Below, one piece after another: positions 1 through 64,000 of a stretch of DNA of 64,000 nt. Source of the DNA: Acanthochlamys bracteata (Eukaryota > Streptophyta > Magnoliopsida > Pandanales > Velloziaceae); NCBI GenBank assembly GCA_019914995.1, contig CM034130.1, positions 2,976,001-3,040,000 of the forward strand, written 5' to 3'. Below the pieces are notes generated by a model. The model was not told the origin of the DNA, made no database searches, and worked only from the letters and a program-made list of their open reading frames with translations. The position numbers and the translations under genes were made by a program. Numbering within the stretch: the stretch's first letter is position 1; each line of letters starts with the position of its first letter.

Positions 1-126
1 ATTGACTACATGAAGACAACTCTAACTTTCCAATCAGCAAATGTGAAGCTTCTTTCACATAGCATTTCGGTTCATCCAATAGGCGAAGAAACAAATCAAA
101 ACATTAGAATTCAGAAACCGTCTCAC

Positions 127-465
127 CTCAGATAAAGCAGCGAGAAGAAGCGTGCGATTAGAAAGGGATTTCGATCCCGGCAGTTTCACAGTACCGGAGA
201 TCTCCTTAATTGGCTGCAAGACGATCTCTTCCTCAGCCGCCGTAGCAGCCACCGTCGCAGCAGAGGCCAAAACCTTCACGGCCACATATCGACTTACATC
301 AGTAGTCGTTTTCCGTCGAATCCCCCGCAGCTGAACCGCCGGCTGAAGCCGGAGAGAGACCGCTGCCATCGGTGATGAAGCTAATTTCTGCACTTCAGTG
401 GGGCCCACGCGTGGGTTATTAGTGGAGAAGATGGTAGCGGTGTTGGCAATGGTAGCGTGCGCCAT
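127..465 (-). CDS. EPSPS: EPSP synthase, first exon (partial gene)
   Basis: 5-enolpyruvylshikimate-3-phosphate synthase, the sixth step of the plastid shikimate pathway (shikimate-3-P plus PEP). Only coding exon 1 (113 codons) lies in the window. Translation starts at the ATG whose complement is at 463-465 and ends in phase 0 at TCTGAG|GTGAGA, donor at 126-125; bases 1-126 are intron 1. Residues 1 to about 70 are Ser/Thr/Ala/Arg-rich and look like a chloroplast transit peptide. The mature part begins near [14 protein letters not shown] and reaches the substrate-binding motif [10 protein letters not shown], whose Lys, Ser and Arg contact shikimate-3-P and PEP in this family. The residue after SNR is Thr, where I remember Ile in plant enzymes and Ala in bacteria. 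The remaining exons lie left of base 1. The upstream neighbour is transketolase on the same strand. Identity is very secure. Confidence 0.95.
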
Positions 466-622
466 GATTGTTTAAAATTGAAATCTCTGCAGTAGAGTTT
501 TTTGGGTTTTCGTTGAAACGAAAAATAACCAGTAGAAGTATTATAGCAGTTCTTCTCACACCAACCCCGCGCGCGCTCCGCCACCACCAAGTAGAAGTAT
601 TATAAATCTGTTCCACCACTTA

Positions 623-900
623 GTACGTGTTTCAAGTTAGTAGAACTTAAATTTCTTCCGTCGGAGTTTCACAAATTTTTTATATTTTAACTATAAATAA
701 AATTAGAAATTTAAAATTTTCAGTTCTATATAAATAAAATTTAAATTTCACTATATTTTTTTTTAAATTTACTTCTAATTCACTTCAAAAATTAATTAAA
801 ATATAAAAATTAAATTCTACTTCTAACTTATTTTTAAAAAAACTCTATTTTTTATTTTTTACTTTCATAAAATTTAATTACGGACATTTAAAATACACCT
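623..900. mobile_element. 278-bp MITE with TTA target duplication, short form of the 7980/11588 family
   Basis: The element is flanked on both sides by TTA (620-622 and 901-903). Its ends, GTACGTGTTTCAA and the reverse complement of TTAAAATACACCT, are imperfect inverted repeats. Both halves match the outer parts of the larger element at 7980-9234: the left part runs through the same 'aacttaaattt' stretch and the right part through the same 'aattaaatataaaaattaa' stretch. A 3-bp TWA duplication and a GC-start TIR suggest the PIF/Harbinger-Tourist group, but this is inference. It carries no gene. It lies about 160 bp upstream of the EPSPS start codon, so it sits in that gene's promoter region. 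Confidence 0.7.
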
Positions 901-1220
901 TTACGTGACGGAGTAAACTCCGAACTCCAGAGGGTAATTTTGGAAATTGTTCTGCTCGAGAATTTGAAATGTTGACTGACTATAATTTAATTTCTCATAA
1001 ACCTTCCCATTAAGATTAGTTCTAGAATAGTAGAGTGCAATTTAGGTTGTTGAGAGGAAACCAGTCAGCATTCAGCAATCAAATTAATTAATTTGCTGAT
1101 AGAAAGAAGACGGCATGATTTGGTGGACTAGATCAAAGTCACGTTGGCAAATTTGAAGGTAGGTGAGTGAATTAAGAATTTATTCTTATGATAATTTTGT
1201 TATATTCAACAAATCTTTTT

Positions 1221-1827
1221 GTTGTAAAAATCAGATCGGACGTTGAATCAGAATGTTATTCGGGTCAATGGATCGCAAACTGACCTACCGGATAAAAAAT
1301 ACTAAAGCGTTAACGGCAGCAAGAAAACTTATTATTTTTTTTGTTAGAAGACACAAAAGAAAAATAAACTAACAAAAAAAAAATAAAAGTGCAAAAAAGA
1401 TATTTAAATAATAATTTTTTTTAAAAATTCTTTATTTTAAAATAATCTTATTATTTTTTTAAATTTTAACAGAATTAATAATATAAAAACTAAAATATTA
1501 CTAATAATAAATATTTATAAATGAAACATAATAAATTTATTTTTTGGTATTATCATATCCAAATGCAAAATCTAAGCTACATATTATTTTTAATATAAAA
1601 CTATTAATAATTATTTTTACATTAAATATATCACAAATTTAAAATATTTTTAAATTTAATTTAATTCGGTTTGATCCGAACGGATGAATCAACCGGATTG
1701 AAACAGTTCGGAATGGATTGAAGCAGATCGATTACACATGCGATTTTATTGCTAATTCGGACCGATTTACATTCCGAACAAACGATTTTCGGATCGATCA
1801 GAACGGACAGATCCGATTTTTATAACT
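1221..1827. mobile_element. possible 0.6-kb TIR element
   Basis: The left end (about 1221-1243, gttgtaaaaatcagatcgga) and the reverse complement of the right end (about 1806-1827, gttataaaaatcggatctg) form an imperfect terminal inverted repeat of about 20 bp. Further in are GC-richer blocks with repeated 'cggat/gatcg' words around an AT-rich centre. No ORF is seen. I could not define a target-site duplication, so family and exact ends are uncertain. Confidence 0.4.
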
Positions 1828-3085
1828 ATGAATATTGTATTAAATATGGCACTACTTTGATAAAATAGTACATATTTTAATTAAAATAAAGTAAGAAAAA
1901 GATGAATTGCAAACAATACTGATCGAATATTAACCTTACTAAGTGGCGCAAAAGATTAATAATTATTGTTACTATAATATAATGCATAAAAGAAAATTAA
2001 AGAATGATAATTGTTTGAAGAGGGTTAGGCAGTTCTATTTTTAAGACTTCAGTTGTTGAAGTCAAGATCAAGAGACGTCCTATATTTGATTATTTTAAGT
2101 GTCATTAAAGAATATGCTCCCTGTTCATCGTTGAATCAGTGGAAATTTGTTAATAGAAATTTAGCATGACCGAAGTTATGATAGCAATCATCTTATAGTT
2201 GGTGCCCTTGTACTGACTCTGAACTTAGAACACAATTGAAGAAAATTGTCTTCGCAAATCAATCTGCATCATGCTCTCTTCACCTTATTACCACGAACTC
2301 AAAGAAAAATGTTTTCTTGTGAAGTCCTTGGACAGGTGAACCAAAATTGAGAATCACTTCCTCAAAAGTAAAGATATAGCAGCAATCTAAATATGCAATT
2401 TTGATAATACTTTATAAAGATATATGAGACGTTTGAGAGCTTATGAAAAAAAATCATGAAAAAAAGTTTTTAAATAACTTAATTTATAAATATTTTAAAA
2501 AATAAAAATTATACATATAATTATTTTATATCTATAATTCATTCATAGTTTTTAAATTTGTTTAAAAAAATTCTAGAAAGTTATACATAATTTTGTTTGA
2601 GTTGAAAAGAAATTTTTTAAGAATGATAAACACTTACAAATATAGCTTTAGCAATTAGAGGCTTGTTTATCTTCACAATATCGAATAATATAAAATGTAT
2701 TCATTATTATTTTACAAGCAGCGATACCCTGAAATTCGGACAGTAATTATCCCTCATAACACATCAACATATAGTACATTACATCAATCAGGTGCAATTT
2801 ATGTAATAACCTAAAAACTCATATCTCCATTATAATTATTAATTCAAACAAAACATATAACCGTGCTAAACACTAACCAGACTTGCTCTCCTGACAAAAC
2901 CTAAACAAGTTCTAGAAAAGTAAATAATGACAGCCAAACATAAGTCCTTATTAGGATGCAACTCAGAAAATTGGACACATGAAAGCCTCCAATTAAAATC
3001 TGTAAGTTGAAGATCTGTCTTGGACTCTTCACCCCAATTCAAAGAAAGTTTAGAGAGCAGTACAGAGGAAAGTAACTTACAAGAC

Positions 3086-6000
3086 TCATAGAGATTTAGC
3101 TGCTGCAACGACGTTTTCTACTGTCAATCCAAACTCCTTGTATAATCTCCCAGCGGGAGCACTAGCTCCAAATCGATCAATACCTATGGCCTTGCCCTCA
3201 CTTCCTAGGTATTTGCCCCAGCCCAATGTTGATCCAGCTTCAATGCTAATCCTTGCAGAGACAGCATCAGGGAACACACTCTGCTTGTACTCCTCTGACT
3301 GTTCCTCAAACAACTCCCAAGAGACGAGTGACACCACACGTACTGTCTTTCCCTCCTTCCTCAGCTGATCTGCAGCCTTTGCAGCAATCTCAAGTTCTGA
3401 ACCAGTGCCCATAAGAATGAGATCAGGTTTGTTTCCTGAAGAATTGTCTGAGATTACATAACCTCCCTTTTCAACACCTTCAACTGAAGTTCCAGGGAGT
3501 TGTGGAAGCTTCTGGCGAGAGAGAGCCAATATGGAAGGTCTCTTTCTGTTGGAAACAGCGACCTTATAAGCACCAGCAGTCTCAGTTCCGTCAGCTGGCC
3601 TGAGCATGAGTACATTAGGCATTGCACGTAAGCTGATTAAATGCTCGATCGGCTGGTGAGTAGGTCCGTCTTCCCCAAGCCCGATGGAGTCATGGGTCAT
3701 AACATATATAACTCCACCCTGACTTAAAGCAGACATTCTTATGGCAGCCCTCATGTAGTCAGTGAACACAAAGAAAGTTGCACAGTAGGGGATAAGGCCA
3801 GGGCTGTGGTGAGCGATACCATTGCAAATAGCACCCATCCCATGCTCCCTGACACCAAAGCGGACATTCCTCTCTGCTGGTGTATCCTTTCGAAAGTTCC
3901 CGAACATTTTCAGCAATGTCATATTAGAAGACGCAAGGTCTGCACTGCCACCAAGAAGTCCAGGCAATACTCTGGCAAGTGCATTGAGATTTTGTTGAGA
4001 TAGATTTCTTGTAGCATCAGCAGGGCTTTCAGGAGTGTAAGTCTGCATTGAGGCAAAGGAGTGTCACAATAGTCTCCAAGAAAGGAACTCCACAAGAATT
4101 ACACTCTAATCAACAGCAACATGGAAAAATCAAGACAAAGAAAAAAACAGAGTACTCACTGGAAGTGCCTTCTCCCATCCGGCAGGCAATTCTCCTGAAA
4201 TAATACTCTTCAACTCTGCTGCATCCTCTTTGTACTTCTTCTCATATTCTGCAAATTTCAAGTTCCAGTCTGCTTCAATAGAAGCACCTTCTGGGATATG
4301 GCGACTCCAATGACTGCAAGAATGAGGACCATAGTTTATAGTAGCTTGAAATCGTCTTGACTTGCTTCAGAAAATTATGTGAAGGTAAATAAGAAAAGTT
4401 GCACTACCTCTTGACCTCTTCAGGTACATGAAAAGGTTCATATGGCCATCCAAGGTTTTGCCTCGTAGCATCCACTTCCTTTGCACCCAAAGCACTTCCA
4501 TGCACACTGTAACTATTTGCCTTGTTTGGTGATCCGTATCCAATGGTGGTAGTTACCTGTATTTATATTAAAAAGATTAACATCTACAGCGGTGACAAGA
4601 AAACTGTGCATAGAAGTTTATGTAAACCCAAAGGAAGTGGAGGTCCTAACCTTGATCAGTGTTGGTTTGTCTTTAACAGCCTTGGCTTCTTTGATTGCAG
4701 CACGAATATCATCATATCCTGTGTTACCATTCTTCACCCAGATAGTGTGCCAGCCTAGTGCCTCAAAACGGGCAGTCACATCTTCAGTGAATGCAATCTG
4801 AGTGTTCCCATCTATGGAGATATGGTTATCATCATAGAAGGCTATCAACTTGCCAAGCCCCCAATGGCCAGCAAGAGAACAAGCCTCATTTGAAACACCC
4901 TCCATCATGCAACCATCTCCAAGTATGCAATACCTAATTCATAAAGGTATATCAGAACAAAAAAAGAAAGTCCAAACTCACTTTTACGATGGACGGAGGA
5001 TGGAAACCTCTTACGTGTAGTGGTCAACAATCTCCATATCAGGCTTATTGAAACGAGCAGCTAGGTGTTTCTCAGCAAGTGCCAACCCAACAGCATTAGC
5101 AATTCCCTGCCCCAAAGGACCTGTACAATGCCAAAGAGCAAAGAGAAATAAAATTTCCATCCTTCGGAGAGAGAAGCAAAGGGCTAAGGCTGGAAGAAAA
5201 GCTATAATCAAATATTACTAACTTGAAAGGGAATTTCCAAGTTCTGAAGCATACCTGTGGTGACTTCAATGCCTGGAGTCTCAAAATTCTCAGGGTGACC
5301 AGGTGTTCTGCTTCCCCACTGACGGAAAGCCTTCAGATCGTCCTCCTACACATACAGTCCCAAACACAATTCTGTTAGTACCTGGCCCAAATGTCGATAC
5401 AGTTTCTCAAGTTCTTAAGCTTACACCTTCTGAACGGTTAATGTAATCAATATCCAATCCTTGCAAGAACATCTACCTACCATGAAACTGAACAAGAGTC
5501 TTTAAAAGAAGACCAACAGTAGACATCTTCCATGAAACTCATTCTATAAAAGAAATCACCTCTTCCAAACGGAAATGTTTTATTTTAATGAAATGTTCAC
5601 AAGAAACATTGGGCCTGATTTTATTTCCAAGAGCAAAGATAAATGCTCTTGGAAACTACAGCAGAACCAAACACAATTTATAAACAACAAATCTGGAGAA
5701 CTAAAAGAGCTGCACAAAATTTAACACCACCACCCATATATCCTACTATGTTATATATAATTAAACACAGGAGACTGGATCCAATTCCCTTGAAAATATC
5801 AAGTTACTACACCTCAAATCACAGAAAATTTGAAATTTCAACTTTTGTTTACTTCGAAAATAAGGACAAAATCCAAAGTTACGTGTAGCAGTATGATCAC
5901 CTAATCAACCATGGAACCATAAATCACGAAGTAGTATAAATCCTTCATTCAAAATGCAAATAAAAAGCAATTTATAACAAAACCAAGCAACACCATATGA

Positions 6001-6442
6001 CCTTGACGCTATCGTAGCCAGCAAGATGCAGGAGCGCATAGTGAAGCATGCATCCATGTCCAGCAGAGAGCACGAATCTATCGCGATTGAACCAGTAAGG
6101 ATTCTTCGGATTATACTTCATGAACTCATCAAACAAAACGTGTGCCATGGGCGCACAACCCATGGGCAAACCCGGGTGGCCGGAGTTTGCCTTCTCTACA
6201 GCATCAACTGCTAAGAACCGGATCGTGTTCACCGATTTCTCGACCAACTTCTCCTCAGCCTTCTCCGTCGCCGGGACAGATTCTACCACAGCAGAAGCCC
6301 GTACACGGAGAGCCAACCTGCCGGCGATCTTTCCCCGTGGCAGAGGGAGACGAGATGGAGAAGAGAAGGCGCCGCGCAGGTCGGTCCTGCGGGTGAGTAG
6401 AGCCTGTGAGACGGCGGCGGTTGGTGAAGTGGTTGACGCCAT
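3086..6442 (-). CDS. TKL: plastid transketolase, complete, 7 coding exons
   Basis: Transketolase, a thiamine-diphosphate enzyme moving C2 units in the Calvin cycle and plastid pentose phosphate pathway. I read exons 6002-6442, 5255-5345, 5015-5120, 4651-4933, 4408-4556, 4160-4313 and 3086-4042. Every junction is GT-AG and the phases close to 726 residues plus TGA, close to the family norm of about 740. Residues 1 to about 65 form a Ser/Arg-rich plastid transit peptide. The catalytic part starts near [20 protein letters not shown]. The ThDP motif [13 protein letters not shown] is in exon 4 with the downstream DDNHISIDG. Exon 7 carries the pyrimidine domain ([26 protein letters not shown]) and ends AAAKSL. 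Intron 1 (5346-6001) is the longest, at 656 bp. It lies head-to-tail with EPSPS, whose pathway consumes erythrose-4-phosphate, a transketolase substrate/product. No break is seen; it looks functional. Confidence 0.96.
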
Positions 6443-7979
6443 GATTGTTAATATCCGGTTAGATCTTTCTCCGTGTTGTTGTTGTTGTTAAGTTAAAAAT
6501 TGAGAATGGAGAAAAAATAGTTAGACCTTTGTTTCTTTTTATTAGTGAGAGAGACGGAGCGGTCGAGGAGAGAGAAGATCATCTTGACCGTTTTCAGCTT
6601 GTAGTTTGGTATACTAGTTACGATTTAACATAATTTTTATAAATATTTAAAAAATTTGTTTAAAAATTTAAAATATAAGAAGTTTTATATAATAAAATTT
6701 TTTATTATATATTTTTATTATTTTTTTAAAAAATAAAACTTATTTTTAAAAAAGTTCTATTTTAAAATTTATTTTTTTCAAATGCTTTCTAGATCTAGAA
6801 TTTTCATTTTCTAGTACGTCAAAAATGTTTAGCTATTAGTAGCCCATAAATTGGTTTTCGTAGATCGAACCTTTTAATCATTAAAAAAAATTGGTTATAT
6901 TTTCTTATCACACCTGACAGAACGAGAAACTGTTTGTAATAAGGACTTCATTTGCAAACATTGTATTGTGTGGGTAAATATTGCAAAATAATATTGGTTG
7001 GTTTATTTGACCCGTAATGAAGGTGATGGGTTGTTGTTTTCTGACTTCTCAGTTCTTTAAGTTCTAGTTCTTACGCTAACGAATACAGAAACGTGTGGTT
7101 GATGTTGAAATATTTTTCTATTTTATGTTTACTTTCTATTGGTTGGGTCTTGTCAGTGCCCGAAAGGCTGAGGCTGCGCTGCAGTTGCTTGACCGAAAGG
7201 TCCATTTATGCCAGCTTAGTCTTACATATAGGATCCTTACACGTTGCGCTTACGTGATCATAGCAATATCGATTTTGTTGTTTTTGTTCTTATAATTCTT
7301 TTTTTAATAATTTCATGTCAGTTTCATTAATCAAAAATATAATAAATTATTTTTTACGTAACTTTTTTAAAGAAATATAAAAATTCAATTCAATTCTAAT
7401 AATACTGTTTAAAATTTTTAATTTAATACTTTGCATCCAAATAATTCACTCTTTATTCAAGGAATACGCCCTATATGTTTATTGGATAAAAGGTCCAACT
7501 AAATTTTCAATGGGCCTAATAAAATAATAGCTGGGTGCCGTCAAGCCTGTTTAGCAAATGAAGCAATTGTTGAATCATCATTAGCTCACTAATGGTTGCG
7601 TTTACCTACCACTCAAATTTTATTTTTAAAACTCATTTTTAATATAAAATAATAAATAATTTAAAATAAAATTTGTCTATCTAAATTCTTTTTCAAATTT
7701 TAATTTTAATTTTAAAAACTATAAATACAAATCAATATATAAAATTAATTTTATTAAATATTTTAAATTTTTAATTTAATTTTTTAATTTATTTATATAA
7801 AGTAAATTTATTTCAAAGTAAAGATACCTTAACCAGGCGTACACTATTTTCTTTTTTTTCTTTTTTATCGTCGGGATCATTCAATTGATTTGGAATTAGA
7901 TTATGAAACCGGGAAAGCGAGAGTTGTGGACGATTTGACTATGCTAAACATATGTAACTTTCAATCGAGCAGTATTTTA
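6443..7979. other. intergenic: transketolase promoter side
   Basis: The transketolase 5' UTR and promoter should lie just above 6443; a purine-rich stretch occurs near 6545-6580. From 6610 to 6790 is an AT-rich block resembling the small MITE family described at 14861. The region 7090-7300 is less AT-rich and has a 66-codon open frame that I do not recognise and would not call a gene. Confidence 0.5.
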
Positions 7980-8389
7980 GTGCGTGTTTTAAGTTGGTGG
8001 AACTTAAATTTTTTTTATCAGAATTAGAATTTCATTAATTTTTTATATTTCAAATGGACACAAAACTGAAGAACTCTGCTTCAAAAATACCATCGCCGAA
8101 ATTTTCGAATTTGCCGTCACTGATTTCCACTTTCCTAAAGTTTCACGACTTCCTATGTTCCACCGCTCGCCGTTCTTGGGATCCGATGTCAACAATTAAT
8201 ACAGTACTCGGTCGCTTGGAAATCTCAAGATAAGCAGTAATGGCCAGAGACTGAGTAAAGAGCAAGGATTGCGAAGAACATTGAGCTCAAGCGCTAGCAT
8301 GGACGGCGACCGAAGCTCCAATATTTATGACGACAACTAGATTTTCCTGAAGACACTCAAGGAGATCGCCATCAGCTATCTAGCGAGAG

Positions 8390-8755
8390 CAACATTTCAA
8401 CAAAATTATGAATGATCTGAACCGTACAAATAATGACGCCATTTCGTTTTCCAACGCTTCTTCTGTTTCTTCTGTTATTTCATCACCGTAGCGACCATTG
8501 ATTGGTTCGATCCAGCCGGAGCTGAGATGACAGGACGAACCGGTGCCAGCTATCGTTGAACGAAGGGCGAACAGCTTTGAGATTCCGTTTTCTTTGCGTA
8601 TCATCAAGAGGAAGATGAAATGGAAAGAAGGCATGCGGTTGAAGGAGGCCGGTGATTCTGCTTCGACCACGGTGAAGAAGGCGTTCTCGTCGATGACGTT
8701 CATGATCCGTGAGATGCAAAGCTTTACCGTACAGATGAGAGAATCCTTGTTATAT
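8390..8755 (+). pseudogene. captured fragment of a TPR-superfamily-like host gene (in copy A)
   Basis: A reading frame around 8543-8755 contains FEIPFSLRIIKRKMKWKEG, then EAGDSAS, VKKAFSSM, MIREMQSFTVQMRE. From memory this resembles the region of plant TPR-superfamily proteins (At2g29670/At1g07280 type) with a 'LKIIKRKLQ...EAGESA...VKKAFSSMVFIIREL' pattern. The similarity stops a few codons after QMRE, where the sequence turns into A/T triplet repeats. The upstream part of the captured stretch (about 8080-8540) also matches copy B but has no long open frame. There is no start, no TPR repeats and no complete gene, so I call it a gene fragment inside a transposon. Confidence 0.55.
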
Positions 8756-8785
8756 TGTATTATAAACATTACGTATTATACTTAT

Positions 8786-8822
8786 AATAATAATAATAAT
8801 AATAATTATTATTATTATTATT
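8786..8822. repeat. self-complementary AAT/ATT triplet repeat
   Basis: A run of AAT units switches directly to a run of ATT units, giving a perfect hairpin-capable sequence just after the captured gene fragment in copy A. The matching position in copy B (about 10527-10540) has only a short version, so the repeat expanded after the copies separated or was lost in B. Confidence 0.8.
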
Positions 8823-9680
8823 GTTACAATATTATATATTATATATGACAATTTATATAATATCTAAAAACTCTGCTAATTGAATATGTTACATATTTAT
8901 TAAAATTTATATATAGAGTATAATTGAATTTTATCTAATAAATAATTAGTAAGATTTATTATTTTAAAAAAAAATTATTTATAAATATTATATATTACTT
9001 TGAATTTAATTTAGTTCTCAATTTTAGATGCAATTGAAACACACAAAACTGAACTTCATTTTCGCTTCACTTTCAAATATAAATGAAACACAAAATCTGA
9101 ATTTCACTTCCAACTCACTTTAAAAATTAATTTAAATATAAAAATTAAACTTTACTTTCAACCCATTTTTTAAGAAACTCTAATTTTTAATTTTAACTTT
9201 TACGAAACTCGTTATGAACATTTGAAACACGCCCTAAGCGAACTTGAATACCTTTTCACTGCTTACAGTTGGTAAGTAGATCATGGACATCACTAGTTCA
9301 CTTTAAAATTTCAAAGGAGATGGAATGTAGGAGCTCCAAATACATAGGAGATGTTCGGAAGTGCTTTTGATAATAATTTTATTAAAATAAAAAATATTTT
9401 AAAAAAAAGTTCTATTTTTTTATTTAAGAAAAATAAAAATAATCAATAATAAGATATTTCAGTGTAATTTTTTTTGTATTTCCTATTTTTTAACATAATA
9501 TTTACTGAAAAATATATAATAAAAAATTAGAATAAAAAGGAGTTAAAAAGCAATCCTAGACATTACCTATCTTATTTTATTAGTATAATAAAATGCTATG
9601 AACGCTGTAAAAGTCAAGACCATTAAACCCACAACGGTACTAAAACAATTCTCGTTAAACTGTAATATGGTTGCAAATAA

Positions 9681-10168
9681 GAGCATGTTTTATTTATCAC
9701 CAAACTTCAATTTCATTTTTCAGATTTTGAGTTTTGAATTTTATGTATTTTAATAACCATTTCGAACTTTTTTTTCTTTCACACTTAGTTCTACTTCCGT
9801 CAAAATTTTACTTAAAAAATTCACTTTACATGTTTCAATTACCACTCCAAATTTTATTTTCATGAAATTTTATTTATCACAAAACTTCATTTAGGTGACT
9901 TCCTTTTAGAGTAGAATTGAATTATTAGAAAGTTGATTGTTAAAATGTGAGTTATTATCAATAGTATTGTTGAAATTGAGTTTAAATTTTGTATTTTTAG
10001 AGAAAAAATAAATTAAAAGTGGATTCCTTTATATAATTAAAAATTAATCGGAAGTAATTGTTTAGTGAAAACAAGTTAATTATAAGGATGAGTAAAAAAC
10101 TTTATATGAAACTTATTTTCGTAAGACTTATTTCATAATATTCAGTTATAAACATTTAAAATACGCTC
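9681..10168. mobile_element. 0.5-kb TIR element between the inverted copies
   Basis: The left end GAGCATGTTTTAT and the reverse complement of the right end, GAGCGTATTTTAA, are inverted repeats with the same core (G-GCRTRTTT) as the neighbouring family. Flanks are TAA and TTA. The inside is AT-rich with several words seen in the other elements but no gene. Its right end abuts copy B exactly where that copy loses its own last about 75 bp, so this element probably inserted into, or recombined with, copy B. Confidence 0.5.
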
Positions 10169-10589
10169 TTAATATTAAAAAATAGGTTAAAAGTAAAGTT
10201 CAGTTTTTATGTTTAAATTAATTTTTGAAGTGGGTTGGAAGTAAAATTTAGAATTTGTGTTTTATTTATATTTGAAAGTGAAGCGAAAATGAAGTTCAAT
10301 TTTGTGTGTTTCAATTGCATCTAAAACTGAGAACTAAATTAAATTGAAACTAATATATAATATTTATAAATAAAATTTTAAAAATAATAAATCTTACTGA
10401 TTATTTATTAGATAAAATTTAATTATACTCTATATATAAATTCTAATAAATATGTAACATATTCAATTAGCAGAATATTTAGATATTATATAAATTATCA
10501 TATAAAATATATAATATTTTAAAAATAATAATAATTATTACAAGTATAATACGTAATATTTATAACACAATATAATAAAAATTCTCTCA

Positions 10590-10960
10590 TATGCATGGTA
10601 AAGCTCTGCATCTCACGGATCATGAACACCGTCGACGAGAATGCTTCTTCACTGAGGTCGAAGCAGAATCACCGGCCTCCTTTAACCACATGCCTTCTTC
10701 CCATTTCATCTTCCTCTTGATGATACGCAAAGAAAACGGAATCTCAAAGCCGTTCGCCCTCCGTTCAATGATAGCTAGCACCGGTTTGTCCTGCCATCTT
10801 GGCTTCGGCTGGATCGAACCCATCAATTGTCGCTTCAGTGATGGAATAACAAGAGAGACGGAAGAAGCGTTGGAAAAAGAAACGGCGTCATTATTTGCAC
10901 GGTCTTCGAGGTTCGGATTGTTCATAATTTGTTGAACTGTTGCTCTCGCTGATAGCTGAT
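10590..10960 (-). pseudogene. captured fragment of a TPR-superfamily-like host gene (in copy B)
   Basis: The minus-strand frame reads from QLSARATVQQIMNNPN through ANNDAVSFSNASS and RRANGFEIPFSLRIIKRK to EAGDSASTSVKK, then loses frame relative to copy A before the FMIREMQSF part. Compared with copy A its frame is open further upstream, so B is a better record of the captured exon on that side, while A is better downstream. It has no start or full domain; it is a transposon-borne gene fragment. Confidence 0.55.
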
Positions 10961-10978
10961 GGCGATCTTTTCTCATAA

Positions 10979-11210
10979 GTCGTTTGGGGTGCTTATAAAA
11001 TAAATTTTTTTAAAATAGAAAATATTTTTATTTTTTTTACTTTTAAAAAAATAATAAAAATATGCAAAAAAAATTTCATTCCTAGAATTTTTCTACACTT
11101 TCTAAATTTTTAAATAAATTTTTTATATATTTATAAAATATGTATTAAAAAATATAAAATAAAAAAAAATTGATAAGTAGCGTTTGAAACGCTGCGCCAA
11201 ACGCTCCCTG
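10979..11210. mobile_element. AT-rich 0.23-kb MITE nested in copy B
   Basis: It starts near tcgtttggggtgctt and ends near gcgccaaacgctccct, inverted-repeat-like ends around a core of A/T runs. Copy A lacks it: there the flanking words 'actcaaggagatcgcc' are continuous, giving an empty-site comparison that shows a real insertion. It belongs to the same AT-rich family as copies at 14861, 15404, 16570, 16812, 20300 and 20668. Confidence 0.6.
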
Positions 11211-12379
11211 AGTCTCTTTAGGAAAACCTCATCGTCGTCATAAATATCGGTTTTCGGTCGCCGTCCATTCTAGCGCTTGAGCTCAACGTTCTTCTCAAGC
11301 CTTGCTCTTTACTCCGTCTTCGGCCATTACTGCTTGCCTTGAGATTTCCAAGCAACCGAATTCTGCATAGATTAGTGACACCGGATCCCAGAACGGCGAG
11401 CGACAGAACCTAAAAAGTCGTGAAAACTTTAGCGAAGTGGAGATCAACGACGCGAAATTCGAGGAATTATGCTACACTATTTTTGAAGTAGAGTTCTCCA
11501 GGTTCGTGTGCATTTTGAAACATAAGAAGTCGACGGAACTTTAATTCTGACGGAAGAAAGTGGAGTTCCACCGACTTGAAAGACGCCCTCATTCTTTTGC
11601 ATAGAGGAATGCAAATCGTTTAGAAGCTTTCTAACAAATATATATGATCGGCTAACCATCCCAATTCAACCTTCGACAAGTTCAACCTTGGCGTGCTAGT
11701 TTCTGGTTCCCATTAGAGGTTGACAAATAAACTTTCCCTCGGTGGTGTTTAGACATTATGATTGGCCCAATGGGCCTTTAACGGCGTTAATATACATCTC
11801 TACTTATAAATGATGCTGGCAAGTGATGACTTCTCGTTGCCAAAAAAATTATTATAGGTACTTTTTGTTTACCTTTATAAATTTATCTTCACAAATTTAC
11901 TTTTTAATAACTCAATTCAAAGAAACTCATTTCCAAACAATTTGAATACTTCCCAAGTACTTGAAGAAAGTATGCGTCCCACTTATGACCTTTGGTGTCC
12001 CACTATATTTATACAACTCATATCACATATTATGAAAAGTAATATTACTCTGATATTTTTAATAAAGTACTATATAGCTATAGGTTTGTTTGGGTTAACT
12101 GAAAATTAGAGCTTTTAAGAAAAGCTTTTATGAGTTTTTGGAAAAAAAAAACGTTTGTACATAATTATTCTATTATGTACAATTCATGAGTACTCTCTAA
12201 AAATTTTTTGCACACTTTGTTTTTTTGTTTAAAAGGTGATAGAAAGTTATTTTTTTTCAATCAATCTTACTTGCTTTCTATGTTTATGCAAATACATATA
12301 TATAGGTCATAACATTAAAAAAATATTTTAGTATAAGTAGATTACTAACAAGAAAAGTCATAATAAAATGAAAATACTC

Positions 12380-12580
12380 AACGCATATGTTGGCTCACGC
12401 CAACACTCCCCTCTAGTGAAGGATTCTACTTGTAACACTTTTTAATAATATTTCTACTAACTGTTCTTCGAAATTCACAAATGGTTGCTTGATCAATTTT
12501 GCCTACAATTCTTTTAATAAAGTGTCGATCCTTCTTAATAAGTTTGTGCGATCATACTGTCATGAATTATGAGTAATATT
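12380..12580 (-). mobile_element. degraded Ty1/Copia remnant (RNase H tail plus start of 3' LTR)
   Basis: Read on the minus strand, a decayed coding stretch with the flavour of the Copia RNase H C-terminus leads into a GGGGAG purine tract and then TGTTGGCGTGAGCCAACA at 12405, a typical Copia LTR start. The piece is an old, heavily broken fossil. Its outer limits, and how much of 11950-13400 belongs to it, cannot be read by eye. Confidence 0.4.
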
Positions 12581-13700
12581 TATTACATTTTATTATGACA
12601 GAATAACTTTATAGAATCGTTTAGAGAAAAACCAAATTTTATGAATAGCATTCAAAGTTATAAAAATTCACAAACTTTATGTATCATTTTTCTGTATTTA
12701 GCTTTCGTAAAAGATCGAATAAACACCTTCTACTTCTTACTCTAATAAGGGATAGATTACCATATATAGAAGAACATAGCTAGATGTAGGTCATCTATCT
12801 ATTTTGTCTAATGCTCAATTTTCATTGATATATCGATCTATATCTGAATGATTATACTTTACGGATAACAATGCATACATAGTACTGATTTCTTAAAATT
12901 TTAGTTCACAACTTCTCTATGATCCAAAGTTGGCAAGCGTTTAAACTAGCATTCTCTTCTGTTGAATATTTCTCAAGAGATTTTTCACAAATTTTTCTAT
13001 ATGGCAAATGGTCACTCCTATTCACTGAATTATACTTATTCAATATATCATTTTGATTATTAGAGTTTACTTCAAATATATCCTCAAGAGTTTGAAAGAG
13101 TACAATAGAGTGAAAATATTGGTTTTTTTCATATTATCAGTTATTTTTATCAGTTATGCTTCGTTCATCACAAGTTCGGTATCTTTAACCTTCTTTCAAT
13201 CTGACTCATAAGTTTCAAATTGTGTCTAACTATCTCTTCAATATACATTAAATTTGTGCGGAGTTCAATAATAATCAAATTCAAATATTTAATAATATTA
13301 TTTGATGCTGAAGGTCAGAATGTGATGCATATCTTATAAGATAAGTTTCTATTTAAAAAGTATCATATCCATTGTGAGGATGACCGTAAGCAAAAATAAT
13401 TACGCATCTCAAATCACATATATCTCATTTATTTCATTAATTTTTCTACGGATAGAACTAGTATACAAAAGTTAAAAATTCTGACGAAGTGAGAGAATAT
13501 ATATATCTATATATACTTCTTCCTTAAAGGTATTTCTGAGCACTCACTCTTCTATTTATGATCGAGATGACTTTCAAATCTAATTTCCATCATTAGATAT
13601 GAATAACTATGAGTTAGTAAGCTACTCATAAAATTTCAACTCAATCGAATCATGAATTCATCTCCATCCTGTCATTCGATTAAGATGACAGAATTGATAT

Positions 13701-13703
<3 letters not shown>

Positions 13704-13740
<37 letters not shown>
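13704..13740. repeat. TA dinucleotide microsatellite
   Basis: About 18 uninterrupted TA units. The flanks at 13560-13700 and 13760-13900 appear partly inverted copies of each other (gatgacagaattgat / tgatcaagtgaacaaatgg and 'actcataaaatttcaactcaatcg' / 'cgattgagctaaaattttgt'), so the TA run may be the loop of a larger palindrome. Confidence 0.7.
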
Positions 13741-13742
<2 letters not shown>

Positions 13743-14860
13743 AATTTTTTTATATTCTATCATTTTGATCAAGTGAACAAATGGATGTGAATTCGTGTTC
13801 CGATTGAGCTAAAATTTTGTATGTAGATTTCTAACTCATAGTTCTTCATATTCAATGGTGGATATTGAATTTGGAGATCACATCGGTCATAAACTGAAAA
13901 GGAAGTGCCCCGAAAGAGGAAGTACTTCTATCCCTTATATATATTGAATAGCATATAATTAATCACATATTTTACAAATTGAACTATTTTTATCTAATAA
14001 TGTTTTAGAATGTGGGCCCTATATAATAATGCACGAGTAATGAAAATATATAATCGCTTCTTGATTTTAGTCAACTCATTCCAATGGAGTGTTGTGGACC
14101 ATAGGACCAGGGGTTTATACACAATACATTATTTTAAGATGGTGTGTCAAACATGTATTAACATATTTTTTTCTCATTATTTAAGCGTAATACTTGAATA
14201 GAGAAGGAAAATTAAATTTACAACATCTTATGAACTGTATAAAAATATTAGCAATTTTATTCTTATTTCTCTTAGTATATTACCATGTCATACCAGTGTA
14301 ATATTTCACAAGCATCCGAAGCTATTTAATATCAGTAAATGTTATAATAAGAGAAAGTCTCAATTATCTCAATGTACTAATCAAATGAAGTTGTATTATT
14401 CTTCATAATGCAAAAATAAGATACTCGGTAACTCTTCATAATACTGTAAGCTTCATACTAAATTCAAACTCTTTGAAGCAAGAAAAAAAATATTGTAATA
14501 AATGATGTAAATAGATTAAAAAATATGACATAGCCATTTATATCAAGCATAACTTCATTTTTCTTTTCAGAATTAGATTTATAAACACTATGCATTATTA
14601 TAGAACTGATATCATGCATATAATATAAATAGTTTCTTTTTATACCATGCCTAATCGTGAAGTAAACAAAAATATTGTCAAAATACATCGATGTAATTCA
14701 ATTGTTTAGTGATTTGAGAAATAGATAATAGATCATTGATAAAATAGAACAAGTATAAATAATTGACATTACTATTTCGACACTTGTCAGTGGATAAGCA
14801 TTTCTATTGACATATGTTATATTATATTTAACTGAAATAGTTATGATCTGAAAACTTTTT

Positions 14861-15100
14861 GAGTGCTTTTGTAATGAATTTTTTTAAAATATAAAATATT
14901 TTTATTTTTTTAAAAAATGAATTATATATTTTTTATCTTAAAAATTTTAAAAATAAAAACTAAAAAGATTATTACTTCAATTTTTTAAAATTTAAAATAA
15001 ATTTTTTAAATACTTATAAAAAATATATTAAAAAATATAAATTAAAAAATTAAGAAGTTGATTTTAAAAAATACTTCGCCAAACTCTTCCAAATGCACTT
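14861..15100. mobile_element. AT-rich MITE copy
   Basis: The ends gagtgcttttg and caaatgcactt are inverted repeats. The interior has the family pattern: a run of T/A, 'aaaaatgaatt', then 'atacttataaa...atattaaaaaatataaa', then 'gccaaactc' before the right end. It is non-coding; family assignment (hAT-like or other) is not resolved. Confidence 0.5.
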
Positions 15101-15403
15101 ATTGCTCCTAACTGTATGGGATACAACTATCTCATCATTTGCTTTTTTAGTGGTTCATAAAATAATGTAATAGATTTTAATGATTTCATAATATACCATT
15201 TCAATGGTTTCATAGATTTTACACACAGCTAGCGAGATCATTTGTCCTGTTCCTTTGAATGTGAAGTATAAGAACAGCAAATAAACATTTGCGGGTGCTC
15301 TAAAGCTAGCAAAGCAAAGAACTTGCTTATATAATTGCTTTCTGCAGCACTTTGCTCGTTGTGGTACACTTTTTTTTACCTGTACTTTATGATGGATTAT
15401 TTT

Positions 15404-15651
15404 TAGAATTACTTATAAAATTGAATTTTTTTAAAATAAAAAGTATTTTTATTTTTTTGAAAAACGAATTTTATTTTTTTATTTTTCAAAAATATAATAA
15501 AAATATATAATAAAAAGTTTCACTCCATAGAAATTTTTAATTTTCTAAATTTTTAAATAAATTTTTTATATACTTATAAAATATATATTAAAAAATATAA
15601 AATAAAAAAAATTAAAAAGTAATTTTTGAAAAGTTTTTTCAAACGCGACTC
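15404..15651. mobile_element. AT-rich MITE copy
   Basis: It shares the family interior nearly word for word with the copy at 14861 and the nested copy at 10979 (aaaacgaattttatttttt, aaaatatataataaaaa, tacttataaaatatatatt) and ends in a 'caaacgcgactc' motif. It is non-coding. Confidence 0.5.
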
Positions 15652-16569
15652 TATATCCAATGCCAAATTATTTCTTTGACCTCAATAGATCGCCATAATA
15701 TCGTACGTATAGGAAGAATCTTATTTTTTCGTGCTGTTTTTATGGAAAAGTTCATATTGAATCTACATATGGTTGGACTCGTTCACATTACAAAACCCTC
15801 AAGCTAGTGTTACTGCTAATCACTATTATATATATAAGCTTTTTTCTCATTCACACTACAGTCAACAATTTTAATGCTGTCAGCTCATCTTTCTAAATAA
15901 CGCCGTATTTTTCTACGCCATAAATTTTAATTTTTTCAATTATTTCTAATATAAATAAATAAAATTTAAAATAATAATTTTTTTTAAATTTTTTTAAATT
16001 TAATTTTAAAACTTATTATTAATATCAAATTAATATAAAATTTAATTTTATTAAATATTTTTAATTTTTAAAACTCAAATTTATTTTGAAATAAACACAC
16101 GCTAACCAAAAGTACTCTAATATTCTTGAGAAACCGAAAGTCATAGTTTAAGCGCATATTTTAATACTTCACTTACTTTTTATTTACACAATTATTATTT
16201 TAAATTTTATTTTATTTTATGCCGGATTTTATTTTTATTAAATTACTATAAATTTTAATTTTATGTATTTTAATTATAAAATTTTATTTTTTATCAAAAT
16301 TTATGTTGTAAATTTTAGTTGGAAAAAAACTTATTTTCAGGCAAAGAGTTTTTAGCTTTGTTTTTTTAAAATTCAAATATGTTATTTTTTAAATATATTT
16401 TTATAAAATTTATTTAAAATTTTAGAACGTACACATTTTTATAATCACTCCAAATTTAAAATAAAAAAATTTAAAACCAACCACCGGTTCCGTACAGTCT
16501 ATTCTGTGTATTCACCTGGGCCAAAGAAGGCAGAGAGTCATTGTTCTGTAGTCTCATTGCAATGTGGTT

Positions 16570-16780
16570 ATTTTATCTTTTTCTAAAAAATGAATTTTAT
16601 TTTTTTATTTAAAAAAATAATAAAAATATATAATAAAAAAATTTATTATATAAAAATTTTCTATATATTTAAACTTTTAAATAAAATTTTAAATATTTAT
16701 AAGATATATATTAAAAAATATTAAATTAAAAAAATTAAAATTAGGATTTGATATGCACCGTCAAACGCACACTCATTCAC
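16570..16780. mobile_element. AT-rich MITE copy
   Basis: It carries the same interior words as the neighbouring copies (aaaaaatgaattttattttt, aaaatatataataaaaaa, tataagatatatattaaaaaat) and ends with gtcaaacgcacactc. The left end is poorly defined. It is non-coding. Confidence 0.45.
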
Positions 16781-16811
16781 GCTCGTTTTGATGTAAACAG
16801 AATGCGCCATG

Positions 16812-17050
16812 TGTTTAGAGCAGCGTTTTATAAGCTACTTTTTTAATTTTTTAATTTTATATTTTTTAATATATATTTTATTATATATAAAAAATTTATT
16901 TAAAAATTTAAAAAATAAAAAAATTTATGAAGTGAAATTTTTTTATTATATATTACTATTATTTTTTTAAAAATAAAACTTATTTTTCAAAAAAATAAAA
17001 ATATTTTCTATTTTAAAAAAACTCTATTTTATAAATACTCCTAAACACTT
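16812..17050. mobile_element. AT-rich MITE copy, opposite orientation
   Basis: It is the reverse-complement arrangement of the copy 30 bp to its left: tttagagcagcgttttataagc at one end and aaatactcctaaacactt at the other, with 'aaatatatatt/aatatatattt' interior words. The two copies at 16570 and 16812 therefore sit almost back to back. It is non-coding. Confidence 0.5.
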
Positions 17051-18048
17051 CGATTGTTCAACGAGAACAGAAACTGTAGCAGTGAATAAAACCAAAAAAA
17101 AAAATCATTCAATTCAGCTCATTTCAATTTAATTCTTCTCCGTTCAATTAAATCCAGTGCCTCTCTCCGTGATTGAAGAGAGACACTGGGGCCAGCCATC
17201 AACGAATCAGTCGGTACATCTCACTGCTGCAAGTTTTATAGAGTGTGAAAGAGTTTTTCAAATATTTATTTTTTAAAATAAATTATTATATTATTTATAA
17301 GTATATTTCAAATTTAAAAAATATAAAACAATTTTAACACAACTTTTTCTTAATAAATTTTAGTTTATAAGTACTTGCAAACGATCATTTTCTTATCTTT
17401 ATCTTCACCGCAAGGTAACCAGAAACACCCAATTCTTGTCCTTTTGTGATTACCCAGAGCACCACTAATGACAAACCGAAAGGGCAGTATAGTAATTGAA
17501 ACTTACCGAGAGGGTGAAAGTACCTTGATGTACTGAGCATATCAGAACAATCTCAGCCGTCCATTTAATTCAATGTATAAGTGTGTCCTACAAGAATGGG
17601 CCTACTTAAAGGACATCTCCGCCCACTCCTCGAGTCCTACGTTCAAATCTCTTTCCTTCTTCATCTAAGCTGTGTACTCGAAAACACACACCACCTCCTA
17701 TGTACTTCCGTTTTGAAACAGGCCCAGCAATGAAACAACATAAATATAAACGTGGCTTATTATTATGCGAGGTAATGATGTTTGGTATTTTGTAAATGTA
17801 GGAAGGTTGGGAAAAGTAAGAGGAGAAACTTTGAGTACTTGGGGACAGTAGGACCCATTACAGCTGGATATTAACGACACTATCTGTCACCCATTATCTT
17901 CTTCTTCATTCTTCTCTCTCAAGCCTCTGTAAAAAAGGTAACAACAAAACTTCCCGCTCTTTTTATTTTGTTTTAACTTTCTTCTTAAGCTTCTAAAAAG
18001 TAAAAAGAAAACTAATTATTTATTTAATCTCCAGAGATTCAACACACA

Positions 18049-18054
18049 TATAAA
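18049..18054 (+). promoter_or_regulatory. candidate TATA box of the EXORDIUM-like gene
   Basis: TATAAA within acacatataaacacactc, about 80 bp upstream of the chosen ATG, a normal spacing for a plant gene with a short 5' UTR. No transcript start can be proved from sequence. Confidence 0.4.
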
Positions 18055-18133
18055 CACACTCTCGTTAAAACCCTTTCTTCTCCGTTCATTTAACTAACAC
18101 TCGGCTCAGTTGAAAGAACTTAGAAAACAAACC

Positions 18134-19195
18134 ATGGAGCATCAAAGCTCTTTCTCTTTCCCAACCCTTCTTCAAACTCTCCTACTTCTCATATTAATAT
18201 CTTTTTCAATCACTGAAACAGAAGCAGCAGTAGGTTGGAGACGGTGGTCGCCGTCGACGACAGGAAAGAACGCTACACTGCCGAGCTTCGGAGAATCGAA
18301 GAAATTCGAAGGTTCGTCTGATTTCGTTCATCTCCGCTACCATATGGGTCCAGTTTTAACTGCGAACGTTACCGTTCACCCGATCTGGTATGGAGCATGG
18401 ACAGTTCCTCAGAAACGCATCATCCGTTCGTTTCTCCGGTCTATCGATTCACCAACCGTTCGATTGCCGTCGGTCTCTGCATGGTGGCGAACGGTTCGGC
18501 TATACACAGACCAAACTGGAGCAAATATCACTGCTCATATAACACTCGGGCAAGAAAAGAATGACCGGAAGTATTCTCATGGAAAACTCCTTTCACGGTT
18601 AGATATCCAACGTGTAATCCGTGCCGCTGTCACGGCTACTACGCGTCCGCTTCCTGTGAATCCACGCGGCGGGCTCTACCTTGTTCTAACATCGTCTGAA
18701 GTAGCAGTTGATGATTTCTGCAACAACGTTTGCGGGTTTCATTACTTTACATTTCCGTCCATTGTTGGATTCACATTACCTTACGCATGGGTTGGAAATT
18801 CTGCAACACAGTGTCCTGGAATCTGCACTTACCCTTTCGCTTTACCGCCGTACGCGCCGGCGGGGATCAAAACTGAAAAACCACCGAATGGAGATGTTGG
18901 AGTTGATGGTATGGTGAGTGTTATAGGACATGAGCTAGCAGAAATGGCGTCGAACCCGTTGGTGAATGCTTGGTACGCAGGAAGTGATCCTGTTTTTCCT
19001 ACGGAGATTGCTGATTTGTGTGAAGGTATTTACGGAACTGGTGGTGGTGGGTCATATACAGGGCAGCTGACTGTGGATTCCGGCGATGGTGCTGCCTATA
19101 ATCTTCATGGAGACGGTGGAAGAAGGTTTCTGGTTCAGTGGGTTTGGAACCCTCTACTCAATTACTGCTTTGGTCCTAATGCTCTTGATCAATAA
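18134..19195 (+). CDS. EXL: EXORDIUM-like secreted protein (phosphate-induced Phi-1 family)
   Basis: Intronless gene of 353 residues. The start chosen is the ATG in accATGGAG, a good plant context; no earlier in-frame ATG exists. Residues 1 to about 32 are a signal peptide with a strong hydrophobic core (LLQTLLLLILISFSI). The rest is the Phi-1/EXORDIUM domain: HYMGPVL-type start (RYHMGPVLTANVTVHPIWYG), then VDDFCNNVCGFHYF, CPGICTYPF, the GHELAEMASNPLVNAWY segment and the C-terminal PLLNYCFGP. These are hallmark stretches of the family, which acts in the cell wall/apoplast and is linked with brassinosteroid- and carbon-dependent growth. Length fits the family (about 310-355). GHELAE resembles a metalloprotease-like HE motif, but no catalytic role is established. 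It is the only gene in an otherwise MITE-rich 15-kb region and is on the opposite strand to its neighbours. Confidence 0.93.
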   Translation: MEHQSSFSFPTLLQTLLLLILISFSITETEAAVGWRRWSPSTTGKNATLPSFGESKKFEGSSDFVHLRYHMGPVLTANVTVHPIWYGAWTVPQKRIIRSFLRSIDSPTVRLPSVSAWWRTVRLYTDQTGANITAHITLGQEKNDRKYSHGKLLSRLDIQRVIRAAVTATTRPLPVNPRGGLYLVLTSSEVAVDDFCNNVCGFHYFTFPSIVGFTLPYAWVGNSATQCPGICTYPFALPPYAPAGIKTEKPPNGDVGVDGMVSVIGHELAEMASNPLVNAWYAGSDPVFPTEIADLCEGIYGTGGGGSYTGQLTVDSGDGAAYNLHGDGGRRFLVQWVWNPLLNYCFGPNALDQ

Positions 19196-20299
19196 TGCAG
19201 CAATCGAACTTTGCTTCTCTCTCTCCCTCTGTTAGTGATAGTGTTTATTGTTAAGTTTATAGTATAGTATAATGGGATGATTATTATAGAGAGGGAACTA
19301 AAAGAGAAGTGAAGGTTTTTGGGTTTGAATGTTTAGTGGAAAGAAAGAGAGCAGAAGAAGAGAGTAGTATAGTTACTATAGTACAATGAGGTGAGCTAAA
19401 GGGGTCTTTTGGCAACTTCAACGTAGTATATGTTTTGTTGGTTTGTGGGGTTTCGTTCTTTTTGTTAATTTTCCCCTCCTTTTTATGTTTTGTTGGTTTG
19501 GGTCTTGTTTGTTCTGTTACTTCTGTATGGGTTTTTGCTCGATAATTTTTCAAGTAGCAATTACTTATAACTTGGAGCTTATAGAAGGTTTCGTACATGT
19601 TTGGTTTAGGGCGTCTTCTTTGAGTGCTTTAAAAAAGTTATTTTTTAAAATAATAAAAAATAAGCTTATAACTAAATTTGAGTGCTTCTAATAAAATTAG
19701 AATGTGTTTATTTGAAAAATAAGCTTTTAACAGGTACCTATTTTTAGAAGTATTTATTAAAACCTTCAAGCACTATTTCAAGTTTTTAACTAGCTTAGAG
19801 CACGATTTAATTAGAATGTATTTTAATTGATATCTATGAAAATGAGTTTATATAACACAGATTATAGATAATTCGGTAAGCTCTAAATAAATTAGCATAT
19901 AAGAAGTGAATTTGAATTTAGCAAAAAAAATAAAATTTTATATAATTAAAACACATGTTACATAAAACAGATTTTAAAAATTATATAAAAATATAAGGTA
20001 CTAATATTAAAAATTATATAAAGTATATTTATAAAAATAAATTTTTAATTTATAAAAGTAACTTAGAAAGTTATTAAAATTATTAGTAAGTAATTTTTTG
20101 GTAAAGTTAGTCTCGGGTGAAGTAAATATGTTTTTAGTGAATTGTGACTAATAGCAATAATGGCATATGTATCATTTCATGCATCAACAACAAGAAGTTT
20201 TAGTGCACTATCACATTATTATAGAATGCAGATTGATTTGTACGAGTTAATTAATTCGAGCTGGGATACGGCTGAACTTATCCCACTAATGATATCGAA

Positions 20300-20520
20300 C
20301 CCGTTTGACATGACGTTTTAAATAATAAATATTTTAATTATTAATTTTATTTTTTTAAATATATATTATAAATATATAAATAACTTACTTAAAAATTAAA
20401 CATATAAAAAAATTTTATCTAATAAAATCATTTTATTACATATTTATATTATTTTTTTAAAAAATAAAAATATATTTTATTTAAAAAATTTTATTTTATA
20501 AGCGCTCTTAAACACTCATA
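20300..20520. mobile_element. AT-rich MITE copy
   Basis: It runs from cccgtttgacatgacgtttt to aagcgctcttaaacactc, with family interior words (ttatttttttaaatatatattataaat, aaaaataaaaatatattttattt). Orientation is as in the copy at 16812. It is non-coding. Confidence 0.45.
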
Positions 20521-20667
20521 AATAAAGACAAACACGGTACTAATGGCAGACAATGTCACGATAGCCGAACCAGCCGTTGTATATTTAAAGGAATGCTATT
20601 TAAGAATGAAACTTGATTGACTCTACAGAGTGAAGGATCATTAGAAAATAACTCTAATATATTTTGG

Positions 20668-20905
20668 ATGCGTTTTAAAGTGATTTTGAAATAAATTTTT
20701 TTTAAAAAAATATTTTATTTTTAAAAACGAATTTTATTTTTTTATTTCTAAAAATATAATAAAAATATATAATAAAAAAATTTTATTACGTAAATTTTTA
20801 ACATTTTTAAATTTTTAAATAAATATTTTAAATATTTATACAATATATATTAAAAAATATAAAATTAAAAAATTATTTTTTCAATAAACTGAACCAAACT
20901 CACAC
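20668..20905. mobile_element. AT-rich MITE copy
   Basis: It runs from ggatgcgttttaaagtgattt to aactgaaccaaactcacac, with the family interior (aaaacgaattttatttttt, aaaatatataataaaaaaa, ttatacaatatatattaaaa). Orientation is as in the copy at 15404. It is non-coding. Confidence 0.5.
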
Positions 20906-21276
20906 TTTAAGAACGTGTGAAACAAAAACGTAAGCGGCATCCAAGTGAGTTTGTGATATAGGAGAGCGTTTGGAAATGTTTATAATAAAAAACAATTTTC
21001 AAAAGAAAATTTTGTTTAGAAAAAATTTTACTTTTTAAATTTTAAAATAATATATATAGCAATTTTTAAATTATAAAAATATTAAAATATGTAAATTTTT
21101 TTGAAAATAAAAGTAATACCTGCAAATATTCCGTAATTGCCCTTTGATAGTATCCTCTACCACTGTGATCAATAGGATACAAACTAAGTTCACTTCATGT
21201 CGATTAACTTTGTAATATTTTAAGAAAAAAAAATAAAGAGTGCTGTATAAATATAGCTCATTACTAACAGAGATGT

Positions 21277-24200
21277 CTACACCTGCTGCTGCAAAGTCCC
21301 CTGGATGATTGATGTAAGCGATGGATGTATTCTTGCTCTTCTCAAAGAACGAGATCCATTACGTCCTTTGAAGTACTCCTCTCCAAGAGGCCATCTTGGA
21401 CGCAAATCAAGCTGTCGATTGCATTATGAAGAAGTTGGATCACAACCAGATAAGCCTTAGGGTGTTATGTCTCAAAAGATAGAATTATAGTCCAGTGTGT
21501 ATAAAGATATCTACAGAATTAAGACTAGGTTAACATTTATAAAACTAATTGGACCAAAATCTGCGATCTTGTGCATGCATTATCATTGACAGTTAAGTTT
21601 CCTTAACAAGAAGCAATTTCTTCATTAAAATAAAAAATAAATATTAAAAAGATTTAATCCCACACTCAATAGTTCTAAGGTGATATTACTAAAAACGTCG
21701 GCTCACTCTTCCTATTACTAATTAATTTTGAAAAGAGTTCTAAATTCATCACTTTTTATATAACATGCTGAACTGGATCGGCTCAAAATCTGGACAAAAT
21801 CTACCTTTATGGTCCACTTAATTCAATATAAATAGCCCGTTTTATTTTAAGCAAGTAGCATATTTCACTTTAAACCAGATAATCCGCTCATTCAAAAAAA
21901 AATAGCTTGCTTGATTTCAAGATAATGGCTGGCTTTATTTTAGAACAAGTAGTCAATTTATTTTCTGGACAGTGTCCAACTTCTACTTCAAAGGATAGCT
22001 GCTCTGCTCAATGAAAGATTTTAAAGAGTTTACCTATATTGCTTATCAATAGTTCTAAAATGATAATCATAAAGACCATGACCTACTTTTTTTGCTAATT
22101 AGTTTTGAAAAGAAATCTAAGTTCGTCACGGTAAGAATACCCAACATAGGAGCTCCTCTTTAGTACCAACTTGAGCAACATATATTATAGTCTCACTTCA
22201 TACCAGCTTTGAGCCATTGGAAGGTGTTCTTATTTTTTGGCACACATTGCAAGAGGGGAAAAGGGTTTAGGATACAACTTGAGCTACCAACATTGATAGG
22301 TAAATAAATGGCTTAGGATAATGATCAATGTGCAGGTGGGTTGCATAAGATGCCTTCATTCTTACATAAACCTACTACTAATTTGGATATTTGATGTCCA
22401 TAGTCCTCAAACTTCTTTAACGACTTCAAAATTTTCGATTGTGCAAAACAAAAAAAAAACCGAATAAGAAAGAAAAAGCAATTCTGTTTGTCCACTTCAG
22501 ATTCCTTATACTTCCTGGATGCCTGAAACCTTACAGGTAAGATAGTAGTACACCAATATAACATTTGTGTTTCAACACTATCTTTCCGTTGTTATTTCAA
22601 GACAACTTCAACTTCATTATTGCCTGGGTAGTTTTATGTCTAACTTCAACTTCAACTTCATTATTTCAACAGTATCTTTCCTGGCTAGTTTTATGTCTAT
22701 CTTCTAAACTTCATTGTTGCCTAATCTTTCTGGGCTTTAATCAGCCAGCGCAAGCATCTCGTGAAAATGGAGAGGATCTCCTCCTTTTCCGTGTGCTTCC
22801 TAGTCTCCAGTTACCAGTTTTGAATGAGCTAACAAATTCCTCGTTATACATGGACCAGTAGTAAATTGTGTTCACATACATATCCTACAGCAACCTACTT
22901 TTTATGGCCCAGGCATAGATAACAACCTCAAAGAATATAAATACTAAACACCATCAAAATGACGAGAAATTTCTAAAAAACATAAAATTTGTAATGAAGG
23001 CACCATGCACTATGAAAGTTTTCACACTCTCACATGTGGATCTGGGAGTAATGTTAAAAGGGTTATGAAACGAACCACAGCATCTTCAGGCTCATCAACA
23101 GGTGGTGGAGGATCGAACCTTCCTACAAGGAAATGCTCAATCCCAGTCCAAGCTACCATTACACCTGTACAAGGATGAAATTTGTTAACAATACTGCAAC
23201 ATCTAATACATCCTACATGATTTATTGTGATTACCAACACTAAGATCGTACAAGCTACTAACTTGGTAGATAAACCTAGTAAATTTGTAGCACAGAACAA
23301 AGACAAACTATCATAAACCAACCAAAGACTCCTACTAAGACTAGAGTCTATTTATGTCAAATAAAGCAGCCTTGCAAGCACATCTCATCAAGAAGGAATT
23401 TTGGAGAAGCAGCTCAAAAAAAGGAGGACCCTTGCAAGTAATCTCATCAAGAAGCTGAGTCCTAAGAAATAGAACAAACTTGACTTCATTCTGAAAATGA
23501 ACCAGCAAACAAGCTTGCAGAATTTACCTCAAACAAGATTAAGAGTCTGGGAAATTGTCCATGTTGCTTCAAACAATATAACAAGCCACTCAAACTTACC
23601 CTATATAACAATATTGCTTCAAACGATATAACTAGACATGCATCACTAGAGCATATGCATCTCTACGTTGGATATTAAATCATTCATGGTCAGATTACAA
23701 ACCATTGTCAGTGCAGAGTCTTGGAGGAGGACAAACAAGTTGAAGATTCCTCTTCCCTGTAACATGACCCAAACGTAATCTAACATACTGATTTGCTGCC
23801 ACACCTCCGGAAACAACCTGTTCAAAATATTGGACGTAAGTACATCTTTTCATGAAGAAAGCTGCCCTTGAAAGCATAAACAAAGGACATGCACCAGACA
23901 GCACCAGAGACTTAATTGATGGTTCAATCTCCAGTGCCCAATCGATTGCTCGTTGACATCTTTCCTCCAAATGTAGCACGGCAACACGCTGAGAGAGCAT
24001 CATTTAGTGAAAGAATTATCAATGGGAGACCAAAAACATAAAAAGAGAGCCAAATTTTAAGGAGAGTATATGTATAACCTGAAAAGATGCAGCAATGTCT
24101 GCCCTCAAGCGTCTATCCTCACTAGCTGCAGAGGAAATAGGACTGTTACCTATGTATCTGCTCAGACAACATCACATGGCAACAAGTTGATAGAGTGATA

Positions 24201-25747
24201 AACCCTTCGCTAAAAGAGTTGGACGAAAATATGCATCCAGAAGGGCGTGGTAACAAGAAAATAGCATACAAATCTACAAAGGATAAGGCAAGCAACATGC
24301 TTCAGCATTTCAAGCTTATATAATCTTGAATTCAGCAATCAAGATGGAGTTGGAATGCAAATTTGATAGCTGAAATCAAAGATGTTCACCGAAAACATGG
24401 CACTTCACCTTGACTGCAATGCAGATTCAGATGTTCAGACCTTACAGGTCATTAGAACAGTCGGCATTTAAGTGAAAGTGTGAAACAATGGGGAACACTG
24501 TTGTAACTGTTTTAACACTGGTGAAACCACTGGCAATTATGAGTTGCTATGGCAGTATATGTTATCGAAAAAGCATGACATGAGGTACTAATATAGAAGG
24601 GAATTGCAAATGCTCTGATACAACAATACGACTATACGAGTGATCCATAGACATTTCGCAAAACCACTCTAACCAAGTCAAAGATAAAATTTATCTGAAG
24701 AAACATCTTAGATTTTCAATGCAAAGCATCAAAGAGACATAAAATTTGTCTTCCAAACACCTGCTGGGTATGCAATTAGGGATCACTATAGGGTTAACAA
24801 ACCCCACCTAGCAAGACCAGTCTTAGTTGTTACTGTTATAAAGGAGGATTGACAAGACAGCCTAATAACTGGAAATAAAAGCATGGGAAGTTAGGTAGTC
24901 TTTTGCAGAAGGAAATGTGCTCTAACACAATCTCTCTGCTTTAACAAAAAAACTCTTGTAATACTCATACAATTTTATTTTTATTTTTATTACATATATA
25001 AAAGGTCACACCCAAAAGCAACAAGCTACTATGCAAGTAATTTGACCATCTCATCAACAGTAAGAGGTGCACATTCCCACAAGTCAAATGATCTTCATAA
25101 CTCTAGAGGCACAAGGTGAACTACAACCTTATGTAACGCAAGGCATAAGATAAGCATGTGTACGTGCGTAGACAAGTAAGTACAACCTCCCTTCACAACG
25201 GCATCAAATAGCTGTAGGGTGACTCTTTAGTAATTATATACAAATAAAAAGGAAGTGTGATACTCTTGTATTAAAATAACCACAACTTACATGTTTCTAG
25301 ACTCTATTGCCAACCGAACTTGAGTTTTAAGACCAGCATAAGAGAAATTGCAATCTTTGTGTTGCCTCATTGGGATCTAGAAGCAGAAGAAGCAACTTAG
25401 TTTTGAATTTTGGTGCAGCTTTGAGGCAAAATTTGCTAAATATGCGGAAAAGGTTGAAGGCACAAAAGAATGCTTACAGAGAATTCAATAGCATGAGCAT
25501 CACCTTCCAGAGCAAGTTCCTCAAGGGCAGGGCCACCACCTTTTCTTAGATCAAGGCCAAGCCACCTTGCAGCCTTATCATATGCCTCTCCAATTGCATC
25601 ATCTATTGTTGTTCCAAGTTGGACATAATGACCTAATTCACGGGCGAGTACGAGGAGATTGTGTCCTCCTACAGATACCAAAAAAAAAAAGCAAAAAAAA
25701 AAAAACAAGACTTAAAAGCTTCTCTCTTAGAAACAAATGAACAGTAG

Positions 25748-25783
<36 letters not shown>

Positions 25784-28370
25784 CTATCAATTCAAATGGT
25801 TGAAGATTTCAAACGCAAGAAAGTTTAGCGTAAGAATAGCAGACTCAGAGATTCATCGATAAGGAACAACCATAATGGATACGAAACTACCATTTTCCCA
25901 TCATATATTAAGACATACAGATTTTGCATAATGGGGATATGAGGAAGAAAATGAATCTAGTAAACATTATTTGGCCATTGATAAAAAAAGTTATACTAGG
26001 CTATTTGTTGATCCATTTCTTTACTCATTTTGGGTTATGCAATCAGCAAACCCAACAAGAGTGCAAGGTGTGCAATGTAGCCATTACTAATGTCATCTCA
26101 CAATTTGATGCCCTTCCCTACAGCTGAGGGACCATCATAAAATTCTCATAGTCAGATGAGGGTGATGAGAATGGGTCAGAGAATTGCTAACTGAAAAAGT
26201 GAAAAAGAACGACAAAGGGAAAAGAGAAAAGAGCATGCATGAAATTGTAAACGCAGAGGAAAAACAGCATGTCTAAGACCCTTCTTTCCATTCATCCACC
26301 TCTTGGACACCAAAAACCACCAACTCCCTCCCATATCCTAGAACATGTACATAAAATGAGAACCACTATCAAAAAGAAAATTCCTTTCACTGATAATAAT
26401 TGTGCAGTCAGGATAAATTCCAGTACAGCACTAAATCCAAGTTACCTGAAATAAGAAGCGCCAGGAAAGGAAATTGCAGATCCTTGTCGACTAACCTAGA
26501 CAAAAAGTTCATAAAATGTAACTACAGCTAAAATAACACGTTATGAAGTAGTTGATGCTAATGTAAACTTGTATTGCCAAGTTTCACCCAAACTTCACGG
26601 TTAGTAACTAAGAAAACAAGGGAAGAAAAGAAATGGATCAAATTTTAACATGTGAGTGGACTTGAATATCTATGGCTAGAGGTTTTCAAGAAGCTAACAT
26701 AACCTCGACTGTATATGATTATCCTTCAGTTTTTGCTTCAAAGCTAAGTACTGAGTACCATACCTAGCAACCAAAGTATGAGCTTCCATATGATGAACGC
26801 CAATGATTGGTAAGCTGAACATGCCGGCTATTTTTCGTGCTTTGCTGACACCAACTACATAGTAGGACGAGACAAAGGGTATGTCAGGAAGTAGTAACAA
26901 TATCCATAAACAGAGTGCAGAATGGCAATCACCATTTACTAATTATGATCTACACACAAATTTCATGTTTACGTAATTCATTGCAGAACAGAGGATAAGC
27001 GGGACCAGAAGAACATACTACAGAATATTGATCTACAACTTGAGCTGTGAAAAGAAGATTTTGGAAGCACAGATTTCATGTTTAAAAGGTTCATTAAGAA
27101 TATAACATGCTAAACCTAAGGATAAAACTACAATTTCATCCTGCTCTAAAGCTATAGGATCACAAATTAAAAACCTAGGAGGTATGTCCAAAAATTATGA
27201 ACCTCTGTTTGCAAGGAAATGAAACAATAACGATCTAATCTCATTCAACTAACGAACAAACTAGAAATAAAGAAAACCAGTACTTATTTTTAGTCTTGTA
27301 CAGCTCACCTCGAAGGCAAAGACTTAAGCCTGGTCCAATTGTAACAGCAACTGCTGAAATATCATTTTCCCTTAACTTTGATTCTTCAAGTGCCTGTTGA
27401 ACTACCTGTACAAGCAAAGCAAGTACGCACATGTATCATAGTTGATAAGAGACAAGAAAGAACTTACTGAAATAAAGAAAAACTCAATGCCAGACCTTAT
27501 CAATTGCTAATGAGTGTGCTTCTTCAGCCATTTTAGGAGCAACTCCGCCGTATTGCGCAAGCAAATCTGCCTTTATAGATGTTAAGTTGAAAAAGAATTC
27601 AGATAATTTTATCTGTGGAATCAACAGAAACTAAGAAATATATCATTTTTACAAAGACCATGAACTGCTTCAAAATATTCAGCATGTTATTTTGGCTAAA
27701 TGGAGATGCTATTCAAAATCATGGCTGACCTATTTGCAAAAGGACTGAACTTCACGCTATCAAATATTATGGCGCAACAATTTCACATTTTCATCAGATA
27801 TTCAAAACTCCTTGCAGTCCAGTATATGGTTAAAGATGCCAAGAGTCAGGTGGCCAATTTGAAGTGAACTACAAGGTGTGAACTATTTTTCTCCTAGAAG
27901 CATAAACAAGATTGGAGTAAATTCTAAACCAAATTTGTCGCTTGGTACCCAATTTCCCGGACAAATATTCAAAGAACAAATTATCAACAAGGAAATGTAC
28001 TTTAAGAACAAAACTGGAAGTTCACTAGAGTACCTGGGATGAAATAACCTGACTAAGAATCTGCCCATTGCTTCTAACCTGAAACAATTGAAACCACTTC
28101 AACTCAAACAAACCAAACCAAAACCACTGAAGAAACTATTATAGCCGAATAGAGAAACTCAACGATAGCTGCAGCGGTATCATCACAGCTAGTTTCGATC
28201 CCGAGAACGACCACGTCATCCCGTGCTGCTGCGGCTGAGCACGAGAAAAAATTCGAGCGAGAAGATTGAACGAGAGAGAATGATACCGCGGCGAGAGGGC
28301 GACCGATAGCGGAGGGTTTCAAGAAGAAAGGGAAACGAGAAACGGAAAGCAGACGGAGAGCAGCAACCAT
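21277..28370 (-). CDS. GCP1: mitochondrial tRNA N6-adenosine threonylcarbamoyltransferase (Kae1/TsaD/Qri7 family), 13 exons
   Basis: Transfers the threonylcarbamoyl group to A37 of ANN-decoding tRNAs (t6A); the organellar form works without the full KEOPS complex. Exons read: 28164-28370, 28034-28078, 27496-27570, 27309-27405, 26764-26854, 26446-26495, 25478-25668, 25291-25376, 24079-24157, 23905-23988, 23703-23817, 23076-23164, 21277-21411. All use GT-AG and the phases close to 447 residues. An alternative in-frame ATG nine bases upstream (28377-28379) would add Met-Tyr-Ala. The N-terminus is a basic, Ser/Leu-rich organelle presequence. Family motifs are GIETSCDDTAAAIV, the metal-binding HHMEAH, LALLISGGHNLLVLA, NFSYAGLKTQVR, VSGGVAANQYVR, CPPPRLCTDNG and DLRPRWPLGEEY. 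Intron 12 (1.66 kb) holds a diverged direct repeat, and the exon 10 donor (CTG|GTGCTG) is weak and least certain. No lesion is seen. Confidence 0.94.
21668..22145. repeat. diverged direct repeat pair inside GCP1 intron 12
   Basis: The segments at about 21668-21760 and 22048-22135 share 'aatagttctaa.gtgatatta' and 'ctaattaattttgaaaagagttctaaattcatcac'-type words in the same order and orientation, roughly 70 percent alike by eye, about 380 bp apart. They could be ends of a worn element, but I see no diagnostic termini. Confidence 0.35.
25753..25780. repeat. GA dinucleotide microsatellite in GCP1 intron 6
   Basis: About 14 AG units just beyond a poly-purine tract. On the coding strand this is a CT run some 85 bp upstream of the exon 7 acceptor, so it may add to the polypyrimidine character of that intron. 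Confidence 0.85.
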
Positions 28371-28379
28371 GGCATACAT

Positions 28380-29128
28380 CGAAGCTATAAAATCACCAAG
28401 CAATCAAAACAACCACCAAATAAGAGGTAGGGGAAGTCTCGCATTATTTTCCAATGCTTATTATTTTAAATAAATATATTTAATAAATTTATTAAAAACT
28501 TCAAAATAAAAAACCATATTTATGAAATATATATAATTTATATTTTTGTATTAGATAAATTCTTAAATATTTTTTATTTCAAAAAAATTTAATTAGTAAG
28601 TACTTTTAAATATTACTTGGTTTTATGTTGGCTTAAATTGTGTCCAATTTGGAGCCAAATCAAAGCATGTTTGGTTTGAACTGAAGTATTTTGGCCAAAA
28701 ATTCACTTCTTCACCTCCGACCGAATAGAACCATACAATTTCCAGAAAACCATTTTCAAAAAAAAAAAATAAAACCTAGAGATATCCCGAGCGAAAACAA
28801 ATATCTGTAGAAAGTTCCAATTCATTTCAATAAAATTAGTTTGGTCACAATAAAAAGTTCAAAGAACTGGGTCCTCATACACCCATACAACCAAACAATA
28901 CAACATATCGATAACGATACATCAAACAAGAAGTAATATACTCTTAAGTCGAGAAAATAAATATGATATGCGCGGCGGCTTCACTACATTCTCCAGCCAC
29001 CATTACGCTGGAGCATCTGCTGCTTACTCATAATCTGCTTACCGTCCTCACAACAGATGGTGCGGATAATAAACAATCGTCCAAGAACATCATTCTGCAG
29101 AGAGACCATGATGGGCATGCTATTTTAT
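28380..29128. other. intergenic between EMC8/9 3' end and GCP1 start
   Basis: Both genes are on the minus strand, 0.75 kb apart. GCP1's promoter must lie here. The bases 28450-28620 are an AT-rich block similar in texture to the small MITE family, though its ends are not clear. No gene is seen. Confidence 0.5.
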
Positions 29129-32100
29129 CTACTTCAGAAGATCAGGATTCAACCAGTCCCTGCAGAATAATTGTGTAATAAGGTTAACATGATTAAACTG
29201 AACAGCTGCGCCAACAAAATGAAAGAAACGGATATCTCAATGCGTGCTTCTGTGTGGCATACAGCTTACTTGCTAACGTCGTTGAGATGATCATCAAAAT
29301 CAACAACTTCTTCGTATTTCTTATTAGACATGTAATCCAATAGTACAATGTTTGTGGATGGCTCTTTCAAGATCAACTGGCCATTTCCATCTGATGCTGA
29401 TGGATGCCAACTTTTGGATGAATCCCTTGTATACAACTGTAAATAAATGAGCAGAACCAACAAAGTCAGTATTCCTAAAAACTAAAGCTTCCTTTGATAA
29501 TGGGAAATTATTAAAGGCCACTGTAAGAAATTGCTGTTGAAAGTTTCAGTTATAAGCAGCTATTGGAAAACACTCAATAGCTGTCTAGTAGCAAACTACT
29601 AAGGAGTTGCACTTTTCTAAAAATGACGAAAATGAGCAAGAGCAATAAACATCTCTGAACTCCCTTGGTACTGGTTTTAATAGTTGTAAGAAAATTTATA
29701 ACTATCATGTAAATATAATTATTGATAATTTTCAAAATTTTATTATATAATAAATATATTAGTATTTTATAAATTTATTACTGAATATTTTGCACTTTTG
29801 AATGAAAAAAGTACAAAAGGTTATGTTATTAATTTGCTTTATAAAAAATGGGTATTTTTGTCATTTCGGTATCAAAAAACTCTCTTCCACTGACTGCTTC
29901 CCAAGAATCATAAAAGATAAAAGTGCTTCTAAAAAGTAAAGTAACAGTTGTTACTGAACACAAGAAAAGTGAAAAAGACTATTTTTAAAAATAGGTAGAA
30001 CCAATCCAGAACAAGCATTACCAAACAAATTATAAAACTTCAAAGTCCACTACCTAGCAGAGAGGTACATTTCTATCTTAAGATAAAAGTACTATTAAGC
30101 ACTTGCTTCTGAAAGGACAGATAAAGAGAAGTTGGTACGTGAGTAGAAATTGGTCTTATAACAAAGTAAAGTTCGGAACTATAATCTTGAAACGACAATA
30201 GGGTCTAACCTACATGCAAAAGTTAACAACAAAAAAAGCTTAATCTTTCACCTAATGCAGATAATATCATGTAATTTCATTAGAATAAACTTTCCACTCC
30301 TTGTCTTTTGTAAAAGTAGCCTACTTACTCTTAGTGCATGCACTTGCAGATCTAGCATCAGAATTTTAAGCTGACTGGAAATAATAAATCACATGGCTCG
30401 CTGAGTGTTCAATATGGATATGCCTGGATTTTTAAAGTTCCACATATTGCCGCTGCAAGTGCCAACTAAACAACTAGCTGACTGTAGGCTGTGTGAGTTT
30501 ATTAACAAACTAATGTCTTTACACATAGAAAAATGAAAATCCACAGTGACTCTTATATACTGTTCTGGTCTACTCAATTAAAACAAGCACTTAGACATAT
30601 CAATATATCTAATTGTAAGAAGCTTAACTAAATAAAGGTAGGAATTACAAGCTATGACGCAGAAGTGCAATGGATGTTGCTATTTCTTACAACTTTCGAA
30701 TTTCACTTTTTTGGCGTGTAATTTTCACTTCCAAATGGAAGCAAGAAGTGCTGAGTTGTACTAACTTCTATCACAATCGTTCACTTGATATACACACCAT
30801 TTTTTTTTAACTAGAACCCCAAAATTGCAATTCTGGGCTCAATTTAAAATATGATCCTCAATAATAACTTCAGTCTCGTTCTTAAGAACCATCTCTCATG
30901 CCCTTCATATTTGATTTCTTAGAGAACTCGACAATGAGAAAGTGTTGCTGAACTATTCTATAAAAAAAGGCATTGCCTGGACACAAACTAGATTGCAGAC
31001 AGCAATTAATAGAAAATAGACATTGCCAAGTGCAGAATACTCACAAACAAAGAAGATGCTTGGGGCATAACAGAAAGAAGAAAGTTTTACTACTTATGCT
31101 ACTCTCTCAATGACAGCAAATAGCATTACAATGACTACTACACAAATTCCATTTAAACAAGAACGTTAGCTCTAATTGATATGCAAGATTATCAAGAAAA
31201 CATGAGTACCAACGAAATATATCTTTATCTTCCCGTCAAAAGCACACAAGAATGAGTACTAAAGCAGAATAATTGCATGCACCAATCAAAGCACACAACA
31301 CACAACACAGCTCGATATTTACAATTTGATAAAAGGTCAATTTTTAATGTGAGGATCATTCCCCATCTTCTATGTTCCCATTGCCATAGAAGATTCATTA
31401 TTTGCAGCAAGAAATTACCTGCAGTACAGACTCCCGTCCCTTCGACTGCGGCAATGCTGCAAGTTTTTTATTATCCAACTACACCATAGATCAACCAGCA
31501 ATTTTAAACAAGAACGCAAAAATTTCTAAAAGATCAACTGATTCAGAATCTCGGAAGTTAAATTGAACTGCTCACCAGTAAAACAGCGGCACGAGGAAAG
31601 TATCTAAATATGTGATCACCAATCTTCCTAGCGGCATTGCCAAGCTCATTATCATCATTACGCTCATTGGCATGATAGTAACCCACAACACTCAAGCCCT
31701 CCGGCCCAAATTGTTCCTCAACCTGTAAATCAACCATTCAGAGATCAGAAAATGGACCTTTTTTCCCCCTTTAATTTCTCAAAATTTTAGATTTTCTCAT
31801 GAATAACAAACAAATATTTACTAAGGTGATGGGATCAAAGTAGACACTTTGAAACCTTTTCCCCAAAAAAAAAAGTTCAAAACTTTAATTCTAAACTTTT
31901 TATGAAGAGAGAAACCGGCAATGCCAGAACCCACAACCCTTTCTAAACTTCTTTTGTTTGTTGAAAGACTGGATTTGTTTTATCGGTGCATTACTAACTT
32001 TATAAACAGACCTTAACAACTTCTTCTTTAATAATTGAAGATTGAATATATGGAAGAGAAAATACCAAAAAAAACATAATTGGAAAAATAAGTAGTCACT

Positions 32101-32437
32101 TTACAATCTAATCCTTTCCATACTTTGTTTCTAATCAAAATTCTTCATTAAATTATCTTTTTTTTCCCCGTTTTGGTTACCAAGAGCCATTAAGATTGGA
32201 TTTTTATCAGACGAACAAAAACTTTACCTGAAGGAGAGCAAGCTCAAGGTTTGGGAGTAGAGGAATAAGCGAATGAGAGAGAGGCACAGCCTCAGAGATC
32301 TCCACGGCGGCGGCGGAGGAATCACGGAGGCGGCCAACGAGAAGACCGTTGACGGCAGCGGAGGGATGTTTGAGCGCGTGGAGAACTAGTTTCATGTAAG
32401 CAGATTGCGATAACTCGTACCGTGAACCGCCGGCCAT
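29129..32437 (-). CDS. EMC8: ER membrane protein complex subunit 8/9 homolog, 5 exons
   Basis: Cytosolic-face subunit of the ER membrane complex, the insertase for tail-anchored and multipass proteins. Exons read: 32228-32437, 31576-31722, 31419-31478, 29270-29436, 29129-29159, all GT-AG, phases closing to 204 residues (the plant family is about 200-210). It begins MAGGSRYELSQSAYMKLVLH and contains the degenerate MPN-fold landmarks HALKHPSAAVNGLLVG, VVGYYHANERND and RYFPRAAVLLLDNKK; the JAMM zinc motif of active MPN+ proteases is absent, as expected. The last exon is only 31 bp: the preceding frame would run into a stop at SK-TAA, but a GTAAGC donor there followed by the small exon restores the conserved ending KDWLNPDLLK. 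Intron 3 is about 2 kb. It is head-to-tail with GCP1 downstream. No break is seen. Confidence 0.94.
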
Positions 32438-34006
32438 CTTCCTCCTAGTTCGAGAGCGAGTGCCGTCGACGAGTTTTGGTTTAGATCGCTGAGTTGCGTT
32501 TGTTTGCTTCTTGGACTTCGATAACTAAACTAGTGATATCAGATAGCGGGTTGGGATGCAGACGGTTTTGTAACCGAATCCATTTTCATAAAGGTATCCA
32601 TAAACCTGCTACAAATAGAACATCTGCTTTCTATTGCATACCCATTTGATAGAACCGATAAAAATCAGATTTTTAGAATTAGAAGTTAATAAAATCCAAA
32701 TATTAGTCTCCTTGGAATATTTTATCTTTTTCAGTTTCTAAAGCTAAAAGCTAGAAACAACATGCAGAAGTTGTGCTAACGAACATAGTTTTGAATCTCG
32801 ACAGAGAACTACAAGAAAAGAAAAAATAAATCTTGAAAATCACTAGTGATGAAAAACAAAAAACTTGAAAGAAATTGGAAAATAGAAGCCCATGCAAACA
32901 AAAAATGAAACAATATGAAAACCTCAAGAACAAGTCATACAAAAAGTCTAACAAAGGAGAAGCTTGCACTTCTATAGGGTAACATGCTAGTTGGAACATT
33001 TACATCCAGCCTCTGATGTACGGCCTTTAACGTTCAAGCAAAGGAGTACTAAAGCTAAAAGTAGCTAACAAAAAGCTCTGTACATCAGCAATGCACTTTT
33101 GTACTAAACAACTTTAATTCAAATGCATGTCTTCCAATCAACAAACTCATGGAGACAACTCTGCTTTCAACAACTCTAGCAACTACCAAACTCAGGTTGA
33201 GGTAGGTTGACAACCAGTGGGGATTTTTCTTAGTTTTGTTACCAATTATGTTTTGTACTTGTGTGATTGAATTATTCACTTCTAAGATCTCAACTTAGAT
33301 TGCAAGATCCGATGTGTGTGCCAAAACTTCTGTTGTGCTTAACTTTGTAACGGACACACTATCATATTTCCAACCAATTACAAGTAACTAAGTGAACATT
33401 TGCCCCTCTAAAGCCTGTAAACTCCAAAGTTAACTGAAACATATCTGCATTCGTGGAGTTCATTACTGACAGCCTCTTGCTTTTTATGTGTTGAATACTA
33501 TGTGTTACCTAATAACCAAGTGTTCTAACCACTTAGAACGATGACATGAATTCACCAATGCTATACAAACAAAAAGAAATTCTTCCAAAGTTTTAAAAGC
33601 AATAACCCTCCACAGTGAAGTAGATGTTCCTTATGTTATTCTTCTCACCACTAAAGGGCTTGCTGCAGTAAGATACAACTTCAACATGTAACATTTCATG
33701 GTATGTCAAAATTTGAGTAAGGTGGTATACAGTTGTATGGAAAATCAGACCAGACCGAACATACCAGACATAAAGGTTTCCTCAAAATTAACATCACACT
33801 GAAGTGTATAAGAATCTACACGTACTTCCAAGCAGTTATCGAACGTTCCTTTCCTTTTCCTGCCAATATTATATAGTCTACTTCAAGCAAACATCTAACA
33901 AAACAACCATTATTCTGTCACAACGAGAGCAGTGACTCCACTACACGATACTGGAAACATAGCAGCTAACAAAGCAAGCAATTTTCTCTCAGCAAGCAAG
34001 AATATG
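32438..34006. other. intergenic; expected but missing 3' exons of the RRM gene
   Basis: Upstream of EMC8/9. I read both strands for RRM-like coding (RNP1 motif, second RRM) and found none; open frames here are short and unconvincing. Moderate AT content, no clear repeat. Confidence 0.5.
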
Positions 34007-34196
34007 TGTTGGAGAGATACAACACCAGAGGAGTTAATCAAGATAAGACACCTGAAGGGCTCGATCCATACACTAGAAAGCTCAATCCAACCCAAAAGCT
34101 TAAGCCAATAGGTTATGAAACTCTCTAGTATATTAACTTCCTTCTCATCTTATCTTTATTCAATGTGGGACTAATTTATTCACTCTTAACCCAACA
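34007..34196 (-). repeat. TRIM LTR (3' LTR in element orientation)
   Basis: 190 bp, starts TGTTGG and ends CAACA on the plus strand, near-identical to 34626-34815. The wording 'tcaatgtgggactaatttattcactc' (minus: fixed 'GTCCCACATTG' type) is common in small plant Copia-derived LTRs. Confidence 0.9.
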
Positions 34197-34611
34197 ATCT
34201 CCTCCTCAAGAGTAAGTCATCCATATTTTCTCCTCATCCGAGCATCCTTATCGAGCACCAAGTACGTCAATCGCTCAGAATCCTAGCCACTTAGTCTCGA
34301 GCACCGTTACCGCACATCAAAAGCCATCCATCAGAGTCCAACTTGCTCTGAATTTTTACTCACACCTTGCGGAAGCCCATGTTTCATACTGCTATTTAAC
34401 TTGCTCATCGCACTACTAGTTAGAGCTATAACATGCGCCGGTCGCCTCGCCTGCACCGTCTACGCAACTAAAAGTCAGCCATCAGAGCCCAACTTGCTCC
34501 GAATCCTCGCTCATATCCTGCGAAAGATCTATGTGAGTCACGCTGCTCTTAACATACTCACCCACTATCAATGAGAGCTACTACGTGCATCGGACTCTCT
34601 GTCAAATTATT

Positions 34612-34624
34612 GGCTCTGATACCA
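34612..34624 (-). promoter_or_regulatory. primer-binding site of the TRIM
   Basis: The plus-strand ggctctgatacca is the complement of TGGTATCAGAGCC, the standard initiator-tRNA-Met priming site of many plant LTR elements, one base from the LTR. Confidence 0.85.
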
Positions 34625-34625
34625 C

Positions 34626-34815
34626 TGTTGGGGAGATACAACACCGGAGGAGTTAACCAAGATAAGACACCTGAAGGGCTCGATCCATACACTAAAAAGC
34701 CCAATCTAACCCAAAAGCTTAAGCCAATAGGTTATGGAACTCTCTAATATATTAACCTCCTTCTCATCTTATCTTTATTCAATATGGGACTAATTTACTC
34801 ACTCTTAACCCAACA
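34626..34815 (-). repeat. TRIM LTR (5' LTR in element orientation)
   Basis: 190 bp, about 94 percent identical to the other LTR. The PBS lies immediately inside, at about 34612-34624. Confidence 0.9.
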
Positions 34816-34868
34816 ATATGAAATCCAGACTCCACTACAAACTAAGAAGCAAAACAATTATTTGTTAC

Positions 34869-35225
34869 CTCAACAGCGATCATAGTTCCATACGAATTAA
34901 ATAATCCAAGTAGCTGCGAGATATCGCAGCTCCGTGGGAGATTGCAAACGTAGAGCTCGCTAGGACTGCCTCCACCACCGGTCTCTGTTTCCTCCTCCAT
35001 CACCAAGACAGTTTCTACTTCTTCTTCTGCAACAGCGAACGATGGTAATTCTCTCCTTTGTTTGTTAGAGTAGAAGGGAAGAGTTTGAGACAAGAAAATG
35101 GAAAGAGGTAAGTAGCCGGTGACCGAGGGGTAGCGGTGGACGAGGAGGAGGTAAGTGTGCGGAGAGAGAAGGGGAAGGAGAGATTGGAGAGTATTATGGC
35201 GGAGGTGGTGGTTCACGGCGGCCAT
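34869..35225 (-). pseudogene. orphan first exon of a plastid RRM protein (At1g01080-like)
   Basis: An open exon of 119 codons from MAAVNHHLRHN to GTMIAVE, ending in a good donor (GAG|GTAACA, donor at 34868-34867). Residues 1 to about 70 look like a plastid transit peptide, followed by an acidic linker (AEEEVETVLVMEEETE) and the beginning of an RRM with the RNP2 strand ELYVCNLPRS. In chloroplast RNA-binding proteins of this type the exon is followed by the RNP1 half and a second RRM. None of that is found in the 2.4 kb to the EMC8/9 gene; the intron instead contains the TRIM. Either the rest was deleted, which makes this a truncated gene, or it is an assembly or translocation break. The exon itself has no stop or frameshift. 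Confidence 0.65.
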
Positions 35226-37105
35226 GGATGGCGGCGCCGGATTGAAGAAGGGATAAGGAAAGCAAAGCAACACCAGAAGAAGAGCGGGAGGGGAGCAAAA
35301 AGAACTAAAAAATCACAATTTATAGCTGAAGATTTTTAGACTAAATAATATTAAAAAAGTTTAATAAAAAATTATTTATTTAAAAAAATAATAGATCTTA
35401 CTGTTTATAGCTTTTTTATTTTCTTTCAATTTTTTATCAAAACTTTTCTAAATCAATTGTTTAAAATTTAAAATATTTAAACTAAGAAAAATAAAGTCGA
35501 CTTTTGAAAAACTTTAGAAGCTTTTATTTGTAAGGACTTGTTTTAATTAATAGAATGAAGTTTCATATAATTGAAGAATTTTGTAGAATATAGTTCACTA
35601 AAAAGTTGATTAGAAAAGTAAATTGAAATATAGAAATGAATTCGATTTTAGAATCTAATAGAAAAATGAGTTTGACAGAGTTAAAACGCACTCTAAAAAT
35701 AACTTTTACAAATAATTTAAAATATTTTTTAGAATTCATTTGAGAGTGCTTAAAAAATATTTCTGTACAAATTTTATTTTTGCAAACTTTCACAAAATAG
35801 TATATATTTCAAAAAATAATATATATATATATAGTTTATTTTTTTAAAAAAATTTTTAAATTATTATAAAATATTTATTAAAAATAAAAATTGAAATAAA
35901 AAAATTGCCAAACGACCTCTTAAGAGCCGAAATATTTGACTTGATGCAACCATCATAGTGAAAATCATATTAGCATGACCTTTGAGAGTACTTTTTAGAC
36001 ATAGTTTCAAAAATATTATGTACAGTATTCAATTGTTTTATTTAAAAGTATAGACAAAGTGATAAACTGTATGTCGTGAATTAATTATGCAGACTACTAA
36101 ATTTTTTTAAGTTTTGTTTTTTAGCTATTTCAAATATGCCTCTAGTGAACAATGAAAATTGGGGCAAACATGCTTCAAAACCATTGGTTTTGAGGATCTA
36201 ATTCTATTAAACTTTACCAACTACAGGTTAGAATGTCGTTATAATTCACATGCATTACAAGTAGTTCGATCGAAATTTCTGTAAATACATGAATATGTCC
36301 TTTACCTGCAAACATTAAAACAAGTCGTCTTCTTCTTGAACTTCAACTGTAAATTATTTATGCTTTACAATTATTATATATATATTTTTTAGAAATTAAG
36401 GAATATTTTTTTCGGATGAAGAAAAAAATAAGGTTAAACCGTACAAAAATATCCTTAGTGCGGCAGTAACGGTGCTGCTGTTCGCACTCACCTGGAAACA
36501 GAGTCCAGTGACGCGGGCCAGCTACTGAAATTCAGTTCATTGAACAGGCAACAACTAAAATTAATCAAAATTTTTTCTCTCTTCTCTGTCTTCAGACTTG
36601 TGATTTCAATTTGAAACCAAAATCCTTTCTTGGCACTTTGTGTTAACTATGGTCGATTGAGAACAAGCCAATTCAGTCTGAACTCTTGTCTTCATGCTGG
36701 ACAGTGGTGAAGCTTCTCAGCTTAGCTTCTTCTATCTTACCGTGAATTTTATCTCATTCACAACTTCAAAGAACTTAAATGATATGAAACAGCTTAACAT
36801 GCCTATTGACAGAGCTTCAAACAAGTTCTCAAATTGTTCAATTTTGATGTAGATTATAGAACAGAAATCACAATCAAATGATTTCAACAAGAAACCCATG
36901 TTACAGAAGAAATAGATCAGTCGATCTTGTAAAGAACTGTAAGTATATTTCTATTAGTAGTACGTATATCAAAGAATTACATTAATCAGTAGCCAAGAAC
37001 AAATTCATAGCACTTATAACTCAGTACAAATTTTCATCTCTCTTCTTATAAACATAGAACAAAAGAATCCAATCACTAAACACCAAGCTACCCCAAAACT
37101 TGTGA
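35226..37105. other. intergenic
   Basis: The RRM exon's promoter side, then AT-rich DNA. Fragments resembling the small AT-rich MITE family occur at 35340-35520 and 35750-35930. A short GC-rich patch (36455-36525, gtgcggcagtaacggtgctgctg) stands out but encodes nothing I recognise. The stretch 36900-37105 is the 3' UTR side of the small-protein gene. Confidence 0.5.
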
Positions 37106-37351
37106 TCAGTAAATAACAACAGTCTCGAAGCAATTGATCCCATCAAACTCCGGCGCAAACCAGACTCTACTACTTCTCTGTGCAGCAGAAGCTTCCTTCT
37201 TTGGCACTGCTGCATCTCCAACGTTAGCTTCTTCTCTCAGCACCGCGGTTTGAGCTTGTGGTGCCTTCTTGAAGCTGAAGCTTGTAAACCAAGACCCAGA
37301 GATTTCAGCAGGGCCAGAACTCATGATCGACATAGCAAGAAGCTTATCCAT
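37106..37351 (-). CDS. small plant-specific protein, tandem copy 1
   Basis: An intronless frame of 81 residues starting MDKLLAMSIMSSGPAEI and ending FDGINCFETVVIY. I do not recognise a named family. It is paralogous to the gene 1.1 kb upstream: both share MDKLLA-SIM-SGPAEI at the N-terminus, a TSF-F motif near residue 25 and PxFDG-NCFETVV at the C-terminus, with a variable Lys/Arg/Ala-rich middle. There is no clear signal peptide or membrane span, though the start is mildly hydrophobic. The next-upstream codon in frame is TTG, so this ATG is the natural start. Conservation of both ends with a divergent middle argues for a real coding gene. Possible roles (small stress-responsive or regulatory protein) are speculation. 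Confidence 0.75.
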   Translation of the reverse strand: MDKLLAMSIMSSGPAEISGSWFTSFSFKKAPQAQTAVLREEANVGDAAVPKKEASAAQRSSRVWFAPEFDGINCFETVVIY

Positions 37352-38436
37352 TGACAAGCAGAAGAATCAGAAGAACGCCAAAAGCAAAGTCAAAGATTGA
37401 TTTTAGTGTTTGGACTTCGGAGATTTGTGTGTTTGTTGATGAGAAGGAGGTAGGGGAATGGTATTTAAAGAGAAGAAAGGAGAAGACTCGTTTTTAGAGA
37501 CCAGTCTTCCACCGGTTAGTTCCAGTGTGTTTCCGAATAGTTTAGACAGATTCGGTCCAATATTTCATGCGCGATTTTGAAGAGTCTGGAGTAGTCTTGT
37601 TTTTGTTGAGTGGGGTTGGGTTGAGTAGATGACCGTTCGAGTTGCTCGACAGTTGGTTCTATTCTAGTGTGAAAATTCGCGCCCCCAGGCACGCTCTCAA
37701 ATTGAACGGTTGTAAAGGCCCGTTTAAAAGTTATTATAAAAATTATTTTGTAAATAAAAAAATATTTTTATATTTTTAAAAATAAAATAATACAATTTTA
37801 TAACATTATTTTTATATTTTTAAAATTTTAGTAAATTATATATTATTATAAAAGTTTATTATATAATATGAATTGAGAAAATAAGAAACAGAACGTATTT
37901 CCGAACGCGCCTGGTTCGACGCGGTTGAACGTGTTTTTAAATAAATCCATCCATTTGAACGCGTGAAGTTGTGCCACTTGTTCGACGCGGTTGGTTACTA
38001 GAACAAGACTTCAACATCTTTTCTTTCGTTTTCTTTTGGGTTGTTTTTGTTTTTTAAACGAAGTTGATTTAAATGAGATTTTAATTCGATGTGGTTATCG
38101 TGGGTGGCGTAACAACCGGGAGTGGATGCAGAAAGAATAAACCGTGAATATTATTTCACGTTTACAAACATTTTTGAAAAAAAGCGAAAAAAAAGACATT
38201 CTTCATGCTCATTTCGCTAAAAAGTCTTTCTTTTTTTTAAAAAAATTTGGTTACTCCAAAAATCTCGTGTTGTAGCGAAAGAAACAAACTACAAAATTTT
38301 CCACCGCGAGTTCTTAGCAAACAATTTGAAACTAACTTTCAAACAAGATCAAGAAAAAGTATTTGCTAATTACTCCACAGGAATTACATCTTGTAGTGAT
38401 CATAGAGAAAAAATAAGAACAGAAAAGGATTTCCGT
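37352..38436. other. intergenic between the tandem small-protein genes
   Basis: Promoter region of copy 1 and 3' side of copy 2. It contains a short duplicated word, gttcgacgcggttg, at about 37915 and 37979, each followed by different sequence, inside a locally GC-richer patch (37895-37995). AT-rich DNA otherwise. Confidence 0.5.
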
Positions 38437-38685
38437 TTAATTGGAGACAACAGTCTCGAAACAATTGAGCCCATCGAACTCCAGAGCCAACCAAGCACCT
38501 CCCGGCTTCCGTGAACCAGTCTCCTTCTCCGGCATCGTCGATGGTCGCCGCTGTTCATTTCCAGCTTGCTTCCTGACATTCTTCTGCAACGATGCCTTGT
38601 TGTCGAAGTTGAAACTCGTCATCCATGGCCCAAAGATCTCTGCTGGGCCGGAGCACATGATCGATATCGCCAGTAACTTGTCCAT
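38437..38685 (-). CDS. small plant-specific protein, tandem copy 2
   Basis: An intronless frame of 82 residues starting MDKLLAISIMCSGPAEI and ending FDGLNCFETVVSN, about half identical to the copy at 37106 and with the same three conserved blocks. The middle is rich in Lys, Arg, Gln and Pro (NVRKQAGNEQRRPS). The same strand, size and spacing point to a tandem duplication. No TM segment or known domain. Function unknown to me; real gene likely because the conserved blocks survive while intergenic DNA does not align. Confidence 0.75.
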   Translation of the reverse strand: MDKLLAISIMCSGPAEIFGPWMTSFNFDNKASLQKNVRKQAGNEQRRPSTMPEKETGSRKPGGAWLALEFDGLNCFETVVSN

Positions 38686-39889
38686 CTGAAGAAGCAAGCA
38701 ATTTCACAAGCAAATCTTCTCTGAAATCAGAATTTTTTGAGAACCGATTTTTTACTTATATAGACGAAAAAACACGAAAAATTGGGACAGATTGTTCATC
38801 CCGAGACGAGAGAAAGGGATAGGGTTGTTGCGTTCGTTGTTGGACTTTGTGTGGAATTTAAAACATTAGGGGACCGGTTCTCAAGTCGTTGGAATTTAAA
38901 TGGAGCGTGGGCGTAGTTATATTTACAAAATTAGGTAAATAAAATGGAGTATTTGCAAGCCCATATTTCATCGAAGGCTCATAAAATGGAGCGTGGGCCG
39001 GTCGTTTACGAGTATAAATATGTTTAGCTAAACTTTAAATTTAAAATTTTTGAACGAAAATTATTATTTATATATTTTAATTAAAAAAACAGTTGTTGAA
39101 TTTTTAATTAAAAAGCTATTTTTTTTAAATTTTATTTGGATAAATTTTACTTTTTAAAAATTTTTCGTAAACAAAAATTGAAAATATGTTTGACTAAATT
39201 TGTACTTATAAATAAATAAGATATATAATAACTGAAATATTCTTAGATATATAATAATTGATATGTTGTTAAAATTTTGAATTCCATTCATATTTATTTA
39301 ATTTTTTTAATTTAATACTTTTATAACATAATAAATTTTTAGTAATACTTTCTTATAATAATATTATTATAAATTGTAATTAATTTATAATTATATTTTG
39401 TTAATTAGTTTGAAATATATAAACATACTATTATTTATATATAATAATAAAGAATGATTAATATATTGGGAGGAATGAATAACTAAATACAGCTATATAT
39501 TAACGAGTTCATTCCAATACACTTGACAAAAAATAATAGTGCTTATTTTGAAGTATAAGAAAAAGAAGAGCCCATGTTTCTACATTTGATACCTATAACA
39601 CACATGAAATTGGTACAAGTAAGCTTGCATTCAACTTCCAACTCTTCAAGTATAAAATGGTCTCAACGAAAGTGTACATTCGATAACAATTTACAACTTC
39701 ACTCAAGACCATTCATACTCAATATGAAACCTTCAACAAACTATATGCTATATTCCAAACCAATTCGGCCACAAAAATTATAACACATTCCAAGATATTG
39801 CTTTACATATGATCAATGTTTCAGCTACATTACAAACCAATATTGCTTACATTCTCAGAACAAGCACTGCAACTACACTAACAAGAATT
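38686..39889. other. intergenic
   Basis: AT-rich from 38990 to 39480. No gene or clear repeat beyond the upstream region of the small-protein gene (38686-38900). The stretch 39560-39889 may hold the decayed tail of the kinase pseudogene but is not alignable by eye. Confidence 0.45.
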
Positions 39890-40313
39890 GTAGTTAAGTA
39901 ATACATTGCTTGCTTTGATGTTTTTTTGAATTATATGAGGTGTTGAATGGTGATGAAGGTATCTGCATAAGAACAACTATTAGTAATGCATCCTATCACC
40001 CTTATGCATGGACATCTCATTGAAAAGATGATTCTTATTAGAAAACTTACACAACCCCTTCAACAGCTCTAATTGCAATTTTCATTCTTCCGCTCCAGTC
40101 CAAAAGGACTCTCCTGAATGCTGTCCATGAGCAAGCTCATATTTGGCATGTAATCATATATTATGAGATGCTCATGTCCTTCCGCACAGAACCCACATAC
40201 TTTCAGAAGACTGGAGCGGAACACTTTTAAGCCTAACTGTTTAAGAATTCGACTTCAACCGCAAATTCCATTTCAGCTTTGTTGCTCCATACTTTCAATC
40301 TTTTAACTGCAAT
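39890..40313 (-). pseudogene. PTI1-like protein kinase pseudogene (fragment)
   Basis: On the minus strand three coding pieces follow in kinase order: IAVKRLKVWSNKAEMEFAVE (VAVK lysine motif, 40313 down to about 40240), then VCGFCAEGHEHLIIYDYMPN (about 40130-40200) and LLDWSGRMKIAIRAVEGVV, and after a short intron YLHHHSTPHIIQKNIKA (about 39905-39965). These match the receptor-like cytoplasmic kinases of the PTI1-like type. The pieces are in different frames with stops between them, the catalytic loop HRDIK reads QKNIK, and the DFG and APE regions are absent. Upstream N-terminal coding is missing, though 40945-41230 resembles a 5' UTR exon with a donor, possibly this gene's relic. It is clearly dead. 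Confidence 0.75.
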
Positions 40314-42627
40314 CTACATGCAGAATAAATTGAATTTTTCCATCAAACCTTCAAAGAATGATCCAGTTATGATAAAACTACAACAGCTTGAAAGAATGTA
40401 CCAAGATGAACTCTTCAGAATCATAGAACGAACTCAACTTTCTAGAATCTATTTGAATGAAACCATTTCAAAATCAAAACCATATTCTATTTGCTTCATT
40501 CCATCAAACAAGTAAGGGGAAAAACAAAATAAATCAAACTCATGACAAACAAAGAACAAAACATTTGGGAGAAGAAAAGTAATACCAATCTGAACCATTC
40601 TTGCAGCAAAAAGAGTATAGATCCACTGATTAATCTCAATCTTCTGAAACAGATAGATCTAAATAAAATTCTGAGTTCTTATCCAACAATTCTCTTCTTT
40701 CTCTATCTACAAAATCCTTCTGTTACAAAAATAATGAAATCAAGAGCAACAATGAAATCATGGCTTATGTATTCAAATCTGAGATCAACTTAAACAACTC
40801 CAAATGTATAAAGATCTGGAATACTCTAAATTAAAACACGAAAACAACACCAAATAAACACAAATTATTACCTATCCGCTAGATCAAATCATCGAAAAAG
40901 TTTAGATATCATAAGAACAGAGATGGATCAAGAGATTTTGTTTACCATTTGCGTTACTGATTTTTCGGAGAAGACGGTAGCCAACACTAATAGCATAAGT
41001 GGAGAGAAATAGCGGTGGATAACTGCTGTGAAGATAGCCCGCGATTAGAGTTTCGAGACTCTCTCGAGTTCGTTGAGTACAAATTAAAGGTTTAGAGATA
41101 GCAGCGCTGGGGAGAAGACGGAAAGAGAAGAATACTACAAAGATCAGTGTCGGAGACGGAGAGATCGAAAGAAGGGATCGGAGGGAGCGGGGCAGCGGAG
41201 AGAAGCCAAGCGAGAGAATTCGAGAGAGTGTGAGAAATGAAAAATAATGATAGAATAAAGAGGGTAGGAGGATTTATGATATATGTAATTTCGTTAACTT
41301 AATATGGGCAAATATGTCATTCCAATCCCCGGCGAAAGAGCCTCGCGCTGCTTTTTGAAAAAGCATCAATCTGATGTTTTTTTTTTAAGGAGAAAGAAAC
41401 TGCTTATTTCTAGCAGAAGCTGGTATTGCCAAACACTCAAAATACTGTTGAGTGTTTTTTCTTTTTTTTTAAAATAAAAAAAAAGTACTCCGCAACATGT
41501 CCTATATATAAATTTTTTTATATAAAAGTTCTATGTTGTAAATTATTTGTGTATTTGAAATTGAAATGTGAATGGTTAATGAGTGCTGGAGAAGTGAAGT
41601 GGAAGGATAACATTATTTTGAAACAGGAGTGACACGTAAAGGCCGCCGTTGGTCTTCTATTGAAGTTGTTGACCAATTATTATATGAGAACAAAGAGGGC
41701 TTGTTTAAATTCTGAAACAAACAAAGACCAGCTTTTATTTTCTTTCTGAAGTCTCCTTCGTGGCGAAACAAGTAGGTTAGGAAATTTATTATGCTACCTA
41801 CCTTGTTTGTAGTAACAAAAATTGATTCTTCCGTGTTGGTTGAACCTACGTAATCAACTTTTAAAAAAAAGATGAATTAAGTTGATACTTAAATTATTAT
41901 ATAGTTTTTCTATAAAATTTCATCATTATAGTCGACTGAAAAAATGGAGTTTTTTGAACACAGACATTAATTTCAACAAAGAGTTTTTAGTCGGCCGCGG
42001 CTTTGAACAGAAAGGCCCGTATATATGACAATTTAGTTCAAACAACTTAGCAGGTAAATCAAGCACACACTACACTATTCATTTAGTGATTTAGCAAATA
42101 AATTTATCTAACTTATAAAACTTTTCGTTAAAAGTAAAATTTACTAATCATGATTTAGAGAGCTACAATAGGTAGATAAAATGCTTAACCAAGCACATTT
42201 GTGTTTAACTGGCTCTCTTTTAGAAATGAACCCACAGCGGTCTGCTAACACTCTTGCTTACTGCTACAAACAGTAGCATCTTTACAAGATCATACACCGG
42301 AGAAATCTTAGCTAAGTCTACCTCAACAAGTGCAGCTAGCACGTACAACTTGTATGTTTGCTATAGCTCTAGTTTACAACTCAGATCTGTCTCACGAGTT
42401 TGTATTTTTAGTTTGATTCAAGTGAGAAGATCAGAAGGATGCCAATGATGTGAACTTGATGAGCTTGGGCAAAAATTAGAGGATTGGAGCAACATGTAAA
42501 TCTTTTTAATCTTTTCCTTTTTTAAAAAGAAACTTTTTGTGATCTTTTCTTTTCTTTTTTTCGTCATCTGTTCTTGCTTTTTATACATTTCTTGTATAGC
42601 TGTCAGCTCTCATGCTTTTTATACCTC
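40314..42627. other. intergenic with a GC-rich UTR-like block
   Basis: The stretch 40945-41230 is GC-rich and purine-biased (pyrimidine-rich on the minus strand, as in plant 5' UTRs) and ends in CAAATG|GTAAAC on the minus strand, so it may be the promoter/5' UTR exon of the decayed kinase. The rest (41240-42620) shows only short open frames and AT-rich tracts. Confidence 0.4.
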
Positions 42628-43985
42628 GTCGCTGGAATCATGACTGCACTCAGTAGTAGGAAACGTCGATACTCTGTCAGAGCGACATGGATGCCTCAAG
42701 GTAGTTATCATAGTTTTATTTATATTGCATTTCTCTTTTTTGGTATTGTTTAAAAATGTTGGCGGAGAAGTGCTGGTCCACATAAGCTAATATGTTAGAC
42801 AAACTTAGGCGAAGACTTAAGAAATATAGAGAAAGATAAAAGAACTATTATACGATTTGTCAATGACCACAGGTTTTATGAGCTCTATAATTTGTATTCA
42901 AAATGTTGATTTTTGTGTTTTCCTTAAATAATCACTTCATAATTTAGTGCAACTCTTGGTGGTGTATTGGACCAATGCTATTAATACACAAAAATAGTAG
43001 TATCTGGACTTTCTGATGCTAGTTTGGTATTGATCCATGATTATCTACTTGTGCAGTATATGAAAACTTCTGTTCGCTATAGATCACGCTTAATCTTTTT
43101 TTGTTCATTGCAGTGTCACATTAAGGGTATCATGAGTTTTCTTCAAAGACTCAAATGTACTTCTCGACTGCTATAGCAACTTAGGATGCAAAGTTCTATG
43201 TAAAAGCAGATGATGATGTGCATGCTAATCTTGGTTAGTGAGTTTAATAAAACTGGTTATTGCTTGACCTTAATTTGAGAAGCATAACTTTAAATTTACA
43301 ATAGACATACTCGTTTCTATCCTACAGCATCATAGATCTAAACCACGCATATATATAAGCTAATATGAAATCTGGACCGGTTCTAACAAAGAATATGAGT
43401 GCCCTTTCTGAGTTCTCTATCTACAATTTTTAAATCCTTGGCTTTTTTGATAGATATGCTTACCTTCAAGAGGAGTCAAATACAATTGAACTTTGAGTAA
43501 TGGAAATTTAGAGAGGGAAACAGGTGTTTCTGACAAGCAACTAGCCACTATTTCTAAGGATTTGGCCACGTACATTTCTGTCAATAGGTAAGCTAGCATT
43601 CGCATTACTGAACAATGCAGCTTTCTTCTTTCATTAAACATCCAGGTTTGTAGGTATACTGCAACGATATGCTAATGAAGTTGTTTCCTTGGGTAGTCTT
43701 GATGTTGAGGTCATAGATGAAAGGAGCTTCTGTTATGGAACTCCTCCAAGTTAGATTTCTCTAGTTGTTTTCGTCTTGTGTAAGAAAAGGGACGTGTGTA
43801 ATAATTATAGTGATTTCCAAGTCAGTGCTTAACTATATAAGAAGACTATGATTTTGTTATTTCCAATTATATCTGAAGCGATCGATCCATGGGTCTCTTA
43901 TCATATGACGGTATTCTCAAGTTTCGTCTTATTTGTTAAATCCTCTGTGTTGCAGAATGTAAATGGAAAGCACAAGAGAATGGAG
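42628..43985 (+). pseudogene. beta-1,3-galactosyltransferase (GT31) pseudogene
   Basis: Pieces of the Galactosyl_T domain occur in order on the plus strand: VAGIMTALSSRKRRYSVRAT then WMPQG (42630-42705), GYHEFSSKTQMYFSTA with DAKFYVKADDDVHANL (about 43125-43235, keeping the DDD metal-binding motif), HRSKPRIYI and SGPVLTKN (43330-43400), ATISKDLATYISVN (43545-43590), YANEVVSLGS with DVEVIDERSF and YGTPP (43660-43755), and ECKWKAQENG (about 43955). Several pieces have canonical intron edges around them, so it derives from a spliced gene, not a retrocopy. Internal stops and frame changes separate or interrupt the blocks, and the N-terminal membrane anchor is not seen. The functional family adds galactose to Golgi glycans or arabinogalactan proteins. 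Confidence 0.8.
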
Positions 43986-46198
43986 GGGAAGGAAAAACGA
44001 TTCCTGTGCATGTTGTGTTTGGATTTCAATGTACTGTTGATAGAAGAGATGGAATGGGAGAAGTAGGGGAGGAAAGAATCTACTGTATAGGAGTAGAATC
44101 ATTACACTCTAAATCGGGATGGAACGGGGGAGACGGAATCGCTGGCGCTAGAATTTTCTCATTCCTACCCCTGCGTTTTCGCTCCCGCGCTCTTCCCGAT
44201 CGCTGCCGCACTCTCCGTGATAGCTCTCGCTCCTGTTTGTCGGCGATTAGCCTTCGCTGCGATAAATCGGCACAGATCGACATCTGTCTATTCTCCGCAC
44301 TCGCTCCATCCACCCACCCTCCACCCATTCGTTGGTATTCCGTCTTCGGTAGACCTCGGTTTCTCTTCATTCTCCAATTATAGCTAGATCTATTTTTTTC
44401 TCTCTAATTTCTTTTTCTTCTTTTTGAATTTATTAGTTTCTCAGAATCTCAGATCTGAACTATTATGATTACAGAGAATGAAGCTTTGGTAGCTCTGATT
44501 CGATATTTGTTGTTGCGAGGAGATGGGTGAAGGTGGAGGGTTTCAGCTTGGGACATGGGAGCATTGAGTCTCTCTATTGTTTCTTCTGTCTCAATCGTGA
44601 TCTGCAACAAGGCACTCATCAGTTCTCTTAGATTCACCTTTGGTACATGATCTTCTTTTTTTTTCTTTTTTGTTCTTGCTGAAATCGTGAGGATGTTTGA
44701 TTTCATTTTTGTGCTGATTGGTTAGTTATAACGAGAAATAGGTAGATTGAGCAGCTGCTGTTTTGAATTCGATAAAATTATTTTTACATATTTCCGAGGT
44801 CATTAAACTGATCATTGTCCTAAAGCAATAGAGTCTGATTGTTGTAAGATGCAAGGAGATCTTGGAAGTGTTTAGGGATGAGGGAAGAAAGTGTAGATTG
44901 TGATTATCTGTAGTAGAGCAAGCTAGTTTTTCAATAAAGATCACAGATTCTATTTGTATGATCTATTTTTTGGGGGGTTGTACATTATCTGGTCGACACA
45001 ATGAAAAGTCTTTGTAGATTCTGTGAGAGGCTTTGGATTTTCTGAATTGAAATTGTGGAATTGTTGTTAGTGGGGCATGAAACATCTCATCAGACTATAA
45101 GTATTGAAAGGTTCTTCTTAGTACTCGACATGTTTGGAAAGTACAACAACTTTTCCATTTATCTCCTTAGAGGCGTCATACTCTTCAAAGGAGACATATA
45201 AGACGTGACAGACTTTGTTAATTAATTATTTCTGCTTGATTTACTTTCAGTTGCCTTACTGATGGGATTTTAACATGAACTTTATCTATGAATTCGGTTG
45301 GTGTGACCATTTTTTAGAATTTAAAGATTTTAAGAATCTTGCTTCTGATTCTAACAAGCTTTGTATATTAGTGTTAATAATTTCGACTAGTTATGTAGCT
45401 ACTTCCATCTGAACATAATATATTGCAAAGAAAACTTGCATGCATTTTAGTTACTAACCATCTTGTTGATTGCATGCTTTCGAATATTCAGAAGTTTTCT
45501 TCTTTTAGCTTGTTGATTATTGTCAAAAATAATGAGTCTCATTCTCATGATTTGTAGCTACAAAAATCTAGAAAATGCATGTATCATTTGGTCGACTGGC
45601 TGCTGGGTGTTTATTAAAAGTCTAATCTTTGTATCATTCTCAATGCTGGTTTAAGAGGGTAACTTTTTTTTTTGTGTTGAAGGTTTTAAGATGTTGGATT
45701 CTCTTATAACTACTTCTTCAATTCTAGTGGATAATTTACACCTTTTAAATGCTTGATATGTACCACTTTAATCTTTATGCTTCCTGGCCTATTTGTTCTT
45801 AATACTACTGTACATCAGTAACTTATTAACTGATGGTAGTGCCAGCTACTAAGAATAACTTATTTTTTCTCATAACTTTTAGTTGATGTGAATGTATTTG
45901 TTATATTTAGTGGTTGTGCCTGACGACATCAAGTGTAGCTCTGTACTCTTTTGGATAATATGAGACATATATGTCATTGTTCTTCTTGACAACTGATTTG
46001 ATGTGTCAGCATACTTTCTTAAACATTATAACACTTCTGATTCTGTAGAATTCTTTCGAATGTGTTGTAGAACATAATGTTGTAAATTGTGTTATTTTAT
46101 CTTATATTTTGTTGATGAATCTGTTGTTTCTCTAGAAATTTCTTTAGCATCAATCTAGTAGCTTGATAATTTTGACTATATGACTTCATAACTTGCAG
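43986..46198. other. region between two pseudogenes, with a UTR-like GC-rich block
   Basis: The stretch 44100-44370 is GC-richer and pyrimidine-rich in its second half and could be a promoter/5' UTR relic. From 44700 to 46198 the texture is T-rich on the plus strand, as in a plant intron, and ends in a good acceptor (cttgcag at 46192-46198) before the RPL8 exon. No coding exon is recognised. Confidence 0.4.
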
Positions 46199-46466
<268 letters not shown>

Positions 46467-47587
46467 GAACTTGTTATTTGCGTTTAACTGATTAATTTAT
46501 TTGCATCTAGTTGAAAGACTTTCTTTGAGATTTTTTGGGAACAAGTTTTTGAAGAATTTTCTTATCTAGTCTATTATGCAAACCACATGGATCTTGGAAT
46601 ACTCTGCTTCGTTCTGCGATTTAAATGTTGCAGCAAGCAATAGATGTTGCATTAAGTTTATGGTCTTTTAAGTCTTCATCTCAGTTGGTAGTTGTTCTTT
46701 TTCATAGTGCTTGTCAAGTGCAACATGTATGGTTTTCAGGTCATTATATTGTAGTGTGATCTACAATGTGCTGAAATTGACATGTGCGGTTGATTGACTG
46801 TCATTGTAGTAGTACAGAGTGAGATTATTTTTTGATTGACTTTAAACAAAACAATCGTTTTCAAGTAATTAAAGAATAAGGTTAAAATTTTTTGGTTCTA
46901 TAACTCCAATTATAAATGTTGATACATGTATATATATTTGAGTTAGATATGATCAAATTATAAAAATATGATAATTAAAAAATATAATTTTTTATCTTGT
47001 AGTTCTTTATACATTGAAGCAAAAATAAAAACAGAATGTTTTGATTCCTACATTATATGCACATATTATTATTTTCATCAAGAAAATAAATTTTTTTTTA
47101 TAAACAATTATAGAAATAAACATGTATTCAATAATTTCAAAATGAGATAAATTTTATATAAATTTATGAGCAAATATATTTACAAATAAAATAATAAATA
47201 TAAGTATTATAAAAACTTATATAAATAAAAAGGATATTTTTATCTTTTTACTTACATTTCCTCTTCCATTATTTTTCTAATCCAAACACAATTTACTCTT
47301 ACACTTCTTTTTCTTTACTAATTTATCCAAACACTATCAAAATTTTCTTCTTCCATTCCTTCTTCTTCCTTTCCTATCCCTTCTTCCACTTCTACTTCCT
47401 CCTCTTTATGAATTCTTCATCCAAATACACCGTTAGTTCCTAATTTAGCTTACACTTCGCGCGTATTTATCTAGAGAGTTAAATTCAGTAAACTTAGAGC
47501 TTTTAAAAAGTCAATTTAAAAAATTAAATTAAAAATTAGGATATTTAATTAAACATAATTTTTATATTAGTTTTATATTAATAATAA
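46467..47587. other. intergenic
   Basis: 3' flank of the RPL8 fragment, then AT-rich DNA and a C/T-rich stretch at 47240-47420 (repeated cttcttcc words). No gene is seen. Confidence 0.5.
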
Positions 47588-49612
47588 TGTTGGAACTCCA
47601 TGATTGATTTTGATGATAACAATAATTAAAAATTATACTTTATAGATTAGGGTGAATTAATGATTGGAATCAAGTTCGCAGAAATTTGTGGAACATGTCT
47701 ATCTCACATTCAGCAGACAACAAGTTAGTTTTTTAACTACTGATTGTATAAAATTTTTTTAATAGCATACAGAACAGAAGATCCTCAGCTACCAAGCAGC
47801 CAGCTGTCTAATTGCTGCTACATGGATAAAACAGAGAATCACAAACAGAGCATCTCGAATAGAAAAGAGCAGAAAACAGAGTATCGCCAACAGAGAAGAA
47901 TAGAAAACAGATGACTCGATAGCTGGCTACTTCGCTACTGCTCGCTGGACAGAGAAGAATCCGAAAATCGTGATAATCATTCACTCTTCAGAAGTAATTT
48001 CAAATATGATGCTGATTCCATTTGAACTTCAACTTTTCATAAAAAACAGACCAACATGCACACTATAAGATTGACCGAATAACACATCAAATGATGATAA
48101 ACATAAATTTAGAAAAATCGTGGAATGATAGATGAAAACTCAGTAAATAGGGAGCAGAATCAGACATTGATGGAATAACTTTCAGATGTAATTCAATCAA
48201 GAATTCGTCATCCATTTGAAGCAAAATCTTGAAGACTTACTGAGGAACATTTTAGCTACAAGTTCATATCAAGAATTATGAAAAATTACAATAAAAGAAG
48301 ACAAAGAACATAGTGCAATGTATCATTAGAATCATGTCTTGCTAACAATATAGAAATGCTTCAACATGCAGATTTCGATTTTCCTCCAAAAAGAAATCAC
48401 GAATTTAATTACAAAGTGATATTATTCAACAAATCTACTATTTTGTTATTATCACAAAACTGAGATATATTAAGCCACCACATTATTAAAAAACAAATTC
48501 AAGTATAGAGATTGCTAGATGGCAATGAAAACCCACTGAACACATTAGAAAACAACGAAGCAGAGACTGCAGAGTCACGCTATTGGAGTCTACCTCACTT
48601 GAAGCAGTCAACCTAGCAAAAAAAAAAATCAAGATAAGCCAACTCAGCTAGAGAAACTTTAAAAATACAACTCAACTGAAACAACTCAAAACTGCAGGCG
48701 GGAGTTTTTGAATTGCTTTCTTCGGTGCATTTAATGCTAATGAAAGATTTGCACCAGTTTAGCCAAAAAAAATTTTGATGCAGTTGATTGACCACTGAAC
48801 ACAATCTTCATCTCTACCTTATAAATCTGCCACTACAAACCAACGAAAATATTTTCTAACGGGAAGAATCACCTACCTGCAAGAACAGAAAATTCTATAA
48901 GAAGAGAAGTGAAAAATAAAGACATAGAGAAATAGAGGAGATAACAAAATATTCAGAAACAAACTTGCACTACATTGACTCAATTTCTCAAGTAAAGAAA
49001 CTACTCTTACTACCAATCACTTACAGAGCATTATTTTCAGCAGCAACAAGTTTGATCATCTCAACAGAAAACTTTAAGTTTATTTATTTATTTTGATATT
49101 GATCTTGTGCCTAACTTTGCTCTTTTAGCTTTCTTTGTAAACTTGTGATAGAAGTGCTTGGTGCAATTGGTAAAGAAGCTCGGTTGGAGTTTGGTGAAAG
49201 TTTTTAAACTTTGTAATAAAACTAGCACATCAGCCAGAGGGACAGTGGTGTCCAGTAGGCTGTGAAAGATTGTCTTAGTGAAAAAATTCTTTAAGAGTAA
49301 GTGTGTTTGGCGAAGCACTTTGCTCATGGTGTATGTGTAGCTTATTAAAAATTTAGTGAACCTTTAGTTCTTGTGATAGAGCATCCGTAGATATAGGCAA
49401 AGAGGTTTGTCAAATCACGTAAAATATTCTGAGTGATCTCTTCTTTACCTATATTGTTATATTTTCTAACTCTCTCTGTCTGCAGGATACAAGCTTACTC
49501 ACAGCCGGCTGCAAACTTGTTGTCTATAGTAACATTTTTTTTACGAAAAATTTTTATTGATCAACTCAATTCACCCCTCCCCTCTTGAGTTGATCTTGCA
49601 GAAGATTCAACA
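47588..49612. mobile_element. solo LTR, about 2.0 kb, probably Copia (SIRE/Maximus-like)
   Basis: It begins TGTTGGAACTCCATGATTG and ends GATTCAACA, with the perfect 5-bp duplication AATAA on both sides (47583-47587 and 49613-49617). No second LTR copy, primer site or coding domain is present inside, so it is best read as a single LTR left by recombination of an LTR retrotransposon. The right part carries typical late-LTR wording (caattcacccctcccctcttgagttg). It has no host function evident. Age cannot be estimated from one LTR. Confidence 0.8.
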
Positions 49613-50503
49613 AATAAGTTTTTAAATTAATTTTTAAATAAAATTAATAAAAAATTTATTTAAAATTTTTATTTATTTCATATTAAATAAGTTTAAAAAA
49701 ATAAAATTTAAAATAATAATAAGCATGTCCTTCATCTAATTCTCGTATGAAAACTGATATAGTCCTACATAAAAATTAGACGTGTAGTAATAAAGATAAT
49801 TATATAGTTAAAAATTTAATATTTATTTCAAACTATATGAACACGTAAGTCGGGACAGTGAGTAATACTTTTACTTTATTTGAATACAATAGTGATCAAA
49901 GATTAATCGCATTGCATTCTAGCCAAAGGGAAAAGAACTTAACATAGTTAAATAGAATATTAATGGATCTAACTTGGAAATAAGAAAAAGAAAAGTCTGT
50001 ATCATTACTTAGAGATGGCATTATTTATTCAAAAAATAACTTTTTAATTTTAATTTTTTTTAATACAAATTGTATAAATATTTTAAAAATATTAAAAAAA
50101 CTTTTTATTATATAATTGATAATTTATTTTAAAAAATATATTTTATATTTCAAAAAAAATATTTTTTTATTTTAAATAATTTTATTTTAAAATTACTTTT
50201 AAACGCCCTTTATTTCACCAGCGATCGACCGCTACCAGCCTACCACTAGAGTTTTTCAAGGCTCTAGTTGCCCAGAGCCCACAAGCAATCCCGTTTATCT
50301 CACCTTAACCTATCCAAAATCTTCTTATCTCCCCTTATCTTTCTTTATCATTTTTTAACTCGCAATTTCTATTTTTCTTCTCTCTTCTCTCTATCTCTCC
50401 TCTTTTCTTCGTCTGTTTCTGTCTCGCTGAAGGAGGGCGGGGGAATTTCTCCCCCGACCCAGAAATCAAAACGAGGAATTGATTTTGAGATTCTTGTTGA
50501 GTA
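49613..50503. other. intergenic and START-gene 5' region
   Basis: The stretch 50020-50215 is an AT-rich block resembling the small MITE family (ends near atggcattatttattc and aaacgccctttattt). From 50340 to 50420 is a CT-rich 5' UTR-like tract, followed by an A/G-rich patch just upstream of the START-protein ATG at 50504. Confidence 0.5.
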
Positions 50504-53500
50504 ATGGCATTGGTTCTTGAAGCAGTGATGGAAATCTTTCGGCAACCAACATTCGGTGGAGTTGTTTCTGGTCTTGCGCTCTTCTCTATCCCGCTGTGGC
50601 TTGCTGCCTTCGTTGGTTTGTTGATTGGTTGGGCTTGGAAACCTAAGTGGGCTTCTGGATTTGTTTCTAGTTACAAGCAGCCTTCTGGGTTTAATTTAAA
50701 CTTGCCCATCAGGGATTTGATCTCGTTCAAGAAACAGGGTGCTTGGGTTTCTTCGGAGAGAAGCAGCTCTGCTGACGGTGATGGTTCGAAGAAGCTTGTG
50801 ACTGTAACGGATAGGTGCGTAGGAGTTGGTGATTAATGATTTGGAACTTTTTCAACCTTTTGATTTCTCTTTTTTGTTTGATTTGGGTTGATGGTAATCG
50901 GTTGAACTTTGGGTTGTTGATTTGGTTTTTTTGATTGATGCACAGTTCAGTGGCGTGTGAAAGTGGGAAACTTGCTGTGACTAGTGCTGATTTGAAGTAT
51001 CTCTATGAGCTTGTTGAAGGGACTGATAGGGGGCTTCCATGGCACCTGATGATGGACAAGGTGCTACCCAGATTCAGCTACCAAGCATGGAGAAGAGATC
51101 CTGAGGTAAGTTGCTGTGGAGAGAAGATTTAAAACTAAGGGCACGTGGAAGTGATTACGAAATGAAGCTTTTTGAAATGAAGAGTATTACGGAGAATTTC
51201 GGAAAACAAGCTTGATATTTTTGACCCAAAAAAAGTGAAAGTTATACATATAAAGATTTTACGATATACAACTTTTTTGTACTTTTCAAAATTTTTTTAA
51301 AATTCTATAGAATACTTTAGAAGATTTATTGGGAATGTTAAGTGTTTATTTGGAATGATAAGCACTTCAAATGCAGTGCCAAATGTTTCCTAAATCTTTG
51401 TACAGGGTAATAGTGTTGTAGTAAATTGGTAGAAATTGCAAGTGGTGCTTGTTTGGTAATTTAATTGGTTATTGTTAATGCAGAATGGTCCTACTGAATA
51501 TCATAGTAGAACTGTGTTTGAGAATGTGACACCGGAAATTGTTAGAGACTTCTTTTGGGATGATGAGTTCCGGATGAAGAATAAGTGGGATGACATGCTC
51601 ATCCATTATGCCATTCTGGAGGAGTGCACCACAACTGGAACTACTGTGGCTCATTGGATACGGAAGGTGGAAATCCTATTATTTGGACTTCCATGGATGT
51701 TGGTGTCTTTTCTCTGTTAGTGTTTGCTAATGTTTTCTGTTTCTGGTCCAAAGTTTCCATTCTTCTGCAGTGACAGAGAGTACACAATTGGCCGTAGGAT
51801 ATGGAAGTGCGGGCAGACCTATTATTGTTTGACGAAGGTACAAAATCTTGGAAGTATAATCTCTATGTAGTCTCATTTATTTCATCACAGTAGATGCTCA
51901 TTAAATCATAGCATTCAGTGATTCGATGCAGTCTAATCCTGAATGTATCTTGAAAGCCAACACAACAAAGCACAAGGCTGCATCTTTTGGATTATACTTT
52001 CCTTTTCAATGTTTTCAAGTTTTGAAGTTTCATTTTTGTTTTTGTATTGGTGATAGTAGGATCATTATTAAGGAATTATAGGTGTTTCTTTTGATGATAA
52101 GTGGATACATTCTTCAAATTCTTACTGTTGAAGATTACTAAACTCTGGTCCAGATAGATAGCTAAATTCAACGTCATATGCCAAACTGCTCCATCCATTC
52201 TCCAATTTCTTCGTGAAGAAATTTTGACCTATTAGTCATTTAAAGTAGCCCATGCACCTATGTGCTTAGCCTTCCAAGTTAAGGATTTGAATGGCTTACA
52301 TGCATCAACCAATATTGTTTGTAAATGGTTCATGAGACCTTGCAGCTCCTATTTACAATTCTTCATAAAACTTTCAACTAGTGTCAGTTTCTCATTCTTT
52401 TCATATGTAATGAACATATCATTATTGACATCATCGTCCTATTAGGTATGTGATTGTTGGGTGGGAAAGTGGTTACATGCTTTCTGTTACGTTTACAATT
52501 TCTTGGGTTCAGCCCTGCCACTTTGTATGGTAGATTGTGGTGCAAGTGAGTGGATAAAACATCCATTACCCTCTTATCTCTTTCTAAACATATATGTTTG
52601 ATTGAACCGGTAACTCCAAGTAATTTGTCATGATATAAAACTTTCACTATTTTTGGTAAAGTTTACATTGGAAGTCTTGAATTTCTATGAGATAAACACT
52701 TAATTTGGACTTGCGGTTGATTCTACATAGTATAATCTCCTGTCTTCTGAATGCATATTGCATCAATCTTTATTTTATTGCTGTTCATGCTGCAGTTATT
52801 TGGTTGCTGTATTTGATCTTAAAATGTCATTGACACTTAAAAAGTCCATTTCTGATTTACAAACATACTAACTTCTTGCTTTTTAGTAAACTGATCATAT
52901 ACATGTTTAAATTATGTTTTACTTTTTATCATTCTTTGTGCAATTATAAGATTTCTGATGTTGTCAGGGAATTCCATGTCCATCCATACCTCGGCAAAAC
53001 AAACCTAAGCGTGTTGATTTTTATTTTTCAAGCTGGTGTATCCGTCCAGGTTTGCATAGTTCACACTTTTGCAAGTTGCACTGCTTATTCAAGTAAAAGT
53101 TCTAAGTAACCATCAGTAGTTTGAGTATTTTTATTGCTGTTATAATTCAGTTGAATCTAGATGTGGGGATGGTCAGATTACAGCATGCGAAGTGCTACTA
53201 TTTCATCATGAGGACATGGGTATTCCTCGGGAGATAGCAAAGCTGGGAGTTCGACAAGGAATGTGGGGCTGTGTAAAGAAGATAGAACCTGGCCTTCGAG
53301 CATACCAAAATGAAAGGAGCTGCAACGAGCTGTTATCTCAAACTGCTAAGATTGCACAAGTCAACACTGAGGTTGAGACCGTCTATTTGAGGTCACTAGA
53401 AACCAGCACTGAGTCATCTGGACTCATAGAAGAACCTGTGAAAGAGAAAACATGGGGAAGGATACCAAAGTTCCTTGTGGTTAGTGGAGCTGTGGCCATT

Positions 53501-53587
53501 GCCTGTAGTCTTGATCGTGGTCTTTTGACTAAGGCAATAATTTTTGGAGTTGCTAGGAAATTCATGAAGCAAGAGAGGAGGTTGTAA
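50504..53587 (+). CDS. START-domain lipid-transport family protein, 6 exons
   Basis: Exons 50504-50814, 50946-51105, 51484-51666, 51754-51837, 52968-53049 and 53151-53587; all GT-AG, phases closing to 418 residues. Residues about 16-40 are a membrane segment (SGLALFSIPLWLAAFVGLLI). The START (Bet v1-like/polyketide cyclase fold) domain spans about 110-320 with DLKYLYELVEGTDRG, VTPEIVRDFFWDDEFR, GRRIWKCGQTYYCLTKG, CEVLLFHHEDMGIPREIAKL and VRQGMWGCVKKIEPGLRAYQ. A second hydrophobic stretch near the C-terminus (FLVVSGAVAIACSL) may be another anchor or an amphipathic helix. It matches, from memory, the Arabidopsis At3g23080/At4g14500 pair. The ligand is unknown. It converges with PDH E1-alpha downstream. 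Intron 4 is 1.13 kb. No lesion is seen. Confidence 0.93.
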
Positions 53588-54510
53588 GAAACTGCAAGAG
53601 CAATGCACAAATTCGTGGATTGCATCCTTTCATTGTTGTATGATCCTGATTCCTGAGTGATGTAAGCTTATTCACTGGTACAGGGGAAACTGAAGGCAAA
53701 TTACAAATCTATCAATATATAGAAGGAAATTGTTCATACATTCTAATGCTGTTATTTTGAACTTATATTTCAATGACTTCGAGAAACACGCGTTGTGATC
53801 CATACCTCCAGAAAATCATACTGAGGACTCCTTGTTGATTATTTAAACATTAACTTGTATCTACTTGTGGAATGAGTTAAAAAAACAAGCTGTTACAGTG
53901 TGCTGCGTGGATGTATCAAAAACAATCTTGTTGCATTTATGCAACGTTAAGCAGGTGTTGGAAATTATAAGCATACTTCAGTCTGATGGGTCCTACAGAA
54001 TGTGAAAGGAGAACTCAAAATCTTCACCACCTGTTTGATACTATGAAGATATGAACTTGCTCCTGAAAATTGGTACGAACGTAAATTCCATAGATACATC
54101 TCTGAAGTCCATGATAATAGCGTTTATTCAGATTATTCACCAGTAGATATTAGGAGATTTCAGATATACTTCATAAACACACTAAATGAGCATTAAAATT
54201 CAGTTAAATAATAAACAGATCATTAACATCCCTTACAGGCTTACAGCTAAAAAAGACACTCCAGTCTTCTGTCCTAAAGAGAAGAAAAGGCTTGAAACAT
54301 CACAAAAAACTCAACGTAAAGAATATAGTGGGCCAAAAACTAAAGTGAAACAAAGAGAAGATAACCCAAGTGGGACCTTGGAAGTACTATCCTGCACAGA
54401 CTATCAAAATCTTTGGACGAGTAAGCATTAGACATGGCATCAGATTATGCTAGAAGTTGAGATCTGGAACGTTCACAGGAATGGAACCACGATAGCACAT
54501 CAACAATGTC
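53588..54510. other. convergent 3' flanks of the START gene and PDH E1-alpha
   Basis: The two genes point at each other, 0.92 kb apart. The interval should hold both 3' UTRs; no further gene or repeat is seen. Confidence 0.6.
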
Positions 54511-57064
54511 TTAGACCTGGGCAGTGCCTTCAGTAAACTTCGGATCCTCGCACCTGTATTTCCCATCTGGGCCAATTCCAAATCCTCTGGGATCAGCAAA
54601 CACATTTTCAAGTAGCTGACTACGAGGGGGTTGAGAACTTGAATCTGCAAATTCAACAGCGTCTTCAATAACATCATCGATCTTCTTATCAATAGCCTTC
54701 AGGTCACATTCACTTGCTAAGTTGTGTTCCAAAATATACTTCTTTAGAGCCAAAATTGGATCCCTTTGAGCATAATGAGCTTTCTCATCTGCCACCAAAG
54801 ACAGAAGATGATTTACATTCCTCTTAAAACTGATGAAGGATATCATTGACTTCATATGTCTAGAACCCATTACCAAAAGTCTCGCACAAAGTAACTACCA
54901 AGAGATATGGCACCAAGCGAAGAATTGATCGACACACAATATAGTTTTGTCTCTAACCTAGAGATTAAAATAGAATTTTATGGCCCTTTGGAAACATGTG
55001 TGTAACATAATCACCTTAGCAAACCTTGGCCCTCAAATTTCATTCTTTTTGACTGGAAGACTTAGTAAAGGCCTTTTTCTGTTGTTTCACATCCTATATG
55101 ACATATCTGAACCACAGAACTTGATGGCAAAAATACTTACCTCAAAAAACCCAAAACAGCAGACATGCTTGGTATAGTCTTTAGCAATACAAAATGTTCT
55201 CTAAGAAGTCCATAGACCTTTTATGAGTCGCAAAGACTGAACTTAGATGAATTACCAATAAAGCCCACTGAACTTAGATGAATTACCTATAAAGCCCACT
55301 GAAACGCTTAACTGTGTTATTTTAATTAAATCGGCTTTATAGTCACTATCAACCAAAGTCCTAAAAACTTTATTTGAAGTGATATTTCTAAAATCATGCT
55401 AGCTTCTTATAGCATATTTTTTATTGTTTCCTTAAACGTATTTTCTGCAAGGTAAAGAAGCATCTAAGTTGCATATTTGTTATAGTGTAATCTGCAAATG
55501 GACCAAATAAACTACTAAATTAAATTAGCAACTTGGATAAGAACCTATGTCATTCCATGTGATATCCCGATGTAGTTTCAAACTACCATTTCTACCATCG
55601 CTAGAAGACTGAGCTGTTTTATGCATGTGAAGCAAATAAACACACAGGACCCCAAGACTTTCCTTGCAAACAAGACTTATGATGAATCTTGACTTATTAT
55701 ACAAAATGTGTTCTTCTAGTATGCAAAGCGAAAAGGCACAGGCAATCATCAAACCATTCCCCACCTACCTAATTTGCAACCAAGTTAAATAACCACCTGT
55801 CATGCATCCTAATATCAAGTGCTGCCTTTCCTACAAGCTATGTTAGATGATCAGAATACAAGGTTGCCCAATATAGAATTCATGCATAACACAATTCATA
55901 ATTACTAGAAAAAAGGACACCAACAAAAGAATATCCAGGGTTGCTTTCAAATAAAAAACTCACCCGCCTTGCGGAGTTCATCTGGGTCAGCAAGGGAATG
56001 GCCCCTGAAACGATATGTTTCGCACTCAACCAATGTCGGTCCATCACCACGCCTCGCACGCTCAATAGCCTCAATAGCTACCTCTCGGACCTTGAGCACA
56101 TCCATACCATCAACATGCACGCCTGGCATCTTGAATGGTGGTCCCTTCTTCCAGATCTCAGGGTCAGAAGTTGCACGCAAGTGCGACATTCCAATTGCCC
56201 ACAAATTGTTCTCCACAACAAAGACAATGGGCAGCTTCCACAGTGCAGCCATGTTAAGGCACTCAAAGAACTGTCCGTTATTACAGGTGCCGTCACCGAA
56301 GAATGCAACAGTGACATCTTCGCATTCCTGCTTGAGGACCTCCCGATTATACTTCGAGGAGAATGCAGCTCCTGTGGCTACAGGAATGCCTTCTCCAATA
56401 AATGCAAATCCTCCAAGGAGATTATGCTCACTGGAGAACATGTGCATTGACCCACCCTGACCGCGGCAGCAACCAGTGGCCTTGCCAAAGAGCTCAGCCA
56501 TAACAGCACGAGCAGGCACGCCTTTGCTAAGAGCATGAACATGATCACGGTACGTGCTAACAACACTATCGCTTTTCTTCAAAAGCTTAATGAATCCAGT
56601 TGAAACAGCTTCCTGTCCATTGTACAAATGAACAAATCCAAACATTTTCCCCCTATAATACATCTGAGCACACATATCCTCAAACGCTCGCCCCAATACC
56701 ATATCCTCATACAACTCTAATGCCATTTCTCCGCTAATCACCTACATCAATAAAAATATATATTAAATTAAAAAAAATCAACAATATCCAGATCAACTCA
56801 ATCAAAATTATGAAGATCTAATACAAATTAGTGAATAAACTTTACCGAGCCGGAAGGGGAAGAGTGGGAACTGATCTGTTTAATATCACTGACAACATTG
56901 ACAGCACGGACCCGGCGAGAGCAAATGGAAGCGACGATAGAGATGGACGGAGATGGTTTGACGGCAGGGAAAGGGAGATTAGAGCCAAAGCAGGAAGAGA
57001 AAGGCTTGTTAGTACTAGGGATAACCTTGACGGTGGCGAAAGTAGCAGCAGCAGCTGTTGCCAT
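54511..57064 (-). CDS. PDH-E1 ALPHA: plastid pyruvate dehydrogenase E1 component, alpha subunit, 3 exons
   Basis: ThDP-dependent subunit of the plastid pyruvate dehydrogenase complex, which makes acetyl-CoA for fatty acid synthesis together with E1-beta, E2 and E3. Exons 56846-57064, 55964-56741 and 54511-54788; GT-AG throughout, phases closing to 424 residues, close to the Arabidopsis protein as I remember it. Residues 1 to about 60 are a Ser/Ala/Thr-rich transit peptide. The E1-alpha fold starts [20 protein letters not shown]. Landmarks are [21 protein letters not shown], the ThDP motif [12 protein letters not shown] with VVENN about 25 residues later, and [15 protein letters not shown]; the end is [14 protein letters not shown]. 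The serine phosphorylation loop of mitochondrial E1-alpha is not obvious, as expected for a plastid form. A candidate TATA box lies 47 bp upstream of the ATG. Confidence 0.96.
55236..55297. repeat. 31-bp tandem duplication in PDH intron 2
   Basis: Two adjacent 31-bp units (55236-55266 and 55267-55297), actgaacttagatgaattac plus 11 bases, differing at one base, followed by the beginning of a third unit. It is probably a recent slippage event with no expected function. Confidence 0.85.
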
Positions 57065-60000
57065 TTTTTCTCCAATATGGTCGGAGAGAGAGAAAGAGAA
57101 GGAAATGGTTTTTTATACAGAGGAAAGAAAGGGGCGGAGAGAACGAGGGGAAGGGAGAGAAGAGGAAAAGAACGGTGGGGGCTGTGTTGGTTGATATTGT
57201 GATTATTCTTATTATTATTATTATTACGAACACGTTTGTGTTTGTTTCAGTGGTGCTAACGGTAACGGGTTTAGTCAACGTTTCATTGACATGTTTTTTG
57301 GGTTGTTATCCGGATTTATAAGTTTGGCTACAGAAAGTGGCCCGTGAAAAACAGGGGCAATCTATAAGCTTTATTTTGGGCTAAACAGAGTTAAAATAAT
57401 ATTTCTAAAAATTTTATATTATTTTATAAAAAAATTTTAATTTAAAAATATAAAAAAATTTTATACAAACAATTATTATTATTATTATTTATTATATTTT
57501 TTAATTTAAAATTATTTTATTTTTAAAATATTTTTTGTTTTAATTTTTTTTTGAAGAGTACTTTTAAACATATTCTAAATCAGTCGCTTCCAGTTAGGGC
57601 AAAGAATCAGAAGAATCTCCTAACATTCGGCTTCTTAAAAACATTTCTTTCAGCTTTTTGGGAATAAGTAGAAGCTCGAAGCAGCAGAGTAACGCAAAAC
57701 CAAGCATTTCGTTTAGCTTTTGGAAGAAACTGCTTTTGAAAGCTCTAGTAAGTAGGCTTTGTTGACCACAGCTGAAGCAAGCTGTTTCAGTTTCTTCAAC
57801 TCTTCCAACCAGCTAATTAAGTGTTACATTAAGTATAAAAACTATAGGAAACAGAATGCATCCATGCATGTTTTGTACAAAAACTGTATGTACAAGATTA
57901 TACAAACAAAACAGTTTGATTCCCAACCTTGGACCACCGACATTGCTTCAGGCTATTCAAGCGCAAATTTAGCAAAAAATGACAGGGTCACTGGTAATAC
58001 ATGCATAGCTTTTTTATTCACCTTAATGTGCATAAGTCTTAGATGAAGAATTTCCAAAAGCTCCCAGATTGTGTATCAACCTATATTCATCAATGTACTT
58101 GTTATTCTATGCCTGAAGTGAAACAGCAATCAATGTCAGAAGCAAGAATCTTAAAACCAGACTTTTTATAGACTGCAGTAGTATGCAGATACATACATAC
58201 CAAAAATGCTTGGCTTCAGAGGGTTTAAGTGTTGGATGTGGCTCACATATAATGTTTGGTTTAATGTATAATAGTAATATTCTATTGGTTAAGGAGTTAT
58301 TAAAACTATCCATTATGAGAAAAGTTATAATAATTCTATATAGTAAGAAGTTATAATAACTCCCCACTTGAGAGAAGTTATAGCAACTACCCACTATGAT
58401 GGTTGTGTGTTATAAATATATTCCTAAATGAATGCTTGGTCCTCTCTCTATCTCAATTAACATCTAAAGCTTTGTTATCTACTCCATTACTTAAATATTG
58501 CTTTAGAATCAAGTAAAGATCAAGAGAGAGAAATCAAGTTTTTTAGAGGCAAACAATTGATTGAAGATAAGTGTTATGGACCAAGGTATGTTTTTTTTAT
58601 TTAAGTCATGTAAAAATCATTGAGTTTCTAAATCTTCGTATTATGTTCTATATGAATTATGATATCACATAGAGTTACGAAATTAACTTACAATAAGGAC
58701 CCGCTTTGATTAGGAACTTTAACTTGCATACGTTTCTTCCGTCTTTCTTCTTTCACAGGGCACCCTTTAAAGCTTTTTCATGAAAAATGGCAAGAGGCAA
58801 TAGCCTCAACTGGGGTATGCTATCCTTTTGGATAACATCTCAAACTGCAGATGTGAAAGCAAGTGACTAGCGCACAAGCATGTTAAGATAATTGCGCTTG
58901 AAATGAAACAGCGGTGCAGTTAACGGAAATGAAGTGTGATAGAGGCAAGAAATTTCAAGGTTATGTATTACCATAGACATTTGCTGAAACCTGTAAGACT
59001 TCTCCAGGATCTCAGGTTGATCAATATGTTAAACGCTAGCAACTGCTATAATTGTTCGAGACATTCTGACCTTTATCAGCTGATTCTGTTCCACTGGAGT
59101 CACAGTACAAATGTGTTGAATGACGACAGCTGAAAACATGAATACCAGAGCTCGATGACTCCTTGGATAGAGGGGATCCACATATGCAGCTCAAAGAACA
59201 CATACAAAGTAAAAGCATGAGAACCCCCTTCAGGAGCAAGCTTATTATGTAAAACCCACATATCCGCATTAGTTAACTAAGAACAGAAAAGGTAGGATTT
59301 CAATATCAATTTGATCTGTGAAAGAACAAAACATGGTCACACGGAAGGGCAACACAAACTATGGGAACTGAGTGCTTTCCTGAAAAGGTCAAGCATTAAG
59401 TAGTTACAGTGAAGTCATGAAAGGGGATAAAAGTAAAAACATATTTGTGCAACACTGGTGAGTTATATTCTTTACTTTTCTTTATGTGAAATGTTAAATC
59501 CATTCATAAGAATAGTTGCTATGATATATGCTGTGCATCCATAGTTCAACTTTTCACGTGGAACACTAGACGATTCTGAGTTTTGCAGGTAACAAGTATT
59601 TGAAAGAAAAATCTCAACACTTGGTCACTTTATTCCAGTCGCATAGATTTTGAAAAAGAACTAGGGCAGTAGGTGGAAATATGAACAAACACACCAGACT
59701 TCAGAAAAGGAAATTAGCAGAGACAAGTGCTTTTATTTTGTAATTTCAATCACTTCATTTATGAAATAAGCATAAACAATGTCTTATATTTCAGACATCA
59801 CAAGTTCATATACATTCTGGAAATTGAGAGCATACTTTTGGCATGCAATATGTCGTAAGACTAGATTGAAGGAGAAAGAAAGCCATAGCATCCTAGAATT
59901 CCAAAGGAGAGAATGCATCACAAAGGAGAAGGGGCAAATCGTGGCACTGACAAAAGGAGCAAGGACAACAGAGGACTACGTTCTAGTTTTAGAAAAAGTG

Positions 60001-61991
60001 AGATAAGAATATCGATTTCTTAATTAGATACCTTCAGAAACCACTGAGTCTATGCTGGGAAGATAAAACCATGTTGTAATGAGCATTCAACAATGACTTG
60101 CTTAGGCACCGTTTGGCAGTGCATTTCCATTTCATTCTTTTTTTTTATTTGTCTTTTCAATAAACATTCTATAACATCTACATAATTTATTTAAACTTTT
60201 TTAAAACACAAAAAAATTATATATCGTAAAATCTTGTTAGGCTTTTTTTTAATATTTATTTTTTAAATATTTAAATATTTTTTATTCTAAAAAAGCTATA
60301 TTACAAGCAATAACAGACGTCTACTCAAATTGTATGATCTGGAAACTAGGAATGTGACAGTAGGCTCACCCGTTGGTCAAGCTTGAATCTAATATTCAAG
60401 AATTTATAGATTTTAAAATAAAAACATAATGCATGTTTAGCTGATCTACAACTTCCCCTTGGCTTTAACTTTTGAACCATGTAAAATGCAGCTCAGCTTC
60501 TAAAGAACGCACAACTTCCACACCCTTGGTGAATGACTTGAATTATTCACCATCATCAGCTTAAGTTGGCAAATTTGCCAATTAAAACTTGGTTTGCCAC
60601 TGAGTTATCTAGCCAACACAAACCAAGTTCTTCTCATTGAGTAGTACTTCAATTACTAACACAATTGCTAAAATTGTTACAATAAATCAACAAACATGCA
60701 TGACAAGAAGATCCTTTCGATCTTTGCTTGATAAAAACTGAAGATACATTTCAGTCAAGACAATTTGAGTACAACGTGGTTCACCAAGATGAACATAGAC
60801 GAGCAACGAAAAAAAGCGCTTAAAACTACCATTCTTCTGTCAAGTTAGAGAAGGAAAAGGAGGGGAAGGGGAGGAGTTGAGGATTTCATCGAGCGGGGCG
60901 GTGCAGGGCGGAATGGGAAGAATCCGCGGTCGTCGTCTTAGGAGGAAGCGCCGTGAGTCGAGATGTGAACGGCTTCCGGTTGCCGCCGGCGTCGTTGTTT
61001 TTCTGGTTGTCTCGACGTTCAGAGACGTTTAGAAGTATTTGAAAAGCTTTTCCAATTAAAAATACTGTATAAATAATTTATTTTATTTTATTTTATTTAA
61101 AATAATATTGTAATCTTTATATTATAAAATTAAAATATATAAATTAATTATAATATAATATATATTTTTTATATTTTAAAATTAAAAATTTAAAATATTT
61201 ACTAAAAAAGGGACAGTGCAGAAACACATTGAGTGCGTTTGGCATTCTATCCATCCAAAATTACTTTTTAGTATCTTAATTTATGTTTTAATTTTTTTAC
61301 ATATCTAAAAATTTTATTTAAAAATTTAAAAAATATATAATTTATATAATAAATTCTTTTAATTTTTATTTTTTAAAATAAATAAATCTAATTTATTTTA
61401 AAAAAAATTAAAATATTTTTTTCAGAAAAGTTCCTGTATTGTGTTTTCCATTGCAGTTATCAGTTGAAAATGTCAGTCACTTCACAAAAGGTTTCAATCG
61501 ACAAAGAACTTCGTAAACCAAGTTCAAATCTACGCTGAGAGTTCAACTGAGGCAACATTTGCGAGCTTAACAACACATTCATTCAACCACCTATATAAAG
61601 ATCACCACATAACATGCCCACAAGCAATGAATAGTGCATGTAATCATTTGAACTTTGAACCAATCTAGATCATATCATCTTCACTAAAACATTTATAACT
61701 GCTGTTGAGAGTATTCCTTATTCTACTACACATACACGCATTGAACAACCTGATTATATGCCTACTCATAGTGGGTACTACTATCTGAAGGATATATATA
61801 GACAATACACAAACCAACTAACTATCTATGACAGAAATACCCTAATTATAACAGTTCATGAAACGCAAGCTGCAAGAAGCCTCGAACAGAAGCGATGCTA
61901 ACAGATTCCGTTTACTGCTCATCCTACTTAGCGTTAGCTCACTCTGCAAAGTCGTTAGTATCATCTCCTAAGAAAGAGGCTAGTAACGTAG
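57065..61991. other. 4.9-kb interval without a recognisable gene
   Basis: It starts with the PDH promoter, including an ATT triplet run at 57206-57228, then AT-rich MITE-like blocks at 57370-57560, 60120-60300 and 61050-61440. The region 58230-58600 (tgttggatgtggctcac ... tataaatatattcc ... agagagagaaatc) has LTR-like wording but no provable ends. The stretch 60840-61020 is strikingly GC-rich (gcggggcggtgcagggcgg) and could be a relic promoter/5' exon on the minus strand. Open frames here are short and match nothing I recognise. The last 300 bp are the 3' UTR side of GBSSI. Confidence 0.45.
57111..57117 (-). promoter_or_regulatory. candidate TATA box of PDH E1-alpha
   Basis: TATAAAA on the minus strand (plus ttttata), 47 bp upstream of the ATG, followed by a CT-rich leader (ttctctttctctctctccg). 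The position implies a very short 5' UTR. Confidence 0.45.
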
Positions 61992-64000
61992 TCACAGAGT
62001 AGCCACATTTGCTGGTGAAAGAGGAGCGATCTCCTCTGCTTCAACTCCGGGTTTGCTGCCTTCAACTCCCAGCTTCAGGAGCTCTTCTTCCCATTTCTTA
62101 GCAGGTGCCTGCATTGTATACCCATAAAAACTAATCGACATCCAAACAAAACTGACAAATATTACATATTTACAATCATGCAAGACTTGCGAGTGAAGGG
62201 TATGGTCCTGCAATTAGAAGAAAGCAATCTTCTGCATCTTTCTTTAGATTACCTTCCAGGAAAGGTCTTGAGCCATGCAGTTCTGAACCATCCTTCTGAA
62301 GGCTGGAGTGCCATAGACGTTTAGTGCCCTCTTGACAGTTGCAACAACTGCCGCGACATCAGATGGATCAACTGATTTACACTGGAAACAAATCAACACA
62401 CACAATCATTACATGCAAGAGTAATATCGAGAAATCTTAATAGTGCATACACTACAGACATACCTCAGCACTAAAGAGGCCCATATGAAATCCAGTATAA
62501 CCTTCAATGACTGTGTCCACTAACCCTCCTGTGCTAGCAACACAAGGCACCTGAAACAACAATTTTATAACTATGAATATGTAATACACCTGACCAGGAG
62601 AAAACTGAAGGTTAGCAAGAAGACATGACGCTTAGATGCCCCTAGCTTCTGGAGATAAAGAAGCATAACCCTCATGTATTTTGTCTTACACAGGTGACAT
62701 CGAAGAATGAAATAATAGATTCCTAACACGGCATCAAGATGCAATAATGAGCTGGATGGATATGTTAACTATTCCTTTCTGCTGAATTAGTCCTTTTCTA
62801 CTAACAATTTGTCATTATCGCGCTACAGATGTGCTTGGCTAGTTTTATAGGCATTGCAGGTAAAAGTAAAGATGGAATACCGTTCCATATCTCATCCCTT
62901 GCAACTGTATGAGGCCGCAAGGCTCAAATCTGCTAGGCACAACAATAATATCACCACCCGCACACATCATATGAGCCAAGGGAGCATTGAATTTTGCAAC
63001 TCCTCTTGTCTTGTTAGGATATTTCTCTTCTAATGCATTCAGCTGCTTCTCAAACTTCTTTTTGCCAGTACCCTGTACATAAGCATAATAGTTACATATT
63101 CAGGATGTTTTTGCAAACACTTCCAAAGTCATTGGAAATGACACCATAACTCTTACAAGTAGTATAATCTGAACATTCTCTTTGACAACTTCGGGGAGGG
63201 CTTCAACTAGAATATCAGATCCTTTCTGCTCTTCCAGTCTTCCAATGAACACTATCACAGGAATGTCAGCATCTACAGGCAAACCTACTTCTGCTTGCAG
63301 TGCTTCTTTGTTAATACGTTTTGCTTCAGTCACCTGAAAGTATCACTCCAATTACAAATTGTACAAATTGTTAAGAAAGCAAAATTAAGCAAAAGGATGC
63401 TTAAGCATTCAAAGAGCTTACAGTTGTTGCATCATAGTTGGCAGCAATTTTTGCATCTGTCGCGGGGTTCCATTCATTACAGTCCATCCCATTCACAATC
63501 CCGCTGATGCATTTCATCCTCATAATGTTATCCAACTCCACGCCTCTTTCTGTCCCAGACACCAGTTCTTGCGCATAATTAGGGCTCACGGTCAGAACCT
63601 TGTCGGATTCTATTATTCCAGCTTTCATCCAATTTATTTTTCTCCCTTTGACAGGTTTATCGTACCTACAGATGGGCAATCGAGAAACATAAGGTTTTTC
63701 TCACCGAATAATGGTTCAAATTCAAGATTAGCTTCCTCAAATGTTACCCATCAATGAAATCAAAGGATGATTTAAACCGATCTGGAAGATTGAGGAGAGA
63801 GAAATCTGAGAAGGCAAATCTACCCTGGTAGGCAATGTTGTGAATGCAAAATACAACCTAGACCATTAAACACAATGTCAGAAACAACTAAAAATCACAT
63901 TTACCTCTTGTTGGTACGTATTATAAAACCTGAACATGATTACCTTAGCATTGTTATATATGCCATATGGTTGGTACATAGCTTTTAAATAGCATGGTAT
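61992..64000 (-). CDS. GBSS1: granule-bound starch synthase I, 3' part (8 coding exons), truncated by window end
   Basis: Plastid enzyme (Waxy) that elongates amylose from ADP-glucose inside starch granules. Exons in coding order: 63944-64000 (partial), 63748-63857, 63422-63665, 63157-63333, 62881-63072, 62464-62550, 62253-62381 and 61992-62108; GT-AG junctions and consistent phases to TGA. The visible protein begins [18 protein letters not shown] and runs through [60 protein letters not shown], the GT-B C-terminal motif [14 protein letters not shown] and [13 protein letters not shown] (the second KTGGL-like motif), ending [14 protein letters not shown]. The plastid presequence and the N-terminal KTGGL lie beyond base 64000. 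The C-terminal Leu differs from the ENVATP ending I remember in other plants. No lesion is seen. Confidence 0.95.

Follow-up and report, generated by a model that had tools for sequence, protein, structure and literature searches.

An inverted pair of gene-capturing PIF/Harbinger elements in a plant genome

Two elements that lie in opposite orientation in a stretch of 64,000 nucleotides (the window) are, with a probability of about 0.9, old and degenerate non-autonomous Pack-TYPE PIF/Harbinger elements which carry one and the same capture of part of exon 1 of a host gene and which were placed by separate insertions. The elements, here designated A and B, are about 0.94 kb apart with their right ends face to face (Table 1). 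The window corresponds to positions 2976001-3040000 of contig C5, and the genome that was searched comprises 195.5 Mb in 557 contigs. Genes for transketolase, EPSP synthase and a phosphate-induced-1 protein were recognised in the window by Pfam, which identifies the DNA as part of a plant genome. As far as recognised the pair is intergenic. It is situated between the transketolase gene, which is on the minus strand with its first exon starting near 6487 (recognised by eye), and the phosphate-induced-1 gene on the other side at 18098. No gene was recognised across the pair among the listed frames of at least 80 aa.

Table 1. Coordinates of the elements and their parts in the window
Feature	Position	Strand	Remarks
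Short MITE, same family as A and B	623..900	+	278 bp; target duplication TTA/TTA; both ends common with A
Element A, complete Pack-type Harbinger element	7980..9234	+	1255 bp; both termini present
Left arm of A, transposon-derived	7980..8159	+	about 180 bp; aligns to other family members
Captured host DNA in A	8160..8751	+	592 bp; about codons 49-249 in exon 1 of TPR-type gene on C10
Right arm of A, transposon-derived	8752..9234	+	483 bp; mostly common to at least 35 other places; in L065 downstream of DDE_Tnp_4 and Myb/SANT frames
Probable third Harbinger-like element	9678..10173	+	adjoins the broken end of B at about 10173; from genome matches and right-end likeness
Element B, inverted second copy	about 10175..11588	-	right terminus (about 60 bp) gone
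Captured host DNA in B, downstream piece	10581..10968	-	from genome search with captured query
Later insertion in captured part of B	10969..11203	-	235 bp; related to DNA elsewhere
Captured host DNA in B, upstream piece	11204..11402	-	from genome search with captured query

Structure of the elements and their family

Element A showed short terminal inverted repeats as found in PIF/Harbinger elements (GTGCGTGTTTTAA on the left and, as reverse complement, GGGCGTGTTTCAA on the right), in which 11 of 13 bases were identical by eye count. It is bordered by the triplet TTA on the left and TAA on the right, and thus by no identical target duplication. The left arm, a fragment of the C10 gene and the right arm together cover its full length. 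Alignments of the left arm to other family members reached position 127 of A at L069, position 157 at L012 and position 174 at L014. Among the five frames of at least 80 aa in 7980-11588 no transposase-like product was seen by eye, and a Pfam scan of the 128-aa reading frame of B gave no match. A lacks a transposase of its own and is therefore non-autonomous, as Pack-TYPE elements are. Within its right arm, at 8774-8836, there is a 63-bp stretch of imperfect self-inverted TAA/TTA repeats; inverted matches resembling this stretch were seen at several other copies of the arm.

The arms of A belong to a dispersed family. At least 35 other places contain the greater part of the right arm (40 of 1158 candidates were scored with the whole of A), and at least 39 others contain the left end (40 of 53 candidates scored). 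One of these relatives, L065 on C14, possessed two DDE_Tnp_4 frames (E values 4e-12 and 9.5e-7) and a Myb_DNA-bind_3 frame (6.9e-16), in the order DDE_Tnp_4, Myb_DNA-bind_3 and then an A-type right arm with 77% identity over 434 bp. Because transposase and Myb/SANT frames precede the same right arm in L065, the family was assigned to PIF/Harbinger. A left end of the A/B type was looked for in L065 and none was recognisable, and L069 possessed both family ends with other family DNA in between. Seven elements were inspected by eye for their target sites, and a clean TWA duplication was present in three of them, namely the short element at 623-900 (TTA), L070 (TTA) and L068 (TAA). For the remaining four the triplets were AAA/AAA in L069 and TTA/TAA in A and L067, and L066 was uncertain.

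The sequence-only reading of the window had proposed that the short element, A and B share their outer sequences, and this was confirmed. The end matches between the short element and A extended over 135 bp in one case (79% identity, 111 bits) and 74 bp in the other (76%, 50 bits); the highest score among 300 Markov simulations of the short element was 39.2 bits. Most of the two long arms seen in A and B is absent from the short form. The same reading took about 1 kb of extra DNA in the long forms as captured, which was too much: only 592 bp are host-derived, and the rest consists of the transposon arms of about 180 bp on the left and about 483 bp on the right. It might be thought that host DNA of about 1 kb was simply inserted into a short MITE, since both ends are common to the short and the long forms. 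However, about 350 bp of right arm that the short form lacks are also present in the transposase-bearing element and in other long relatives, so that this part is old transposon DNA rather than captured DNA, and such a gain has hardly any probability. The idea that a TWA-duplicating MITE acquired host DNA therefore holds in so far as A and B do carry host coding DNA, but the long forms retain the arms of a transposase-bearing Harbinger relative and are not the short MITE with an insert. The short MITE itself lies about 150 bp 5' of the first-exon reading frame of the EPSP synthase gene, probably in its promoter region.

Element B is less complete. Its match to A stops at position 1194 of the 1255 positions of A, and because the right end is missing its target duplication is unreadable. 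The probable third element adjoins this broken end. Most genome matches cover the first 230 bp or so of the third element, and its right end is similar to the right ends of L066 and the short element (82% over 34 bp). The later insertion in the captured part of B is an AT-rich element with ends near CGTTTGG, of which 111 bp are 90% identical to a sequence on C2 (L071:3085-3195).

The captured fragment and its parent gene

The host-derived part of A matched C10:8197028-8197627 with 89% identity in the search and 90.8% when aligned (533/587). For B the identity to the same exon was 91.6% (542/592). A parent gene of the kind supposed by the earlier reading was thus located, at 89-92% identity, and it is intact, with exon 1 open for 504 codons. 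A and B therefore hold host coding DNA with an identifiable parent between transposon ends, which is characteristic of Pack-TYPE elements. The frame following exon 1 gave six TPR-type matches in Pfam; TPR_19 was above the cut-off (27.5 against 25), TPR_14 was equal to it (23.5) and the other four were below. On the basis of these matches in the next exon the C10 gene is of TPR type. The captured piece precedes the matches, so the proposal that it represents an exon of a TPR gene was right as to the gene, whose exon 1 it comes from, but the piece is N-terminal and contains no TPR repeat. A Pfam scan of exon 1 revealed no domain in the C10 gene or in its paralogue on C15, and one match below the cut-off in the paralogue on C14. 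Over the captured block the C14 and C15 paralogues are 84.6% and 80.6% identical to the C10 gene.

All six candidates obtained with the captured sequence as query were scored, and they comprised only A, B, the C10 gene, its two paralogues and a 174-bp match on C2. At the C2 place the gene match continues into the adjoining transposon arm for about 50 bp, and the point of junction is that of A and B. The genome search for other copies yielded a partial copy of the capture in addition to the places that share an arm or an end. This truncated third copy (L071:1257-1485) keeps the left transposon/gene junction and lacks both termini, and its surroundings look partly duplicated in tandem. The left junction is the same in A, B and the C2 remnant. 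Transposon arm and gene fragment have therefore moved as a unit, as expected of Pack-TYPE elements, and the shared junction shows that there was one capture before the spread. Among 177 aligned C2 sites, A, B and C2 agree against C10 at five, while none unites C2 and C10 against A and B; a single site unites A and C2 against B and C10 and does not fit a simple tree. The 583 sites of the captured part include 16 at which A and B agree and differ from C10 (the change being in C10 itself at some of them), 36 changes private to A, 32 private to B and two sites at which all three differ. From these counts we infer that the capture came first and that copying followed not long after. The capture could also have passed through an intermediate copy that is now lost.

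As to how the exon piece was taken up, the alignment of the C10 exon with its paralogues revealed no indel or footprint at either junction. At the right junction the bases TTGTT are common to gene and transposon (by eye), a hint of repair with short identities. This identity of a few bases, together with a parent exon that bears no damage, makes copying more likely than excision. An ancestral element with a broken or lost interior would have taken up the piece during gap repair, and the transposase of a full-length relative would then have mobilised the capture-bearing element. Parts of a review (PMC13317346) describe capture by hybrid elements, which arise when adjacent elements have complementary deletions at their ends, and state that for unlinked genes an undiscovered mechanism may exist. 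The lost end of B, lying beside another element, recalls such hybrid elements, but the intact C10 exon argues for a copying step.

Since the capture the fragments appear to have drifted. Relative to C10 the changes at first, second and third codon positions were even in A (21/15/18, p 0.61) and B (13/16/21, p 0.38); in the paralogues they were concentrated at the third position (18/20/54 on C14, p 1.6e-6; 30/17/65 on C15, p 6.8e-8). The indels relative to C10 are a 1-base insertion and a 9-base deletion in A and, apart from the large insertion, four 1-base deletions in B; both elements carry frameshifts. Judged from these patterns neither fragment looks selected, and the changes look like those of neutral decay. 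C>T or G>A accounts for 23 of the 36 private changes in A and 22 of the 32 in B. Methylation was considered as the driver of decay and rejected, since no sequence context stood out in A (CG 8/88, CHG 4/56, CHH 17/160) or in B (10/90, 6/56 and 12/161).

Origin and possible activity of the inverted pair

Aligned with the reverse complement of B, A proved homologous along its length, as the sequence-only reading would have it. Identity was 75.6% over the left 180 bp (136/180 aligned sites), about 87.7-88.0% over the captured part (514/586 in one alignment) and 92.5% over the right part (370/400 sites, with 84 further columns being gaps). The inverted arrangement and the spacing, given as 0.9 kb by that reading, were likewise as described. 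That the second copy landed there is another matter, for which the flanks provide the evidence: at the left ends, the only comparable ones, the matches stop at the element border and about 40 bp of flank are without homology, which fits an insertion.

The same observation bears on the view that the pair arose as a local inverted duplication of one element, by repair or by aberrant transposition. Two of the three places with this capture are only 0.94 kb apart, and the loss of the right end of B resembles the outcome of an aberrant excision, both of which this view would explain. It accounts less readily for the end of homology at the left borders and for the presence of both termini in A. Moreover, the identity of A and B in the captured part (88.0%) is not above their identity to the parent gene, so that any duplication must be old. 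We regard a local duplication as rather unlikely. According to the preferred reading of separate insertions, A and B would have come to lie in opposite orientation independently and would have decayed neutrally since.

Whatever their origin, a transcript reading through both arms could give a long double-stranded RNA, and from the identities described here siRNA cross-talk with the parent gene is possible. Between A and B 76 21-mers are identical, and the longest identical run is 50 nt. With the C10 exon, A shares 76 identical 21-mers and B 81, in runs of up to 60 and 67 nt, and portions of the review mentioned above (PMC13317346) report captured sequences of maize as siRNA reservoirs able to silence donor genes. 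These points would suit a functional inverted-repeat locus, the long hairpin transcript of which would be processed to siRNAs repressing the C10 gene. Against this, the pair sits between genes as far as recognised and its arms are decaying without visible constraint, so that a functional locus of this type is improbable. The paralogues have few 21-mers in common with the pair (A none with C14 and three with C15, B six with C14). With the 76 and 81 that are shared with C10, the sequence would allow silencing to be selective for the C10 gene. That the pair acts, or acted in the past, as a natural hairpin-RNA locus which silences its TPR-type parent and spares the C14 and C15 paralogues would nevertheless be highly improbable.

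A second capture and relation to known systems

The family has made at least one other capture, independent of that from C10. L012 (184-2279), L013 and L014 are elements of about 2.1-2.3 kb with common family ends and a common interior; the sequence fetched for L013 and L014 is cut off on the left at A positions 20 and 7, respectively. Approximately 566 bp of this interior are 90% identical, in antisense, to a WAK-like receptor gene on C12 with the domains GUB_WAK_bind and WAK_assoc. The three copies of this WAK-like exon are on C5, C1 and C6, the former two being 97% and 91% identical to the copy on C6. At the other fetched right-end loci captures were sought by eye only. A chimera of two genes, from C12 and C4, was considered for this second Pack family and rejected, as no gene-like frame is present at the C4 place, which looks like a further member of the family.

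The inverted Harbinger pair clearly exemplifies a phenomenon that has been described before, and the finding alone alters no general view. It does show that a small plant genome houses a Harbinger family that captures genes. Since the parent gene can be traced, three places share the capture junction, one relative bears a transposase and a second capture was made independently, the family is suited to studies of the capture process. The inverted pair also lends itself to testing whether captured fragments act back on a single member of a small gene family.

Tourist-like MITEs of the PIF/Harbinger superfamily consist of ends only and have TWA target sites. The 278-bp element and similar short copies resemble them, whereas A and B differ by their host DNA and long transposon arms. 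None of the titles and abstract openings among the papers listed named an inverted Pack-Harbinger pair, which is not proof of absence in print.

Pack-TYPE elements of the Harbinger-PIF type have been reported from rice and maize by Gisby and Catoni 2022 (PMC8903248), and according to portions of that article 52.4% and 81.2% of the identified PIF elements are flanked by TTA or TAA duplications. As far as those portions describe them, A and B are like these elements in having non-autonomous Harbinger ends around host coding fragments and probably target sites of the TTA/TAA type. They are unlike them in coming from another plant genome, in the adjacent and inverted position of the two copies and perhaps in keeping long transposon arms inside the terminal repeats. 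With Pack-MULEs and the transduplication class, as outlined in sections of the review (PMC13317346), A and B have in common the capture of gene fragments, usually non-functional, by TIR transposons; they differ in superfamily, A and B belonging to Harbinger and Pack-MULEs to Mutator.
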